Positions 1-64,000 of a stretch of DNA of 64,000 nt are shown here, piece by piece (position 1 is the stretch's first letter; every line of letters starts with the position of its first letter). The DNA lies in assembly GCF_009827055.1 (NCBI RefSeq), contig NZ_WUMK01000004.1, forward strand, positions 186,001-250,000, given 5' to 3'. A program made the translations under genes and the position numbers. This DNA is from Shinella kummerowiae. GTDB lineage: Bacteria; Pseudomonadota; Alphaproteobacteria; Rhizobiales; Rhizobiaceae. The notes beneath the pieces are model-generated. The model saw only the letters and a program-made list of their open reading frames with translations. It was not told the DNA's origin and made no database searches.

Positions 1-2
1 GG

Positions 3-320
3 GAAGGCGGCAGCGACACTCCCGGTCGCAGCACCTCCGTCATTACCCGCACGAAGCCGAAGACCAAGAAGCCGAGCCTGTACCGCGTCCTGCTTCTCAA
101 TGACGATTATACTCCGATGGAGTTTGTAATCCACATTCTGGAACGTTTCTTCCAGAAGGACCGGGAAGCCGCCACACGGGTCATGCTCCATGTGCACAAT
201 CATGGGGTCGGCGAGTGTGGTGTGTTTACCTACGAGGTTGCCGAAACCAAAGTGACACAGGTGATGGATTTCTCCCGCCAGCACCAGCATCCGCTGCAAT
301 GTGTCATGGAAAAGAAATGA
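3..320 (+). CDS. clpS: ClpS, ATP-dependent Clp protease adaptor (5' partial)
   Basis: Cytoplasmic adaptor that delivers N-degron substrates to ClpA-ClpP. The frame is open from base 3, so the start codon lies left of the window; at least 105 C-terminal residues are present. The [11 protein letters not shown] motif and the conserved H-x-x-G-x-x-x-C-G-V-F segment ([17 protein letters not shown]) are diagnostic for the N-degron binding domain. The gene stops 9 bases before the clpA start, the usual clpS-clpA operon order in alphaproteobacteria. Confidence 0.95.
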
Positions 321-329
321 GGAACGACC

Positions 330-2840
330 GTGCCAACATTTTCTGCAAGCCTTGAAAAGGCGCTCCACCAGGCACTGACCTACGCGAACGAGCGTCATCA
401 CGAATATGCGACGCTCGAGCACCTTCTGCTCGCGTTGATCGACGACGCCGATGCGGCCGCCGTGATGGGTGCCTGCAATGTCAATCTCGACGTGCTGCGC
501 AAGACCGTCGTCGATTATGTCGATAACGACCTCGCCAACCTGGTGACCGGTTACGAGGAAGATTCCAAGCCCACCTCCGGCTTCCAGCGCGTCATCCAGC
601 GCGCGGTGATCCATGTCCAGTCGTCCGGACGCGAGGAAGTGACCGGCGCCAACGTGCTCGTCGCGATCTTCGCCGAGCGCGAGAGCCATGCCGCCTATTT
701 CCTGCAGGAGCAGGAGATGACACGTTACGACGCGGTGAACTTCATCTCGCATGGCATCGGCAAGCGTCCCGGCTCCACCGAGCAGCGCACGGTGCGCGGT
801 GCCGACGAGTCCGAAGGCGAGCCGACGAAGCAGCAGCGCAACGGCGGCGAGCCGGAAGAGGCCGCCAAGAAGCAGGACGCGCTGACCGCCTATTGCGTGA
901 ATCTCAACGAGAAGGCGAAGAACGGCAAGATCGACCCGCTCATCGGCCGCCACGCCGAGGTGAACCGCACCATCCAGGTCCTCTGCCGCCGCTCGAAGAA
1001 CAATCCGCTCTATGTGGGCGATCCGGGTGTGGGCAAGACGGCCATCGCCGAAGGCCTCGCCAAGCGTATCGTCGAAGGCAAGGTGCCGGAAGCGCTCGCC
1101 GACGCGACGATCTTCTCGCTCGACATGGGCACGCTCCTTGCCGGCACGCGTTATCGCGGTGACTTCGAGGAGCGCCTGAAGCAGGTCGTCAAGGAACTGG
1201 AAGATTATCCGGGTGCGGTTCTGTTCATCGACGAGATCCACACCGTCATCGGCGCCGGCGCCACCTCCGGCGGCGCGATGGATGCGTCCAACCTCCTGAA
1301 GCCGGCGCTGTCTTCCGGCGCGATCCGCTGCATCGGTTCGACGACCTACAAGGAATACCGCCAGTTCTTCGAAAAGGACCGGGCGCTCGTCCGCCGCTTC
1401 CAGAAGATCGACGTCAACGAGCCGACCATCGACGACACGATCGAGATCATGAAGGGCCTGAAGCCCTACTTCGAGGAATACCACAAGCTCCGGTATTCCA
1501 ACGAGGCGATCAAGTCGGCCGTCGAATTGTCGGCACGCTACATCAACGACCGCAAGCTGCCGGACAAGGCGATCGACGTGATCGACGAGACCGGCGCGGC
1601 CCAGATGCTGCTGCCGGCCGGCAAGCGCCGCAAGCTGATCACCGAGAAGGAGATCGAAGCGACGATCGCCACCATGGCCCGCATTCCGGCGAAGACCGTG
1701 TCCAAGGACGACGAGCAGGTGCTCTCCAACCTGGAGAAGGAACTGCGCTCGGTGGTCTATGGCCAGGATCTGGCGATCGAAGCGCTGGCATCGGCAATCA
1801 AGCTTGCCCGTGCGGGCCTGCGCGAACCGAACAAGCCGATCGGCAGCTACCTGTTCTCCGGCCCCACGGGCGTCGGCAAGACGGAAGTCGCCAAGCAGCT
1901 TGCCGCCTCGCTCGGCGTGGAACTGCTGCGCTTCGACATGTCGGAATACATGGAACGGCACACGGTTTCGCGCCTGCTCGGTGCACCTCCCGGCTATGTC
2001 GGCTTCGACCAGGGCGGCCTGCTGACCGATGGCGTCGACCAGCATCCGCATTGCGTGCTGCTGCTCGACGAAATCGAGAAGGCGCATCCGGACCTCTACA
2101 ACATCCTGTTGCAGGTCATGGATCACGGCTCGCTGACCGACCATAACGGCAAGAAGATCGACTTCCGCAACGTCATCCTGATCATGACGACCAATGCGGG
2201 CGCATCCGACATGGCCAAGGCCGCCATCGGCTTCGGCTCGTCGAAGCGCGAAGGCGAGGACATGGAGGCGATCAACCGCCTGTTCACGCCGGAATTCCGC
2301 AACCGTCTCGATGCGATCATCCCGTTCGGCTCTCTGCCGACGCCGGTCATCCATCAGGTCGTGCAGAAGTTCGTCATGCAGTTGGAAACCCAGCTTGCCG
2401 AACGCAACGTCACCTTCGACCTGCAGCAGGAGGCAATCGCCTGGCTGGCCGAGAAGGGCTACGACGAGAAGATGGGGGCTCGCCCGCTGGCGCGTGTCAT
2501 CCAGGAAAACATCAAGAAGAAGCTCGCCGACGAAATCCTCTTCGGCAAGCTCAAGAAGGGCGGCGTCGTTCGCGTCTCCGTAGGCCCGAAGGAAGACGGC
2601 TCGAAGGGCCTGATCCTCGACGCCGTGCCGGAAACCGCGCCGATCAAGCCGAAGGCCGAGGTCGAGGAAACCGCCGCGAAGAAGGCCAAGCCCCGCAAGG
2701 CCAAGGAAACCGTTGCCGCCGAAGCGGCACCGACCAAGGCCAAGTCGTCGAAGAAGGTGACCGAAGCCAAGGCCGAACAGCCGAAGGACGAGCCGCCGCG
2801 CAAGTCCAGCGCCGTTCCGAAGGTGCCGCGCAAAAAATAA
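330..2840 (+). CDS. clpA: ClpA, AAA+ unfoldase subunit of ClpAP
   Basis: Hexameric unfoldase that threads substrates into ClpP. It starts at GTG 330 behind a GAGGAA ribosome site, right after clpS. Two Clp-N repeats occupy about residues 1-145. AAA1 has Walker A GDPGVGKT at about 230-237, and AAA2 has GPTGVGKT at about 511-518. The protein is 836 residues, longer than E. coli ClpA (758), because of a low-complexity Lys/Ala/Glu tail after about residue 765 that probably is disordered. A strong terminator follows. Confidence 0.97.
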
Positions 2841-2860
2841 CGGCTTTACAAATCATACAG

Positions 2861-2891
2861 GCCGGGCAGGAGACTGCCCGGCTTTCTTTTT
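2861..2891 (+). terminator. Rho-independent terminator of clpSA
   Basis: A 9-bp perfect stem (GCCGGGCAG / CTGCCCGGC, loop GAGA) is followed by TTTCTTTTTG. It starts 20 bases after the clpA stop and separates clpSA from azlCD. Confidence 0.9.
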
Positions 2892-2923
2892 GTTGAAGAT
2901 CCGAGACCCGCCCGAGAGAGTGG

Positions 2924-3664
2924 ATGACTGCCGAGACCGCGCCAGAACCCCAATCCCAGATGCACTGGTTTCTGCTCGGCATGCGCGGCATTTTCAGCCT
3001 GCCGGCGATCATCCTGATGCTGTCCTTCGTCGGCTTTGCCGCTTTCACGGCGGAGGCGAAAATTCCGGTCGAGCAGGTGATGTTCATGACCGGCATGGTC
3101 TGGGCGCTGCCGGCGAAAGTGATCCTCGTCGGGTCGATGCTGTCGGGCGCGCACATCGCTGCCGCGTTCATCGCCGTGACGCTGTCTTCCGTGCGCATGA
3201 TGCCGATGGTCGCTGCGCTGATCCCGGAAATCCGCGACCGCCGCACGCCCACCTGGCTGTTGCTGATCATCTCGCATTTCGTGGCGATCACCGCCTGGGT
3301 CTTCGCAATGGAGCATGTGCGCACCGTGCCACGGGAGGGCCGCGTCGCCTTCTTCGCCGGCTTCGGCATCACCCTGACGGTCGCCAACATCATCCTGGTC
3401 GGCCTCGTCTACGGTGCCGTTTCGGAATTCCCGCCCATCGTTTCAGGCTGCCTGTTCTTCCTGACGCCGGTCTATTTCCTCACCTCGATCTGGATTTCCG
3501 CCCGCCATCGCGTGATCTACTGGGCGCTCGGCATCGGCCTTGCGCTCGGCTACGTCTTTGCGGTGATCGCTCCGGAATACGACATCCTGCTTGCCGGCGT
3601 CATCGGCGGAACGGTCGCCTGGTGGGGGGAACGGTGGTTGCGCCAGAGGGAGGCCGGCCGATGA
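2924..3664 (+). CDS. azlC: AzlC-family branched-chain amino acid permease
   Basis: Large subunit of the AzlCD inner-membrane exporter of branched-chain amino acids. The 246-residue protein is very hydrophobic with about seven membrane segments. It contains the AzlC-type segment around ALPAKVILVGSMLSGAHIAAAF, where the family has a conserved small-residue-rich helix pair. The ATG of the small subunit overlaps its stop (ATGA), so the two are translationally coupled. Substrate is inferred from family only. Confidence 0.85.
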   Translation: MTAETAPEPQSQMHWFLLGMRGIFSLPAIILMLSFVGFAAFTAEAKIPVEQVMFMTGMVWALPAKVILVGSMLSGAHIAAAFIAVTLSSVRMMPMVAALIPEIRDRRTPTWLLLIISHFVAITAWVFAMEHVRTVPREGRVAFFAGFGITLTVANIILVGLVYGAVSEFPPIVSGCLFFLTPVYFLTSIWISARHRVIYWALGIGLALGYVFAVIAPEYDILLAGVIGGTVAWWGERWLRQREAGR

Positions 3665-4005
3665 GCTTCGACGGCCTCTGGCCCTATATCTACATCGCCA
3701 TCGCCGGCTGGCTTGCGACGGATCTGTGGCGCTGGGCCGGCGTACTTGCCGGCAACCGCATCGACGAGACATCGGAAGTGCTGAACTGGGTGAGGGCGGT
3801 GGCGACCGCGCTCGTGGCCGCCGTCATCGCCAAGCTGATCTTCTTCCCGACCGGAACGCTCGAAACCTCGCCGCTCTGGCTGCGGCTCGGCGCGGTGGTT
3901 TTCGGGGCCGTCTGCTTCTTTTTCGGCGGCCGTTTCCGACAGATCCTGGGCATAGCCGCGGCCATAGCCTTCCTGGCCGCGGGGCTCGCCATCACAGGCG
4001 CCTGA
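3661..4005 (+). CDS. azlD: AzlD-family membrane protein
   Basis: Small partner of AzlC, 114 residues with four predicted membrane helices and a conserved start (MSFDGLWPYIYIAIAGWLAT). The frame is open much further upstream, but the ATG at 3661 overlapping the azlC stop by four bases is the natural start. AzlC and AzlD act together as a two-component exporter. Confidence 0.85.
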   Translation: MSFDGLWPYIYIAIAGWLATDLWRWAGVLAGNRIDETSEVLNWVRAVATALVAAVIAKLIFFPTGTLETSPLWLRLGAVVFGAVCFFFGGRFRQILGIAAAIAFLAAGLAITGA

Positions 4006-4017
4006 TCGGAGGGGCGC

Positions 4018-4440
4018 TTATTCCGACAGCGCCTTTTTCAGCTTTTCCGCATTCGCAGCCAGCACGCCCTGGTCTTCCATCGTGCCGGAATGCGGCTTCA
4101 GCGCCACGCCCTCGTTGCGCGGGATGACGTGGAAATGCAGGTGATAGACGGTCTGGCCGGCGGCCGGTTCGTTGAACTGGACGACCGTCACGCCATCCGC
4201 CTCGAACGCCGCCTTTACCGCGACCGCTACCTTCTGCACCACCGGCATCAGGCGCGAGAGCGTTTCCGGGTCGGCATCGAGGATGTTGCGCGACGGCGCC
4301 TTGGGGATGACGAGCGTATGGCCGTTCGCCTGCGGCATCACGTCCATGAAGGCTATCGCGTGGTCGTCCTCGTAGACGCGGTGCGAAGGGATTTCGCCGC
4401 GCAGGATCTTTGCGAAGATGTTGTTGGTGTCGTAGCTCAT
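4018..4440 (-). CDS. HIT family nucleotide-binding protein
   Basis: Histidine-triad hydrolase or transferase acting on nucleotide phosphoramidates or dinucleotides (HinT/Fhit branch). The signature H-x-H-x-H-x-x is present as HLHFHVIP near residue 97. I use the ATG at 4440 because GGAGACGAGC lies directly before it; an upstream in-frame start at 4509 would overlap the next gene and has no clear ribosome site. The protein is 140 residues, typical for the family. It is the last gene of a leftward cluster. Exact substrate unknown. Confidence 0.9.
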   Translation of the reverse strand: MSYDTNNIFAKILRGEIPSHRVYEDDHAIAFMDVMPQANGHTLVIPKAPSRNILDADPETLSRLMPVVQKVAVAVKAAFEADGVTVVQFNEPAAGQTVYHLHFHVIPRNEGVALKPHSGTMEDQGVLAANAEKLKKALSE

Positions 4441-4459
4441 GCTCGTCTCCCGATAGTGC

Positions 4460-5656
4460 TCAGTCTGTGTCGTTCGGTTCGCCGCGGCGGAAGGGGCCGT
4501 GTTCGGCAAGATATTCCCCCGTCATCTCGACATCGCGACGCTCGCGCTCAAGATAGTCCGCGACGGCGCGCCGGAGGCCTGGATGGGTTAAGTAGTGGGC
4601 AGAGTGGACGGTGGCCGGCAGATAGCCGCGCGCCAGCTTGTGTTCGCCCTGCGCGCCGGCCTCGACGCGCGCCAGCCCCTTGGCGATGGCGAAATCGATC
4701 GCCTGGTGGTAGCAGACCTCGAAATGCAGGAAGGGGTGGTCCTCGATGCAGCCCCAGTGCCGGCCATAGAGCGTATCGCCGCCGATGAAATTGATCGCAC
4801 CGGCGATGTAACGACCGTTGCGCCGGGCCATGATGAGCAGGATATCGTCGGCCATGCGCTCGCCGATCAGGCGGTAGAATGCACGGTTGAGATAAGGCCG
4901 CCCCCATTTGCGACTGCCGGTGTCCATGTAGAAGGTGAAGAACTGGTCCCAGATCGCTTCGGTCAGGTCCTTGCCCGTCAGCCAGTCGATTTCGATGCCG
5001 TGTTCCAGCGCCGCGCGGCGCTCCTTCTTCAGGGCTTTACGTTTGCGCGAGGCGAGCGTTTCGAGAAAATCCTCGTGCGAGCCGTAACCGGCATTGATGA
5101 AGTGGAATTGCTGGTCCGTGCGGTGCAGGTAGCCGGACGCCTCGAAGACCGGCATTTCCTTTTCCGGCACGAAGGTCACGTGTGCGGATGACACGCCGTG
5201 GCGTTTGCACAGTTCCTTCAAACCCTCGGCAAGTGCCGCCTGTGTCGCGACAACCGGTTGGTCGGCGCGGTGCAACAGGCGCGGGCCGGTGGCCGGCGTG
5301 AAGGGGATGGCGGCCTGCAGTTTGGGATAATAGCTCCCGCCGGCGCGCTCGAAAGCATCGGCCCAGCCATGGTCGAAGACATATTCGCCCTGGCTGTGGT
5401 TCTTGAGATAGACGGGCAGGGCGCCGAGAATGGCGCCGTCGTCCCCCTCCAGGAGAAGGTGCTGGCCGAGCCAGCCCGTTTCGGCAATGGCACAGCCCGA
5501 TTCCTCGAGCGAGGACAGGAAGGCGTGGCTGACGAAGGGATTGTACGGCGTCGACGTCTCGTCTATGGAGGCGCCGGCGAGGCGCCCCCAGTCGTTCGCC
5601 GGAATGTCGGCGAAGCTCGTTTCGACGCGGATGCGCACCGACCCGGCCATACTCAA
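4460..5656 (-). CDS. GNAT/FemAB-like N-acyltransferase (DUF482 type)
   Basis: The 398-residue cytosolic protein matches the DUF482 branch of the FemAB/GNAT superfamily. Recognisable features are the N-terminal PYNPFVSHAFLSSLEESGC segment, the YYPKLQAAIPFTPATGPRLL segment and the C-terminal EAGAQGEHKLARGYLP motif. Family members are poorly characterised and were annotated as peptidogalycan biosynthesis proteins. The start overlaps the stop of the upstream phosphodiesterase gene by four bases. Substrate cannot be read from sequence. Confidence 0.85.
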   Translation of the reverse strand: MSMAGSVRIRVETSFADIPANDWGRLAGASIDETSTPYNPFVSHAFLSSLEESGCAIAETGWLGQHLLLEGDDGAILGALPVYLKNHSQGEYVFDHGWADAFERAGGSYYPKLQAAIPFTPATGPRLLHRADQPVVATQAALAEGLKELCKRHGVSSAHVTFVPEKEMPVFEASGYLHRTDQQFHFINAGYGSHEDFLETLASRKRKALKKERRAALEHGIEIDWLTGKDLTEAIWDQFFTFYMDTGSRKWGRPYLNRAFYRLIGERMADDILLIMARRNGRYIAGAINFIGGDTLYGRHWGCIEDHPFLHFEVCYHQAIDFAIAKGLARVEAGAQGEHKLARGYLPATVHSAHYLTHPGLRRAVADYLERERRDVEMTGEYLAEHGPFRRGEPNDTD

Positions 5657-6378
5657 GCCGTCAAGGCCTCGCGCGGATCAAACCCTTCGAAGGTCATCTG
5701 GTCCGCGTTGAGGGCCGTGATCGTGCGCGCCTCGTCGTCGCGCACCGTCCAGGTGATGATCTGCTTGCCGAGATCGCGCTGCCGGCTGATGAAATCGTTC
5801 GGCAGGTGGCCGTAGTAATAGGAGATGAAATCAAGCCCGAGCTGCATGGCGGCCTCGTGCACGGCAAAATTCTCCGGCCGCACGCCTTCCGCCGTCAGGC
5901 CGACGGGGCGGGTCGTGCCGATTTCCGTCAGATCCTTCAACAGCCATTGGTCGAAGCTCATCAGCGCGACGGGGCCTTCATAATCCTCGATCGCATCGAG
6001 CACGGCCATGGCGAAGCCCTCGTCGTCGCCCTTGCGGCCCTTGAGCTCCAGAACGAGCGGCACGCGGCCCTTCACGAGATGGAGAAGCTGCTTCAGCGTC
6101 GGCACGCGATCTGCCGTGCCGCCGATCGGCAGCAGGCCGAGTTCGCCGGCCGTGCGTGCACGCACGTCACCCTCGATGCCGCAGAGCCGCTTCAGGTCGT
6201 CGTCATGGAAGACGACGGGAATGGCATCGGCCGCATATTGCAGGTCGCATTCGATGGCAAAGCCGGCATCGGAGGCACGCGCGAAGGCGGACAACGTGTT
6301 TTCCCAGACGGTCCGGTTGAGGTCGTGATAGCCGCGATGGGCAATCGGCCTCTCGGTCAGCCAGTTGAATTTCTGCAT
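5653..6378 (-). CDS. Glycerophosphodiester phosphodiesterase family protein
   Basis: Hydrolyses glycerophosphodiesters to glycerol-3-phosphate and an alcohol. The 241-residue TIM-barrel protein shows the metal and catalytic signature: HRG near residue 14, E-x-D in the ECDLQY segment, and the H of VVFHDDDLKRLCG. No signal peptide is visible, so it is probably cytoplasmic (UgpQ-like). It overlaps its neighbours on both sides by one to four bases, indicating a tightly coupled operon with the RidA gene upstream. Confidence 0.9.
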   Translation of the reverse strand: MQKFNWLTERPIAHRGYHDLNRTVWENTLSAFARASDAGFAIECDLQYAADAIPVVFHDDDLKRLCGIEGDVRARTAGELGLLPIGGTADRVPTLKQLLHLVKGRVPLVLELKGRKGDDEGFAMAVLDAIEDYEGPVALMSFDQWLLKDLTEIGTTRPVGLTAEGVRPENFAVHEAAMQLGLDFISYYYGHLPNDFISRQRDLGKQIITWTVRDDEARTITALNADQMTFEGFDPREALTA

Positions 6379-6842
6379 CAGGCAATTTCCATGATGGCGT
6401 CGATTTCGACGGCGGCATTGAGGGGAAGGGCCGCCATGCCGACCGCGGCGCGGGCGTGTTTGCCGGCCTCGCCGAGCGCGCCGACGAGGAAGTTGGACGC
6501 GCCGTTCAGCACCAGATGCTGTTCGACAAAGTCCGGCGTCGAGGCGACGAAACCGTTGATCTTGATGATGCGCTTGATGCGCGACAGGTCGCCGAGTGCG
6601 GCCTTGGCCTGGGCAAGGAGGCCAAGCGCGCAGAGTTCGGCCGCCTTCTGGGCACCGGCGACATCGACGTCCTTGCCGACGTGACCGGTCACGGCGAGCT
6701 TGCCGTCGAGCATCGGCAACTGGCCGGAAATGTGAAGCACGTTGCCGCTGATGACGAAGGGCACATAGTTCGCTGCCGGGGCCGCCGCTACGGGAATGTC
6801 GTAGCCCAGTTCCTTGACGCGTTTCTCGATTTCAGCGGACAT
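6378..6842 (-). CDS. RidA family (YjgF/Rut) deaminase-like protein
   Basis: RidA-type proteins hydrolyse reactive enamine/imine intermediates made by PLP enzymes. The 154-residue protein has the family core VISGNVLHISGQLP and the C-terminal segment with AAVGMAALPLNAAVEIDAI. The canonical active-site Arg of RidA is not in its standard context (the usual R-x-x-V/A-x is replaced by ARAAVGMAAL), as in several RidA subfamilies of about 150 residues. First gene of the leftward cluster; its stop overlaps the next ATG (TGATG). Confidence 0.85.
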   Translation of the reverse strand: MSAEIEKRVKELGYDIPVAAAPAANYVPFVISGNVLHISGQLPMLDGKLAVTGHVGKDVDVAGAQKAAELCALGLLAQAKAALGDLSRIKRIIKINGFVASTPDFVEQHLVLNGASNFLVGALGEAGKHARAAVGMAALPLNAAVEIDAIMEIA

Positions 6843-6988
6843 GCCGGTCTCCGTTGTTGGCCTGTTTGGGATATCGCTGCGGCCTGCCGTCGCGATATCG
6901 AAATGAATGGGGCGTGGCGCGCATATTGCCTCGCTTTTGCCGGAAGAGTTCTTATAACATCGCGACCGACTTCAACAGGAGGAAACGG

Positions 6989-7816
6989 ATGTTTCGTTCA
7001 GCCTTTGTCGCGGCCGCCATGGCCGGGGCATGCATCGCCGGCAGCGGCATCACGAGCGCCTTTGCCACACCGGCGACGGGGCTTGCGCCGCACCGTGCCG
7101 TCTACGACCTCCAGCTTAAGGATGCGACCGAGCGCTCGGGCATCGCCGGCATGTATGGCCGCATGGTCTATGAGTTCAACGGCAGCCCCTGCGACGGCTA
7201 TACCGTGAGCTTCCGTTTCGTCACCCAGGTCAATACCGGCGAGGAAACGCGGCTCACCGACCAGCAGACGACGACCTACGAGGACCTGAAGAGCGGCAGC
7301 TTCCGCTTCCTCACGCGCTCGTTCACCGATGAGAAGCTGGACAAGGAAGTGCGAGGCTCCGCCCGCGAGGACAAGAACGGCGTCAGCGTCGACCTGACGG
7401 CGCCGGACACACGCCAGGTGGAACTCGCCGCCAGCCGCTTCCCGACCGAGCACATGCTGGACGTCATCGATAGCGCCAAGAAGGGCAAACGCTTCTTCGA
7501 ATCGCGCCTGTTCGACGGCTCGGATGCCGGCGACAAGACGCTGATGACCACGACGGTCGTCGGCAAGAAGGACACGCCCAAGGCCGGCGATCCGGATGCC
7601 GACAAGGCGGGCACATTCTCGAAGCAGGCCTTCTGGCCGGTCTCGATCGCCTATTATAATGACACCAGCGAAGGCGACGCGCTGCCGGTCTACCGCATGT
7701 CCTTCAAGCTTTACGAGAACGGCATCACCCGCGACCTGACCATGGACTATGGCGAGTTCGTGCTGACCGGCAAGCTCGCCAAGCTGGAAATGTTCAAGCA
7801 GCAGGAGTGCAAGTAA
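6989..7816 (+). CDS. eipB: EipB-family periplasmic cell-envelope integrity protein (DUF1849)
   Basis: Alphaproteobacterial periplasmic beta-spiral protein required for envelope integrity in Brucella. The ATG at 6989 is chosen because CAGGAGGAAACGG precedes it; it gives a 275-residue protein that begins with a clear signal peptide ending at SAFA. Two cysteines (GSPCDGYT early, QQECK at the very C-terminus) match the disulphide pair described for Brucella EipB. It is transcribed alone between the RidA cluster and rpsB. Confidence 0.85.
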   Translation: MFRSAFVAAAMAGACIAGSGITSAFATPATGLAPHRAVYDLQLKDATERSGIAGMYGRMVYEFNGSPCDGYTVSFRFVTQVNTGEETRLTDQQTTTYEDLKSGSFRFLTRSFTDEKLDKEVRGSAREDKNGVSVDLTAPDTRQVELAASRFPTEHMLDVIDSAKKGKRFFESRLFDGSDAGDKTLMTTTVVGKKDTPKAGDPDADKAGTFSKQAFWPVSIAYYNDTSEGDALPVYRMSFKLYENGITRDLTMDYGEFVLTGKLAKLEMFKQQECK

Positions 7817-8002
7817 GCACCCTTCCACCGTCTTTTTTGCTGGTTGCCCTTGATTTACCGGGAGACTGGGGGTATGGGGCAGCCATTCCACACGTAAGGC
7901 ATGGGATTGTCCGGGAGAAATCCGGACTGTTCCGCCCGGTGGCATTCCCCAAGGGGATGCTGTTCGCCTTGCGGAGGTTCAACCGGAAAAGGATAAAAAG
8001 GC
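7817..8002 (+). promoter_or_regulatory. rpsB leader region
   Basis: This 186-base interval precedes rpsB and holds no convincing gene. It contains a 6-bp stem GTCCGG / CCGGAC at 7909-7914 and 7922-7927. Possible -35/-10 pairs around 7850 and 7871 are weak. S2 synthesis is autoregulated through the leader in other bacteria; whether this leader does so is not shown. Confidence 0.35.
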
Positions 8003-8770
8003 ATGGCATTGCCCGATTTCTCTATGCGCCAGCTTCTGGAAGCTGGTATTCACTTCGGCCACCAGACCCACCGCTGGAACCCGAAGATGAAGCCGTACAT
8101 CTTCGGCGATCGTAACAACGTTCACATCATCGACCTGGCACAGACCGTTCCGATGCTGTCGCGCGCCCTTCAGGTCGTGTCCGACACCGTCGCCGGCGGC
8201 GGCCGCGTTCTGTTCGTCGGCACCAAGCGCCAGGCGTCCGACATCATCGCTGACGCTGCCAAGCGTTCGGCCCAGTACTACGTCAACGCCCGCTGGCTCG
8301 GCGGCATGCTGACGAACTGGAAGACCATCTCCAACTCGATCCAGCGCCTGCGCAAGCTCGACGAGATCCTCGCTTCGGAAGGCTCCGGCTATTCGAAGAA
8401 GGAGCGCCTGACCCTCGAGCGCGAACGCGAAAAGCTTGAAAAGGCTCTCGGCGGTATCCGCGACATGGGTGGCACGCCGGACCTGATGTTCATCATCGAT
8501 ACCAACAAGGAATCGATCGCCATCCAGGAAGCCAAGCGTCTCGGCATTCCGGTCGTTGCCATCATCGACTCCAACTGCGATCCGGACCCGATCGACTTCC
8601 CGATCCCCGGCAACGACGACGCCTCGCGCGCCATCGCGCTGTACTGCGACCTGATCGCACGCGCTGCCATCGACGGCATCGCACGTCAGCAGGGCGCTTC
8701 TGGCCGCGATCTCGGCGCCTCCGCTGAAGTTCCGGTCGAGCCGGCGCTCGAAGCAGAAGCCGAAGCATAA
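8003..8770 (+). CDS. rpsB: 30S ribosomal protein S2
   Basis: Essential 30S protein that anchors bS1 to the small subunit. The 255-residue protein starts [20 protein letters not shown] and includes the family segments [12 protein letters not shown] and DTNKES. It is followed by an acidic C-terminal tail typical of rhizobial S2. rpsB-tsf-pyrH-frr order is conserved across bacteria. Two stem-loops lie between rpsB and tsf. Confidence 0.98.
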
Positions 8771-8815
8771 GGCCAGGGTCGGAGCGAAACATTCGCTCCT
8801 GCTTTCCCGATTCAA

Positions 8816-8853
8816 CCGAGGCCAGAGAGACGATCCCTGGCCTCGGCTTGTTT
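8816..8853 (+). terminator. Stem-loop terminator/attenuator between rpsB and tsf
   Basis: A perfect 10-bp stem (CCGAGGCCAG 8816-8825 / CTGGCCTCGG 8837-8846) is followed by CTTGTTT. A second hairpin GGAGCGAA-ACA-TTCGCTCC sits just upstream at 8781. It may lower tsf transcription relative to rpsB; the T tract is weak. Confidence 0.6.
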
Positions 8854-9009
8854 AAAGACCTTGTCTGCCCACGGTCCGAAGGGCCTAGCTGAGGCGGCAG
8901 GTCGCGGTGATCTTCATCACCCTGTCACATTTCCGGGTACATTCGTTCCCAAAACCTTGAGTTCGCCGAGGTTTTCCGGCGGCACGCAACAACCGACAAG
9001 AGGCTCACA

Positions 9010-9936
9010 ATGGCTGAAATCACCGCTGCACTGGTGAAGGAACTGCGCGAAAAGTCCGGCGCAGGCATGATGGACTGCAAGAAGGCGCTGACGGAAAACA
9101 ACGGCGACATCGAAGCAGCAATCGACTGGCTGCGCGCCAAGGGCATCGCCAAGGCCGACAAGAAGTCCGGCCGCACCGCCGCTGAGGGCCTGATCGGCAT
9201 CGCCAGCGCCGGTACCAAGGCTGTCGTCCTCGAAATCAACTCCGAAACCGACTTTGTCGCTCGCAACGATGCCTTCCAGGATCTCGTTCGCGGCGTTGCC
9301 GGCGTGGCGCTTGGCACCGACGGTTCCGTCGAGGCGATCTCGGCTGCCAACTACCCGGCAACCGGCAAGTCGGTTCACGAGACCATCACCGACGCGATCG
9401 CCACGATCGGCGAGAACATGAACCTGCGCCGCGCAACGCTGCTGTCGGTCGAAGACGGCGTCGTCGCGACCTACATCCACAATGCGGTTGCTGACGGCCT
9501 CGGCAAGCTCGGCGTGCTGGTCGCGCTGAAGTCGACCGGCGACAAGGAAGCGCTCAACGCCATCGGCCGCCAGGTCGCCATGCACGTTGCCGCCACCAAC
9601 CCGCTCGCCATCCGTTCGGAAGAAGTCGATGCCGCTGTCGCCGAGCGCGAACGCAACGTCTTCATCGAGCAGTCGCGCGCGTCCGGCAAGCCGGACAACA
9701 TCATCGAGAAGATGGTTGAAGGCCGCATGCGCAAGTTCTTCGAGGAAGTCGCCCTGCTGTCGCAGGCCTTCGTCATGAACCCGGAAGTGACCGTCGGCGC
9801 TGCCGTCAAGGAAGCTGAAAAGACGGTCGGCGCTCCGATCGAAGTCGTCGGCATGGCCCGTCTGCTGCTCGGCGAAGGCGTCGAAAAGGAAGCGACGGAC
9901 TTCGCGGCCGAAGTCGCAGCCGTCGCCAAGGGCTGA
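9010..9936 (+). CDS. tsf: Elongation factor Ts
   Basis: Guanine nucleotide exchange factor for EF-Tu. 308 residues, beginning [20 protein letters not shown], with the TDFVARN signature that contacts EF-Tu. Length and order are standard. An inverted-repeat terminator lies between tsf and pyrH. Confidence 0.98.
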
Positions 9937-9984
9937 TTTTTCATTCCCGCTTGGGAAAAGAATGGCCTGATTGGGAAAAGAACC

Positions 9985-10016
9985 GGGCGCCGCGTGACAA
10001 CGCGGCGCCCTTCGTG
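9985..10016 (+). terminator. Terminator after tsf
   Basis: A perfect 10-bp G/C stem (GGGCGCCGCG 9985-9994 / CGCGGCGCCC 10001-10010, loop TGACAA) is followed by TTCGTGT. It closes the rpsB-tsf unit before pyrH. Confidence 0.7.
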
Positions 10017-10142
10017 TATCCGGCTTGCCGAAATGCCTGCCCCGAAATTTCTCTGCGGCGAGGGCTGCCCTTTGCAGGACCGCCCCCCGGTTCTGCCCGG
10101 CTGCCGGATCGGGAGAGCAGGCCCACGAGTTCAGGAGCGACC

Positions 10143-10865
10143 ATGACGGCCAAGCCAATCTACAAACGTGTTCTGCTGAAAGCCTCCGGTGAGGCGCTGA
10201 TGGGATCGCAAGGTTTCGGCATCGATGTCGCGGTCGCCGATCGCATTGCCTCCGACATCGCGGAAGCCCGCGCACTCGGCGTTGAGGTCGGTGTCGTCGT
10301 CGGTGGCGGCAATATCTTCCGCGGTGTGGCCGTCGCATCGAAGGGCGGCGACCGGGTGACCGGCGACCATATGGGCATGCTGGCGACCGTCATCAACGCG
10401 CTGGCGCTCGCAACCTCGCTGCGCAAGCTCGACATCGACACCGTCGTCCTCTCGGCAATCGCCATGCCGGAAATCTGTGAAAGCTTCTCGCAACGCGCGA
10501 CGCTCTACCACCTGTCGCTCGGCCGCGTGGTGATCTTTGCCGGTGGAACCGGCAACCCGTTCTTCACGACCGATTCGGCCGCAGCTTTGCGCGCCGCCGA
10601 AATGGGCGCCGAGGCGATCTTCAAAGGCACACAGGTCGACGGCATCTATTCCGCCGACCCGAAGAAGGATCCGCACGCCACCCGCTTCGACCGCCTGACG
10701 CACAGCGAAGTGCTGGAAAAGGGCCTTGCCGTGATGGACGTCGCCGCCGTTGCGCTGGCGCGCGAAAACCACATTCCGATCATCGTCTTCTCCATCCATG
10801 AAAAGAGCGGCTTTGCCGAAATATTGACCGGTGGCGGACGCGGTACCATCGTAACCGACAACTGA
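10143..10865 (+). CDS. pyrH: UMP kinase
   Basis: Phosphorylates UMP to UDP in pyrimidine nucleotide synthesis. The frame is open upstream to 9951, but that stretch is the tsf terminator; the ATG at 10143 gives the conserved 240-residue PyrH. Amino-acid kinase motifs are visible: KASGEALMG at the phosphate loop, [11 protein letters not shown], and [11 protein letters not shown]. Confidence 0.97.
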
Positions 10866-10923
10866 TTCTCAGTCGGCGCACGCTGGATGCGTGTGGCCGC
10901 TTTATGAAAACGGGAGTATTCCG

Positions 10924-11484
10924 ATGAGTGAAGGTATTGACCTTAAGGAACTGAAGCGCCGCATGGACGGTGCGATTTCCGCTTACAAGAACGACATCGC
11001 CTCGCTGCGCACCGGCCGCGCCTCGGCCAACGTGCTCGATCCGGTGCAGGTCGAAGCCTATGGTTCGCGCGTGCCGCTGAACCAGGTCGCCAACATTTCC
11101 GTTCCCGAGCCGCGCATGCTGTCGGTGTCCGTCTGGGACAAGGGCATGGTCGGCGCCGTCGAGCGCGGTATCCGCGAATCGAATCTCGGCCTCAACCCGA
11201 TCATCGACGGCCAGAACCTGCGCATTCCGCTGCCGGAACTCAACGAAGAGCGCCGCAAGTCGCTCGTCAAGGTCGCCCACGACTATGCCGAAAAGGCGAA
11301 GGTCGCGATCCGCCATGTGCGCCGCGACGGCATGGACGACCTTAAGAAAGCCGAAAAGGACGGCGATATCGGCCAGGACCTGAGCCGCGCCCAATCCGAA
11401 AAGGTGCAGAAGATGACGGACGAGACGATTTTGGACGTCGATCGCTTGCTTGCCGAGAAGGAAAAGGAAATCATGCAGGTTTAG
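10924..11484 (+). CDS. frr: Ribosome recycling factor
   Basis: Splits post-termination ribosomes together with EF-G. 186 residues from the ATG at 10924 (GGGAG upstream). The family core LRTGRAS and the C-terminal three-helix bundle segment [10 protein letters not shown] are present. It directly follows pyrH and precedes uppS. Confidence 0.97.
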
Positions 11485-11526
11485 GGCGTTCGCCACCTGC
11501 ATTCATTTCTCTTTTTCGGATTGCTC

Positions 11527-12273
11527 ATGAACCAGCTTTCGCCCAGCACCGTACCGGCCCACGTCGCCATCATCATGGATGGCAATGGGCGCTGGGCGAA
11601 TGCGCGGGGCCTGCCGCGCGCGATGGGTCATCGCAAGGGCGTCGAGGCCGTGCGCGAAGCCGTGCGGACAGCCACCGAGTGTGGCGTTTCCTACCTGACG
11701 CTCTTCGCCTTCTCTTCGGAAAACTGGAGCCGGCCGCAGAGCGAGGTCTCCGACCTGATGGGCCTCCTGAAGACCTTCATCCGGCGCGACCTCGCGGTGC
11801 TGCACCGGCAGAACGTGCGTATCCGCATCATCGGCGACCGGACGAACCTCGCCAGCGACATCCTGCCGCTCCTTCTGGAGGCAGAGGATACGACCCGGAA
11901 CAATACTGGCACGACGCTGGTGATCGCCTTCAACTACGGCGCGCGTGACGAAATCGCCCGCGCCATGCAAACACTCGCCGCTGACGTGGTCGCCGGGCGT
12001 CTTGATCCGCGCGACATCACGCCGGAGCGTATCGGCGCCTCGCTCGATACCGCCGGCATTCCCGACCCCGACCTCATCATCCGCACTAGCGGGGAGGAGC
12101 GGCTGTCGAATTTTCTGCTCTGGCAGGGGGCCTATGCCGAGCTGATGTTCATTCCCGATTTCTGGCCGGATTTTTCGCGCGAGACCTTTCTCGATGCCCT
12201 GTCGCGCTATTCCGCACGCGAGCGCCGGTTCGGCGGCTTGCAGGCGACGAAGACCCTTGCGGTGGGCTCCTGA
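11527..12273 (+). CDS. uppS: Isoprenyl (undecaprenyl) diphosphate synthase
   Basis: Makes the C55 lipid carrier for peptidoglycan and other envelope glycans. The catalytic Asp motif [10 protein letters not shown] and FAFSSENW are present; the C-terminal [12 protein letters not shown] is family typical. ATG 11527 gives 248 residues; a TTG two codons upstream is less likely. Its stop overlaps the cdsA start (TGATG). Confidence 0.96.
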
Positions 12274-13106
12274 TGCAGACTGAACTGCGCCTGCGCATCC
12301 TTTCCGGCATCGTGCTGGCTATTGTCGTGCTTGCCGCGACCTGGTTCGGCGGCTTTACCTTCCGTCTGCTGGCCTCGGCCATCGGGCTTCTCGTCTATTA
12401 CGAGTGGTCGACGATCACCCGCATGCCCGAGACGGATTTCCGCGCCAATGCCTTCGGCTGGTTCTCGGTCGGCATCATCGCGCTGCTCGTCGTCTTCGGC
12501 ATCGATGAATTCGCGTTGCCGGTGCTGATCGGCGCCACCTTGATCGGCGTCGTCTATGCCTTGGCCCTCAAGGGCAGCGGCTGGCTTGCCGGCGGCATCG
12601 GCTATGCCGGCCTGACGGTGATCTCGCTTGCGGCGATCCGTGGCGACACGGCGAACGGCTTTGCGGCGATGGTCTTCATCTTTGCCGTCGTCTGGGCGAC
12701 GGACATCCTTGCCTATTTCATCGGGCGCGCGATCGGCGGACCGAAACTTGCGCCGCCGATCTCGCCGGGCAAGACCTGGTCCGGGGCCATCGGCGGGGCC
12801 ATCTCGGCCGTCATCGCCGGCACATTGGTCCATATGATCTTCTTCCCGCTGAATGGGCTCTGGATACCGATGATTGCGTTCGTGCTCTCGGTCTTCAGCC
12901 AGGTGGGCGACCTGTTCGAATCCTTTATCAAGCGCCGATTCGGCGTGAAGGACTCGAGCCGCCTCATTCCGGGACATGGTGGCGTTATGGACCGGGTCGA
13001 CGGCCTTGTTTTTGCCTGCTTCGCCGCGTTCCTCATTGCGCTTGGCGACGCGCTCGTGTCAGGTGCCGCAAACGCGCCAGCCGGCGTGTTTCTTTTCGGC
13101 CCGTAA
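12273..13106 (+). CDS. cdsA: Phosphatidate cytidylyltransferase
   Basis: Integral inner-membrane enzyme that makes CDP-diacylglycerol, precursor of all phospholipids. 277 residues with about eight membrane helices. The CdsA signature is visible in the SPGKTWSGAIGG segment and in KDSSRLIPGHGGVMDRVDGL with its paired Asp residues. Confidence 0.95.
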   Translation: MQTELRLRILSGIVLAIVVLAATWFGGFTFRLLASAIGLLVYYEWSTITRMPETDFRANAFGWFSVGIIALLVVFGIDEFALPVLIGATLIGVVYALALKGSGWLAGGIGYAGLTVISLAAIRGDTANGFAAMVFIFAVVWATDILAYFIGRAIGGPKLAPPISPGKTWSGAIGGAISAVIAGTLVHMIFFPLNGLWIPMIAFVLSVFSQVGDLFESFIKRRFGVKDSSRLIPGHGGVMDRVDGLVFACFAAFLIALGDALVSGAANAPAGVFLFGP

Positions 13107-13131
13107 TCGCGAAGACTTAAGGATTGGGATC

Positions 13132-14265
13132 ATGGAAATGCTGGCCGGCTCCGTTGGCTTTGTGACGGGCTATATCATTCCCTTCCTGGTCGTGCTGACA
13201 CTCATCGTCTTCGTGCACGAGATGGGTCACTATCTCGCGGGCCGCTGGTCGGGTATCGGCATCACAGCCTTCTCCGTCGGCTTTGGTCCCGAGATTTTCG
13301 GCTTTAACGACCGGCATGGCACACGCTGGAAGCTTTCCGCGATTCCGCTCGGCGGCTACGTGAAGTTCCTGGGCGATGATGATCCTGCCTCCATTCCGGA
13401 TTACAACTCCGTTGCAGCGCTGCCTGAATCCGTTCGCGCACGCACGTTCCTCGGCGCAGCCCTTTGGAAAAGGGCGGTGACTGTCGCCGCCGGACCAATC
13501 GCCAATTTCGTGCTCGCCATTGCCATCTTTGCCGTGATGTTCGTCATCTATGGCCGGCAGGTTGCCGACCCGATCGTCGCCGAAGTGCGTCCCGGCAGTG
13601 CGGCGGAAGAAGCCGGCGTCCTGCCCGGCGACCTGCTCGTCGCGCTCGATGGCCGCCCCGTGGCGACGTTCGATGACGTGCGCCGTTATGTCAGCGTGCG
13701 TCCGGAGCTGAAGATCACCGTCACCGTCCGCCGTGATGGCACCGATCTCGATCTTCCGGTGGTGCCGAAGCGCGCCGAAATCACCGACCAGTTCGGAAAC
13801 AAGATCGAACTCGGCCAGATCGGCATCGTCACCAACCAGGAGACCGGCAATTTCCGGGTCGTCGAGTATGGTCCGATCGAAGCCGTGGGGCAGGGTGTTC
13901 TGCAAAGCTGGCATATTGTGACAGGCACGTTCGACTATCTGTCGAATCTCGTGACCGGCCGCATGAAGGCCGATCAGCTCGGCGGTCCTATCCGGGTTGC
14001 GCAGGCTTCTGGCCAGATGGCGACGCTCGGTGTTGCCGCATTGCTGCAGCTTGCCGCCGTCCTCTCTGTTTCCATTGGACTTTTGAACCTTATGCCGGTT
14101 CCGGTACTTGATGGCGGCCACCTGATGTTCTATGCGGTGGAGGCCATCCGGGGCAGACCTGTCGGACCCGGGGCGCAGGAGATCGCATTTCGCATCGGCA
14201 TGGCGCTGGTGCTCATGCTGATGGTCTTCGCGACCTGGAACGACATATCGATGCTTCTTGGCTGA
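13132..14265 (+). CDS. rseP: RIP metalloprotease RseP (site-2 protease)
   Basis: Intramembrane zinc protease that cleaves anti-sigma factors and remnant signal peptides. ATG 13132 gives 377 residues; upstream open frame overlaps cdsA and is not used. The zinc motif HEMGH lies in the first membrane helix, a PDZ domain occupies the middle, and NLMPVPVLDGGH in the last part supplies the third zinc ligand. Sits in the usual cdsA-rseP-bamA order. Confidence 0.95.
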   Translation: MEMLAGSVGFVTGYIIPFLVVLTLIVFVHEMGHYLAGRWSGIGITAFSVGFGPEIFGFNDRHGTRWKLSAIPLGGYVKFLGDDDPASIPDYNSVAALPESVRARTFLGAALWKRAVTVAAGPIANFVLAIAIFAVMFVIYGRQVADPIVAEVRPGSAAEEAGVLPGDLLVALDGRPVATFDDVRRYVSVRPELKITVTVRRDGTDLDLPVVPKRAEITDQFGNKIELGQIGIVTNQETGNFRVVEYGPIEAVGQGVLQSWHIVTGTFDYLSNLVTGRMKADQLGGPIRVAQASGQMATLGVAALLQLAAVLSVSIGLLNLMPVPVLDGGHLMFYAVEAIRGRPVGPGAQEIAFRIGMALVLMLMVFATWNDISMLLG

Positions 14266-14504
14266 AAGTTTGCCGGCGCGGCCGGTGAGGATTTGAGGGG
14301 GGCCGCAGCCCGACGTGCAGTCTTGCTAAGGCTCTGTTTACCGTAATGAAACGCATTTAGTGGCCATAGGGTCACTGTTTGAATTGAAGTAAACAGAAAT
14401 TAACGCGTGACCTTGCTTGTATGGCAAAAGCGGTTAAAACGGCAAACGTGACCGGAGTCGGGTGTATGCCTGCCGGGACGTTGAAACGAAGGTAAGTGGT
14501 GAAG

Positions 14505-16865
14505 ATGAAAGCTGGTTCAAACTTTTTGAACGCCGTGTCGGCCGTTGCACTGTCGGCCAGTATGGTAGTCACGGGCGGCTCTTTTGCCACGCTTGTCTCC
14601 GCGACTGCCGCTGAAGCGGCCGTCATCCGCAGCATTCAGGTGCGCGGCGCCGATCGTGTCAGCGCTGATACGGTAAAAGCCAACGTCACGATCACCCCCG
14701 GCAAGAATTTCTCGAACACGGATATCGACGCTTCCGTGCGCCGGCTGTTTGCCACTGGTTACTTCTCCGATGTGAAGATCACCGTTTCCGGTAGCACGCT
14801 CGTCGTCACCGTCAACGAGAACCAGCTGATCAACCAGGTCGTCATCAACGGCAACCGCAAGATCAAGGACGACAAGCTTCTGCCGCAGCTTCGCTCGCAG
14901 TCGCTTGGCCCGTTCAGCCAGACCTCCGTCGAAGCGGACATCCAGACGATCCGCGAAGCCTACGCGAGCATCGGCCGTAGCGACGCGACCGTCACCACGG
15001 AGACCTATCCGCTTGGCAACGGCCGTGTGAACCTCGCTTTCGTCGTTGACGAAGGGGATCGCACGAAGATCTCGCAGATCAATTTCGTCGGCAATCAGGC
15101 CTATAGCAACAGCCGCCTGCAGTCCGTCATCATCACCAAGAAGTCGAACTTCCTGTCGTTCCTGACCCGCAAGGATGTCTATAATCAGGACAAGCTGCGC
15201 GCCGATGAAGAAACGCTGCGCCAGTTCTACTTCAACAATGGTTATGCCGACTTCCGCGTCGTTTCGTCCGAGGCTGTTCTCGATGAGGCAAGCAACGAAT
15301 ATGTCATCACCTTTACGGTCGATGAAGGTCAGCGCTATGACTTCGGTCAGATGAACGTCGAATCGACTGTCGATGGTGTTGATTCTCAAGAACTGCAGGG
15401 GCTCGTTGAATCCCGTCCGGGCAACACGTACCGTGCCAAGGACGTCCAGAGCACGATGTCCGAGATTTCCCAACGGGTCGCGGCGAAAGGCTATCCGTTC
15501 GCCCGCGTCACGCCACGCGGCAACCGCGATCCGAGCACCGGCACGATTGCCGTGGATTATCTGGTCGATCAAGGCGAGCGCGCCTATGTCGAGCGTATTG
15601 AAATCCGTGGCAATACCCGCACGCGTGACTATGTCATTCGTCGCGAGTTCGATATCGGCGAAGGTGACGCCTTCAACCAGGATGTGATTTCGCGCGCGAA
15701 GCGTCGCCTTGAAGCGCTCGGCTATTTCTCGTCCGTCAACATTTCGACGGCGCCCGGCAGCGAAGCCGACCGTGTTGTTGTTGTCGTCGATGTTCAGGAC
15801 CAGTCGACCGGTTCCTTCGGTATCGGCGCGGGTTATGAAACCGGTGACAAGGGCGGCGTGAAGCTCGAGGCTTCGATTGAGGAGAAGAACTTCCTTGGTC
15901 GCGGCCAATATATTCGCGTTGCCGCCGGGACCGGCAAGAATTCCCGCAATTACAACCTTTCGTTCACGGAGCCTTATTTCCTTGGTTATCGCCTGGCGGC
16001 AGGTTTCGATATCTTCAGCGATGAAGACCGTAGCGAAGACTTCTACGACCTGAATACGCGCGGCTTCAACCTGCGTGTGACGGCTCCGATCACGGAAGAC
16101 CTGTCGACCACCTTCCGCTATAGCTATGCAAAGCTGGACTACAAGACCTCGCTGGACTTCGATGATCCGGATGACAGAGAAGAATTGTCCAGCCCGTACT
16201 GGGATGTGGTCAACAATGGTCCTTGGGTGCGTTCCGCAATCGCGCATAGCGTGACGTTCGATACGATTGATGATCGTACGCTGCCGCGTGACGGTATTTT
16301 TGCCCAGGTCACGCAGGAGTTTGCAGGGATCGGCGGAGATTCCGAATACTACAAGATTTCCGGTAAGGCGCGTTACTACCATATGCTTTTGGAAGATGCG
16401 GATGTCATCGGCTCCATCGCGGTCAGTGGCGGTCACATGTGGGGCTTTGGCGACACCAAGGTCTACGACCAGTTTAACTTGTCGGGAAGCGACCTGCGCG
16501 GCTTCGAATCCGCTGGTATCGGCCCGCGGGCAACCTCGACGGGCGACGCGCTCGGCGGCACGACCTTCTTCACGGCTTCTGCAGAAGCATCGTTCCCGCT
16601 GCCGTTCGTGCCGCGTGACGCTGGTTTCCGCGGTGCATTCTTCGCCGATGCCGGCACAGTCTACGGCAACGACGTCAAGATCAACCAGTTTGGCATCGAC
16701 GACAAGGTCAAGGGCACGGACATGACGCTGCGCGCTTCGGTCGGCGCGTCCATCATCTGGGCGTCGCCGTTCGGTCCGCTGCGCTTCGACTATGCGATCC
16801 CGGTCAAGAAGGAAGACTTCGACGAGACGCAGCGCTTCAAGTTCGGCATCGCGACCCAGTTCTAA
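14505..16865 (+). CDS. bamA: Outer membrane assembly factor BamA
   Basis: Core of the BAM complex that inserts beta-barrel proteins. A signal peptide ends near ATAAEA; five POTRA repeats follow, then the Omp85 beta-barrel ending in Phe (IATQF). I place the start at ATG 14505; in-frame GTG codons at 14496 and 14499 would add three residues. About 786 residues, normal length. Upstream 14266-14495 is non-coding and should carry its promoter. Confidence 0.97.
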
Positions 16866-16915
16866 GACGGGCAGTCCAGAACTGCGCAAAACGGACGTTC
16901 TGGAGTCATCGCGTG

Positions 16916-17983
16916 ATGGAACATAACTGGTTTTTTCCGCCCCACGACGGCATTCGTCTGGGCGACCTGGCGATAGCGCTTGGGGCGGAACTCATGGATG
17001 CTGTGCATGCAGACCGCATCGTGCGGAGTGTTTCGCCGGTAAACCGGGCGAAGAGCGGCGATCTCTGTTACATTCTCTCCCGTAAATTCCGCCATGAACT
17101 CGCGACCAGCGAGGCATGCGCGATCCTGTGCGACCGCTCGTTCGTTTCGCTCATTCCGCCTCACATCGCCGTTCTCGTTTCCGCACGCCCACACACCGCT
17201 TTTGCGCGGGCCGGTGAGATGCTGCACCCTGCGGCCATGCGGCCGGAGGTGATAATTTCTGCTCCGGCCGGTATCGCCTCCGGGGCCTATGTCGATCCAG
17301 AAGCGCGCCTCGAAGCCGATGTTTCCGTCGAGCCGATGGCCGTCATCGGCAAGGGCGCCGAGATTGGCGAGGGTACGCGCATCGGCCCAGGGGCAATCAT
17401 CGGCGCGGGTGTCAGGATCGGCCGCAACTGCAGCATCGCTGCGGGTGCGACCGTGCAGTACGCCCTGATCGGCAACGATGTCATCATCCATCCGGGCGCC
17501 CGCATCGGCCAGGACGGGTTCGGCTATGCGCCGGGCCTCAAGCCTGGCATGATCAAGATCGTTCAGATCGGCCGCGTCATCATCCAGGACAATGTGGAAA
17601 TCGGCGCCAACACGACGATCGACCGCGGCACGATGGACGATACGGTGATCGGCGAGGGGACCAAGATCGATAACCAGGTCCAGGTCGGTCACAATGTGCG
17701 CATCGGTCGCCATTGCGGCATCGTCAGCAAGGTCGGCATCGCCGGTAGTACCCGCATTGGCGACGGCGTCATGATCGGCGGTGCATCGGGCATCAATGGT
17801 CATATAACCATTGGCGATGGCGTGCAGATTGCCGCGATGAGCGGTGTCGTCGCCGACATTCCGCCTGGCGAAAAATATGGCGGCGTTCCGGCGCGGCCCA
17901 TGCGTGATTTCCTGCGCGATATGGCGGAGATCGCCATGCGCTCCAGTACTCGAGTCCAGAAAAAGGGGGGCAATGATGAGTGA
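16916..17983 (+). CDS. lpxD: UDP-3-O-(3-hydroxyacyl)glucosamine N-acyltransferase
   Basis: Third step of lipid A synthesis. The 355-residue protein has the N-terminal uridine-binding domain and a left-handed beta-helix of hexapeptide repeats (for example the [16 protein letters not shown] stretch), with the catalytic His in VQVGHNV. GTG 16913 or ATG 16916 can start it. Its 3' end overlaps the start of fabZ. Confidence 0.95.
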
Positions 17984-18443
17984 AGAGACCAAGGCAACGC
18001 TTGGCGTGGCTGACCTGCGGGAAATCTTGACGCTGCTTCCCCACCGCTATCCCTTCCTCCTCGTCGACAAGATCGTCGAGATCGACGGCGACGAATCGGC
18101 GATCGGCATCAAGAACGTCACGGTCAACGAGCCGCATTTCATGGGGCATTTCCCGGATCATCCGATCATGCCCGGCGTGCTGCTGATCGAGGGCATGGCG
18201 CAGACCGCCGGCGCTATCTGCGCCCGCAAATCGCGTGTCGGCACCAACCTCGTCTACTTCATGACGATCGACAATGCCCGCTTCCGCAAGCCTGTCGTGC
18301 CCGGTGACCGCGTCGAATATCACGTCACGAAGCAGAAGCAGCGCGGCAATATCTGGAAGTTTCATTGCGACGCAAAAGTTGATGGGCAACTGGTCGCGGA
18401 AGCTGATATCGGCGCGATGATCGTGAAAAAGGAAGACGCCTGA
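17976..18443 (+). CDS. fabZ: 3-hydroxyacyl-ACP dehydratase FabZ
   Basis: Hot-dog fold dehydratase of fatty acid elongation. Active-site residues lie in [20 protein letters not shown] (His) and the following EGMAQ (Glu). Tandem ATGs at 17973 and 17976 overlap the lpxD stop; I use the second, giving 155 residues. Placed among lipid A genes because both pathways draw on 3-hydroxyacyl-ACP. Confidence 0.95.
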
Positions 18444-18445
18444 AA

Positions 18446-19258
18446 ATGATTGCCGCCAGCGCGAAGATCCATCCGCTTTCCGTGATCGAGGACGGCGCTG
18501 TCATCGGTGAGAACGTTGTCGTCGGGCCCTTTTGCTATGTGGGACCGAAGGTCGTTCTTCACGATGGCGTGGAACTTCTCGCGCATGCAGTCGTCACCGG
18601 CCGCACGATTGTCGGCCGTGGCTGCCGTGTCTTTTCCAATGCCGTGATCGGCGGCGATCCGCAGAGCCTGCACCATGATGGTGCGGAAACCACCCTTACC
18701 GTCGGCGAGAAGTGCACCTTCCGCGAAGGCGTGACCGTCAACACGGGCACGACCGAAGGTGGCGGCAAGACTGTCATCGGCGACAACAATCTTTTTCTCG
18801 CGAATTCCCATGTGGCGCACGACTGCATTCTGGGCAGCCATATCGTCATGTCGAACAACGTCATGCTTGCCGGCCATGTCACGATCGAGGATCGCGTCAT
18901 TCTCGGCGGCGGCTCCGCGGTGCATCAGTTCACGCGCATTGGCCGCCAGGCGTTCATCGGCGGTCTTTCGGCCGTCTCCTACGACGTGATCCCCTATGGC
19001 ATGCTGAACGGCAATCCCGGCCTTCTGGGCGGACTCAATGTCGTCGGCATGAGCCGTAGCGGCATGGAGAAGGCGACGATCCATCAAGTCCGTCGCGCCT
19101 TCAAGCAGATTTTCGAGGGTGAAGGCTCCATCCGTGTCAACGCCGCCGCGATCCGCGACGAATATGCGGACAGCGAACCGGTCATGCACATTCTCGACTT
19201 CATCGCCGCCGACAGTGATCGTGCACTGTCTTCCCCCAACCGGGGCAACAAGGGCTGA
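18446..19258 (+). CDS. lpxA: UDP-N-acetylglucosamine O-acyltransferase
   Basis: First acylation of lipid A synthesis. 270 residues with an extended hexapeptide beta-helix; the catalytic His is in NSHVAHDC, and the hydrocarbon ruler and C-terminal helices follow. Two bases separate it from fabZ. Confidence 0.96.
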
Positions 19259-19263
19259 GTGGC

Positions 19264-20142
19264 ATGACGGACGGCCGGCCCGCGCAACGTGACCGGCTGG
19301 CTATTATCGCTGGTGGTGGTCTCCTGCCACGCTATGTCGCCGACGCGGCCCGCGCCCGTGGCGAAAATCCCTATATTCTCGCGCTCACCGACGAGTCCGC
19401 GGACGACTGGTCCGGCTATGATCATCAGGTGATCTCGATCGGCAACTATGCCGGCATCGGCGCGGCGTTCCGCGCCAGGGGAATCGGCCGTGCGGTGCTG
19501 TCCGGCTCCGTCCGCCGCCGCCCCGAATGGCGCGACATCCATGCACCGTTCAAGGCGCTTCTGGCGCTTCCATCCGTTGTTCGCACGCTGCTGAAGGGTG
19601 GCGACGATGCCGTGCTTAAGATGGTTATTCGCCTGATCGAAAGCGAAGGCGTGCGTGTCGTCGGCGCCCATGACATCGTGCCCGACCTCCTGGGAAGCGA
19701 AGGCCCGCTTGGCGCTGTCGCGCCGGATACGGCGGCCGAAGCCGACATCGCCGCCGCCGCCGCCGCCGCACTGGCGCTTGGCCGACTGGACGTAGGGCAG
19801 GGGGCCGTCGCACTTGGCGGCCGCGTGGTCGCGCTAGAAGGAGCGGAGGGCACCGATGCGATGCTGGAGCGCGTGGCGCAACTGCGCGCCTCGGGTCGCA
19901 TCTCCACCCGCCGCAAGGGAGTTCTGGTCAAGCTCTGCAAGCCGGAACAGGATCTCAGGGCAGACCTGCCATCGATCGGTGTCGAGACTTTGCGGCGCGC
20001 CCGCGCCGCCGGCCTCGCCGGTGTCGCCGTGGAGGCAGGACGCTCGCTTGTGCTGGAGCGGGAAGCGCTTGTCGCGGAAGCCGACGCACACGGCCTTTTC
20101 GTGACGGGCATCGTGCCGGGAAGAACGGAGAAACAGCGATGA
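19264..20142 (+). CDS. lpxI: UDP-2,3-diacylglucosamine diphosphatase LpxI
   Basis: Hydrolyses UDP-2,3-diacylglucosamine to lipid X; alphaproteobacteria use LpxI where E. coli uses LpxH. The 292-residue protein starts with the N-terminal IIAGGGLLPRYVADAAR segment and has the C-terminal segment KLCKPEQDLRADLPSIG containing the catalytic Asp region. It overlaps lpxB by four bases. Confidence 0.93.
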   Translation: MTDGRPAQRDRLAIIAGGGLLPRYVADAARARGENPYILALTDESADDWSGYDHQVISIGNYAGIGAAFRARGIGRAVLSGSVRRRPEWRDIHAPFKALLALPSVVRTLLKGGDDAVLKMVIRLIESEGVRVVGAHDIVPDLLGSEGPLGAVAPDTAAEADIAAAAAAALALGRLDVGQGAVALGGRVVALEGAEGTDAMLERVAQLRASGRISTRRKGVLVKLCKPEQDLRADLPSIGVETLRRARAAGLAGVAVEAGRSLVLEREALVAEADAHGLFVTGIVPGRTEKQR

Positions 20143-21320
20143 CCAACCCCGCGCTGAAGGTCGGCATGATCGCCGGCGAGGTATCGGGCGATTTGCTCGG
20201 TGGCGATCTGATAGCAGCCCTACGGGAAGCCCATGGCGGTTCGATCGAGCTTGTCGGCGTGGGTGGCGAGGCGCTGGAGCGGCAGGGGCTCACCTCCCTG
20301 TTCGACTTTTCCGAGCTCTCCATCATGGGCATATCGCAGGTGCTGAAGCGCCTGCCGTCGCTGCTGCGCCGCATCCGCCAGACGGCGGACGCGATCATCG
20401 CCGCGCGCCCGGACGTGCTTGTCATCATCGACAGCCCGGATTTCACCCATCGCGTGGCGCGCCGTGTCCGCAAGGCGCTACCGGACCTCCCGGTGGTCAA
20501 CTATGTCTGCCCGAGCGTCTGGGCCTGGAAGGAAGAGCGCGCGCCGCGCATGCGCGCCTATGTCGATCATGTCCTGGCGCTGCTGCCGTTCGAGCCAGCC
20601 GTCATGGAGCGCCTCGGCGGCCCGGCAACGACCTATGTCGGCCACCGGCTGATCAGCGATCCCGATGTGCAACGGGTGCGCGCGGCACGCCTGGAGCGTA
20701 CGGACGATCAGCCTTCCGGCGCGCGCGTCTGCCTGCTGCTGCCCGGCTCCCGCGCAACCGAGATTACCCGCCTGCTGCCGGCCTTCGGCATGGCAGCGCG
20801 CGAGATGATCGCGCGCAATCCCGCCACCCGCTTTGTGCTGCCGACCGTGCCGCGCCAGGAAGCACTGGTGCGCACATTGACGGCGGACTGGCCGGTGAAG
20901 CCGCACATCACCGTCTCGGCCGATGAAAAATGGCAGGCTTTCGCGGAGGCCGATGCGGCGATCGCGGCCTCAGGCACCGTCATTCTCGAACTGGCGCTGG
21001 CCCGTGTCCCGGTCGTTTCCACCTATCGCTTCGACTGGGTCGCCAATCTCTTTCTCCGCAAGATCAAAATCTGGACCGCGGCGATCCCCAACCTCATTGC
21101 CGACTACACGGTCGTGCCGGAATATCTCAATGAGCAAGTACGCCCAGGCAGCCTCGCACGCTGGTTCGAGCGGCTTTCCTGCGATACGGCCCAACGTCGC
21201 GCCATGCTGGAAGGCTACGACCTCGTGCATGAACGCATGCGAACCATCCGCCCACCCGGCGAAACCGGTGCTACGGTCATCCTCGATCTTCTCGCAACAA
21301 AAAAGCCCGGTCAGAACTGA
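20139..21320 (+). CDS. lpxB: Lipid-A-disaccharide synthase
   Basis: GT19 glycosyltransferase joining lipid X and UDP-diacylglucosamine at the inner membrane. Starts with the nucleotide-binding loop IAGEVSGDLLGGDL and has the conserved CPSVWAWKEER and PGSRATEI segments. 393 residues. Its TGA lies inside the following terminator stem. Confidence 0.96.
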   Translation: MTNPALKVGMIAGEVSGDLLGGDLIAALREAHGGSIELVGVGGEALERQGLTSLFDFSELSIMGISQVLKRLPSLLRRIRQTADAIIAARPDVLVIIDSPDFTHRVARRVRKALPDLPVVNYVCPSVWAWKEERAPRMRAYVDHVLALLPFEPAVMERLGGPATTYVGHRLISDPDVQRVRAARLERTDDQPSGARVCLLLPGSRATEITRLLPAFGMAAREMIARNPATRFVLPTVPRQEALVRTLTADWPVKPHITVSADEKWQAFAEADAAIAASGTVILELALARVPVVSTYRFDWVANLFLRKIKIWTAAIPNLIADYTVVPEYLNEQVRPGSLARWFERLSCDTAQRRAMLEGYDLVHERMRTIRPPGETGATVILDLLATKKPGQN

Positions 21321-21332
21321 CCGGGCTTTTTT
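21298..21332. terminator. Bidirectional terminator between lpxB and gltA
   Basis: Perfect 10-bp stem GCCCGGTCAG (21305-21314) / CTGACCGGGC (21317-21326) with only AA between, flanked by A6 on the left and T6 on the right. It can end both lpxB (plus) and gltA (minus). The lpxB stop codon at 21318-21320 is embedded in it. Confidence 0.93.
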
Positions 21333-21350
21333 CATCTCATCGTCTGGCTA

Positions 21351-22640
21351 TCAGCGCTTGGAGACCGGCACGTAATCACGCTTCGGTTCGCCGATATAGA
21401 GCTGGCGCGGGCGGCCGATGCGCTGTTCCGGATCTTCGATCATCTCGTTCCACTGGGCGATCCAGCCGACCGTACGGGCGAGCGCGAAGAGCACGGTGAA
21501 CATGGTGGTGGGGAAGCCCAGCGCCTTCAGCGTGATGCCGGAGTAGAAGTCGATGTTCGGGTAGAGCTTCTTCTCGATGAAGTACTCGTCGGTCAGCGCG
21601 ATGCGCTCGAGTTCCATCGCGACTTCCAGCATCGGATCGTCCTTGATGCCGAGCTCGTTGAGAACCTCATGCGTCGTCCTCTGCATGATGCGCGCGCGCG
21701 GATCATAGTTCTTGTAGACGCGGTGGCCAAAGCCCATCAGGCGGAACGGATCGTTCTTGTCCTTGGCGCGGGCGACATATTCCGGAATGCGGTCGACCGA
21801 ACCGATTTCAGCGAGCATGTTCAGCGCCGCTTCGTTGGCGCCACCATGGGCAGGGCCCCAGAGGCAGGCAATGCCGGCGGCGATGCAGGCGAACGGGTTG
21901 GCGCCCGAGGAGCCGGCGAGGCGCACGGTGGAGGTCGAGGCGTTCTGCTCGTGATCGGCATGCAGGATGAAGATGCGGTCCATGGCACGTGCCAGAACCG
22001 GGTTCGCCACATACTCTTCGCACGGCACGGCAAAACACATGCGCAGGAAGTTCGAGGCGTAGTCGAGGTCGTTCTTCGGGTAAACGAAGGGCTGGCCGAT
22101 GTGGTATTTGTAGGCCATGGCGGCGATCGTCGGCATCTTGGCGATCATGCGCAGCGAGGCAACCATGCGCTGATGCGGATCGGTGATGTCGGTCGAGTCG
22201 TGATAGAAGGCCGACAGCGCGCCAACACAGCCACACATGACAGCCATCGGATGGGCGTCGCGACGGAAGCCGGTGAAGAAACGCGACATCTGCTCGTGCA
22301 CCATGGTGTGGTGCGTGACGCGGTAGTCGAAATCGTCCTTCTGCGTCTTGGTCGGCAATTCACCGTACAACAAGAGGTAGCAGGCTTCGAGGAAATCGCC
22401 GTGTTCGGCAAGCTGCTCGATCGGATAACCGCGGTGCAGCAGAACACCTTCGTCGCCATCGATATAGGTGATCTTCGATTCGCACGAGGCGGTGGAGGTG
22501 AAGCCGGGATCGTAGGTGAAGGTGCCGGTATTCTTGTACAGCGTACCGATGTCGATCACATCGGGGCCGATGGTACCGGATCGCGTCGGCAAGTCCACCG
22601 TCTTGCCACCGACTGACACACCCGCGCTAGTTCCTGTCAT
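21351..22640 (-). CDS. gltA: Citrate synthase
   Basis: Condenses acetyl-CoA and oxaloacetate in the TCA cycle. 429 residues, the hexameric type-II length. Active-site His in the [13 protein letters not shown] segment and Asp near PNIDFYSG are present. Transcribed leftward and convergent with lpxB, divergent from comEC. Confidence 0.97.
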
Positions 22641-22911
22641 AACGATCCTCCGTTGTTTCCAATGGCGGCACGAAGCTGTGCCGTATCCATGAACATGCTC
22701 GTTTTGCTAACCCATTTGCCCCATGCTGCCAAGCAATACCAAAGGCAAATTGTGCATTGCGGAAAAGGGCTTTCCGGCAACGCAATATCTACCCTTTCCA
22801 TGAAGTTGCAAGCAACTTTTGAGAGTGCTTTGCGTGATGCGGAGGGCGCATCCCATATGCCTGGCTTAGCACTTTCGACATGTACTGCAGATTGAAGATT
22901 TCTCCATTCGA

Positions 22912-25479
22912 TTGCACAATGCCATGGGGAACGGGTGGGGCCGAGTCATGGCCAGGATCGACATCGCGGAAAAACAGGCGGCGTCCGAGGCTGATGCCTG
23001 GCGCGGCGTGCCTGCGGCCGATCCCCAACCGGTCGCTCTGCTCGAACCGCCAAGCCGCCCGGTCGTTCGCCTTCTCCTGCGTGCCGCCAGCCGCCTCTAT
23101 GCGCGCCTTGCCGGGCGGCAGACGCTGGCGACTGCTTTTGCCGAGGAGCGAGCGCATGGCCATTTCCTCCTTTTCGTTCCCGTCTTCCTCGGAGCGGGTG
23201 CCGCACTGTGGTTTTCCGCAGCGTCGGATCCGTCGCCCTATGCGCTGATCCTGCTCGCCTGTGCGGCCCTCTGGCCCGCCTTGCGGCTTCGGCATCGCGA
23301 AAGCCTGGTGGCACTTGCGGCGGGTGGCGCCTTCCTTATCCCGCTCGGCATGCTGCTTGCAGCCGCCGAGACCACCCTCCTTGGCACCGTCATCCTGGAT
23401 ACGCCGGTGACGACGGAGGTAAGGGGACGCGTGCTCTCGCGCGAAAGCGATGATCGCGGTGCAATCCGCTATCGCATTGCGCTCGAAACCACACACGAGC
23501 CCACTTTGAAGCGCCCGCCCGATGTGGTGACGCTGCTTGCCCGAAGCCGGCATGCGCCGATCGCCATCGGCGACGGCATCACGGGGCGTGCGCGCCTTGG
23601 CCCACCGTCGGGCCCCGCATTGACGGGGCTCAACGATTTCACCTTCGATGCCTATTTCGCCGGCACGGGCGCGGTCGGTTATTTTTACAGCGCGCCCACC
23701 GCGACGACGGCGCGCGAACCCGGTCTCTACGACAGGATGCGGCAACGGATCGCCGCGTGGCGAAACAACCTCACCGAGCACATCCGCGGGCGCATCGGCG
23801 GCGATGCCGGGGCCATTGCCGCAGCCCTAGTCACCGCGGAACAGCGGGCAATCGGAGAGGAAACGGTCGAAGCGCTGCGGCAGGCAGGCCTTGCCCATGT
23901 GCTTGCCATTTCCGGATTGAATATGGTGCTCGCCGCCGGGACCTTCCTTGTCGGCGCGCGCATGCTGATGGCGCTTGTTCCGGGTTTTGCCGAGCGTTAT
24001 CCGGCCAAAAAGTTTGCGGCCGCCGGCGCCCTGGTCATGGTGACGCTCTACATTCTGGTGTCTGGCGGTGCGATCTCCGCGGTGCGATCGTGGATCATGA
24101 TCTGCGTGATGCTCGTCGCCGTGTTGTTCGGGCGTTCGGCCATCAGTCTGCGCAACGTGGCAATCTCGGCAATCCTCATCCTGCTGGTCACGCCCTCTGC
24201 CGTGACAAATCCCGGTTTTCAGATGTCCTACGCCGCAACGCTGGGCCTTGTCGCCGGCTACGCCGCGTGGCGCGAGCGTCCGGTCCACCGCGAGAGCCGG
24301 GGAGGGCCGTTTGCGCTGTTCGGTGGCGCGGCCGGCCGCTTCTTCGGCGGGCTGATCCTTTCCTCGCTGATCGGCGGCTTTGCGACGCTGATCTACTCCA
24401 TCGGCCATTTTCACCGTATCCCGGCCTATGGGCTCGCCGGCAATCTGCTGGCCATGCCGGTGATCAGCATCATCGTCATGCCCTTCGGCCTCATCGCCGT
24501 TCTGCTGATGCCCTTCGGTCTCGATGCCATTCCCTTTGCGATCATGGGCAAGGGTATAGAGTGGATGATTGCGCTTTCGACATGGGTGGCAGGCTGGAAG
24601 GGCGAGATCGTCACGGGCCGCATCCCCGAGATCGCCTTCCTGCTCATCGGCATCGGCGGCGGTCTCGTCTGCATCTTGCGCACCCGGTTGCGCCATGCCG
24701 GCACGCTTCTCGTCCTCGGCGGCATCCTTGTCGCCTGCTGGTCGGGGCAAGGCACACGACCGGAGGTTCTCGTCTCGGAAGATGGCCGACTGGTCGCTAT
24801 CCTGCGGGACGGACAAGCCGCGACCAACCGCGCGCGGCCACCGGATTTCATCTATGCACAATGGCGGCGCGCCCTTCGCCTCGCGGGGTTGCTGAAACCG
24901 GAGATCCGCAGGACGGCCGGCCTGACGGTGGATGCCGACAAAGTGGATGACGACAAAGTGGATGCCGAGAAGCGGGATACTGCCACGACTGCCCGGCAGA
25001 GGCGGCCCCGTCGCGAAGCGGACCGAGAGAAGGCCAAGGCAGCCATGACCGCAGCCTTCGATACGGCTCGCACCCGCGACGGCTTCATCTGCGAAGCAAA
25101 AGCCTTTTGCGCAGCCGTTTCACCCAGCGGCTGGCGCATCGTGGCGCTGGAAGACCTCGCCTTCCTCGGCACGGCCTGCGACGGGGCGGATCTCGTCATC
25201 GTGCCGGTGGCAATCCGGCTGGAGGCCTGCCGTTCCGGTGCCCGCCTCATCACGACGCGTCATTTGCGGAAAACCGGCACCCTGGAAATCCAACCGGTCG
25301 TCGGGCAGGCGCATTCCGGCCTGTCCGATGCCCGTTTTGTTCCTGCCGTCGAAACGCTCCAGCGCCCCTGGTCACGGCACCGCACCTACGATTGGCGCAC
25401 GGGCACCTACGAGGGCGAGAAGGCCGACGAAAGCGCTCAGAAATCTCTCACAGTCCCGTCCAGCGCCTCGGGGTCGTGA
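22912..25479 (+). CDS. comEC: ComEC/Rec2 family DNA-uptake channel protein
   Basis: Polytopic inner-membrane protein that moves single-stranded DNA during natural transformation. The competence-domain hallmarks HVLAISGLNM and SGGAISAVRSWIM are clear, with about ten membrane helices. 855 residues from TTG 22912; ATGs at 22924 and 22948 are alternative starts. Near 24945-24970 a short tandem (D-K-V-D-D/A) makes a charged linker before the C-terminal part. Convergent with lexA. Competence in the host is not implied. Confidence 0.88.
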   Translation: MHNAMGNGWGRVMARIDIAEKQAASEADAWRGVPAADPQPVALLEPPSRPVVRLLLRAASRLYARLAGRQTLATAFAEERAHGHFLLFVPVFLGAGAALWFSAASDPSPYALILLACAALWPALRLRHRESLVALAAGGAFLIPLGMLLAAAETTLLGTVILDTPVTTEVRGRVLSRESDDRGAIRYRIALETTHEPTLKRPPDVVTLLARSRHAPIAIGDGITGRARLGPPSGPALTGLNDFTFDAYFAGTGAVGYFYSAPTATTAREPGLYDRMRQRIAAWRNNLTEHIRGRIGGDAGAIAAALVTAEQRAIGEETVEALRQAGLAHVLAISGLNMVLAAGTFLVGARMLMALVPGFAERYPAKKFAAAGALVMVTLYILVSGGAISAVRSWIMICVMLVAVLFGRSAISLRNVAISAILILLVTPSAVTNPGFQMSYAATLGLVAGYAAWRERPVHRESRGGPFALFGGAAGRFFGGLILSSLIGGFATLIYSIGHFHRIPAYGLAGNLLAMPVISIIVMPFGLIAVLLMPFGLDAIPFAIMGKGIEWMIALSTWVAGWKGEIVTGRIPEIAFLLIGIGGGLVCILRTRLRHAGTLLVLGGILVACWSGQGTRPEVLVSEDGRLVAILRDGQAATNRARPPDFIYAQWRRALRLAGLLKPEIRRTAGLTVDADKVDDDKVDAEKRDTATTARQRRPRREADREKAKAAMTAAFDTARTRDGFICEAKAFCAAVSPSGWRIVALEDLAFLGTACDGADLVIVPVAIRLEACRSGARLITTRHLRKTGTLEIQPVVGQAHSGLSDARFVPAVETLQRPWSRHRTYDWRTGTYEGEKADESAQKSLTVPSSASGS

Positions 25480-25533
25480 TGTTCCCCAGGGCGTTCTGGT
25501 AAATACGCCGCCGCGAACCATAGCGCGACAGGT

Positions 25534-26256
25534 TTAATGGTAGCGGCGAATAAGGCCGACGAGCTTGCCCTGGATCTTGACCCGGTCCGGCCCGAAAATA
25601 CGGGTTTCATAGGCCGGATTGGCGGCCTCGAGCGCGATGGATGCGCCCTTGCGGCGGAAGCGCTTCAGCGTTGCTTCCTCATCATCGACCAGCGCGACGA
25701 TGATTTCACCGGGATTGGCGGTGCTGGCATTGCGAATGATGACGGTGTCGCCGTCGAGGATGCCGGCCTCGATCATCGAATCGCCCTTCACCTCCAGCGC
25801 GTAATGTTCCCCGCCGCCGATCATTTCGGCCGGCACGGTGATTTCATGGGTGTTGTTCTGGATAGCCGAGATCGGCACACCGGCTGCGATGCGTCCCATG
25901 ACCGGCACGGAAACGGAGGAGGGCATGTCGGCCTGGCTTGACGTTCGCTGCGGCGGTGCGGCCGGCGCAGGCTGCTTGCCGAGGCTTCCCTCGATGACCG
26001 CTGGGGAGAAGCCGCGGCGCGGCTGCAGACTGGGCGAATAGGCGTCGGGAAGCTTGATGACTTCGAGGGCGCGGGCTCGGTTCGGCAGCCGACGAATGAA
26101 CCCCCGCTCCTCGAGCGCCGTGATGAGCCGATGGATGCCCGATTTCGAGGCAAGATCCAGCGCATCTTTCATTTCATCGAAGGATGGCGGTATGCCGGAT
26201 TCCTTCATTCGTTCATGGATGAACAAGAGAAGTTCCTGTTGCTTGCGTGTCAACAT
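25534..26256 (-). CDS. lexA: LexA repressor
   Basis: SOS repressor, 240 residues. The N-terminal winged helix starts [20 protein letters not shown]. The self-cleavage site is the Ala-Gly in RIAAGVP; the Ser of KGDSMIEAG and the Lys of EEATLKRF form the catalytic dyad. The frame stays open far upstream but the ATG at 26256 is the family start. An exact alphaproteobacterial LexA box lies 48 bases upstream, so autoregulation is expected. Confidence 0.97.
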
Positions 26257-26303
26257 CGCCGTCACCCCAGAATCGCGAAACAAATATAGAACATACACTA
26301 TCT

Positions 26304-26318
26304 GTTCCATATGTGTTC
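26304..26318 (-). promoter_or_regulatory. LexA box upstream of lexA
   Basis: GTTC-CATATGT-GTTC on the plus strand (GAAC-N7-GAAC on the lexA strand) is the direct-repeat operator known for Rhizobium, Agrobacterium and Rhodobacter LexA. On the minus strand a third GAAC-like half (GAAC-N7-GTAT) and a TATATT -10-like hexamer follow toward lexA. Confidence 0.88.
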
Positions 26319-26625
26319 CGCAAGGGCCTGCGGTTGCGGAGGCCCTAGAAGGGGACGGGAGTTGGTTCGGATTTTGCGCTGGACCCAAAGTTTTCCGCCA
26401 CAAAGGCAAGCGCTCCCGCCAAGGAGGTATCCGCGCCTGGGAAGGCCGGCCCGTCGCATCGTTCGGACGCATCAATCCGGCACAAGTCCTCCGCCGAAAG
26501 ATGGACCCAGCGGCGTCCTTATGCTCCGGGCAATGATCTCGAATGGCGCTCGCCTGAGCGGGGGCGGAACGAATCCCAGGCAAACTGATTTCTCCTGCGC
26601 ATTTCATTCGCGAAGGAGAGACACC

Positions 26626-27120
26626 ATGAAATCGCTGGCTGATATTTTCGAACACACCCTGCAGGACGTCTATTACGCGGAGAACGCCATCATCAAGGCG
26701 CTTCCGAAGGTCGCCAAGGCTGCCAAGAGCCCCGCGCTGAAAAAGGCGGCCGAAGACCATCTGGCGGAAACCAAAGGCCAGATCAAGACGCTGGAACAGG
26801 TCTTCAAGTCGATCGGCAAGAAGGCCTCGGGCGAAAAGTGCGACGCCATCGAAGGTCTGATCAAGGAGGCCGACGGCCTCATGGAAGAAGCGGAAGGCAC
26901 GGCGCTCGATGCCGGTCTGCTTGCTGCGTGCCAGGCTGTCGAACACTACGAAATCGCGCGCTATGGCTCGCTGCGCGAATGGGCCAAGGATCTCGGCCAT
27001 GACGAAGCGCACAAACTGCTGAGCGAAATCCTCGATCAGGAGAAAGCGGCGAACAACAAGCTGACGAACCTCGCCGTAACGTCGATCAACAAGGCGACGG
27101 CGAAAGCCAAGGCCGCCTAG
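26626..27120 (+). CDS. Ferritin-like DUF892 (YciE/YciF) family protein
   Basis: Four-helix-bundle protein of the ferritin-like superfamily, stress-related in enterics but without a proven reaction. ATG 26626 follows CGAAGGAGAGA and gives 164 residues. Metal-ligand-like Glu/His positions lie in [18 protein letters not shown] helix one and in [12 protein letters not shown]. Transcribed divergently from lexA. A GGCCGATCG/CGATCGGCC stem without T tract follows at 27159-27183. Confidence 0.85.
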
Positions 27121-27183
27121 ACACGTTGAAGCAGAACCCGCTACGCCCCAACCAATACGGCCGATCGACCTGCGCGATCGGCC

Positions 27184-27738
27184 AGCGGCCAAGACGGGTG
27201 GAGATTCCGGCTTTGGCGGTACTGTCAAGAACTGGAGCGATCATATACCCAGCCCGAGCAGGCTTTTGCTCACGCGTCGTTAAAATTCAATTCAAGATTG
27301 CGTTGAACGTATTAAATAGTCGAACGGCGTAGCGGCACGAGGCAACCGAGCAAGAACTGCGTGGTCAAGTGCAGCATGTCTAACCAGTCAATACTGATGC
27401 CGGCGGCTTTGCAGACGACCAAATAGCATAGCTCAAAAGAACTACTGCACCGCGTCTATTCTCCGACTGATCAGCAATTGTTCTACGGATGTTCGCGCAA
27501 AATTAGAAACCGTATATATAGTGCCGTGGCACTCGCAAGCGGCGGCTGATTTTTATGCGAAACTCACCCGGCTCAGGTTCGCCCACAATCAACACGATAG
27601 AACGATTAGACCTATCGCCAGTTCTTTCCGAAACTCGCGAGGAAGCCGCACATCATTCTGAAGCAGTCTGAATGCCGGCACCTTGGAACCGTATCAGTTC
27701 AAACCTAGCCATCAATTTCCTGTAAGTCTTTGATTTTG
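27184..27738. other. AT-richer non-coding host interval next to the attachment site
   Basis: About 550 bases between the DUF892 gene and the tRNA fragment. I find no supportable gene; short frames (for example 27126-27332) lack a ribosome site and family resemblance. Base composition is visibly lower in G+C than the flanking genes, consistent with remnant integrated DNA, but nothing identifiable remains. Confidence 0.5.
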
Positions 27739-27788
27739 TGGTGAGCGCGCAGGGATTCGAACCCTGGACCTACTGATTAAAAGTCAGT
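27739..27788 (-). tRNA. 3' fragment of tRNA-Lys(UUU), attL of the prophage
   Basis: On the minus strand it reads anticodon arm (ACTGACTTTTAATCAGT, anticodon TTT), variable loop, T arm (GGTTCGAATCC) and acceptor 3' half ending GCGCGCTCACCA. The D arm and 5' acceptor half are absent; sequence upstream is phage. This is the displaced end left when a phage recombines into a tRNA 3' half. The intact gene should be at the right prophage boundary. Confidence 0.88.
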
Positions 27789-27934
27789 TGGCACACTTTT
27801 CCATACGTTTCCGTCGGTGTCAATAACCCTTTATTTTTCAGAGATTTCAGCCTATATGTTCGTCCTACGTTTCGCTACGTTTCATCGTGTTTCATCCGAC
27901 GGTGGCGACTCGGTGGCGACTGGAGGGGATTTGA

Positions 27935-29218
27935 TTGCCTACGATCAAGCTGACACGCAAAACTATAGCTTCACTGGAGCCAGGCGAGAAACCAGTCATC
28001 TACTTTGATGAGACCGTCAAAGGTTTCGGCTTGAAGATCATGCCGACAGGCGCGCGCTCGTGGGTCCTGGAGTATCGCCCCGGCGCAGGTGGGCGCGGCG
28101 TAGCCAAAAAGCGTCTGAAGATTGGAACGCCAGCGACGATGCCCCCCGAAGAGGCTAGGGAACGGGCCATTCGGACATTGGCGCGGGTCACGCTTGGCGG
28201 GGATCCTGCCGGAGCCAGATCCGACGAGCGTTCTTCACCTACCGTATCAGATTTAGTTGACGCGTATATGCGCGATCACGTTGCTTCCAAGCGAAAGGCT
28301 AAAACGGAGGCAGAATACAAGATCGTGATCGACAAGCACGTAAAGCCGGCCATCGGCAGCATGCGTGCGTCTGTGGTCATGGCGGCTGACGTCGCTCGCA
28401 TGCAGTCCTCGATTGTCCGAGGCAAACGCCGTAATGGCAACACTGGAAAAACCACCGCGAACCGCGCGCTTGCTGTGCTCTCGGCCGCTTTCAACTGGGC
28501 ACAAGGGGTCGGCTTGGTGCCTGACGGGCACAATCCGACAAAGCGAGTCGAGCGCTTCAGCGAGAGTCGAAAGGAGCGGTTCTTGACCACCTCGGAGATG
28601 ACCGCTCTTGGAGAGGCCCTGTATGAGGCCGAGACCATCGGCTTGCCATATGACGTTGATGAGAACAGGGCGAAAGCCAAGAATGCTCCGAAGCCCGAAA
28701 ACCGCAGAACTGTATACGGCCCGCATGCGGTTGCTGCGATCCGACTATTGCTTCTAACCGGAGCTCGAAAGCGTGAAATCTTAGACTTACGGTGGCAAGA
28801 CGTAGACCTTGACCGAGGCGTCCTGTTTCTTGCTGACTCAAAAACAGGAAAGAAAACGCTCGTGCTCTCGTCTGCGGCCATTGCCATCCTGCAAAACTTG
28901 CCGCGGTTAGGCATCTATGTGATCGCTGGCGCCACTGCCGGCGCGAAAGGCGAGAGGCCGCGGGCAGACTTGAACAAGCCTTGGGGCGCTGTACTGAGGC
29001 GGGCTGGCCTTGAAGGCGTCCGACTACATGACCTTCGGCATTCTTTCGCGAGCGTTGGCGTGGGGGGCAGCCTCGGGCTTCCGATTGTCGGTAAGCTGTT
29101 GGGACATACGCAAGCAGCCACAACCGCGCGGTATGCTCATCTTGATACCGACCCACTGAAGAAAGCAGTCGATACGATCGGCGATAAGATCAGCTCTGCA
29201 ATGGGAGCGCGACGGTGA
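27935..29218 (+). CDS. int: Tyrosine-type site-specific integrase
   Basis: Catalyses prophage integration and excision. 427 residues from TTG 27935. The N-terminal DUF4102-like arm-binding domain (about 1-90) contains FDETVKGFGLKIMPTGARSW. SAM-like core binding follows at about 100-190. The catalytic domain has R in TGARKREIL (~275), HDLRHSF (~364) and the nucleophile region LLGHTQAATTARYAHL (Tyr ~400). Located 150 bases inside attL as expected. Confidence 0.95.
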   Translation: MPTIKLTRKTIASLEPGEKPVIYFDETVKGFGLKIMPTGARSWVLEYRPGAGGRGVAKKRLKIGTPATMPPEEARERAIRTLARVTLGGDPAGARSDERSSPTVSDLVDAYMRDHVASKRKAKTEAEYKIVIDKHVKPAIGSMRASVVMAADVARMQSSIVRGKRRNGNTGKTTANRALAVLSAAFNWAQGVGLVPDGHNPTKRVERFSESRKERFLTTSEMTALGEALYEAETIGLPYDVDENRAKAKNAPKPENRRTVYGPHAVAAIRLLLLTGARKREILDLRWQDVDLDRGVLFLADSKTGKKTLVLSSAAIAILQNLPRLGIYVIAGATAGAKGERPRADLNKPWGAVLRRAGLEGVRLHDLRHSFASVGVGGSLGLPIVGKLLGHTQAATTARYAHLDTDPLKKAVDTIGDKISSAMGARR

Positions 29219-29592
29219 TGGCAAAGCTTCCTGATGGATTTAGCCTGCAGGCGCTGCCCATTGAAATAGCAATGGCTGAGGGGAGAACCGAAGACGCCAA
29301 GACCGCCATCGTAGCTGTGCTGCTCGCTGGTAACGCCGACAAGGTGGTTCAAAGGATCGCCGCGGAGATGATCAAGCCTCCCAAACGAGCGCGTGGCCGC
29401 GCGAAGTCGCTAACCCGTCACTGGCTCGATATTGGCGAACAGTTTCATTGGCTCCGCAACGACAGCGTTAAATACGAAGACGCAATGGTGATTTTATCTC
29501 AAAGGTTCGGATATTCGGAAAGCCACATCCGTAAGGCGATTGCGGAGTTCGACGCCGCTAAGGCTGCGAGCGATGAGGCATCCCGCGAATAA
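29218..29592 (+). CDS. Hypothetical prophage protein
   Basis: 124 residues; ATG 29218 overlaps the integrase stop (TGATG), so it is likely co-translated. The C-terminal half (WLDIGEQFHWLRND, then SQRFGYSESHIRKAI) looks helical and could be a small DNA-binding fold, but no family is recognised. Confidence 0.7.
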   Translation: MAKLPDGFSLQALPIEIAMAEGRTEDAKTAIVAVLLAGNADKVVQRIAAEMIKPPKRARGRAKSLTRHWLDIGEQFHWLRNDSVKYEDAMVILSQRFGYSESHIRKAIAEFDAAKAASDEASRE

Positions 29593-29666
29593 ATGGTATT
29601 TGTTCGATTAGTTAAAAAAGTAAAACTGTCCTATTCTCGGCATCATTCGGAAACAAGGAGATGCCC

Positions 29667-29882
29667 ATGAATATGAGGACAAAGGAAGCCGCCCACTACT
29701 TGGGACTTTCCAAATCAACGCTCGATAAACTCCGTTGCTTCGGCGGCGGCCCTCGCTACTACAAACTTGGGAAGCCGGTCGTGTACGCAGTGGGCGACCT
29801 TGACGCCTGGAAGGCTGAGAGGGCGCGTACCAGCACCTGGGGCGCTGCAAACCAGAACGCACCGGTATCTGCGGCCGCTTAG
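29667..29882 (+). CDS. AlpA/excisionase-like helix-turn-helix protein
   Basis: 71 residues with a MerR/AlpA-like HTH_17 pattern: TKEAAHYLGLSKSTLDKLR, then GGGPRYYKLGKPVVYAVGDLDAW. Such proteins act as excisionases or phage regulators. AAGGAG at 29655-29660 abuts the ATG at 29661 and is correctly spaced from the ATG at 29667, which decides the start. Confidence 0.85.
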   Translation: MNMRTKEAAHYLGLSKSTLDKLRCFGGGPRYYKLGKPVVYAVGDLDAWKAERARTSTWGAANQNAPVSAAA

Positions 29883-30018
29883 CCGCCCTTGACCGCTTTC
29901 GCGACGAAGCGGTTAATGCCTCTAGGCTTTGGCCACGTGCGCCACTGCATTTACTACCCACCACCATCCACCAGCATCATCATCATTGAACCGGCCGCGT
30001 GCCGGCGAGGAGGAACCT

Positions 30019-30465
30019 ATGCGCCTAATCACTACCAAGGACGGTCTGACCATCAATCCCGAGCATGTGGTTCAGTTCACCACATTGCGGAACGGGCAGA
30101 CAAAGATTCTTCTGTCTACAGGTGGCGAGCAATATGTTGAGGCCTACGGGGACGACCTCCGCGACCTTTTCATCCCGGTCGTCAATGCAAATCCTGGCTT
30201 CCAGGCAGTGTTCGTCGATCGCCTGATTGATGGAACATTTCACTACCAGCGCCGCTCGGTCATTGCGTGGCGTCTCTGCCCCGGCGGAAATTATCCGATT
30301 TTCCAGGGATACAACCAAGACGCCGACGACTACTTGGTCATGATCGACCCAGCGGGCGGAGTCTTCGACTCCGATCACAACATGTGGCCCACACTTGAGG
30401 ACTGGCGGAAAGAGTACGAGGCGGAGCAAAGCGAGATCGCTGCCAGCGTGGCGAAGGCTGCCTGA
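30019..30465 (+). CDS. Hypothetical prophage protein
   Basis: 148 residues, acidic, no membrane segment. ATG 30019 follows GCGAGGAGGAACC; the longer open frame upstream has poor composition. No family recognised. Its TGA overlaps the next ATG (TGATG), placing it in the early operon that leads to the primase-helicase. Confidence 0.7.
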   Translation: MRLITTKDGLTINPEHVVQFTTLRNGQTKILLSTGGEQYVEAYGDDLRDLFIPVVNANPGFQAVFVDRLIDGTFHYQRRSVIAWRLCPGGNYPIFQGYNQDADDYLVMIDPAGGVFDSDHNMWPTLEDWRKEYEAEQSEIAASVAKAA

Positions 30466-30743
30466 TGAAAATCCTTGATCTGAAACCCGCCTCCGGAGAC
30501 GGAGGCGGGGCGGTGAAGCTCGTTGCTAATTTCGATCTCGAGCTTTCACCGGACGTGAGGCTGCTCGGCCTTCGCCTGATTGAGGCCCCCGATGGCAGAC
30601 GGTTGATCTATGCCGCCAACGCCAACGGTGGGCGAAGGACCGCGACGTTTTCCCCCACAATGGCGCAAGCCATTACCGCAGTCGCAACTGAGTATCTTAC
30701 GAGGCACGGAACCGCCAATGAACAACACCGCCGTACAGCTTGA
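30465..30743 (+). CDS. Hypothetical early prophage protein
   Basis: 92 residues. The central segment LLGLRLIEAPDGRRLIYAANA resembles SpoVG-like single-stranded or transcription-linked folds only superficially, so I do not assign it. It overlaps the preceding gene by one base and the following primase gene by 26, indicating coupled translation. Confidence 0.65.
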   Translation: MKILDLKPASGDGGGAVKLVANFDLELSPDVRLLGLRLIEAPDGRRLIYAANANGGRRTATFSPTMAQAITAVATEYLTRHGTANEQHRRTA

Positions 30744-32772
30744 TCCTCGCCAAATTGCGCAGTCCTTGGGCGGCACAGCTCGCGGCAATCAGATTTCGGC
30801 GCCGGCACCTGGACATTCCCGAAAAGACCGCTCGCTTTCTGTTCGGATTGACCCGTCGGCCCCAGAGGGGTTTGTCGTCAACGGATTCGCCGGCGAGGAT
30901 CCGCTCGGGCTGCGCGACTACGTTCGCACGAAAGCCGGCTTGCCTGACTGGGAGCCACAACGCCGTGTCCACACTGCGCCAACATCGCACCTTCGTCTGG
31001 TTAAAACCGCGGAGCCGCCGAAGCCATTCACCGACTATCACCTGACGCGGCAAGGGTATGCCCACGCGGCCACCTACGATTATGTCGACGGGTCGGGCGA
31101 AGTATTGTTCGAGGTTCTTCGGTATGAGCATCCAACGGAGCCAAAGACCTTCACTCAGCGGCGTCCCGACGGGAATGGTGGCTGGTTCGCCGGCCGTGGT
31201 GACTCTGTCTTGTATCGCTTGCCGGAGATTCTAGCCAATACGACGGATCCGATCTTCGTGGTCGAGGGAGAAAAGGACGCCGATCGTCTGGCATCATTCG
31301 GTTTTCTCGCGACTACGCCTCCACAAGGCGCTTGGCCCGATGATTTGTCGGTGCTCGCCGGAAGGAAGATTTATGTCCTAGCCGACAACGATGTGCCCGG
31401 AGAGAGGAAAGCAGCTGCGGCGATCGAGCGCCTAACCGGTATTGCTACAGTCACCCGCGTCGATCTTCCAGGGTTGCCAGATCGGGGGGACGTATCCGAC
31501 TGGTTTGATGCCGGACGCACAGCCGAGGAACTTGTAGCGCTTTGCATAGATGCGGCCCCGCTGCCGGCAAACGACAACACCCCACCATCAGAGTCCGCCC
31601 TCTCAATCTTCGACTGGACCGTCGATCGCTTCGTCGGTGCAGCGCCTCCGGTCGAATACCTCGTCGATGGTGTGATCCCGACCGGCGTACCCGGCATGGT
31701 GTCGGCCGCCGGGGACACGGGAAAATCATACGCGCTGCTCGAACTGCACCGTCGCGTCGCCTTCGGCTCTAACCAGTTTGCGGCGCCCATCTTCGGGGGC
31801 AGGGTGGTCGCCGAGGGTACGTCCGTGATGATCACCAGCGAGGATGACGCAAACGAGGTTCATCGGCGCGTTGCAGCACTCGACGAAAGGGAGCAACGCT
31901 ACACGGCCGCAGGCAAGCGCATGATCATTGTGCCGTTGCCATCTGCCGGTGGTGCGCGCGCGTTCTGGCGAGAGGATCGAAAGAGGGGCCTGCTGGAGAC
32001 CGACGATTTCAGGAGCATCTGCGACCAACTCCTTAGTATCTCCGATCTTCGGCTGGTGACATTCGACCCTTTGGCCTCGTTTGCCCATCTTCCGCTGAAC
32101 GAGGACCCGACTGCGGGCCAATTTGTTTGCTCGTCGTTGGCGCGGCTGGCGTCGGAAACGAAGGCGACGGTGTTGGTTGCCCACCACATGCGTAAGTCCA
32201 AGGCCCCGATCGAAACGCTTTCAGACGCCCGCGAGGCGATCCGCGGCACTACGGCGTTGGTGGACGGCTTGCGGTTGGCGTATGCCATGTGGCCGGCGGA
32301 TGAGGCTCGCGCGAAGCGGATCTGCAAGTCGCTAGGCATAGGTCACGAGCCCAACAAGATCGTCCTCGGCGGCGTCGTCAAAGCGAATGGCGCGGCACGG
32401 AGAATAATGTCGATATACGCCAGGAACGAGACGGGTCTATTGATCGACCGAAGCTCCGGCCTGGGGGCCTCGGCACCCGCGCAGGGCGACTTGCGTGCTG
32501 CGCTCGTGGTTTCAGTAGAGGCCGCTGCCGCAGCGGGCGCGCCTTTTACTAAGACCGGTGCGAGTGGCCTCTTCGAGCTCCGCGAGCGATTGCCGGAAGA
32601 GCTAAGGCGCATGGGCAAGGCGAGGCTCGATGCCCTAGCAGCGGATGCTCTCGAACGCGGCGACATCGTTCGCGTAGCGGCTCGCGGCGAGAAAACCGCA
32701 AAATGGCTCGACGTACCAACGGGCATGTTCGCCGCTGGGATTGGCACGTTCACGGCTGGAATGCCGCGCTGA
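30718..32772 (+). CDS. Primase-helicase: TOPRIM domain plus RepA/RecA-like ATPase
   Basis: Likely phage replication protein, 684 residues. The TOPRIM Glu is in VVEGEKDADR (~181-190) and the Asp pair in LADND (~221). Walker A GDTGKS lies near 331 and Walker B LVTFDP near 446, in an AAA_25/RepA-like ATPase. A winged-helix-like C-terminus follows. ATG 30718 is inside the preceding gene. An ANDNTPPS linker joins the two domains. GTTCCCA repeats begin 7 bases after the stop. Confidence 0.88.
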   Translation: MNNTAVQLDPRQIAQSLGGTARGNQISAPAPGHSRKDRSLSVRIDPSAPEGFVVNGFAGEDPLGLRDYVRTKAGLPDWEPQRRVHTAPTSHLRLVKTAEPPKPFTDYHLTRQGYAHAATYDYVDGSGEVLFEVLRYEHPTEPKTFTQRRPDGNGGWFAGRGDSVLYRLPEILANTTDPIFVVEGEKDADRLASFGFLATTPPQGAWPDDLSVLAGRKIYVLADNDVPGERKAAAAIERLTGIATVTRVDLPGLPDRGDVSDWFDAGRTAEELVALCIDAAPLPANDNTPPSESALSIFDWTVDRFVGAAPPVEYLVDGVIPTGVPGMVSAAGDTGKSYALLELHRRVAFGSNQFAAPIFGGRVVAEGTSVMITSEDDANEVHRRVAALDEREQRYTAAGKRMIIVPLPSAGGARAFWREDRKRGLLETDDFRSICDQLLSISDLRLVTFDPLASFAHLPLNEDPTAGQFVCSSLARLASETKATVLVAHHMRKSKAPIETLSDAREAIRGTTALVDGLRLAYAMWPADEARAKRICKSLGIGHEPNKIVLGGVVKANGAARRIMSIYARNETGLLIDRSSGLGASAPAQGDLRAALVVSVEAAAAAGAPFTKTGASGLFELRERLPEELRRMGKARLDALAADALERGDIVRVAARGEKTAKWLDVPTGMFAAGIGTFTAGMPR

Positions 32773-32778
32773 ACATCC

Positions 32779-32928
32779 GTTCCCAGAGAGAGTTGGGAAC
32801 GGCCGTTCCCGTGGGAATGGGAACACTAAGTAATTGTTTCTGTTAGATTTCCCGTTCCCATTCTCAGCGTTCCCAAGATTTTTGGGAACGGCTAAGTCAT
32901 TGAAAATAAAGCCGTTCCCACGTTCCCA
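32779..32928. repeat. Nine-copy GTTCCC(A/G) repeat cluster, candidate replication origin
   Basis: Copies on plus: 32779, 32805 (GTTCCCG), 32854, 32869, 32914, 32922. Copies on minus start at 32794, 32818 and 32883. Two nest as the perfect palindrome GGGAACGGCCGTTCCC (32795-32810) and two as the stem CGTTCCCAA / TTGGGAACG (32868-32890). The spacers are AT-richer. Located directly after the primase-helicase gene, as iterons of phage origins often are; a regulator-binding region is the alternative. Confidence 0.75.
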
Positions 32929-32993
32929 GGTTTTACCCTTCTTTAGAAGGGGAGGCGTCTGGGAGCGCCATCCCTGAAATGAAGGAGCACAGA

Positions 32994-33218
32994 ATGATCC
33001 GAACCCGCATTCAAAACATCGGCGGCGCCTTCCCCGGTCGTGGAGCAGCACCAGCAATGACCAAGGGGTTCTACCTCGCTCGGGGGGAGCGCACTGCAAT
33101 TGACCGGCTTAGTGACAGGGCCGCGTACAGGCCAGTCGTGAACTCCGATGCCGGCTCGCTGGTGGCTGCCAACGACAACTCGGTGAAGAAAGTGAAAAAA
33201 TCGGAGGACGCTGCTTGA
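32994..33218 (+). CDS. Small hypothetical prophage protein
   Basis: 74 residues, basic. ATGAAGGAG at 32979 contains the ribosome site for the ATG at 32994, so the later start is preferred. C-terminal linker contains VAANDN followed by a Lys-rich tail. Its stop overlaps the TTG start of the next gene. Confidence 0.6.
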   Translation: MIRTRIQNIGGAFPGRGAAPAMTKGFYLARGERTAIDRLSDRAAYRPVVNSDAGSLVAANDNSVKKVKKSEDAA

Positions 33219-34348
33219 GCCAGGCCAGTAAAAACAACCGCGATCTTTCGAACCTTTCCGCGCTTTTGGCGGCCGCAGCCTCGTCCGCGCCTGCGCCTAC
33301 CATGCGGAAGAACCCCGCACCAGTCCCCGCCAACGACAACAAGGTCGCCGACGTCCTGGCATGGCCGACGCTCGGGCGATTGGCTCACCGTGGCGACGAG
33401 GCGCGTGTTTTCGCGCTCCGCCATTGGCGAAACCTATGCTTCCCCGGTTCAGGATACATCCCGCCGGAGCCAGCCGACGACGTAACTGATGAACCCGAAA
33501 TGGAGGTGCGACCCTCCGAGGCTGAACTCCTTCGTGCGGTCGGTTGGACCGTGACCGGGGCCGAGCGCTGGCAGCATACCGGAAAGATTGTGAACACCTA
33601 CGAACCAGCCGCGCCTGTCGAACCCACCATCAATCGCCACCGCAACGGCGCCGTCGACATTGAACTCGGCGATCTCATCTTCCGCGATGGCGAGATGATT
33701 AAATGGGGCCAAACAGCGAGGGGCAGGGCGCTTCGGCCGGTTGAGCGTACTCGCGGCATCAAGGGGCCGGCACCCAAGGGAAGGACAGAGACGGTGGTGT
33801 GGTCTTACCTGCGAGCGCCAGCAACAACCTCGTCGCCGTTCACCACAACATCGCTTAGACGCTCTTTCTCCGGCGAGCGGGCGATCCCGGACATGTACAA
33901 GCCACTTCCCGGCGTCGAAGAAGCACGTACCGTCCTACGTGACCACGGCGCGGACGGCACCGTAGCGTTCGAAGACCTTCCTGTGCCCGCAATCCGCTGC
34001 CCAGACGCCCTTGTCGCCGGGCCGCAGTGGGTGGGCGGCGTGAAGAAACCGAAACCCCTCGGCGAGATATCGGCGGCAGCGGGTCCGGAGGGTGAAGTTG
34101 CCAGGCGGATCGAGGCAGGCCCCTACCTGGCGCATCTTCGGCGTGTGCTCGGCGATCACGCAAAAGTCCTGGACATGGCCATCAGTGATGTGTCGGCGAA
34201 GAAAATCGGGATCGAGATGGGGAAGGGGCAAGCTTATGCCGAGAAAGCCGGGCCGATCCTTATAGACGCCGCCATCGACGCGCTAATCGCGGCAGACGAG
34301 ACGGCCAGACTGCTCGTTGAACAGAAACCGAAGAAAATCGCGGCATAA
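33215..34348 (+). CDS. Hypothetical prophage protein
   Basis: 377 residues from TTG 33215, coupled to the preceding stop. The N-terminal 45 residues are low complexity (Ala/Ser/Pro, with PVPANDN). The rest is soluble and includes a WTVTGAERWQHTGKIVNTYEP segment and a helical C-terminus. No family recognised. End of the rightward early operon, followed by a terminator. Confidence 0.75.
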   Translation: MSQASKNNRDLSNLSALLAAAASSAPAPTMRKNPAPVPANDNKVADVLAWPTLGRLAHRGDEARVFALRHWRNLCFPGSGYIPPEPADDVTDEPEMEVRPSEAELLRAVGWTVTGAERWQHTGKIVNTYEPAAPVEPTINRHRNGAVDIELGDLIFRDGEMIKWGQTARGRALRPVERTRGIKGPAPKGRTETVVWSYLRAPATTSSPFTTTSLRRSFSGERAIPDMYKPLPGVEEARTVLRDHGADGTVAFEDLPVPAIRCPDALVAGPQWVGGVKKPKPLGEISAAAGPEGEVARRIEAGPYLAHLRRVLGDHAKVLDMAISDVSAKKIGIEMGKGQAYAEKAGPILIDAAIDALIAADETARLLVEQKPKKIAA

Positions 34349-34402
34349 CCTCCGGTCGAGCCGGTCGCCGCCCCGTATGTTATTGAAGGGATTTATTTCC
34401 CG

Positions 34403-34432
34403 GAGGCCGCCTTTGCGCGGCCTCTTCCTTTT
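34403..34432 (+). terminator. Terminator of the early operon
   Basis: Stem GAGGCCGC / GCGGCCTC with CTTTGC loop followed by TTCCTTTT, 55 bases after the preceding stop. Confidence 0.8.
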
Positions 34433-34492
34433 GAGGCGCTGGTCGAGACGCGGACGCATGAACTCGCGAGATCGACCAGGCCAGCCTCAATC

Positions 34493-34648
34493 TCACGAGG
34501 CAATACGCCGAGCGGCCTTGTGCACTGCCTTCGCGTCATCTCCGTGTTCCGCCAGAATGGCCTTCGCGTCCTCGGTTGATATCCGGTATTTCTTCGCGAC
34601 GGTGATCGCATCGAGTACAGGCGCTTTGGCACCTTTGTTGTCTGTCAT
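34493..34648 (-). CDS. 51-residue hypothetical protein
   Basis: Small leftward gene: ATG 34648 is preceded by CGGAGATAGAC. The product begins MTDNKGAKAPVLDAITVAKK and continues with a charged helical segment (YRISTEDAKAILAEHGDDAK). No family assigned. It lies 28 bases downstream of another leftward gene, suggesting a two-gene unit opposed to the early operon. Confidence 0.6.
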   Translation of the reverse strand: MTDNKGAKAPVLDAITVAKKYRISTEDAKAILAEHGDDAKAVHKAARRIAS

Positions 34649-34676
34649 GTCTATCTCCGATGGGATCGCAGCGCGC

Positions 34677-35027
34677 TCAAGTCCAGGTCAGACGAGCCTC
34701 TTCGCTCCCGACTATATGGAGGTAGCGGACTAGGATAGCAAGGGCTAGTACCCACCGACGGTCGCGAGCGTAAGTCGCGATATTCGGGGCGAAAGCCTGA
34801 CGGTTTTCGCGAAATACGAAGATGGGCGCTGGACCAATAGTTACCCAGGCATCTTCGTTCCTCATGCGCCAGACGTGGCGACTAGAGCGCGCTATCCGGT
34901 CATGGGTCGCTACCACGACGCAGTCCAGCCTGTGAGGTCTGGCCGCTCGTTCAATTGCCGAAGCCCCTGCCAGCGCATCTAAGCTCGGCAGTATAGCGTC
35001 TGCAGCGCTGCGCTTCGGTAACTCCAT
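34677..35027 (-). CDS. Hypothetical leftward protein
   Basis: 116 residues from ATG 35027, with GGAGGAGG 13-20 bases and AAGGG a few bases upstream. Composition is soluble and basic (for example HDRIARSSRHVWRMRNEDAW). No family recognised; could be a regulator of the lysogenic state given its orientation, but nothing in the sequence proves that. Moderate doubt that it is coding. Confidence 0.45.
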   Translation of the reverse strand: MELPKRSAADAILPSLDALAGASAIERAARPHRLDCVVVATHDRIARSSRHVWRMRNEDAWVTIGPAPIFVFRENRQAFAPNIATYARDRRWVLALAILVRYLHIVGSEEARLTWT

Positions 35028-35064
35028 TGCCCTTGCGCGCCTCCTCCGCAGCATGGGCGATCGT

Positions 35065-35107
35065 GCGGCGGCCTCCCTACGGGTTGAGGTCGCCGCTTTT
35101 GTTTCTT
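35065..35107 (+). terminator. Terminator-like hairpin without an obvious upstream gene
   Basis: 11-bp stem with one G-T wobble (GCGGCGGCCTC 35065-35075 / GAGGTCGCCGC 35086-35096) followed by TTTTGTTTCTT. The plus strand to its left holds no annotated gene after 34432, so it may guard the next promoter or end an unannotated transcript. Confidence 0.5.
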
Positions 35108-35189
35108 ATATGTGCCCTAAGCGGTTTCCCGTATCGTTGATCGCGTGCGTCACATGCGTTGATTACTGAATTTATTATCTCGGTAATTA

Positions 35190-35218
35190 TTGACATTAAT
35201 AGGCGCGCGACTTACATT
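35190..35218 (+). promoter_or_regulatory. Strong sigma70-type promoter of a candidate small RNA
   Basis: TTGACA (35190-35195), 17-base spacer, TACATT (35213-35218). This is the best promoter match I see in the window. The predicted start is near 35224-35226, exactly at the base of a long hairpin. Confidence 0.7.
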
Positions 35219-35224
35219 TCCCAT

Positions 35225-35303
35225 CGAGACGGAGGCGCTGGGGCCTAATAAGTTACCCAGGGCCGTCTCGACTAGGCCACCTTTGGGTGGCCTTTGTCAT
35301 TTT
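35225..35303 (+). ncRNA. Candidate prophage small RNA (~75-80 nt)
   Basis: The transcript predicted from the promoter would begin with the stem CGAGACGG (35225-35232) / CCGTCTCG (35263-35270) with an inner CTGGG/CCCAG pair. It would end at AGGCCACC-TTTG-GGTGGCCT (35274-35293) followed by TTGTCATTTT. No start codon with ribosome site is evident inside. The 3' end is convergent with, and slightly overlaps, the 3' end of a leftward gene, so antisense regulation is possible. Confidence 0.6.
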
Positions 35304-35737
35304 GGTGGTTTATTTTGATCGCCCTTTGGCATCACAGAATAAAGCTCAGCCTTTGGTTTCTTCTTCGTCATCTCGAACACCGCGCGGTCATTGACCATAT
35401 TCCCGTAGCCGTCGTTTCTTGGGTTTGGATTTTGCGCGAAGGTGACAATCTCCGAAGTGAACGTAACCGATGTCGGTAGCATCGCACTCACAATTTGAGC
35501 GATCATGTCCTCTCGCGTGTACCCGTCGCGAGAGCGACTGTCGTGCAGGTGTTTGCCTATAAAAAGAATCTCGTTGTCATCCAACAAGTGTAAACCGACA
35601 GCGCCTCGCTGAAGATTTAGCTCGGTGAACTGAATCGTAGTGAAGCATCCGATAGCAATCATAGGCGCGCGCTCACCTAAAGATAGGCGAAGCAGGTTCT
35701 CTGCTATCGCCTTTTCGGCATCCTTGTACAGCGGCAC
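35297..35737 (-). CDS. Hypothetical leftward prophage protein
   Basis: 146 residues. The frame is open to 35899, but that would cross the tRNA-Pro gene. GTG 35737 with GAGGGTGAG just upstream is the sensible start. The central LLDDNEILFIGKHLHDSRSRDGY segment looks like a folded domain; the C-terminus is Lys-rich. No family recognised. It ends against the small-RNA terminator. Confidence 0.6.
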   Translation of the reverse strand: MPLYKDAEKAIAENLLRLSLGERAPMIAIGCFTTIQFTELNLQRGAVGLHLLDDNEILFIGKHLHDSRSRDGYTREDMIAQIVSAMLPTSVTFTSEIVTFAQNPNPRNDGYGNMVNDRAVFEMTKKKPKAELYSVMPKGDQNKPPK

Positions 35738-35807
35738 GGTCTCACCCTCATTTCCCCACGCGCAATCTAGGGGTGAGGATGCGAGGGGTGCAAGACTTTT
35801 TCGTCTA

Positions 35808-35884
35808 CAGTGTGTAGCGCAGCCTGGTAGCGCACGTGACTTGGGCTCACGGGGTCGCAGGTTCGAGCTCTGCCACACTGACCA
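35808..35884 (+). tRNA. tRNA-Pro(UGG), prophage-encoded
   Basis: A complete 77-base cloverleaf. Acceptor CAGTGTG/CACACTG pairs fully. D arm is GCGC-AGCCTGGTA-GCGC, anticodon stem CGTGA/TCACG with loop CTTGGGC (anticodon TGG, 35842-35844). The five-base variable loop is GGGTC. T arm is GCAGG-TTCGAGC-TCTGC, followed by an encoded ACCA end. It lies between a leftward gene and the packaging genes. Confidence 0.93.
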
Positions 35885-35897
35885 TATCGAGGTGCTC

Positions 35898-35978
35898 ATG
35901 ACTGAAGGCTTCGTTATGGCCTGTTTGTTTGCGGTCGCATTCGCAACATGGCTTCCGTTCTACCTTCAATGGCGCTGA
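35898..35978 (+). CDS. 26-residue membrane microprotein
   Basis: ATG 35898 with GAGGTG upstream encodes a short peptide starting MTEGFVMACLFAVAFATWLP and ending in QWR; almost all of it is one hydrophobic helix. It sits just after the tRNA-Pro and four bases before the HNH gene. Too short to be certain; could be only a translational leader for the HNH gene. Confidence 0.4.
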   Translation: MTEGFVMACLFAVAFATWLPFYLQWR

Positions 35979-35982
35979 GCGG

Positions 35983-36288
35983 ATGGCAAACTACGACGCA
36001 CGCTCAGAAGAAGCCGCAGCCTATCGCCGTCTGTATAAGACGGCACGATGGCGACGGATACGCGAGCACCAGTTAGCGTTTCACCCCCTGTGTGAGTGGT
36101 GCCTGGAGCGGGAAGAGATCACGGAGGCGACTGAGGTGCACCATGATGGCGCCCATCGCGGTGATCTCGACAGGTTCTGGTGCGGCCCATTCATCAGCAC
36201 CTGCAAGCCTTGCCACTCATCAAGAGGGCAGCTTGAGGACAACGGCAAGACGGTCGTGACGTTTGGCGCGAACGGATGGCCGATGTGA
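35983..36288 (+). CDS. HNH endonuclease, packaging-associated
   Basis: 101 residues with a Zn-type HNH fold: C-x2-C (CEWC), HH (EVHHDGAH), and C-x2-C-H (CKPCH). HNH genes next to terminase are common in HK97-type phages, where they assist terminase cutting at cos or pac. ATG 35983 is preceded by GAGCGG. The order HNH-TerS-TerL-portal supports this role. Confidence 0.88.
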   Translation: MANYDARSEEAAAYRRLYKTARWRRIREHQLAFHPLCEWCLEREEITEATEVHHDGAHRGDLDRFWCGPFISTCKPCHSSRGQLEDNGKTVVTFGANGWPM

Positions 36289-36401
36289 CCGGGAGGGGGT
36301 GTGTTGCTCTTTGGCAACATGCCGGCCGTGGAACCGGTGTGAGGGCAAAGCGTAGGCGTCCACACTTCAGAATATGACCCCTTCATGCAGGAGTGAATGC
36401 C

Positions 36402-36788
36402 ATGGCGATGCCGCGAACGCCTCTCGCCAAGGCGGCTGTTGAGGCGAGTGACAAGAAGAACCCAAAGAGGTTCAAGGCTCGCAAGGAGCCGAAGCCGAAC
36501 GGCCCACTTGGTGCGCCGCCGAAGTGGCTTGCCGACACCGATACCAACAAGGCCAAGTCGGCGTGGCTACTGTTCCAGAAAGAAATTCCCTGGCTGACGG
36601 AGTCGCATCGAATGCTGGTCGGCATGGCCGCCAACATTCAGGGCCGCATCATGGCCAACCAGGATGTCGGTGTCCAGGCGATGAATCTGCTCCGGCAGTG
36701 CCTTGGTCAGATGGGCGCCACGCCATCTGATGCTAGCAAGATTACGGTGCCCGATGACGAGGACGAGAAAGACGACCTCCTCGACTGA
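36402..36788 (+). CDS. terS: Terminase small subunit (P27-like)
   Basis: Recognises phage DNA and recruits the large terminase. 128 residues from ATG 36402 (CAGGAG 8 bases upstream). A basic Pro-rich N-terminus is followed by a helical segment (KAKSAWLLFQKEIPWLTESH) and an acidic tail. The following large-subunit gene overlaps its 3' end. Family call leans on position and on the typical N-terminal pattern. Confidence 0.8.
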   Translation: MAMPRTPLAKAAVEASDKKNPKRFKARKEPKPNGPLGAPPKWLADTDTNKAKSAWLLFQKEIPWLTESHRMLVGMAANIQGRIMANQDVGVQAMNLLRQCLGQMGATPSDASKITVPDDEDEKDDLLD

Positions 36789-38652
36789 GGAGGCGCTGGC
36801 GAGGGTGAGTGCATACGCACAGCAGGTTATCGATGGCGATGTCATCGCTGGCCCACATGTGCGGAACGCTTGCCGCCGTCATTTCGCCGATTTGCAGCGC
36901 GGCCACGAACGAGGTCTCTCCTGGGACGATGAAGCTGCGAACCGGGTTTTCCGGTTCTTCGAAGAACGTCTTCGGCTGAGCGACGGCCAGTTCGACGGCC
37001 GTCCGTTTAAACTGCACCCGTCGCAAGCATTCAAGCTCGGCTCAATTTTTGGATGGAGGAAGGCGGACGGCGCCCGCCGATTCCGCACAGTCTATATCGA
37101 GGAAGGCAAGGGCAACGGAAAATCACCGTTCGCAGGGGGTGTCGGCCTCTATGGTTTGATGGCAGACAGCGAGCCTGGCGCTCAGATCTATGCGGCAGCG
37201 GCAAAAAAGGACCAGGCGCAGATCCTTTTTCAGGATGCTTGCAAAATGGTCAGGCAGGCTCCTGCGCTGGAGCAACGCCTCAAGTTCAGTGGCGGCATCG
37301 GCAAAGAATTCAACATTGCGCACCACAAGTCGCAGTCATTCTTTCGCCCCATCTCGAAGGAAGCGGGTAAAACCGGTTCCGGCCCCCGCCCGCACTTTGC
37401 GCTTTGCGATGAGGTGCACGAGCACCCCGACCGCGGCATCATGGAGATGCTGCAGCGCGGCTTCAAGTTTCGCCAGAATCCGCTGCTGTTGATGATTACG
37501 AATTCCGGTTCCGATCGCAACAGCGTGTGCTGGGAGGAGCGGACTCGCGCCGTCCAAGTTGTCACCGGTACGAAGACGCCAGATGAGGAATTCACCTTCG
37601 TCGGCGAGACGTGGGAAGGGAGCGACAGCGTATTTGCCTACGTGTGCTCGCTTGACAAAGACGACGATCCGATGACGGATCCGACATGCTGGGGCAAAGC
37701 CAACCCGCTTCTTGGAACGATCCTGACCAATGACTACCTAGCTGGCGTCGTCGCCGAAGCGCGCGACGTCCCGGGAAAGTTGAACAACGTTCTTCGACTG
37801 CACTTCTGTGTGTGGACCGATGCTGACAAGGCATGGATGCCAAGGGCAACGGTCGACAAGGTCATGTCGGAATGGGACCTACCGCCCGACGGGCCGCTTT
37901 ACGTGGGCATTGACCTTTCCGGCACCAAAGACATGACGGTTGTGGCCTGCGTGCAGCCGACTGGGTTCATTACTCTGACGAGGCATGACGGCGAGACAGC
38001 TGAATTGCCCACTTACGATGCGTGGATCGAGGCGTGGACACCCGGCGATACCCTTGCGGCCCGTGTCACGGCTGACAAGCAGCCATATGACATTTGGGTA
38101 AGGGACGGATACCTGAACGCTCCGGAGGGACCGCGCATACGTTTCGACATTGTCGCTGCGCGCGTAGCTGAACTTGATCGTCTCTATGATATCCAGTCCA
38201 TTGCATACGACAATTATGCGTATGCGGCATTCAAAGATGAACTCGACGTTTTCGGCATAACAGCTGAGCAACTACCTCACCCCCAAGGCGGGAAGGTGAG
38301 GGCGAGGCCATCATCGGAGAGGGTTGAAGCGGCCAAGGCAGCTGGCCAAAAGCCACCTCTTGGGCTCTGGATGCCAGGTTCTGTCAATGAGTTAGAGAAC
38401 CTGATTATCGACGGTCGCATTCGGCTTCGGTCCAATCCGGTCCTCATGACCGCCCTTATGGGCTCGACATTTAATCACCCGCCAGATCCCCATGGAAATC
38501 GTTGGTTCGTGAAGACGAGGTCCAGCGTGCGCATCGATGCGGCAGTCGCTTTGGCAATCGCCTGCGGCGCCGCCGCTGACGGGCTTGTGGAGATTAAGCC
38601 CATCGCTTCCCCTTGGGACGACCCCGAATTCAGCATCGCAAAGGCGGCATGA
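36754..38652 (+). CDS. terL: Terminase large subunit
   Basis: Packaging motor ATPase and nuclease. Walker A is in EEGKGNGKS (~115) and Walker B in FALCDEVHEH (~214); the RNase H-like nuclease starts at YVGIDLSGTKD (~382). About 632 residues from ATG 36754 inside the small-subunit gene. GTG 36805, behind GAGGAGG, is an alternative start. HK97/P27-type Terminase_1. Confidence 0.93.
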   Translation: MTRTRKTTSSTEEALARVSAYAQQVIDGDVIAGPHVRNACRRHFADLQRGHERGLSWDDEAANRVFRFFEERLRLSDGQFDGRPFKLHPSQAFKLGSIFGWRKADGARRFRTVYIEEGKGNGKSPFAGGVGLYGLMADSEPGAQIYAAAAKKDQAQILFQDACKMVRQAPALEQRLKFSGGIGKEFNIAHHKSQSFFRPISKEAGKTGSGPRPHFALCDEVHEHPDRGIMEMLQRGFKFRQNPLLLMITNSGSDRNSVCWEERTRAVQVVTGTKTPDEEFTFVGETWEGSDSVFAYVCSLDKDDDPMTDPTCWGKANPLLGTILTNDYLAGVVAEARDVPGKLNNVLRLHFCVWTDADKAWMPRATVDKVMSEWDLPPDGPLYVGIDLSGTKDMTVVACVQPTGFITLTRHDGETAELPTYDAWIEAWTPGDTLAARVTADKQPYDIWVRDGYLNAPEGPRIRFDIVAARVAELDRLYDIQSIAYDNYAYAAFKDELDVFGITAEQLPHPQGGKVRARPSSERVEAAKAAGQKPPLGLWMPGSVNELENLIIDGRIRLRSNPVLMTALMGSTFNHPPDPHGNRWFVKTRSSVRIDAAVALAIACGAAADGLVEIKPIASPWDDPEFSIAKAA

Positions 38653-39923
38653 TGGACTGGAAACTTGGCCTAGGCCGCCCAAAAGCCAAAGAACCTGCGG
38701 AAACGCGCACAACCATCGAAAATCCGACTGTTCCGGTAAGTGCCGAGAATTTTCTGGCTTTTTTCGGAGTGCAGTCGGCAAACCTGCCGGCGGTGACGAT
38801 CGATAATGCACTAACCGTGCCCGCAGTGTGGGCTGCCGTGAACTTCCTGTCTCGCACGCTGGCGGCGTTGCCGCTGCATGCCTACCGCAAGACCAAGACC
38901 GGGTCCGAGCGCATTGGCGGCATGCTTGCGACGGTGGTGCATGATGCGCCGAACCCTGCGCAGGACAGCTTCAAGTTCCGCCAGTGGTTCTGGTCACAGG
39001 TTTTCACAGGCGGACGCGGCCTGGCATGGATCGAGCGGACGCCGCAGGGCGTTGAGGCCATCTGGCCGCTCGATCCCAGCAAGACGACGATCTCGCGCCG
39101 CGCCGGCAAAGTGATCTACACTTGCGAGGGCACGGAGTACCCCGCTGCCGACGTTATCGACGTGCCGTTTATGCTCAAGGCGGACGGTCTGAAGCACTAC
39201 GGGCCTATCGCACAGGCGTCTAAGGCCATTCAGCTTGCGCTGGCAATGAACGACTACGGCAGCAACTTCTTCGCTGGCGGCGGCGTTCCTCCGCTGGTGC
39301 TGGAAGGCCCGTTGCCGGCGAATGGTGACGCGATGAATCGCGCCAAGGCCGACATCAAGCGCGCGATCGATGGCGCCAAGGGCGCTGGCGAGTCAGTCTT
39401 CCCGATTCCGCCTGGCTACAAGCTGAATCCGGTAGGCCTTGACCCGGCAAAGGGCCAGATGGTCGAGGCGCGTCGCTTCCAGGTGGAAGAGATCGCGCGA
39501 GCTTGGCAAATGCCTCCCGTATTCTTGCAGGATTTGTCGAAAGCGACCTTCAGCAACGCTGAGCAGCAGGATTTGCACCTTGTGAAGCACCTCATCGGCC
39601 AATGGGCCGAGGCGCTTGAGGGCGAAATGAACCTGAAGCTATTCGGGCGAACCGCGCGCAACAGGTATGTCGAACACAATTTGGATGGCCTACTTCGCGG
39701 TGACTACAAGACCCGCATGGAGGGCAACGCTCGCGCGATCATGACCGCGCAGTTGACCCCGAACGAGGCTCGCGAGCTCGACAACCGACCGCCGCTCCCC
39801 GGTGGCAACAAGTTGCTCATCCAGCAGGCGACTGTTCCCGTTGATATGGCCGGCGAAGTGCCGGCCGCAGCCAATGACAATACGCCGCCAAGCGGCAATG
39901 AGGGTGAGGCGGAAGCCGCATGA
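38652..39923 (+). CDS. Portal protein, HK97 family
   Basis: Dodecameric DNA entry ring. 423 residues; ATG 38652 overlaps the terminase stop. The HK97 portal pattern is visible: a hydrophobic VPAVWAAVNFLSRTLAALPL helix near the N-terminus and FQVEEIARAWQMPPVFLQD in the stem region. The disordered C-terminus contains ANDNTPPS, the same octapeptide as in the primase linker. Confidence 0.93.
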   Translation: MDWKLGLGRPKAKEPAETRTTIENPTVPVSAENFLAFFGVQSANLPAVTIDNALTVPAVWAAVNFLSRTLAALPLHAYRKTKTGSERIGGMLATVVHDAPNPAQDSFKFRQWFWSQVFTGGRGLAWIERTPQGVEAIWPLDPSKTTISRRAGKVIYTCEGTEYPAADVIDVPFMLKADGLKHYGPIAQASKAIQLALAMNDYGSNFFAGGGVPPLVLEGPLPANGDAMNRAKADIKRAIDGAKGAGESVFPIPPGYKLNPVGLDPAKGQMVEARRFQVEEIARAWQMPPVFLQDLSKATFSNAEQQDLHLVKHLIGQWAEALEGEMNLKLFGRTARNRYVEHNLDGLLRGDYKTRMEGNARAIMTAQLTPNEARELDNRPPLPGGNKLLIQQATVPVDMAGEVPAAANDNTPPSGNEGEAEAA

Positions 39924-40522
39924 GCAAATTCGAGAAGCGCATCACGCAGCAGGTTGAACTGCGTACAGACGAGAGCGGCACGAAGACGCTTACCGGCTAC
40001 GCGGCCGTGTTCAATTCCCCAACCGATATTGGCGGGTACTTCACCGAGCAGATCGCGCCCGGCGCGTTCGCCGAGACGATTAAGGGCGACGTCCGCTGCC
40101 TGTTCAACCACCAGAGCGGCAACGTCCTGGGACGGACCAAGAGCGGGACGCTGCGGCTGTCGGAAGACGCCCACGGGCTCCGCTTTGAGGTGGATCTTCC
40201 GGACACGGTCCTCGGCCGCGACGTCGGCACGCTGGTTGCCCGAGGCGACATCAGCGGCTGCTCGTTCGATTTCCGCGCCATGAAGCAGTCGTGGGACGAC
40301 ACGGTCGACCCGCCGAAGCGCACGCTGGAGAAGGTCGAGATCAGCGAAGTCTCCATCGTCACGTTCCCGGCCTATGCCGATACGTCGGTAGGCGTGCGCT
40401 CGTTGGAGGCGATCCGCGCGGAGGCGGGCTCGCGCAATCGAGCTGCGGCTGCCCGTCGGCTGGCTGAAAGGCGAGCAGCACAAGAACAAAGGTTCCGCGG
40501 CATACGGCAGGACGCCTCGTAA
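39920..40522 (+). CDS. HK97-family prohead protease
   Basis: Serine protease (S78) that trims the capsid protein during maturation. His of LFNHQSGNVLGR and Ser of GDISGCSFDF match the catalytic positions. 200 residues, overlapping the portal gene by ATGA; its Arg-rich tail ends just before the capsid gene. Confidence 0.93.
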   Translation: MSKFEKRITQQVELRTDESGTKTLTGYAAVFNSPTDIGGYFTEQIAPGAFAETIKGDVRCLFNHQSGNVLGRTKSGTLRLSEDAHGLRFEVDLPDTVLGRDVGTLVARGDISGCSFDFRAMKQSWDDTVDPPKRTLEKVEISEVSIVTFPAYADTSVGVRSLEAIRAEAGSRNRAAAARRLAERRAAQEQRFRGIRQDAS

Positions 40523-40590
40523 CGCCCGGCAAAGCCGGAGGGCATGGACAAACGTCCTGCCATTCCCACCCCTAAAATCTGGAGAATTTG

Positions 40591-41862
40591 ATGCCTACTC
40601 TTACCGAGTTGCAGGAGAAGCGCGGCCGTCTGATGACGCAGGCGCGCGAAGCCCTGAATGAAATCACCACAAATACCGACGCAGCCCGCTCCGCGGAGCT
40701 CGAAGCTCGCCACGACACGATCATGGCTGACTTCGACCGGCTCGAGAAGAACATCGAACGCGAGGAGCGCCAGACGGCCATCGAGGCTCGCTTCGAAGAG
40801 CGCCAGCGCCAGCGTCGTCCGAAGGGCGAAGACACTGACCAGCGTGGCCAGGATGAAGGCGAGCCCCTGAGCTACCGCGCGGTGTTTCACAAGTTCATGG
40901 CAAGCGGCGCCGACCTCGGAGAACTTTCCACCGAGGAGCGCGCGATTCTGAAGAGTGGCGCTCAGTCCGGTAAGGAATTCCGCGCGCAGACTGCCGGTAC
41001 CACTACAGCCGGCGGCTTCACCGTCCCGACCGAGCTTGCGGCGATCATCATAAAAACGATGAAAGACTGGGGTCCGATGTATGATGATGACATCGCGACC
41101 GTCCTCAATACGGCCTCCGGCAACCCGCTAAAACTGCCGACCGTAGACGACACTTCTGTGACTGCCGAGAAGCACATGGAAGCTGCCGCGCTCACCGATG
41201 ACGGCGGCAAAGACGCGACGTTCGGCCAGAAGTCGCTGGATGCCTATGTCTACGACACGGAATTCGTCCGGTTTTCGATGGAGTTGGCGCAGGACTCGAT
41301 CTTCAATATGGAATCGCTCCTCGGCGGACTCCTTGGTGAGCGCCTTGCCAGGATTGCCAACCGTGAGCTGACGATCGGCGACGGCACAGGCGACCCGAAC
41401 GGCGTCGTCACTGCTTCCTCGTTGGGCAAGACGGCTGCGGCAGCCGCAGCAATTACAGCTGATGAGATCATCGACCTCCTCCATTCGGTGAATTCGGCTT
41501 ACCGTCGATCGCCCAAGGCCCGCTTCATGTTTGCTGACACCACGCTGGCGGCGATCCGCAAGCTGAAGGACGGGCAGGGCAATTATCTTTGGCAGATGGG
41601 CGACGTGACTGCCGCTCAGCCTGGCACGCTCCTCGGCTACCGCTATGCGATCAACGACGACATGGACACCCTGGCTGCTGCCAAGAAGGTCATGCTGTTC
41701 GGTGACTTCTCGAAGTACTTCGTCCGCAAGGTCGGATCGCCCGTCATCGGAGTGTTGCGCGAACGCTTCTGGCCTGACCTCGGCATTGCCGGCCTCATCC
41801 GCTTCGACGGCGAGCTCGGCGACACCGCGGCAGTCAAGCACCTGATCACGGCTGCTTCCTAA
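40591..41862 (+). CDS. Major capsid protein, HK97 fold
   Basis: 423 residues. The N-terminal ~105 residues are a charged coiled coil (delta domain, internal scaffold, presumably removed by the protease). Mature capsid would begin near KSGAQSGKEFRAQTAGTTTAGG. Core markers include TEFVRFSMELAQDS and the C-terminal ERFWPDLGIAGLIRFDG. ATG 40591 follows GGAGAATTTG; TTG 40588 is an alternative. Confidence 0.95.
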   Translation: MPTLTELQEKRGRLMTQAREALNEITTNTDAARSAELEARHDTIMADFDRLEKNIEREERQTAIEARFEERQRQRRPKGEDTDQRGQDEGEPLSYRAVFHKFMASGADLGELSTEERAILKSGAQSGKEFRAQTAGTTTAGGFTVPTELAAIIIKTMKDWGPMYDDDIATVLNTASGNPLKLPTVDDTSVTAEKHMEAAALTDDGGKDATFGQKSLDAYVYDTEFVRFSMELAQDSIFNMESLLGGLLGERLARIANRELTIGDGTGDPNGVVTASSLGKTAAAAAAITADEIIDLLHSVNSAYRRSPKARFMFADTTLAAIRKLKDGQGNYLWQMGDVTAAQPGTLLGYRYAINDDMDTLAAAKKVMLFGDFSKYFVRKVGSPVIGVLRERFWPDLGIAGLIRFDGELGDTAAVKHLITAAS

Positions 41863-41870
41863 TCCTGGAC

Positions 41871-41888
41871 GGCGGGCTTCGGCCCGCC
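41871..41888 (+). terminator. UUCG-capped hairpin after the capsid gene
   Basis: GGCGGGC-TTCG-GCCCGCC, a very stable tetraloop stem without a clean T tract (TCCTTCC follows), 8 bases after the capsid stop. It may protect the 3' end of capsid mRNA or attenuate downstream transcription. Confidence 0.55.
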
Positions 41889-41906
41889 TCCTTCCAAGGA
41901 GGGAAC

Positions 41907-42134
41907 ATGAATATCCGAATGCTAGTCGGACTGTCCGGCAACGAGTACAGCCTGTCGCCTGGCGACACGCGCGAATTTCCCGACGCTGAGGCCATCCGGT
42001 TGATCGAAGCGGGTTATGCCATTCCAGTGGCTGAAGAGATTGTCGAGCGCGCTGTGGCGCAGCCCGCCTCGGAGCGGCGCGGAAGGCGGAATAAGGATGT
42101 GGTATCCACCGAAGGTCACGACGCCGCCAACTGA
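41907..42134 (+). CDS. Small head protein, hypothetical
   Basis: 75 residues; strong AAGGAGGG ribosome site. The compact N-terminus (GNEYSLSPGDTREFPDAEAI) resembles small beta-rich proteins that follow capsid genes in HK97-type phages. Basic C-terminus. Overlaps the connector gene by 38 bases. Confidence 0.7.
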   Translation: MNIRMLVGLSGNEYSLSPGDTREFPDAEAIRLIEAGYAIPVAEEIVERAVAQPASERRGRRNKDVVSTEGHDAAN

Positions 42135-42630
42135 GCCAGTCTCAGTCGCGGAGGCGAAACGCCAGTGCAATGTTTTGCACGATGACGATGACGCGCTTTT
42201 CGCCGCGCTGATCTCGGCGGCTCGAGACCATGTCGAGCGGTATTGCGGGACGCCTCTGGCGCAGCAGACTGTTGAAGTAAAATGCGACAGCTTTTGCGAC
42301 ATGGCGCGGCTTCCCATTGCTCCTGTGAGCGACGTTGACATTGAGTATGTCGCGACAGATGGCACAGAACAGACTGTGCCGGATGCGGCCTACGAGTTGA
42401 GAGCCGATGGGCTCGATGCGTCTGTCGTTCCTGCGTACGGTCAGAATTGGCCGGCGACACGTCCAAGATCTCGGATCGTCGTGACAGCTATCGTCGGATA
42501 CGAAACCCTGCCCGCGTCGATACGGCACGCGATGCTGCTCTGGATTGCTGAAGCCTATCTCAATCGCGAAAACGCGGAAACGCCCGAATGGACGGCGTTC
42601 GACGCTCTTTTGACCAATTACCGGCGCTAG
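42097..42630 (+). CDS. Head-tail connector protein (gp6-like)
   Basis: 177 residues from ATG 42097. Helical N-terminus VSVAEAKRQCNVLHDDDDAL followed by AARDHVERYCGTPL is characteristic of the gp6/gp15 connector family that binds below the portal. Confidence 0.85.
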   Translation: MWYPPKVTTPPTEPVSVAEAKRQCNVLHDDDDALFAALISAARDHVERYCGTPLAQQTVEVKCDSFCDMARLPIAPVSDVDIEYVATDGTEQTVPDAAYELRADGLDASVVPAYGQNWPATRPRSRIVVTAIVGYETLPASIRHAMLLWIAEAYLNRENAETPEWTAFDALLTNYRR

Positions 42631-42645
42631 GCCGCAGGAGACCCC

Positions 42646-43050
42646 ATGGCAGACCTGACAATTACCGCGGCCAGTGTGGTCGCTGGTACCAATTCCACGC
42701 GAGACCACGGCACGGCAGGCGAGACGATCGCGGCGGGCAAGGCCGTTTTCCTGGAGCCGACCACCAACAAGTGGATGCTCTCGGACAACAATGGCACGGG
42801 CACGCGCACGGTCAACGGCATCGCGCTGAATGGCGCGAGCTTCAACCAGCCGCTGGCGATCCACAAGAGCGGCGACATTACGATCGGCGCGACGCTGACC
42901 GCTGGCACTGACTACTGGCTTTCCGGCACGGCGGGCGGCATTTGTCCTGTAGCGGATTTGGATACCGGCATGGATCCTGTTCTGATTGGCATCGCGAAGT
43001 CGGCGAGCGTGCTGGCAGTCGATATCCAGGATCCGGGTGTGACGCTTTAA
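42646..43050 (+). CDS. Putative capsid decoration-like structural protein
   Basis: 134 residues, Thr/Gly/Ala-rich beta protein (for example SGDITIGATLTAGTDYWLSG) resembling DUF2190-type or other decoration proteins that bind capsids. No signal peptide. Position in the head module supports a virion role; exact family not certain. Confidence 0.65.
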   Translation: MADLTITAASVVAGTNSTRDHGTAGETIAAGKAVFLEPTTNKWMLSDNNGTGTRTVNGIALNGASFNQPLAIHKSGDITIGATLTAGTDYWLSGTAGGICPVADLDTGMDPVLIGIAKSASVLAVDIQDPGVTL

Positions 43051-43232
43051 TGCCCTGGGTCCGGTTCACCGAGGATCATAACTGGGTGCAGCCGGGGTTC
43101 ACCATCGCCTACAAGGCGGGCATGCACCTGAACGTCACGCGCGCCTGTGCTGACGAAGCAGTGACGGCCGGCAAGGCTGTAAGGGCTGGAGTGCCTAAGC
43201 GGGAGGCTGCTGATGGCAAAGAAGCCGAATAG
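43050..43232 (+). CDS. Small head-module protein, hypothetical
   Basis: 60 residues; ATG overlaps the preceding stop (TAATG). Begins MPWVRFTEDHNWVQPGFTIA, a pattern I associate with small head proteins of rhizobial phages. C-terminus highly charged. Confidence 0.65.
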   Translation: MPWVRFTEDHNWVQPGFTIAYKAGMHLNVTRACADEAVTAGKAVRAGVPKREAADGKEAE

Positions 43233-43569
43233 CGGCGCCCTGCGCGTCAAACTGCACTTTCAGGTGCGGCCTTTGGTCGACGACGGCATGGGCAATGAGC
43301 AATCTGGCCCGTGGGAAACTGTCTTCACAGACTTCGCCGAATTGATCCCGCTCAGGGGCGGCGAGCCCGTGCTGGCGGCCCGTCTGACGGGCGTACAGCC
43401 GTATATCGTGCGAGTGCGCAGTCATACTGCCAGCCGCGAGGTAACGCCGTCCTGGCGCGCTCTAGACGCCCGCAATCCGAAGCGCGTTCTGAACATCAGG
43501 GCGGTCTCGGATACGGACCAGACGAACGCCTGGCTTGAAATGATGGCCGACGACGGCGTGGCCACATAG
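43213..43569 (+). CDS. Head closure / head-tail adaptor protein (gp16-like)
   Basis: 118 residues; GGGAGG ribosome site. The sequence pattern (ETVFTDFAELIPLRGGE, then RVRSHTASREVTPSWRAL) matches SPP1 gp16-type stopper proteins that seal the connector. Confidence 0.82.
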   Translation: MAKKPNSGALRVKLHFQVRPLVDDGMGNEQSGPWETVFTDFAELIPLRGGEPVLAARLTGVQPYIVRVRSHTASREVTPSWRALDARNPKRVLNIRAVSDTDQTNAWLEMMADDGVAT

Positions 43570-43597
43570 CGGTAGGCGACATAATGCGGGGTAGGAC

Positions 43598-44089
43598 ATG
43601 GCGCTGAAGGCCACCATAACCGGCAAGGACGCGCTATTTCGCCGCCTGACAGAGGTTGCGCCCAATGTGGCCAAGTACGCCACCGAAGCCAAGCGGAAGG
43701 CCGGTGATGAACTGGCCGAAGCTATCCGTCGGCAGGCGCCTACGGGCGCGACGCTGGAATATATGGAAAGCATCGAGGCCGACGAGCTAGCCAATCGCCC
43801 GCATCAGGAACGTGTCAGCAAGGCCGCGGCCAAGGATCCGACGGCTGTTGGGCTGTTCGCCGAATACATCTGGCGGTTTCTGGAGTTTGGGACTGCGCCA
43901 CACAACACGGCAAAAGGTGGCGGCACAGTGTTGGGGCAGGCGACGCACCGCGAAGGCGGAGGCACGCAGCATCCGGGCACACGAGCGCAGCCACATATCT
44001 TTCCTGTGTATCGGGCGATGAAGCCAAAAATCATGAAGCGCATTCGCGCCGCGGTGAACAAGGGCGTTCGGGAGGCCATGAAGAAATGA
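43598..44089 (+). CDS. HK97 gp10-family tail completion protein
   Basis: 163 residues. Helical basic N-terminus and the characteristic YIWRFLEFGTAPHNTAKGG and QPHIFPVYRAMKP segments identify the HK97-gp10 family, located at the head-tail joint. Ends overlapping the next ATG. Confidence 0.88.
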   Translation: MALKATITGKDALFRRLTEVAPNVAKYATEAKRKAGDELAEAIRRQAPTGATLEYMESIEADELANRPHQERVSKAAAKDPTAVGLFAEYIWRFLEFGTAPHNTAKGGGTVLGQATHREGGGTQHPGTRAQPHIFPVYRAMKPKIMKRIRAAVNKGVREAMKK

Positions 44090-44493
44090 GTCCCGAATAC
44101 GAACTGCAGGGTGCGATTGTCGCCAGGCTGAAGGCAGATGCTGCATTCTTGCAGGTGGCCGGCGGGCGGATCTACGATGATCCACCTGACAACGCGGTGT
44201 TTCCATACGCTACCATAGGCGAGGCGCAATTCATCCGAGATGACGCCACCTGTATTAGCGGCGGGGATGTTTATCTGACCATGCACGCTTGGTCGCGAGC
44301 CGTTGGATACCCAGAGGTCCGGAGAGTGGCGGATGCAGTGGCAGAATCACTGCACCTCGCGCCTTTAGCGCTTCCGACAAACCACCTTGTTTCGATCATG
44401 CACCGACAGACGCGCGTTTTCCGCGATCCTGACGGGCTAACCAGCCACGCCGTAATTGATTTCGCGGCGTCGGTACACAAGCCGCTGGCCTAG
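44086..44493 (+). CDS. DUF3168 tail terminator-like protein
   Basis: 135 residues, N-terminus ELQGAIVARLKADAAFLQVAG and GGDVYLTMHAWSRAVGYPEV match DUF3168 / gp17-type tail completion proteins that cap the tail tube. Confidence 0.85.
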   Translation: MSPEYELQGAIVARLKADAAFLQVAGGRIYDDPPDNAVFPYATIGEAQFIRDDATCISGGDVYLTMHAWSRAVGYPEVRRVADAVAESLHLAPLALPTNHLVSIMHRQTRVFRDPDGLTSHAVIDFAASVHKPLA

Positions 44494-44553
44494 GCCGGGC
44501 ATTCCTCAAAATCACACTGAAGAACGTCCGGCGCGCCCGGCGAAGGAGAAATT

Positions 44554-44988
44554 ATGGCAGGTGAACAACTCGGCCGGCTACTTCTGATCAAGCTCGGCGA
44601 TGGAGCCAGCCCCGGCCCGGAAGTCTTTACCAATCTCTGCGGCCTCAAGGATCGCAGTTTCGACCTTTCGGCAAACTCGGTCGACACGACCAAGCCTAGC
44701 TGCACCAACCCTGGCGGCCCGGTTCAGAAGACCAGCCGTCCCGGCATTGTGAGCCGCACCTTCTCCGGCTCCGGCACGTTCGTGTCGAGTGCTGCCATGA
44801 AGGCGTTCATGGTTCATGTGAACGACGCGACGGTCTTTAACGCGCAGGTGGTCGTGCCCGGTCTCGGCACCTACGAAGGCTCGTTCTTCGCAGCAAACTT
44901 CACCCTCGACGGCAGCATGGAAGACGATCTCCAGTTCAGTGGTTCGTTTGAGGCTGCTGATGCTCTGACGTTTACGGCCGAGGTCTAA
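44554..44988 (+). CDS. Major tail tube protein (TP901-1 like)
   Basis: 144 residues; GAAGGAGA ribosome site. Pattern CGLKDRSFDLSANSVDTT and FSGSGTFVSSAAMKAFM is typical of phage/GTA tail tube proteins. Expected to be one of the most abundant virion proteins. Confidence 0.88.
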   Translation: MAGEQLGRLLLIKLGDGASPGPEVFTNLCGLKDRSFDLSANSVDTTKPSCTNPGGPVQKTSRPGIVSRTFSGSGTFVSSAAMKAFMVHVNDATVFNAQVVVPGLGTYEGSFFAANFTLDGSMEDDLQFSGSFEAADALTFTAEV

Positions 44989-44991
44989 TCC

Positions 44992-45375
44992 ATGGCTGAA
45001 GAGGAGAAAAAGCCGGTGGCAACAGAGAAAAAACCCTTCCCGCTGCAGGTCAATGGCGCGCGCGGGGAGGTTGCCCTGTGGATCGGCGACGTTCCGCTGG
45101 TGATTGCTGCGACGATGGGCGGTCTTTCCGCGGTGTCGACGCGGTTGGAGTGTAAGTCTTTTCAGGATCTGTTTGTCCGACTGTCTGGCGTCGAGGCTGC
45201 TGCTACGCTGGCCGGCATCGAACTACTGACCGTCAAGGGCGATCGTCTGGCAGCCATCGACAGCTTGAGGCTGAAGCACTTCCCGGCATGCGCAGCGGCG
45301 TTCTCCGCGGCGCTGGCGCATCACTTTGATGATGGTGACGAGGGAAACGTGGAAGCCGTCGAAAAGGCGGCATAA
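44992..45375 (+). CDS. Tail assembly chaperone, G-like (0-frame product)
   Basis: 127 residues, GTA-type tail assembly chaperone (TAC_11-like): the RGEVALWIGDVPLVIAATMG segment is characteristic. In lambda-type phages this protein is also made as a -1 frameshift fusion. Here GGGAAAC lies in the correct phase 27 bases before the stop, followed by a hairpin. See the frameshift and extension entries. Confidence 0.85.
   Translation: MAEEEKKPVATEKKPFPLQVNGARGEVALWIGDVPLVIAATMGGLSAVSTRLECKSFQDLFVRLSGVEAAATLAGIELLTVKGDRLAAIDSLRLKHFPACAAAFSAALAHHFDDGDEGNVEAVEKAA
45342..45371 (+). promoter_or_regulatory. Programmed -1 ribosomal frameshift signal
   Basis: Slippery heptamer G GGA AAC (45342-45348) has GGA and AAC as 0-frame codons, the X-XXY-YYZ form; lambda G/GT uses GGGAAAG. 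A six-base spacer is followed by a six-pair hairpin GCCGTC-GAAAA-GGCGGC (one T-G wobble, 45355-45371). The -1 frame is open from here to 45587 and has no usable start before its conserved part. Confidence 0.8.
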
Positions 45376-45587
45376 AACGAAAAGAAGACCCGTTCCCGTG
45401 GCGTGACTGGATGCGAATTGGCTTCGGCGGGCTGCAATGGCGGCCTGCCGACTTCTGGGAAGCGACGCTCACGGAGTTCTTTCAGGCCATCCACGGCCGG
45501 AACGAGGCTAATGGCGCCGAAGAAAAACCGAAGGCGCCGACCAAGGGCGAGATGGCGGAGTTGTTGGCATGGGCGGATGGAAAATGA
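45348..45587 (+). CDS. Tail assembly chaperone T-like extension (-1 frame)
   Basis: 79 codons read only after the -1 shift, giving a ~198-residue fusion with the G-like protein. The segment DPFPWRDWMRIGFGGLQWRP matches the GTA/phage tail chaperone family (rcc01693/TIGR02216-like). That match begins before the first ATG of this frame (45411 region), and no ATG, GTG or TTG precedes it, so frameshifting is needed to make it whole. Confidence 0.75.
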   Translation, partial: RGSRRKGGIKRKEDPFPWRDWMRIGFGGLQWRPADFWEATLTEFFQAIHGRNEANGAEEKPKAPTKGEMAELLAWADGK

Positions 45588-45775
45588 CGAAAGACACTGG
45601 TGAATTCAGCGAAGAGATTCCGACTGCGAAGCTAGATCGCTTAGACGCTGAAATGCAGTCTTTGCGGCAAGAGCTCGCAGATTTCCAAAAGGCATACTTC
45701 TGGCATCAGGAGGCAACCGTACGCGGATACTCAGGTTATCACCGACCAGATCAGAGTCATCTTTTCCGAAATTGA
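45584..45775 (+). CDS. Small coiled-coil protein, probably frameshifted
   Basis: ATG 45584 overlaps the chaperone stop (ATGA). 63 residues: a helical N-terminus (KLDRLDAEMQSLRQELADFQ) is followed by poor sequence after about residue 45. The +1 frame continues with protein-like sequence (for example DQIRVIFSEIDIDFGDQVLA) to a TAG at 45897. The original gene may have spanned 45584-45899 and lost its frame near 45710-45730, or uses another frameshift. Function unknown. Confidence 0.5.
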   Translation: MTKDTGEFSEEIPTAKLDRLDAEMQSLRQELADFQKAYFWHQEATVRGYSGYHRPDQSHLFRN

Positions 45776-45868
45776 TATCGACTTTGGCGATCAAGTCCTC
45801 GCCCGCTTCCAGGAAGCAGTCAACTTGATATCTCACGTTTTGGACGTTGCTCATAACCGCTCCATAAA

Positions 45869-45897
45869 AGCCCGCCTCGCGCGGGCTTCTCTATTTT
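45869..45897 (+). terminator. Terminator-like hairpin before the tape measure gene
   Basis: AGCCCGC-CTCGC-GCGGGCT followed by TCTCTATTTT, 15 bases before the tape measure start. Probably attenuating, since late transcription must continue. Confidence 0.6.
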
Positions 45898-45911
45898 AGG
45901 ATGAACCCGCC

Positions 45912-48869
45912 TTGGCTGACAACTCCACCGACGACATGATTATCGCCATTGGCGTTGACGTGGCGACGATCCGGCGCGGGCTGAAGAAGCTGGAGCAGGA
46001 AGTCGCTTCGTCCACCGGCAAGGTCCAGAAGCAATTCGAGACCGTCGGACGTGGCATTGACAACGCCATGACGAGCGCGATGCAGAACCGCATCAATGCC
46101 ATGGTGGGTATTGGCACCAAGGGCGCCAAGGAATGGACTGGGGCGCTTGCTGACCAGGGCAAGGAACTTGAGCGGCTTCGCGCCAAGTACAGCCCGCTCT
46201 TTGCGACGATCAACAATTACAAGTCGGCTGTTGCCGATATCAAGCGCGCTCACGCCGTTGGGGCTATTTCTGCTGACGAGATGACGGCAGCAATCCAGCG
46301 AGAACGGCAAGCGGCTCTTGCGAGCACTGCTGCTATCAAAGGGCGGAACGCCGCTCTTGTTCAGGGCGGTAGGGCAGGCCAAGGGTTCCAGACAGCCAAT
46401 ATTGCCGCACAGTTTCAGGACATTGCCGTAACCTCGGCGATGGGCATGAACCCGCTGCAAATTGCTCTTCAGCAGGGCACGCAGTTGTCTTCGGTGCTCG
46501 GCACCATGGGCAATGGCAAGCAAGTTATTGCTGGCCTTGGCGCGGCTTTTGCCTCGCTCGTCAGCCCTGTATCGCTTGTAACGATCGGTCTCGTGGCCGG
46601 CGGCGCAGCGGCTATTCAGTATTTCTCTACGATGGAATGGGGCGGCGCCAAATCAGAGGAAACTCTGAAGAAGGAAGCCGAACTCGTCGCCGCTGTTGCC
46701 AGCAAGTGGGGCGAGGCACTGCCAGCCCTGAAGGCTTACAACGACGAGCGTCAGCGGATCGCTGGCGACCAAGAGCTTCAAGAGGCTTTAAACATCGGCA
46801 AGAGCGCTCAGTGGGATGACCTCCGCAAGGCGCTTGGTGATGTCGATATTACTATTGCCGATATCGTATCTCGCATTGCTCAGATGGGCGAGGATACTGG
46901 CGCGATTTCGTCGCTTCAGTCCACATTCAATGAGCTAACTAAGGGTATCGACGACGGTACGGCATCAACTGCACTGGCGCAGCGCGCTCAAAAGGAACTG
47001 GCCGACGTTGTCAAGAACAACGCGACGCCAGAGCTTGAGGCGCTGCTCAAGATATTCCAGGAACTGATACCCGCGATCGATGGCGCGTCTCGCGCAGCGC
47101 AGCGCTTTGATCTGGATGATGCTATTGCGCGGACCTCCCGCTATCCGAGCCGCGGCACCTATGGTGGTGTGGCACGCAACGCTGACGGCACGCCGCAGGG
47201 CGAGGGCACATCGCTTCCTTTCAGTGGCCCGACGCCAGAGAGTCGTCCGCTTATCGAATTGGACGGCTTGCCTGGCGCAGACAAGGCAGGAAAGAAGGCC
47301 GAAACTGCCGCGCAAAAGGCGGCAAACGCCTACCGTGACCTGATCAAGTCAGCCGACGACCGTATCGGCCAGTTGCGTCTTGAGACCGAGCTAACCGGCC
47401 AGTACGGCGTTGCGACGGACGCCGCGCGCTTCCGATTGGAGCTTTTGCAACAGTCCGAGGACAAAGGACGGTCGCTCAGCCCGACACAACGTGCGGAAAT
47501 CGAGCAAAAGGTTGCTCTCTACGAGAAATACTCGCAGGCGCTGGCGGAAACCAAGCTCCAGCAGGACTTGCTGAACACGGCGCGGTTTTCATCGCTGTCC
47601 AAGCAGGACCAGCAGGTTGTCTCGACGCTTCGGCAGTATGGCCTTCCGGAGGACTTGGGTGGCAAGAACGCGCAGGCCATCCGGCAATCGTTGCAGAGCG
47701 AAGAGATCAACTCGGCGATCGACGACTTTTCGTCGAGCCTCGCCAACAGCATTGTCTCGAGCGGTGGTGACACCGGCGAGGCTTTCGGTAAGACCTTCCT
47801 GGCCGCCTTGCAGGAGTCGGCGCAGAAGCAGCTGACAAACCTGTTTTCTCAGATGCTCAAGGGTTTATTCAACTCGACTTCCCTAGGTGGCGGTGGTGCT
47901 GCGCCGTTTGCCGCCAATACAACCATTGGCGCTTTGTTGGGCGCTGGTGCCGCTCCTGTAGGCGCTGTGTCTCGATCGGCGTTACCGGCTCTGCCTACGG
48001 GCGATATCGCCTCCTACATCACGCAGGCGGCGATCAAGCGCGGGATCGATCCGGCAATTGCCCTCAAGGTTGCCAAATCCGAGGGCGGCCTGGATAGTTG
48101 GAATCTCCAGTCGAGCTTCGTCAAGAACGGCGTGCGTGAACCATCATACGGGCCGTATCAGCTTTACATGGGCGGCGGCTTGGGGAATGCCTTCCAGAAG
48201 CAGACGGGTCTAGATCCGCGTCTTGCGGCGAACGGGCCCGCTGGCGTTGATTTCGCACTAGACAACGCCAAGAAGAGCGGTTGGGGTGCCTGGTACGGCG
48301 CCGCGAAAGTGGGCGTCGGCAACTGGGACGGAATCGGGAAGGGCGCAAACACGGCGACCGCTGCGCTCGAGAAGATGGCGGCGGCATCGACTGAAACGAC
48401 CAAGGGGCTTGGTGGGCTCGCCAATAGTCTGGCATCCGGTCTCGGTGGCGCTGGCGGCGGGTTCGACTGGGGTTCGCTGTTCTCGTCGTCCTTCAAGCCG
48501 AACACAACGCTCTCGAATTTCCTCAACGGCGTTCCTGGATTTGCGACTGGTACGAACTCTGCGCCGAAGGGCATTGCTCTGGTCGGCGAGAAAGGGCCTG
48601 AACTCGTCCGCTTTCGTGGCGGCGAGCAAGTCATCCCAAACAACCAGATCAACGCCCCCCGAGCTCCACGCCTAGCCGCTGCCAATTCGAACCGCATGGT
48701 CCGCAATGAAACGTCGCTGACGGTCCAGATTCAGGGCGCCAGCGGCGACGACCATGTCCGCATGCTCGTGAATCAGGGCGTGCAGACGGCGCTTCGTGAC
48801 CAGAACGAGCACATGCGTCGGCAGGGCTTCGGCAACATACAGCAAGCGTACACCACTGACAGGGGGTAG
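45912..48869 (+). CDS. Tail tape measure protein with embedded lytic-transglycosylase-like domain
   Basis: 985 residues from TTG 45912 (AGGA 10 bases upstream). The N-terminal half is helical with a hydrophobic stretch around GLGAAFASLVSPVSLVTIGL. At about residues 700-800 a muramidase-like domain starts ITQAAIKRGIDPAIALKVAK and includes SEGG and YGPYQLYMGGG. The C-terminus has the usual ALVGEKGPELVRFRGGEQVI. It sets tail length and probably opens peptidoglycan during DNA entry. Confidence 0.92.
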   Translation: MADNSTDDMIIAIGVDVATIRRGLKKLEQEVASSTGKVQKQFETVGRGIDNAMTSAMQNRINAMVGIGTKGAKEWTGALADQGKELERLRAKYSPLFATINNYKSAVADIKRAHAVGAISADEMTAAIQRERQAALASTAAIKGRNAALVQGGRAGQGFQTANIAAQFQDIAVTSAMGMNPLQIALQQGTQLSSVLGTMGNGKQVIAGLGAAFASLVSPVSLVTIGLVAGGAAAIQYFSTMEWGGAKSEETLKKEAELVAAVASKWGEALPALKAYNDERQRIAGDQELQEALNIGKSAQWDDLRKALGDVDITIADIVSRIAQMGEDTGAISSLQSTFNELTKGIDDGTASTALAQRAQKELADVVKNNATPELEALLKIFQELIPAIDGASRAAQRFDLDDAIARTSRYPSRGTYGGVARNADGTPQGEGTSLPFSGPTPESRPLIELDGLPGADKAGKKAETAAQKAANAYRDLIKSADDRIGQLRLETELTGQYGVATDAARFRLELLQQSEDKGRSLSPTQRAEIEQKVALYEKYSQALAETKLQQDLLNTARFSSLSKQDQQVVSTLRQYGLPEDLGGKNAQAIRQSLQSEEINSAIDDFSSSLANSIVSSGGDTGEAFGKTFLAALQESAQKQLTNLFSQMLKGLFNSTSLGGGGAAPFAANTTIGALLGAGAAPVGAVSRSALPALPTGDIASYITQAAIKRGIDPAIALKVAKSEGGLDSWNLQSSFVKNGVREPSYGPYQLYMGGGLGNAFQKQTGLDPRLAANGPAGVDFALDNAKKSGWGAWYGAAKVGVGNWDGIGKGANTATAALEKMAAASTETTKGLGGLANSLASGLGGAGGGFDWGSLFSSSFKPNTTLSNFLNGVPGFATGTNSAPKGIALVGEKGPELVRFRGGEQVIPNNQINAPRAPRLAAANSNRMVRNETSLTVQIQGASGDDHVRMLVNQGVQTALRDQNEHMRRQGFGNIQQAYTTDRG

Positions 48870-48872
48870 CCC

Positions 48873-49595
48873 ATGGCTCTCATCGGCTTGCCGACTGTTT
48901 TTATCGACTTCCTGGCACCTGAAAAGGTACAGGTCGACCCGAAGGGCGGCGCTCAAGAGGGTGGCCGCCCGCTGGTTGGGGAGCCTGCCACGGCTGATAT
49001 ATCCGGAGGCGGCTTCCTGACTGCATCCTATGACGGATGCAAGATTACGACCGAGGAGCAGCACGAATACGTGAACTACCTCGGCGCTCGGTTGAACGGC
49101 AGCTTTCGGAACGTCAATGTTCCAATTCCCACCGACTGGTGGGGGCCGTTCCCGAAGATCGGCGGCATTCGCGCGCCCTACGTGACGAGCATTCCGCACT
49201 CCGATGGATCGACCTTCAGCGATGGTTCCGGCTACAGCCAGGCAACCGTGTCGGGTGAGATAACGGCGAGTGCCGCTTTGCGGGCCGGCGTCATTACCTT
49301 GACCACGACCGGGATGGACCGACGTCTTCGTCACAGCGATTGGTTCTCGATCTACCACCCGACCAAGGGGTGGCGAGCCTACCGCTACTGGGAGGTCATT
49401 TCGGCGCCTTCCGGCACAAATGGGTCTTACACGCTAGCCATCTCGCCACCACTGCGGGAAGCGGTCACGGCAGGCACGCACGTTGAATTCGCCCGTCCTC
49501 GTTTCGTCGGTCGGTTTCCCGCTGACTTCACGCTACCGTCCGTAACGGAAGCGTTCTTTGTGACCAAGCAGGACATTCGGTTCGTGGAGGCATAG
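48873..49595 (+). CDS. Distal tail protein, hypothetical
   Basis: 240 residues, beta-rich, with PTDWWGPFPKIGGIRAPYVT and a C-terminal barrel-like part. It directly follows the tape measure (3-base gap), where distal tail/baseplate hub proteins lie in siphoviruses. No family name is certain. Confidence 0.75.
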   Translation: MALIGLPTVFIDFLAPEKVQVDPKGGAQEGGRPLVGEPATADISGGGFLTASYDGCKITTEEQHEYVNYLGARLNGSFRNVNVPIPTDWWGPFPKIGGIRAPYVTSIPHSDGSTFSDGSGYSQATVSGEITASAALRAGVITLTTTGMDRRLRHSDWFSIYHPTKGWRAYRYWEVISAPSGTNGSYTLAISPPLREAVTAGTHVEFARPRFVGRFPADFTLPSVTEAFFVTKQDIRFVEA

Positions 49596-49675
49596 TCCGC
49601 CGGGCCGGCCAAAATGATCGTCATTTGCATCCAATTTCCGGCCACTCGCGGGCCTTTTTCATTTCTGGAGGCCTG

Positions 49676-50275
49676 ATGGATTGGGTTCCCTCCAATGTCG
49701 TCGACGCGCTTGCGTCAAGTCACCAACTCGGCATTTTCACCCACATCGCTACAGTTCCTCCTCTCCGCGTCTGGTTCGGCGTCGAAGATATCCCGATCAC
49801 GATCGAGAGCGTGGACGAGGGTGGCGCCATCTACCAAGGCGGCGGGCGGCTTATCGGCCTTCCGACCCTAGAGGTCCTGGTGAACGGCACGGCTGATGCT
49901 GTCGAGTTCACCATGTCTGGTATCGATCCCGCGACGGGTGCCGCTCTGATCAGCAGCATTCCGCCAGTGCGGGGCGCTGATGTCTATGTCGGCATTACCA
50001 CGCTGGACGACTACTACCAGCCGATGAGCCACATCATCCCGCTATGGCGGGGCACGGCCTCGCACACGACAGAGGCGAGCCCCACGGTAGTTGGGCAGCA
50101 AAACCGCACCACAACGCTCGGCTTGTCGATCGCTTCAGGCGGCGAAACCAGAAGTCGCCCATCGCGGTCGCTCTGGTCCGCAGCACAGCAAAAGGCGCTC
50201 TCTCCGACAGACAGGTTTTGCGACAACACCTCGCGCATGGCGCGAATGGTTCAGCCGGTCTGGCCAAACTACTGA
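49676..50275 (+). CDS. Tail tip/hub protein, hypothetical
   Basis: 199 residues from ATG 49676 (CTGGAGG upstream). Includes VEDIPITIESVDEGGAIYQG and GLPTLEVLVNGTADAVEFTM, features similar to DUF2163-like baseplate proteins of GTA-like tails. Assignment mainly by position. Confidence 0.7.
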   Translation: MDWVPSNVVDALASSHQLGIFTHIATVPPLRVWFGVEDIPITIESVDEGGAIYQGGGRLIGLPTLEVLVNGTADAVEFTMSGIDPATGAALISSIPPVRGADVYVGITTLDDYYQPMSHIIPLWRGTASHTTEASPTVVGQQNRTTTLGLSIASGGETRSRPSRSLWSAAQQKALSPTDRFCDNTSRMARMVQPVWPNY

Positions 50276-50290
50276 TCGTCAGGGGCATCC

Positions 50291-50707
50291 ATGGACATCA
50301 AGGGCTTTTTGAGCCTGCCACATCGTTTTCGATGGGGCGGGGTAGGTGGCGACGACTGCAAAACGTTCCCTGCCACCTGGATGCAGTACGCGATCGGCAT
50401 CGACCCCGCTGCCGGCCTGCGCGGCACCTACAGCACCAGGGCGGGAGCCCACGCCATTCTGGACACAGCGGGCGGCTCGCTTGCCTTCATGAGCGGGAAG
50501 CTGGCGCCCCATGGCTGCCGGCGCGTCGACGCTCCCCAAGACGGCGACATCGGCCTCGTGCGGATGCTGGCGGGAGAGACCTACGGCGAAGTCCGGCTGA
50601 CTGAGGTTGGCGCCGTTCGCTTCGGCCCGCTCTGGGCATCGATCGCGCCACGCGGAGTCGTGGCATGCCGCGCCGAGGCTGTGGCCATCTGGAGATTGCC
50701 TTCGTGA
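50291..50707 (+). CDS. DUF6950-like tail protein, possible NlpC/P60-related
   Basis: 138 residues. N-terminal FRWGGVGGDDCKTFPATWM has a Cys in a context like tail-associated cysteine peptidases, but a clear His partner is not obvious, so activity is doubtful. Position between hub and tip protein matches tail peptidase genes of GTA-like phages. Its stop overlaps the GTG of the next gene. Confidence 0.65.
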   Translation: MDIKGFLSLPHRFRWGGVGGDDCKTFPATWMQYAIGIDPAAGLRGTYSTRAGAHAILDTAGGSLAFMSGKLAPHGCRRVDAPQDGDIGLVRMLAGETYGEVRLTEVGAVRFGPLWASIAPRGVVACRAEAVAIWRLPS

Positions 50708-53352
50708 ACTATTTCAACCGCGAAATGCACAGCGGCGGTTACGAACGCATGTCTTCTGAGGACATCGAGCGTCGCGTTGCTGAGATGGATGGCTACCGCA
50801 CGTTCATGCGGTCGACCACCAGCCACTACGACCCGATTTTTACGCCACTGTTTACTGCGATTGGCTTTTCGACTGTAGGCATCGCTGGAACGTCCATAAG
50901 CGCGGTCTCAATCGCCTCTGCCATCGCCACCACGGCGCTGTCGATCGGCCTGCAGTACCTGCTGGCGCCAAAGCCGCCAAAGCCAGACGACGGCAAGCAG
51001 CCGATGACGCAGGCAATCCCCTATCGCCATTGGGTGGTCGGGCGTCGCCGCGTCTCTGGCGCGTACATGCTTTGGGATTCTAAGGGCAAGTATCTCTATG
51101 CCGTCCAGGCTATTGCCGGTCACAAGATCAGCTCCATCAATCGCTACTGGCTGCACGACGACGAGGTAACGCTCGACGTAGACAGTAACGTCGAGGCTTT
51201 GGCCGACGGCCGTTACAAGAGCAACATGGTGCAGGTCTACTCGCGCCTCGGCCTGCCCACCGAAACGGCTTATGCGCCTCTGGTTGAGGCTTTGGCCGCC
51301 GACGACGTCTGGACGGAAAACCATCGCGGCGACGGACAGGCGTCTATTGCCCTGGTCGCGAAGACGCCTGTCGCGAAATACTACACCGAGCGATTCCCCT
51401 ATGGCGCCCCGCGGCTCTCGGTTGAGGTCGACGGTGCATTCGTCTGGGACTATCGCATCGACGAAGACCCGTCCAACCCGGCGGCCTGGGTGTTTTCGCG
51501 CAATGCCGCGCTCATCATGGCCTGGCATCAGTGCTTCAACGAATTCGGTCATAAGCGCGACTACGCCAAGGCAATTCTTCCGGTCATCGACATGTGGAAG
51601 GCTGAGGCCGACGTCTGTGACGAGGACGTCCCGCTGTCTGGAGGTGGCACGGAAAAGCGCTATCTCTGCGACGGGTTTGCCACCGCAGAGAACGACCCGA
51701 AAGTCGGAACGAACGCCATTCTGGCGGCCTGCGACGGCTGGATCTGTGAGCGTGGCGACGGTGCCTTGCTGTTCGTGGTCGGCAAATTCCGTGAGGAATA
51801 CTGCACCACGCTGCGGGATAGGGATATTACGGGCTATCAGCTTCAGCATGACGTCCTGTTCAAAGACGAGTGCAACCGGCTGGTCCCGAAATTCACCTAT
51901 CCGGCGACTGACTACACCACCAGCGATACCGACTTCTTCGAGGACACCGACGCTCAGCTACTATCTGGCCGAGTCTTGGCTCAAGAGGCCGACTACGGCT
52001 GGTGCACCCAGTGGAGGCAAGCTCGCCGGCTCGGCATTCGTGACTGGCGGCGGTTCCAGCAGAAGAAGAAGGGCACGCTTGACGTTCGGCTTTGCGGCAT
52101 CAACGCCGTGTATAGCCGGTGGATCAGGATGGAGACGCCGCTTGGCCTCCCGTCTCTTCACGATGCGATCATTGAAAACCGCAGGTCTGTCCTCGCTCTT
52201 ACCAAGGGTGGGTACACGATGGACTTCATCCAGCACCCTGAGAACATCGACGACTGGACGCCGGCCACCGATGAAGGTGCTGCACCGCCTGTCCCGCCCA
52301 AGCCGACGATTGCGGGGATTCCAACGCCGGAAATCGACACAATCGAAGTGGTGCCAAAGAGCGGTGTCGTCTTCCTGCGGATATCGATCCCGGTTCCGGA
52401 TGGCGATGAAGATGAGGTCGATGACAAATCCCTAGCTGTTCGCTATCGGCTGAAGGACGCTGGACTTGGTGTTCCTGGTGAGTGGGTTGAGCAAATCTTC
52501 CACGAACCTGAGATTGTCGCCGACGTTATGATCGTAAGTACAGCGCCGGTTCCATCTGACGAACTGCTCGAGGTTGAGGCGGCATACATTTCCGCGAAGG
52601 GTAAGTACGGTCTCTGGTCTATCACCGAGGAAATCTTCACGACATCCGACCCGGTTGCGCCGTCAGCCCTTACGGTTTTTACGCAGACAGCCGCCGCGCC
52701 GCATCTTGGCCATGCCGTCTTCAGTCTGACGACAGCGAACGACGCACACCTCAAGACTGTGAAGTTATATCGCAAGGCAACAGGTGTCGCGCTCAATATC
52801 GCCGTAGATACGCCGCTGGCGACACTGACGGTCGCTTCGTCGATCGCGGCGACATACGGGTACACGGACGGCGATGCCAGCCGCACCAACATCATCAGCA
52901 ATGGCGACTTCGCTGCAAGTCTAACAGGCTGGACGGCGGGGAGCGGCTGGTCTTGGAACGCAGGCGTGGCGAAAAAGACGGCCGGCACCGCTTCCGACTT
53001 GACTCAGGCAGTCGGCGGAATGGCAGCGGGCGATGTTATGCGTATCGCTGTCGACATGAGTGCCCGCACGGCGGGGCAGATGACTATTAGCCTGACAGGC
53101 ACCACCAACGTCAACAGCACAGGCAAGACTGTCAATGGCAGCTATCTGGAAAGACTTACAGCCAACGCAAGTAGCGTAGGCTTCAGACTTCGCGGAGATG
53201 CCACATTTGACGGTGCCGGAGACAACGTCGTCGTCTTCAAGGAAACGGGTACTTGCGCTCCGCAAGGCGTGTGGGACTACTACGCCGTGCCGTTCAACGG
53301 TTCTGGCGTTGCTGGCGCCACAAGCGGCCCGGTGACAGTAACCATCATCTAA
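50704..53352 (+). CDS. Tail tip attachment (J-like) protein
   Basis: 882 residues from GTG 50704. A hydrophobic helix pair near residues 50-85 (SAVSIASAIATTALSIGLQY) is followed by the long tail-tip domain. FnIII/carbohydrate-binding-like modules lie in the last third (for example SNGDFAASLTGWTAGSGWSW). This is the central tail tip that holds the fibres. Followed by a terminator. Confidence 0.82.
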   Translation: MNYFNREMHSGGYERMSSEDIERRVAEMDGYRTFMRSTTSHYDPIFTPLFTAIGFSTVGIAGTSISAVSIASAIATTALSIGLQYLLAPKPPKPDDGKQPMTQAIPYRHWVVGRRRVSGAYMLWDSKGKYLYAVQAIAGHKISSINRYWLHDDEVTLDVDSNVEALADGRYKSNMVQVYSRLGLPTETAYAPLVEALAADDVWTENHRGDGQASIALVAKTPVAKYYTERFPYGAPRLSVEVDGAFVWDYRIDEDPSNPAAWVFSRNAALIMAWHQCFNEFGHKRDYAKAILPVIDMWKAEADVCDEDVPLSGGGTEKRYLCDGFATAENDPKVGTNAILAACDGWICERGDGALLFVVGKFREEYCTTLRDRDITGYQLQHDVLFKDECNRLVPKFTYPATDYTTSDTDFFEDTDAQLLSGRVLAQEADYGWCTQWRQARRLGIRDWRRFQQKKKGTLDVRLCGINAVYSRWIRMETPLGLPSLHDAIIENRRSVLALTKGGYTMDFIQHPENIDDWTPATDEGAAPPVPPKPTIAGIPTPEIDTIEVVPKSGVVFLRISIPVPDGDEDEVDDKSLAVRYRLKDAGLGVPGEWVEQIFHEPEIVADVMIVSTAPVPSDELLEVEAAYISAKGKYGLWSITEEIFTTSDPVAPSALTVFTQTAAAPHLGHAVFSLTTANDAHLKTVKLYRKATGVALNIAVDTPLATLTVASSIAATYGYTDGDASRTNIISNGDFAASLTGWTAGSGWSWNAGVAKKTAGTASDLTQAVGGMAAGDVMRIAVDMSARTAGQMTISLTGTTNVNSTGKTVNGSYLERLTANASSVGFRLRGDATFDGAGDNVVVFKETGTCAPQGVWDYYAVPFNGSGVAGATSGPVTVTII

Positions 53353-53375
53353 TCAATCAAAAAATTTGAAACCGT

Positions 53376-53400
53376 CTCCGGCCACCAGCCGGAGCGTTTT
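53376..53400 (+). terminator. Terminator after the tail tip gene
   Basis: CTCCGGC-CACCA-GCCGGAG followed by CGTTTT, 24 bases after the stop; separates the tail tip gene from the spike genes. Confidence 0.75.
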
Positions 53401-53417
53401 CGCGTGGAGAATAGCAT

Positions 53418-55661
53418 ATGGGAACTGTCGTCACCGACGTCATAAAGTCCGTTTTTGCGGATGGCCCGAATTCCAATCCAGATCAGGTCGATAAAGCACG
53501 CGTTCGCTCCGAGGTCGGGCCGACGATCGACAGCGAGTTGGATAAGTTGCGCGGCCTTTCGACCGTCGCGCTGCAGTGGAAGGTGCCGGTCACGCTTGCC
53601 ACCTCGGCAAACATCACCCTGTCCGGCGAACAAACAGTCGACGGGGTGATGACTTCATCGACGGATGTTCTCGTCAAGGACCACGCTTCCGGTGTCTTGA
53701 AGGGGATCTACACCTCCGGCGCCGGAGCGTGGACGCGCCGCGCTGACGCGAACGAGGCCGCTGAACTGGTCGGTATGGCGGTGTTCGTGCGCTCCGGCAC
53801 GGTCAATGCCGGCAAACAATTTGCCTGCACGACGCCGGCGCCGATCACGATCGGCGCAACAGCATTGACATTTGTGGAGATTTCCGACCAGGCCGCGCTC
53901 AATGCGGGGATCGCCGATCTGGAGGCCACGAAGGCCGACACGACCTATGTCGATGCGCAAATCGGCGCGATCGAGGAGCGGGTGCCCGATGCCGTCGCAG
54001 ACAGCCGGTATGCCCATGTCGTTGGAGATCCGTCGGGCGCGGTATTTTACGGCATCGATTATGGCGGATATTTCCTCGCGGATCTGACCAAGGCTAATGC
54101 CCTTTCCGGTATCAATCCGCTAACGGATGCGTCGTTCGTCATCGCTTCCGGCACGAAGGACGACACACTGGCGGCGCGGTTGCGCAATGGCGTTCCTGCC
54201 GATTTCGGGATCGCGCGCATGCCGCTAACCGGCATCGAGCCCATCGGCGGGATGAGCAAGGCCGTGTCCTACTCTCCGGACGGCACGCGTCGGGTGCTTT
54301 CGGGGCCTGACTTCGAGTATTTCGGCGGTCAACCGGCTTACGGCAAATCCATGCGCTGCTATGCCCCGCGCCCGCTGTACGGTGCTGGTCGCATCGTATG
54401 CGTGGCGTGCGACGGATCGGGCATCGAAATCCCGGATGATCCCGACACGATCTACATGCTTCTAGGCACGGGCCAGTCGCTCATGGCGGGGAGTAACGGG
54501 ACGGACGCCTACTTCTACACCACCGCCCTCTACCCGAGCCATACGCTGATGTTCCAGTCGAGTGTCTATTCGGATTTCCGGATGGGGCTTGCTGCCGCTG
54601 ACATCACGCAAGTGCTGGATGGCAACACGCTGACCGGATTCACACCGGCAGTGGCCCGGGTCGGCCGGCTTGGGTATGGCGGGCAGGACATCCTGACATC
54701 GGCGGCCAACTACATGCAGCGCATGGCGATGCTCCATTGTGGCAAGACGTTTCCGCTGCTGATCGCCTCCGTTGCTGTTGGCGGGGCATCGCAGGCGGAA
54801 ATCGGGCCTGGCACCGTGCCTTGGACGAACGGCCTGACGGCTGTTGCGCGGGCAACGGCAATCGCCGCATCGATGGGCAAGCGGCTCTGCGTCCTTGCTG
54901 TGGTGCGAAGCCATGGCCAGACAGACGCCACGACCCCGGCACAGACCTATGCCGACAACGAGATCGACCACATGAACCAGCTTTCGACGGCGATCAAGGC
55001 GATCACCGGGCAGGTCGGCGACGTGCCGTGGATGGTGGATCAGTGGTCGTCGATGGGCGAGGCGAGCGACAATGAGTCGACGAGCAACTCGGTGATAGGA
55101 ATCACGCTTGCCGAGCAGGATCAACCGACGAAGTACATGATCTCGACGCCGCACTACCGATACAAGGAGTTCTATTCGCCGGACTTCGTGCACTTCCTCG
55201 GTCGCGGCTATGCGCAGATCGGCGAGAAGGTCGGGCATGCCATCCTGACGCGCCTGGTCGGCAATACCGGCAAGAAGGCGTTGCGCTTCTCCAGCGCTGT
55301 CTATGACGGCAACGTCACGATCACCGCCACCGCCAACCGGGCGGCCGATGACTTCTTGATCGACACCACTCTGGTGACGGCACAGACGAACCACGGCATC
55401 GAGGTCAGTTACGGCTCCGGGCAGTTCCGCACGATCTCGAATGTCGCGCGCTCCGGCAACACGGCGGTCATAACCCTGTCGGCGCCGATCGCCGGGGCGC
55501 ACATGCTCGGCGTCGGCATGCTCGGGCACGACACCACCCGAACGCTCGCCACAGTGCCGCGAACCAACTTCCGCGATGCGTCCACCAAACGCGCATTGCT
55601 GGGCAACATTCCTGACCCCGACGTGATGCTGCACCAGCGCATTCCCGTCACCATGCCATAA
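53418..55661 (+). CDS. Tail spike/fibre with SGNH-hydrolase (acetylesterase-like) domain
   Basis: 747 residues. The N-terminal ~180 residues form a virion-attachment and coiled region. The central domain has SGNH blocks: GTGQSLMAG (Ser ~352), an asparagine/His region HGQTDA (~498) and block V DFVH (~588). Together they resemble sialate O-acetylesterase-like enzymes that deacetylate surface glycans. C-terminal beta domain from ~620. Likely receptor-binding depolymerase/deacetylase acting on host surface polysaccharide. Confidence 0.82.
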   Translation: MGTVVTDVIKSVFADGPNSNPDQVDKARVRSEVGPTIDSELDKLRGLSTVALQWKVPVTLATSANITLSGEQTVDGVMTSSTDVLVKDHASGVLKGIYTSGAGAWTRRADANEAAELVGMAVFVRSGTVNAGKQFACTTPAPITIGATALTFVEISDQAALNAGIADLEATKADTTYVDAQIGAIEERVPDAVADSRYAHVVGDPSGAVFYGIDYGGYFLADLTKANALSGINPLTDASFVIASGTKDDTLAARLRNGVPADFGIARMPLTGIEPIGGMSKAVSYSPDGTRRVLSGPDFEYFGGQPAYGKSMRCYAPRPLYGAGRIVCVACDGSGIEIPDDPDTIYMLLGTGQSLMAGSNGTDAYFYTTALYPSHTLMFQSSVYSDFRMGLAAADITQVLDGNTLTGFTPAVARVGRLGYGGQDILTSAANYMQRMAMLHCGKTFPLLIASVAVGGASQAEIGPGTVPWTNGLTAVARATAIAASMGKRLCVLAVVRSHGQTDATTPAQTYADNEIDHMNQLSTAIKAITGQVGDVPWMVDQWSSMGEASDNESTSNSVIGITLAEQDQPTKYMISTPHYRYKEFYSPDFVHFLGRGYAQIGEKVGHAILTRLVGNTGKKALRFSSAVYDGNVTITATANRAADDFLIDTTLVTAQTNHGIEVSYGSGQFRTISNVARSGNTAVITLSAPIAGAHMLGVGMLGHDTTRTLATVPRTNFRDASTKRALLGNIPDPDVMLHQRIPVTMP

Positions 55662-55670
55662 GGAAGACCT

Positions 55671-56429
55671 ATGACCATTTATCAGCAGACTGACGTTGTT
55701 CTTTCCTCGCCATCCCTGTTCGGGACGGTGCGGGCCGACGAAAACGGAGCGAAGATTGCCAAGCTCCCGGGCCTCATCGATTGGTGGTCCGCCGATCCGA
55801 GCTTCACGGAACAGCGCAGCGACGGCACGCTCGACTGGTTCGGGCGTGTCAACCGCAAGACGCTGCGCACGCCCGGCACGGCGGTTCCGCTGTTCACGCA
55901 GGGGCTCGCTGGCCGCCACACGTTCGAGTTCGACGGCACCCAGGAGTTCGATGCGATCGACTTCGCCCTGCCAACAGCGACGGCGACCGTTGCGTTCGTG
56001 GCGCGGCTTGCCGACAACAATGCATCGCTGCGCACGCTGGTCGGTCCCGCGACAACGGCGGTCGGCGCGAAAAGCTTTTCATTTTCGTGGTCTTCCGGTA
56101 CGGCGCGCATCGTCCATAGCGGCACATCGCTCTTGATCGATGACCAGACCGGAACCTGGTACGATACCGACCTCTACGGCATGGTGACGCAATCCAATAT
56201 CAGCGGCATGTCGATCTGGCGCAATGGCACGCAGGCGAAGCGAGGCACCGGCCTCAATGCCGTGCTGACCGATACATCGCTTTCCGTCGGGAATGGCGGC
56301 GTAGGATCGACCGCACGGTTCATCGGCGAGATTTCCGACATCCTCGTCTTCGACGTCGATGTGAGCGCGACCGAATATGCCTCGTCGAGGGCCATCCTAA
56401 ACACGGTCCTGGCTGACTGGGCCAGTTGA
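55671..56429 (+). CDS. LamG/concanavalin-like tail lectin protein
   Basis: 252 residues; AAGGAAG ribosome site. The pattern GLIDWWSADPSF, then RHTFEFDGTQEFD and FIGEISDILVFDVDVSATEY, fits a laminin-G/concanavalin-A-like jelly roll used for glycan binding. N-terminus likely docks to the preceding spike. Confidence 0.75.
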   Translation: MTIYQQTDVVLSSPSLFGTVRADENGAKIAKLPGLIDWWSADPSFTEQRSDGTLDWFGRVNRKTLRTPGTAVPLFTQGLAGRHTFEFDGTQEFDAIDFALPTATATVAFVARLADNNASLRTLVGPATTAVGAKSFSFSWSSGTARIVHSGTSLLIDDQTGTWYDTDLYGMVTQSNISGMSIWRNGTQAKRGTGLNAVLTDTSLSVGNGGVGSTARFIGEISDILVFDVDVSATEYASSRAILNTVLADWAS

Positions 56430-56463
56430 TCGCCGGCTCAAATCCAATAGCCTTGGCCCTAGA

Positions 56464-57048
56464 TTATTCAATAGGTAGCGAGGCGAAGCCGAAGAAAACA
56501 GAGCTGAAGCCGACGGCGATCATGGCGAGACTAGCTAGAGATGGCCACCAATCTACCCTCAATGTCCGTACCCGTTCCAGAATCGACGCAACGGCGTCGC
56601 GGCCGAGTGTGTTATGCGAAATGTTGTGGAGGCTTTCCAAGTTCACGAAGAAGCAGGGCAGAATGTACGTGAGAAACATTTGCCAAATTGGCCATCTGTG
56701 TTCTTTGGGAACCTCCTTGAGATCCTCTTCGGTTATGCTCTCGGGCCGATATGTGATCCGGCTTGTGATCGCATCGGCCGCAGCTATCATAATAGCTAGC
56801 CGTCGTCGCTGCACGAGTTCCTGCCTCATGAAAGCGTGACATGCGATCATGCCACTCCAATACAACCAGTACATTAATTCAATTGGGCCGGCGTGCCGGT
56901 TTGAGAGAAGCTGCAGCAGAAGCACAGCGTTCGCCGTGAGAGTGAGGTAGGCCACGCTTTCCTTATGATTGTGAGCGGAATGCCATCGCTCCGTCTTAAC
57001 GGCCATGTCATCCCAGATTCGGGTTAGCCGATCTTCCAATTTCGTCAC
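56464..57048 (-). CDS. Four-helix membrane protein, candidate moron
   Basis: 194 residues from GTG 57048 (CGGAGATCG upstream); the frame is open to 57120 but lacks a better ribosome site there. Four membrane helices: around VAYLTLTANAVLLLQLL, ELMYWLYWSGMIACHAF, WPIWQMFLTYILPCFF and SLASLAMIAVGFSSVFFG, with a charged cytosolic middle. It is opposite to all neighbours, so it can be expressed in the lysogen. Superinfection exclusion is a reasonable guess; family not recognised. Confidence 0.7.
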   Translation of the reverse strand: MTKLEDRLTRIWDDMAVKTERWHSAHNHKESVAYLTLTANAVLLLQLLSNRHAGPIELMYWLYWSGMIACHAFMRQELVQRRRLAIMIAAADAITSRITYRPESITEEDLKEVPKEHRWPIWQMFLTYILPCFFVNLESLHNISHNTLGRDAVASILERVRTLRVDWWPSLASLAMIAVGFSSVFFGFASLPIE

Positions 57049-57120
57049 TTGTCGATCTCCGCCACCAGTTTGGGAGAGTGGAGCAAATCGCGGCAAAGTT
57101 GTCGAGGGGCCAGCCAGCAT

Positions 57121-57306
57121 TCTCTAGGCCTTCTCTGATCCGCGCCGGATCGTTTTCAACTGCAAGGAAATCCCCATGACAACGACCCTGGCCATCCAGG
57201 AGCGCGCGCGTCTCTGCGCGTAAAATCCCAAAATCCAAGGAGACCTTTATGGCTCGGGAAACCCTTCCCGTCGCCTAGTCTCTTTGGTGGCCCACAAGGA
57301 ACCCCA
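57121..57306 (+). other. Endolysin leader with two mini-ORFs
   Basis: ATG 57176 (AAGGAAATCCCC upstream) encodes 15 codons and ATG 57249 (AAGGAGACC upstream) encodes 9 codons. The first start region resembles the real endolysin start at 57307 (both read AAGGAA-CCCC-ATGACAA). They may be remnants of a duplicated start or translational leaders. The divergent promoter of the membrane protein gene should also lie here. Confidence 0.4.
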
Positions 57307-58245
57307 ATGACAATCACGACCACATCATCGCGTGGCCGCGCGTTTCTGCGTGACCACGAAGGCAACCCGCTGACCTGTTACCTGGATCCTGTCGGCGTCC
57401 CGACGATCGGGCAGGGGTTCACCATGCTTAGCGACGCAGTCCGGGCGGCGCTGGCAAAGCGCGGCATAACGAAACTTGTGCCGGGCAAGACCAAGATCAC
57501 CGCGGTGCAGTCCGATGAGATTTTGCTCGAGGTACTGGCCGCAGAATTCGAACCAGCCGTAGTTGAGGGAAGCCCATCCAGTCGTAAGCAGCATCAGATG
57601 GACGCTTCTGTCAGTGCGGTCTACAACCTCGGCACTGGCGCCATGGGCTGGCGGTGGGCCAAGCTTTGGCGCGATGGCCTGGTGAAAGAAGCGGCGGCCT
57701 ATCTTGGCAGCCACTACAACACGGCATCTGGCAAGCAGTTGCCAGGCCTTGCGCGCCGCCGCAAGGAGGAGGCCAACCTCTTCCTGAATGGCAACTATGC
57801 TGGAGTGACGTCGAGCAAGCCGGAAGGTGTTCCGCGCGAAGCGACCGTAGAACCGACGAAGCCGGACCCGGTCGTGAAAGAGGCGCAGGAAATCCTGACG
57901 TCGAAGGGTTTCAATCCCGGCTCCATTGACGGATGGATGGGCGAGAAGACCAAGGCGGCCATCATTGCCTACCAGAAAGCTCACCCGCACCTTGTGGCCG
58001 ACGGCATCCTCGGCCCGGCCACGCTCAGCCAGCTGCGACGCGATGCCGGTACGGTGAGGGAAGCCGTCACCAAGGGCGTTTCGAGCGCGGCAGGTTCTGG
58101 TGTGCTGGCATTCGCTGCTGGCCTGCCGTGGGGCTGGATTGCCGCTGGCGTGGCCATTCTCGTGGTTGGCTATGTGGCCTATCGCAAACGGGACGTTCTG
58201 GAGCGCTGGTGGAATACGGTGACGGGGAAGACCGTCGATGTTTAG
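57307..58245 (+). CDS. Endolysin: GH24 lysozyme, peptidoglycan-binding domain, C-terminal membrane anchor
   Basis: 312 residues. The lysozyme domain (1-165) has the catalytic Glu in RDHEGNPL and the TIGQGFT strand. A PG_binding_1 domain at about 190-255 includes GFNPGSIDGWMGEKTKAAI. One C-terminal membrane helix (~275-292) contains WGWIAAGVAILVVGYVAY. Anchoring the enzyme at its C-terminus is unusual compared with SAR endolysins. First gene of the lysis cassette. Confidence 0.9.
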   Translation: MTITTTSSRGRAFLRDHEGNPLTCYLDPVGVPTIGQGFTMLSDAVRAALAKRGITKLVPGKTKITAVQSDEILLEVLAAEFEPAVVEGSPSSRKQHQMDASVSAVYNLGTGAMGWRWAKLWRDGLVKEAAAYLGSHYNTASGKQLPGLARRRKEEANLFLNGNYAGVTSSKPEGVPREATVEPTKPDPVVKEAQEILTSKGFNPGSIDGWMGEKTKAAIIAYQKAHPHLVADGILGPATLSQLRRDAGTVREAVTKGVSSAAGSGVLAFAAGLPWGWIAAGVAILVVGYVAYRKRDVLERWWNTVTGKTVDV

Positions 58246-58483
58246 CGCTCTCTGGCTCAAATTCAAAGGCTACCTGGCAACGGCCGGCGTCGCGGTCGCG
58301 GTCATCGCGGGCGCCTTCCTCTATGGGCGCTCAGGCGGCAAGGCTGACGCTGAAGCCGAGCAGGCCCGTAACAACGCAAAAGCAATCAAGAAGGCGAGGG
58401 GCGTCGAAGATGCAGTTCAAGGTATGGGCAGCGCTGATGTTGACGCTGGTCTCGCTAAGTGGATGCGTGACGGCAAGCGGTAA
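58238..58483 (+). CDS. Rz-like inner-membrane spanin
   Basis: 81 residues: one N-terminal membrane helix (LATAGVAVAVIAGAFLYG) followed by a charged coiled coil. It overlaps the endolysin by 8 bases and contains the start of a lipoprotein gene in another frame, the classical Rz/Rz1 arrangement. Rather short for Rz. Confidence 0.7.
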   Translation: MFSALWLKFKGYLATAGVAVAVIAGAFLYGRSGGKADAEAEQARNNAKAIKKARGVEDAVQGMGSADVDAGLAKWMRDGKR

Positions 58484-58604
58484 TTTCTGCGATGTCGCGC
58501 GGGCCGTGCGCCCCAGTGTGGAAGACAAGATGACAGAAGAGACGAAGCGGCAGATCCTGCGCGAGAACGAAAAGCTGGCAAAGCTTTGCGGGGTGGTGCC
58601 GTGA
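58410..58604 (+). CDS. Rz1-like outer-membrane lipoprotein spanin
   Basis: 64 residues from ATG 58410, starting inside the Rz-like gene in a different frame. Signal peptide with lipobox LVSLSGC; mature part is short, charged and has three more cysteines in total. With the Rz-like protein it would bridge the membranes in the last lysis step. Confidence 0.75.
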   Translation: MQFKVWAALMLTLVSLSGCVTASGNFCDVARAVRPSVEDKMTEETKRQILRENEKLAKLCGVVP

Positions 58605-58915
58605 CGCCAGAAATTCTAACTGGCCTGCTTGGCCTTGTCACGCTGGTCGGCGCTGCCTTCGGGTATTGGCGCTACTTCGAATCGCGTGTTGCCGGCGCCA
58701 AGGATCGCGCTGACAAGGTCGCTGAAGACCTGGCTGCGCATCGCCTGCACACTGCCGAGACCTACGTCACAAAGTCAGGCATGCGAGAAATCAAGGACGA
58801 AATCCTCGGCGCCGTATCCGGCATCCGAGACGACGTTCGTCATCTGGCCACCCGCATCGACGGGATGCATGAGGCGGCCAACAAGGCCAAGCCCGTAACT
58901 AGACGCACTTCCTGA
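58601..58915 (+). CDS. Holin-like membrane protein with coiled coil
   Basis: 104 residues from GTG 58601, overlapping the Rz1-like stop. One N-terminal membrane helix (ILTGLLGLVTLVGAAFGYW) is followed by a long amphipathic coil. Position at the end of the lysis cassette suggests a holin or antiholin, but a single-helix topology is also seen in other phage proteins. Confidence 0.6.
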   Translation: MTPEILTGLLGLVTLVGAAFGYWRYFESRVAGAKDRADKVAEDLAAHRLHTAETYVTKSGMREIKDEILGAVSGIRDDVRHLATRIDGMHEAANKAKPVTRRTS

Positions 58916-58918
58916 TCT

Positions 58919-58956
58919 AGCCCCCTCTGCCTTGACGGTGGAGGGGGCTTTTTGTT
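58919..58956 (+). terminator. Late operon terminator
   Basis: AGCCCCCTC (58919-58927) / GAGGGGGCT (58941-58949) followed by TTTTGTTTG. It begins 3 bases after the last lysis gene. Confidence 0.88.
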
Positions 58957-59024
58957 TGTGCCTTAGTCGGAGGGGGGAGTCGACTAACTCGGATTCCTCG
59001 TCCTATTTGGGGTCCATTGTCCTG

Positions 59025-59130
59025 CAAAAAGAGGGCCCCGCCGAAGCGGGGCAAGGCATGCGGATCCAGAGACGCGCCCGTCTCCCGGCGGGCAGCAAGG
59101 ATTTTACCACGAGACGCGAGCGCGTAAAGA
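59025..59130 (-). repeat. Structured ~105 bp element, copy A
   Basis: Shares order and sequence with copy B (60391-60492). On the minus strand: TTTACGCGCTCG, stem GCCCG/CGGGC with variable loop, spacer GGGCGCG-T/C-CTCT, then GCCCCGC-TTCG-GCGGGGC followed by CCTCTTTTTG, which is terminator-like. Stems are conserved while loops vary and offsetting single-base indels occur. That suggests an RNA or DNA element, although a minus-strand frame shows weak protein similarity between the copies. Confidence 0.6.
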
Positions 59131-59232
59131 TCATACGCCGGCATACTCGATCGGCGCCGTCTACCGTGCGGCCTGGAACCGAGCGAACACCCCATCCGTT
59201 TTCAATAATGTTCGAAAACACGGGAGGGTGAG

Positions 59233-59475
59233 ATGTTCCACGCATCTGCCGGCGGCGGATTCGGCGCACAGGGCTATGGTCTGCGTGCGTCGATAAATGC
59301 CGCGATTGCGTATGATGAGGTCTGCGCCCAGCATAAGATCGAGGTTCAGTTCGAACCGCAGGCGATCATTATCCAGGGTCGAGTGCCGCCGGCAGTCGTT
59401 CAGCGGGTCCGCAGGATCATTGTCGAGGTTGCCGGGTCGGTCCCGGTCTGGGATCGGACGTTCTGGCTGGGGTGA
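59233..59475 (+). CDS. Hypothetical protein with BON-like half
   Basis: 80 residues; GGGAGGGTGAG before ATG 59233. The C-terminal half IEVQFEPQAIIIQGRVPPAV followed by VQRVRRIIVEVAG resembles a BON-type alpha/beta unit, only loosely. Monocistronic accessory gene. Confidence 0.65.
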   Translation: MFHASAGGGFGAQGYGLRASINAAIAYDEVCAQHKIEVQFEPQAIIIQGRVPPAVVQRVRRIIVEVAGSVPVWDRTFWLG

Positions 59476-59682
59476 ACGGTTTCAGCCTCTGATACACAGG
59501 CCGGCAGCTTGCTCCGCCCACCGAGCAGGCTTGAGGGCGACGATTCGAAGTTGACCTAATATTACGGTGTGAATTTTTTAATAGCCTTGGACGTAATATC
59601 CATGGCGGCAGCATAACGCCGCCATCGTCTCAGCTTTGCGAGCCCTCCTCCGAAGCAAATCAAGAACGAAGGACATGCGATA
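59476..59682. other. Non-coding interval with inverted repeats
   Basis: No gene seen. It contains an ATATTACG ... CGTAATAT inverted repeat (about 59560-59600) with a T6 run between the arms, and a GGCGGC/GCCGCC hairpin near 59605-59624. Probably promoter and operator sequence for the small gene that follows. Confidence 0.4.
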
Positions 59683-59898
59683 ATGTGGCTTAATCTCACG
59701 AAACCCGACGGAGCAAAGACCTCTATTGATTTCGGGAAGGTTTTACATTTCAGCGATCACAAGGCCGGAACCCAGGTCGTCGTGAACTCGTCTGTGCCCA
59801 GTAAGGAAAACGGCGCTCCCACGCCGTTGGTTCTTTACGTGGCTGAGAGCTTCGATTCAGTCGTAGCGGCACTCGGAGCCAAGAAAGTACGGCGATAG
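59683..59898 (+). CDS. Small hypothetical protein
   Basis: 71 residues, beta-rich (TSIDFGKVLHFSDHKAGTQV). GAAGGA 11 bases before ATG 59683. No family recognised; accessory gene of the right arm. Confidence 0.6.
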   Translation: MWLNLTKPDGAKTSIDFGKVLHFSDHKAGTQVVVNSSVPSKENGAPTPLVLYVAESFDSVVAALGAKKVRR

Positions 59899-59970
59899 GC
59901 GCCGAAATCCTTCAAAGATCAGCGTGGCGGCATCCCAACCGTCTTTGATATTAGTGTCGCACGATCGCGC

Positions 59971-60014
59971 AAAAAAAAGAAGGTCGCTTCGGAGGGGGAT
60001 CGAAGCGACCTTCT
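59971..60014 (-). terminator. Strong leftward terminator
   Basis: Perfect 14-bp stem AGAAGGTCGCTTCG (59978-59991) / CGAAGCGACCTTCT (60001-60014) with A-tract on the left, i.e. a T8 run on the minus strand. It ends the leftward gene at 60150-60359 after ~135 bases that hold no convincing gene. Confidence 0.88.
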
Positions 60015-60149
60015 GTTGCGGCGGGTCGGGAAACGACGTGAGCGTGGGCGCACATCACTTGCCGCGCAGATCAAACGGCGTTGTCTGCCGCTTGTTCCGC
60101 TCGCCCTATCGAACGGCCATTGGCAACGTCGTGCACTTCCCCCACGACA

Positions 60150-60359
60150 TCATGATTTGACCTCGCGCCATCGCCGAACCTCGAACATTTCGGCCACACC
60201 TTTACGCTTGAATTGCGGGCGCATTCTCGACTCCTTACCCGACGCATTTGCGCCAAGTAGGCCGAAGCGCTCTAGAACTCCGCGTTCGACTGTTCCGTCG
60301 TCTCGCTCATACAGGATCTCAAGACCAACAGGTGGGAGCGTAGTCTTCCATGCCGTCAT
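60150..60359 (-). CDS. Small hypothetical leftward protein
   Basis: 69 residues; GCAGGAGCATAGTGCG precedes ATG 60359, which is preferred over ATG 60377. Contains TTLPPVGLEILYERDDGTVE, similar in style to small phage accessory proteins. Basic C-terminus. No family assigned. Confidence 0.6.
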   Translation of the reverse strand: MTAWKTTLPPVGLEILYERDDGTVERGVLERFGLLGANASGKESRMRPQFKRKGVAEMFEVRRWREVKS

Positions 60360-60390
60360 CGCACTATGCTCCTGCATTCTCTAGCGCCAT

Positions 60391-60492
60391 AAAGAGAGCC
60401 CCGCCGGAGCGGGGCGAAGGTGCGACTCTAGAGGCGCGCCCGACTTCCGGCCGGGCAGCGTGGATATTATCACGCGAGCCGAGCGCGTAAAA
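60391..60492 (-). repeat. Structured ~105 bp element, copy B
   Basis: Second copy of the element at 59025. Minus strand: TTTTACGCGCTCG, stem GCCCG/CGGGC with a loop one base longer than in copy A, then GCCCCGC-TCCG-GCGGGGC followed by TCTCTTTATG. It lies just upstream of the leftward gene at 60150-60359. Confidence 0.6.
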
Positions 60493-60904
60493 GATGGTGA
60501 TCCGCAGGCCGGGCATTAAGGCGGGAGACCGATAAGCGGGGGCTCATCGATCTCCCTAATCCGGGCGACACCTGAGGCACCCGGGTATTCGTGACGGAAG
60601 CCGCTCGGCGGGATGTGCTTTACCGCTCCGCGGCCTCCGGCCTGCGTCGCAGCAGACTCTCCAAATATGGCGCTGACGAAATTTATTACAACGCCCGCGT
60701 CATCTCTCCGCCTGTCCGGTTCACGGTGCTGCCTGCTGAGAAGATAACCAGCCAAACCGGAAGCGACGGCGACGGATAGGTGGCATTCGCCGACGGTCGA
60801 AAAGGGTGCGAATCGACTGGCCGGTTTCCCGGTCATTTTTTTGCTCAACGCCCTGAAGTTTCAGCGTTTCGCCAGCGCGATTCCACTTTGAGCTTTTGCG
60901 CTAC
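60493..60904. other. Interval without a supportable gene
   Basis: Frames on both strands exist (minus 60516-60848, plus 60591-60779) but neither has a convincing ribosome site, start or family resemblance. I leave it unassigned; it may contain regulatory sequence for the leftward gene and element B. Confidence 0.4.
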
Positions 60905-61138
60905 TTATGCACCCTCAACGAGATCGTACTGACCAGCCTCAGAGAACGCCGGCTCGACGTCCTCGTTGGGCCATCGGATTTTCACGCCTCGGCCAAAAGC
61001 TGGAATGTGCGCGACTTCGACGACGATGCCCACGGCGTTTCGGTCGTTCCAGCGCGTGCGTTCCAATGTACTGCCGCTGCGGACCCTGACCTTGTCGCCA
61101 ACCTTGAGCGCCGGTCTACTTTCGTCCATGTCAACCAT
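60905..61138 (-). CDS. Small SH3/KOW-like hypothetical protein
   Basis: 77 residues from ATG 61138 (GGAGATGG upstream). The VGDKVRVRSGSTLERTRWND segment followed by GIVVEVAHIP resembles a KOW/SH3-like beta barrel. It is downstream of a leftward terminator, so it needs its own promoter. Confidence 0.6.
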   Translation of the reverse strand: MVDMDESRPALKVGDKVRVRSGSTLERTRWNDRNAVGIVVEVAHIPAFGRGVKIRWPNEDVEPAFSEAGQYDLVEGA

Positions 61139-61243
61139 CTCGCTATTCCATCTCCGGGATTTCACCCGCCTGAAACAGGATCGTCGGCGGGCCATAATCC
61201 CCCAGCGTCGGATCCGCATCGCGGCTCCAGGCCAACAAGCCCC

Positions 61244-61275
61244 AAAAAAAATGCCTCGCTGGGGATGGCGAGGCA
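61244..61275 (-). terminator. Terminator of the SRAP operon
   Basis: On the minus strand TGCCTCGC-CATCCCCA-GCGAGGCA followed by T8. It lies 55 bases after the stop of the 46-residue membrane protein gene. Confidence 0.88.
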
Positions 61276-61329
61276 AGAGGCTGAACTAAAAGTGGCGCGC
61301 GTTAAACGGCGGTGAAGGCGAATGGTTCC

Positions 61330-61470
61330 CTACCACCCCATAAAAATGCCGAGGGCGAGCCAAGCCGCCGCTCCGTTCAACACCGCCGCCGCAAACAGCG
61401 ACCAGTTCGACGGGCGGGACGCGGCCGGCAGTGCGGAGAATACCGCCAGGGCTGAGACCGCATAGATCAT
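61330..61470 (-). CDS. 46-residue two-helix membrane protein
   Basis: ATG 61470 overlaps the SRAP stop codon (ATGA). It encodes a hydrophobic peptide starting MIYAVSALAVFSALPAASRP, then a second helix (LFAAAVLNGAAAWLALGIFM) ending GW. Two predicted membrane segments joined by a short polar turn. The tight coupling to the DNA-damage protein gene is the main reason to believe it is real. Function unknown. Confidence 0.65.
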   Translation of the reverse strand: MIYAVSALAVFSALPAASRPSNWSLFAAAVLNGAAAWLALGIFMGW

Positions 61471-62138
61471 AGCGAATTCACGATCGGCGCCGGCCGCTCG
61501 GTGAACCTCGAACTGTTGATGTCACGGCTGACGCGATGCATCTGCATTTGTCCGTCGAGATGATGGCCGAGAATGCCCTTGAGGTTTTCCGCGGGCGTGT
61601 TGGGGTTCAGCCAACCGTCGAACACCTCTGGATCGAGGATGATGGGCATTCGGTCGTGGATCTGGCTGATGGGCGCAATCGATGGCGCGGTGATAATCGT
61701 GCAGCTCGTGACGTCGAGCTTCGAGTTGTGTGCCCACAAGCCCGCGAAGGCATACGGCGCGCCGCCAGGCATCTGGATCAGCCATGGGTCCTTGCCGCCG
61801 TCCTCTTCATTCTTCGTCCATTCATAAAAGCCGTCGGCGGGGATGAGGCAGCGGCGCACTTTGAATGCGTCACGGAAAGCCGGGGAGGAATCGACGGTCT
61901 CGATACGCGCGTTGAACATCGCGGCCTTCGGCATTTCCTTTGCCCAGTGCGGGACCAGCCACCACCGGCCGTCGTCGACCACCTGGTTGCCTTCGTCATC
62001 GAGCCGAACAAATGGCACCGTCTGCGTTGGGGCGACGTTGTAGCGCGCCTCGGTGTTCCGGATGAGGAATTTGTCGGTCAGGCGGTAGAGCCCGACGAGT
62101 TCGCGCCAGGACATCATCTGGGTGAAACGTCCACACAT
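61467..62138 (-). CDS. SRAP family protein (YedK/HMCES)
   Basis: Forms a covalent thiazolidine crosslink to abasic sites in single-stranded DNA. 223 residues from ATG 62138 so that Cys2 becomes N-terminal (MCGRF). Active-site set is complete: C2, N76 (MFNARIE), E106 (GFYEWTK) and H161 (QIHDRMP), close to E. coli YedK C2/N75/E105/H160. The frame extends three codons further upstream. Third from the end of the leftward operon. Confidence 0.93.
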   Translation of the reverse strand: MCGRFTQMMSWRELVGLYRLTDKFLIRNTEARYNVAPTQTVPFVRLDDEGNQVVDDGRWWLVPHWAKEMPKAAMFNARIETVDSSPAFRDAFKVRRCLIPADGFYEWTKNEEDGGKDPWLIQMPGGAPYAFAGLWAHNSKLDVTSCTIITAPSIAPISQIHDRMPIILDPEVFDGWLNPNTPAENLKGILGHHLDGQMQMHRVSRDINSSRFTERPAPIVNSL

Positions 62139-62152
62139 TCGATCCAATCCCC

Positions 62153-62377
62153 TCAGTCTTTGAGCTTTCTTATCGAGGCGCTTGTCCGGTCATTGCACTT
62201 GAGCGCGAGGATATGATGGTCCGCCAAGGAAGCGATCGCCACGCAGGCTTCGCCCTCATCCCACCCCGCCTTGAGTGCCTTCCAGACAAGCGCCTGGAAA
62301 TCGGCTTCGAGGGCTTCCTCGCACTGGAGAAAGCGGTCTTCCGCCTCACCGATCGGTAGTGGTCCACGAATAGCCAT
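62153..62377 (-). CDS. Small hypothetical protein
   Basis: 74 residues, mostly helical and acidic (EAEDRFLQCEEALEADFQAL). Ends 14 bases before the SRAP start, so co-transcribed with it. No family recognised. Confidence 0.65.
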   Translation of the reverse strand: MAIRGPLPIGEAEDRFLQCEEALEADFQALVWKALKAGWDEGEACVAIASLADHHILALKCNDRTSASIRKLKD

Positions 62378-62431
62378 GCACGAAGGATAGGGCGGGGCGC
62401 CTAGGTGGGCAAGGAGCCATTTGAGGGAGGG

Positions 62432-62779
62432 TTACCAACCGAACTTTCGGCCGCGCTCCTTCAAATCCGCTATTCGCTGTGAGAGAGCATCCGGCTTTGG
62501 CCCGGCGCGAGCAACACCTTCATCATACCAATCTTCAACACGCTTCGCAGCCTCCCAGGCCTCCGCCTCATGTCCGGATTGGGGCATCGGGCGCTCAAAC
62601 TCCCACCATGAGGAACAGCCGCCAGCCCAGATGAACATGCCTGCCTTTAAGCTCGTCTTGTCGCGATGGATGCGACCAATATAGAGATCGCCGTCGTAGG
62701 CCGCCCAGTCCTCGTCTGCCTCCCCGGGCCATGTGAGCCGCCACTGGTATTTCCGCTGCCATCCGGATGGATCGGGCAT
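62432..62779 (-). CDS. Hypothetical Trp-rich protein
   Basis: 115 residues; ATG 62779 overlaps the preceding stop (TGATG) behind CGCAAGGTG. Tryptophan-rich core (KYQWRLTWPGEADEDWAAYD) resembles small phage proteins that handle or mimic nucleic acid, but no family is assigned. Longer upstream frame overlaps the zinc-ribbon gene and is not preferred. Confidence 0.65.
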   Translation of the reverse strand: MPDPSGWQRKYQWRLTWPGEADEDWAAYDGDLYIGRIHRDKTSLKAGMFIWAGGCSSWWEFERPMPQSGHEAEAWEAAKRVEDWYDEGVARAGPKPDALSQRIADLKERGRKFGW

Positions 62780-63048
62780 CACCTTGCGGCCTTTGCGGCT
62801 ATCCATGTGTTCGTACCGTTGTTTCCGCACTTCCGGCATCGCAGAAACTGCCGGAGAATATAGAGGTGCACGTCGGCGCCGACGCTCTCCTGGAGACGCC
62901 AACGATCAATCGCGCCCTCGCGCTCGCATCTCGAGCAGTGGCCGCCGAGTTCGTACAATTGCGGTAGGTCGCCTAACGTCGGACGTGCTGGAGCGAAGAG
63001 CGCTTCGAGGTCTGTCCATTCGGGGCTCTCATCACGCCGCCTCGCCAC
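62779..63048 (-). CDS. Zinc-ribbon hypothetical protein
   Basis: 89 residues from GTG 63048. Two CxxC pairs, GHCSRCE and LRCRKCG, about 35 residues apart, indicate a zinc ribbon. Overlaps the next gene by one base. Leftward operon member; probably nucleic-acid binding, by inference only. Confidence 0.65.
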   Translation of the reverse strand: MARRRDESPEWTDLEALFAPARPTLGDLPQLYELGGHCSRCEREGAIDRWRLQESVGADVHLYILRQFLRCRKCGNNGTNTWIAAKAAR

Positions 63049-63052
63049 TCCA

Positions 63053-63280
63053 TCAATCCCGCTCAGCTTGTGGCCGCCATCCTCGCGTAAAGCCTGAGCT
63101 AATGGCGCGATCGGCCAATTGAAGCTGCCATCGCAGATATGCGCAGTCAGCCAGGAGCGTCGCGACTGCGGCTCGGACGTTTCCGCCGTGCCAAGCCAAG
63201 GCTTCGTCGACTTCGTTTCGAGGCTCGTGTGATTCTGCGCGCACGTTTCCGTTCTCCTGTGTTGCTGCCACAGTAGGCAT
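63053..63280 (-). CDS. Hypothetical protein, first gene of the SRAP operon
   Basis: 75 residues. The segment DEALAWHGGNVRAAVATLLA followed by GFTRGWRPQAERD is a pattern I have seen in small rhizobial mobile-element proteins; function unknown. Four bases separate it from the zinc-ribbon gene. The promoter with the LexA-like box lies ~20-50 bases upstream. Confidence 0.65.
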   Translation of the reverse strand: MPTVAATQENGNVRAESHEPRNEVDEALAWHGGNVRAAVATLLADCAYLRWQLQLADRAISSGFTRGWRPQAERD

Positions 63281-63298
63281 TCGTTCCGGTTTCGAGAT

Positions 63299-63332
63299 GT
63301 TGCTAGTATGTTCTCGTTGGGAAAAGAGTCAA
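63299..63332 (-). promoter_or_regulatory. Leftward promoter overlapped by a LexA-like box
   Basis: On the minus strand TTGACT (63332-63327), 18-base spacer, TACTAG (63308-63303). The -10 is covered by GAAC-ATACTAG-CAAC (63313-63299), one mismatch from GAAC-N7-GAAC used upstream of lexA. This would make the SRAP operon SOS-inducible. Confidence 0.5.
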
Positions 63333-63483
63333 GGAGGCGGGGAAGATATTCCTAGATTGCGAGTCGGCGGGGCAAGGTCGGGGCCGCTTAAGAGACGAAA
63401 CGCCCAGGGCACTCACTAGCGAGGCCAACAATCCGCGGAACGGAAAACGGCCCAGCTCGTTAATTAGGAGGAGGACATATCCG

Positions 63484-63744
63484 ATGCGCGTTCCAGTTTT
63501 AGTTGACTGGCCGGCGAGCGTAATCGTGAATCTCGATGAACTCGGCGGTCCTCAAATTGTCGGCTCCACTCGAGAAGCCGCTTTCCTACTCATGCAATTT
63601 TGGCCTACACGCCGCGGTCAGGCATTCGGCGAAGCGCTACGCCTTTGCGCAGATGCCCTCGATGCTCACGTGGATCCAAAAGTTGCACGACGGGCATTCC
63701 TGAAGGCGGCAGAGGAAGCCGGAATTGTCGTGCGCCTACACTAA
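63484..63744 (+). CDS. DUF982 domain protein
   Basis: 86 residues; AGGAGGAGG lies upstream of ATG 63484. DUF982 is a small family largely confined to Rhizobiales: the pattern STREAAFLLMQFWPTRRGQA and ARRAFLKAAEEAGIVV is typical. Function unknown; often multi-copy and on mobile DNA. Divergent from the SRAP operon. Confidence 0.82.
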   Translation: MRVPVLVDWPASVIVNLDELGGPQIVGSTREAAFLLMQFWPTRRGQAFGEALRLCADALDAHVDPKVARRAFLKAAEEAGIVVRLH

Positions 63745-63878
63745 GGTGCAGGTGGACGGGATGAAGGTTGACCTCACGAGAGGGTGGCGGTGGAGATGGT
63801 GGGGAACCTTAGCTAGGTACGCTGCTCGAACTCCACGGGGCGCCCATACCGCTAATGAGGTGATGGGGAACGATAGCA

Positions 63879-63971
63879 ATGGCCAACTTGGCCGATGCGT
63901 TTACTACAGACCCGGCGACAAAAAAACCGGATCGTCTGAGTGTGTCGTTCGTCGTGACAGGGGGTAATTGA
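63879..63971 (+). CDS. 30-residue hypothetical peptide
   Basis: ATG 63879 with GGGGAA 9 bases upstream; product begins MANLADAFTTDPATKKPDRL and ends VVTGGN. Its TGA overlaps a TTG at 63968 that opens a frame to the window end, possibly the start of the next gene. Weak evidence. Confidence 0.3.
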   Translation: MANLADAFTTDPATKKPDRLSVSFVVTGGN

Positions 63972-64000
63972 CGATCGTAGAAATCACCAAATTAAAAAAG

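Follow-up and report, generated by a model that had tools for sequence, protein, structure and literature searches.

A predicted programmed -1 frameshift in the tail assembly chaperone genes of a rhizobial prophage family

The window analysed here is a 64,000-nucleotide stretch of the Shinella kummerowiae genome (contig NZ_WUMK01000004.1, positions 186,001 to 250,000). Pfam searches place genes for terminase, portal, prohead protease, capsid, connector, head completion, HK97-gp10-like and tail completion proteins upstream of the tail genes, and these morphogenesis genes, together with an integrase, therefore identify the region as a prophage with what we call an HK97-type morphogenesis cluster. 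As in loci of the lambda G/GT type, a pair of overlapping reading frames lies between the genes for the tail tube and the tape measure protein (Table 1). The gap between the second frame (ORF2) and the tape measure gene contains an 82-codon ORF on the minus strand (45606-45854), with no similarity to the minus-strand gene found at the same place in the Rhizobium phage genome MN988490. A tRNA-Pro gene (TGG, 35808-35884, plus strand), about 0.8 kb 5' of the terminase gene, apparently lies within the prophage, and the host has a second tRNA-Pro TGG (L308). Beside the integrase gene, a weak tRNA-family match (27742-27812, minus strand, 34.7 bits, not called by ARAGORN) is possibly an attachment-site remnant.

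Table 1. Features of the tail assembly chaperone locus (window coordinates)
Feature	Position	Strand	Basis
Integrase	27935-29218		Pfam
Major tail (tube) protein, upstream	44554..44988	+	PF06199 E 5e-18
ORF1, tail assembly chaperone 'G-like', 127 aa, zero frame	44992..45375	+	phrog_13724, GTA-gp10 profile
Final -1 frame stop 5' of the heptamer, TGA	45336..45338	+	
Slippery heptamer G_GGA_AAC	45342..45348	+	in phase with ORF1
ORF2, -1 frame 'T-like' extension, Phage_TAC_6 domain	45342..45587	+	PF09550 match, substitution pattern
Spacer GTGGAA, 6 nt	45349..45354	+	direct reading
Putative stimulatory hairpin GCCGTC-GAAAA-GGCGGC	45355..45371	+	folding z, pairing across relatives
First ATG/GTG/TTG of the -1 frame (ATG), within the conserved DPFPWRDWM block	45411..45413	+	
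Tape measure protein, downstream	45912..48869	+	PF06791 E 3.6e-11; phrog_19914 E 5e-141

The product of ORF1 matches phrog_13724 (E 9e-29), an entry listed as function unknown, and gave no Pfam match at E 1, hence remaining below the cut-off of PF11836 (Phage_TAC_11 / GTA-gp10). Two of its relatives score 21.4 (L009) and 14.9 bits (L007) against that family, whose cut-off is 27.8 bits, and the alignment of the ORF1 profile with that of GTA-gp10 reached an hhalign probability of 93 (E 3.3e-7) over 59 columns; judged by profile similarity, ORF1 and GTA-gp10 are distantly related. ORF2, in the -1 frame, contains a Phage_TAC_6 domain (PF09550, E 1.3e-9, 38.8 bits, curated cut-off 23.4). We take both phrog_13724 and PF09550 to be families other than lambda's own. 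The structure predicted for ORF1 has a mean pLDDT of 85, low at the ends only, and is folded to about residue 113, while residues 114-127 are predicted to be disordered (pLDDT <50); in this model the slip site, at codons 118-119, sits just beyond the folded part. ORF2 is predicted to form a small helical domain (pLDDT 74). Sequence-profile searches of solved structures returned no credible match for either frame (best E 0.46 for ORF1 and 0.15 for ORF2).

Close inspection of the 3' end of ORF1 (...GAG GGA AAC GTG GAA GCC GTC GAA AAG GCG GCA TAA) shows the heptamer in exact X_XXY_YYZ phase, with GGA (45343-45345) and AAC (45346-45348) as zero-frame codons and the TAA stop at 45373-45375. The preliminary description of the locus, made from the letters alone, had reported this phase, the six-base spacer and the six-pair hairpin, and direct reading finds all three as described. 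Unlike the lambda G/GT heptamer, which is GGGAAAG, the window's ends in C, and the window has a downstream hairpin. The bare 7-mer is not rare in the window (7 copies seen against 8.0 expected); what stands above chance is its phase, its place and its conservation. A scan of 44500-46000 against Rfam matched nothing at the slip site; the single match listed lies at 44710-44788 on the minus strand (E 0.17), below the gathering score.

An alignment of homologous loci for the phase of the heptamer had been proposed as a check, and we carried it out on relatives chosen by ORF1 similarity, independently of the signal. ORF1 was found in 8 of 201 genomes (the own genome, counted among the 8, and relatives); a phage collection contributed two Rhizobium phages, and of the 110 relatives confirmed in a scan of IMG/VR contigs the best 80 were kept. 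After removal of two copies of the window, 93 loci including the window remained; two of them (L081 and L083) were re-read from their true start, the first entry having lain too far upstream, and one broken locus (L065) was dropped. In all 92 intact loci, the window and 91 others, a heptamer stands in phase and ORF2 lies in -1 relative to ORF1. The site is GGGAAAC in 88 loci and AAAAAAG in 4 (L008, L009, L011 and L012, the last three from one genome). These loci correspond to 65 distinct 72-nt segments, and the 27 representatives retained at <80% ungapped protein identity comprise 25 with GGGAAAC and 2 with AAAAAAG. The heptamer is in phase even in the most distant relatives, whose ORF1 is 24-31% identical to the window's; two of the three such representatives carry AAAAAAG (24 and 29% identity). 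The switch to AAAAAAG, also a classical heptamer, in distant relatives speaks for function. As a codon background, 78 distinct ORF1s use GGA elsewhere for 61 of 707 glycines and AAC for 75 of 148 asparagines, and 34% of their codons end in G.

The same comparison bears on two other explanations of the overlap. A single original frame could have been split by a recent indel or a sequencing error, and the locus that was dropped is indeed truly broken, apparently by an insertion sequence; the identical -1 relation in the other 92 loci rules this out for the family. In the broken locus (about 2340-2723), ORF1 is cut near the expected heptamer and followed by an apparent insertion-sequence transposase ORF, which by eye is presumably IS3-type. 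Alternatively, RNA polymerase rather than the ribosome might slip on the A run, as the runs of six or seven A in the four AAAAAAG relatives would allow. The window and the 87 other GGGAAAC loci, however, have a run of just three A preceded by three G, and all 92 loci share one codon phase, which makes transcriptional slippage extremely improbable.

In line with two overlapping coding frames, substitutions follow the -1 frame as soon as ORF1 ends. For 57 loci that share the spacing, 353 pairs were compared (equal ORF2 length, 2-25% different; the pairs are not independent), and changes at -1 codon positions 1, 2 and 3 number 817, 644 and 4521 after the ORF1 stop. Between the heptamer and the stop the counts are 213, 19 and 195, the minimum falling where neither frame has its wobble base. 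Column entropies agree, less sharply: among 52 distinct loci, zero-frame positions 1, 2 and 3 have 0.71, 0.64 and 1.28 upstream of the heptamer, and 0.50, 0.72 and 0.67 in the overlap. These patterns fit coding in both frames, and the hairpin, itself coding, would also constrain the overlap.

How ORF2 might be reached without slipping is the question on which the main rival explanation depends. According to the preliminary description, the -1 frame opens only after the TGA just left of the heptamer and encodes DPFPWRDWM before its first possible start; the frame does open there and runs to a TGA at 45585-45587, and its earliest ATG, GTG or TTG is the codon for the M of that block. This ATG (45411) is not a plausible start for ORF2. 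Throughout the family the ORF1 stop is overlapped in the -1 frame by GTA, ATA, CTA, TTA or CTG, and by ATG, GTG or TTG in none of the 92 loci. In 86 of 92 the -1 frame has no such start codon between its opening and the conserved PFPW block: 40 of these have none until the end of the block and 46 have the first one inside it, including seven with an ATG at residue two of the block (EMPFRQW). The six exceptions have a start codon upstream of the heptamer (four loci) or between heptamer and block (two), and in one locus (L078) the open -1 frame holds no ATG, GTG or TTG anywhere. Had homologs lacked a slippery site and carried a proper ORF2 start before the PFPW motif, they would have spoken for separate genes; the heptamer is missing in none of the 92.

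Two separate proteins, with ORF2 started on its own after the ORF1 stop by coupling or reinitiation (for example at ATA 45372, which overlaps the TAA, or at ATG 45411), would be in keeping with a purine-rich stretch seen by eye before the ATA, with the start codons before or at the second residue of the block in the loci just described, and with the ATGA, GTGA or TTGA overlaps of many relatives that resemble loci of gene transfer agents (GTAs). The database record of one of the two Rhizobium phages also has two genes. Yet the codon overlapping the stop is never a common start, ATG 45411 belongs to the conserved block and many relatives lack it, the overlap before the stop varies like two coding frames, and independent initiation leaves the fixed heptamer unexplained. 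We therefore regard separate initiation of ORF2 as very unlikely, if the least improbable of the three alternatives. The two phages, RHph_Y3_1 and RHph_Y3_56_1 (MN988490 and MN988502), have an ORF1 67.5% identical to the window's and share its heptamer and hairpin, in phase. MN988490 is annotated with ORF2 as a separate gene beginning at the ATG of the motif block, and MN988502 with no ORF2 gene at all; the frameshift is absent from both annotations, so that the earlier suspicion of a missed fusion product holds for both.

The hairpin is less constant than the heptamer. Its arms (GCCGTC, 45355-45360; GGCGGC, 45366-45371) enclose a GAAAA loop and form six pairs, one of them G.U. The segment 45342-45390 has a folding energy of -12.7 kcal/mol (z -2.87), which 2 of 200 dinucleotide shuffles reach, and on 42 nt the window's hairpin has a z of -4.04. 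Among the 27 representatives, 18 have z < -1 and 9 have z > -1, and the 6-nt spacing is common to most segments compared. Pairing was assessed in 42 of 47 distinct GGGAAAC segments, the other five (L007, L010, L078, L086 and L088) having no alignable hairpin; the six pairs are formed in 92.9% of cells, a share that drops to 30-60% once the partner is shifted by 1-3 columns, and the paired cells exceed nearly all shuffles. The covariation score (0.202, against 0.152 in shuffles) was reached by none of 500 shuffles and depends on one pair that exchanges C-G, U-A and U-G, whereas the count of pairs with both sides altered (1) was matched by 370 of 500 shuffles and that of extra pair types (4) by all 500, so that the alignment suggests only modest covariation. 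In two loci (L072 and L087) the stem is kept with a longer loop, and L008 and L009 have unrelated stems 3' of AAAAAAG. The expectation that the hairpin, like the heptamer, would be conserved thus holds in part: it is common in the family but weak or missing in some members, a frequent helper and no constant feature. Nor do all chaperone frameshifts of the lambda G/GT type need a downstream structure.

From the signal, its phase and conservation, the substitution patterns of the two frames, the lack of a usable ORF2 start and the position of the genes, we infer, with a probability of roughly 95%, that the locus undergoes programmed -1 frameshifting of the lambda G/GT type and yields chaperones of 127 and 198 amino acids. 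Most ribosomes would complete ORF1 and release the shorter form, while a minority would slip back by one base on G_GGA_AAC, the tRNA-Gly moving from GGA to GGG and the tRNA-Asn from AAC to AAA, probably aided by the hairpin 6 nt downstream. Shifted ribosomes would then read the -1 frame to 45584, giving a fusion (198 aa by arithmetic) that continues from ...DEGN into RGSRRKGG...DPFPWRDWM.... By analogy with lambda, the short form may serve as a coat for the tape measure protein, and the fusion may recruit tail tube subunits through its T-like TAC_6 extension.

Both the strategy and the site are already known in phages; what is newly recognised is the rhizobial prophage family. As predicted here, lambda G/GT has a -1 shift at G_GGA_AAN near the end of the first ORF, with a short and an extended product. 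In the accessible part of one survey (PMC5009743), G_GGA_AAG is described as highly prone to shifting in E. coli, G_GGA_AAC is counted among the most shift-prone heptamers for mammalian ribosomes, and G_GGA_AAC is given for the haloarchaeal virus HCTV-1. Two further papers name GGGAAAC, one as the site of the chaperone frameshift in Caulobacter phage Colossus (PMC3556154) and the other, as a prediction, in Burkholderia phage KL1 (PMC3483164); these phages belong to other phage lineages and are likened to the window by the site alone. The consulted part of the PRFect paper suggests incomplete annotation as the reason why many SEA-PHAGES genomes lack a joined chaperone gene (PMC10885494).

The choice of AAC as the second codon may be related to the tRNAs of the host. 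The 48 tRNA matches of the genome include tRNA-Lys CTT and TTT, tRNA-Asn GTT and the tRNA-Gly set TCC, GCC and CCC. The slipperiness of AAG in E. coli is tied, in the accessible part of PMC5009743, to the single lysine tRNA of that organism, and the presence of tRNA-Lys CTT in the host is a possible reason why AAC stands in place of AAG. GGGAAAG does occur in some GTA-like loci.

PF09550 is also found elsewhere in the own genome (G000:C38:403334-403504, minus strand, locus L110), after a GTA-gp10 (PF11836) gene. In each of four such GTA-like loci in which ORF1 was searched against Pfam (PF11836, E 6e-31 to 7e-28), the PF09550 domain follows the GTA-gp10 gene in -1. The genes g10 and g10.5 of RcGTA are called tail chaperones 1 and 2, and treated as two genes, in the accessible part of PMC11409702, whereas the window holds one predicted frameshifted pair; the signals of the GTA-like loci, too, differ from the window's. 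We compiled a first set of 119 PF09550 loci (L095-L214; 30, then 29 new and 60 further ones, mostly top-listed matches), which were not individually confirmed as GTAs and may include prophages. The domain lies in -1 of the upstream ORF in 103 of them and in +1 in 8; the remaining 8 have no such ORF by our rule. Over the final 90 nt of ORF1, with the PFPW-block codons excluded, X_XXY_YYZ (X different from Y) occurs 53 times in phase, compared with 7 and 5 times in the two remaining phases (the in-phase ones being 18 GGGAAA, 17 AAACCC, 13 CCCTTT, 3 CCCGGG and two others), while further upstream in ORF1 there was no phase preference (13, 7 and 15).

The preliminary description had held that GTA-type relatives are usually annotated as two separate genes. 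That suits the 32 of 103 loci with a start and no heptamer, but not the 39 with an in-phase heptamer and no start. A further 10 loci have both and 9 neither, the start in heptamer-free loci usually lying at the stop, and 13 more have CCCTTT solely inside the PFPW codons and no start. Heptamer and start tend to exclude each other (Fisher p 5e-8, uncorrected for kinship). A start at a TGA stop is weak evidence by itself because TGA always gives NTG in the -1 frame.

A second set comprised 80 named GTA loci (L215-L294, the best 80 of at least 543), partly overlapping with the first (L258/L139, L260/L192 and L294/L133 are alike at the junction). Shinella species supply the best named matches to the own genome's GTA. 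The domain lies in -1 in 75 of the 80 and in +1 in 3, and the motif was not found in 2. In-phase heptamers are again in large excess (45, including 33 AAACCC, compared with 2 and 0 in the other two phases), but heptamer and start do not divide the loci between them, a start being absent in 16 of 40 with a heptamer and in 10 of 35 without. Nineteen of the 24 heptamer loci that have a start carry a TTG overlapping the TGA stop, often from CCT TGA, and start-stop coupling may operate alongside the heptamer there. Both sets together contain 51 in-phase AAACCC[T/C] in 183 ORF1s, in which 8% of codons end in A and CCT makes up 25% of proline codons elsewhere. The own genome's GTA has AAACCCT and GTGA; it and three further Shinella loci keep the heptamer, with GTG, ATG, CTG and CTG as the codon at the stop, and a fourth such locus (L218) has neither heptamer nor start at the place read. 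By eye, loci lacking AAACCCT (L236, L246, L252, L256, L263, L264 and others) often keep CCC[T/C] in the same phase. In several GTA loci CCC[T/C] follows other bases at or just before the stop (GGACCCT, TTCCCCT, TCCCCT), and the working unit may be C_CCT, with a one-tRNA proline slip as its core, rather than the full heptamer.

Taken as a pattern of sequence, these junctions make it reasonably likely that RcGTA-type GTAs of the Hyphomicrobiales produce their second chaperone by -1 frameshifting, several lineages at A_AAC_CC[T/C], C_CCT_TTN and perhaps C_CCG_GGG (slippery sites outside the classical list), and that other lineages have replaced the frameshift by a start that overlaps the stop. 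Our literature search found no report of frameshifting in the GTA chaperone pair, subscription papers being mostly beyond its reach: the accessible parts of PMC8601537, PMC10299305, PMC8718954, PMC11409702, PMC9765227 and PMC10783043 hold none, and frameshift wording is absent from PMC7296036 and PMC6821227. Related events do appear in the portions available, namely the usual chaperone frameshift in Rhodobacter phages (PMC8601537) and a +1 shift proposed in the hydrolase gene of a Wolbachia particle (PMC10299305).

For the prophages, the window corrects the annotation of a rhizobial family, in which one gene is predicted to give two products, and adds a well-sampled example of G_GGA_AAC from a host among the Alphaproteobacteria that has two different lysine tRNAs. 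If the reading of the GTA loci is true, a recoding signal of phage tail assembly would have been kept, re-invented or lost in domesticated GTAs; GTA biology would gain a missing fusion protein and unconventional slippery sites, and recoding would have been exchanged for start-stop coupling within one gene family.
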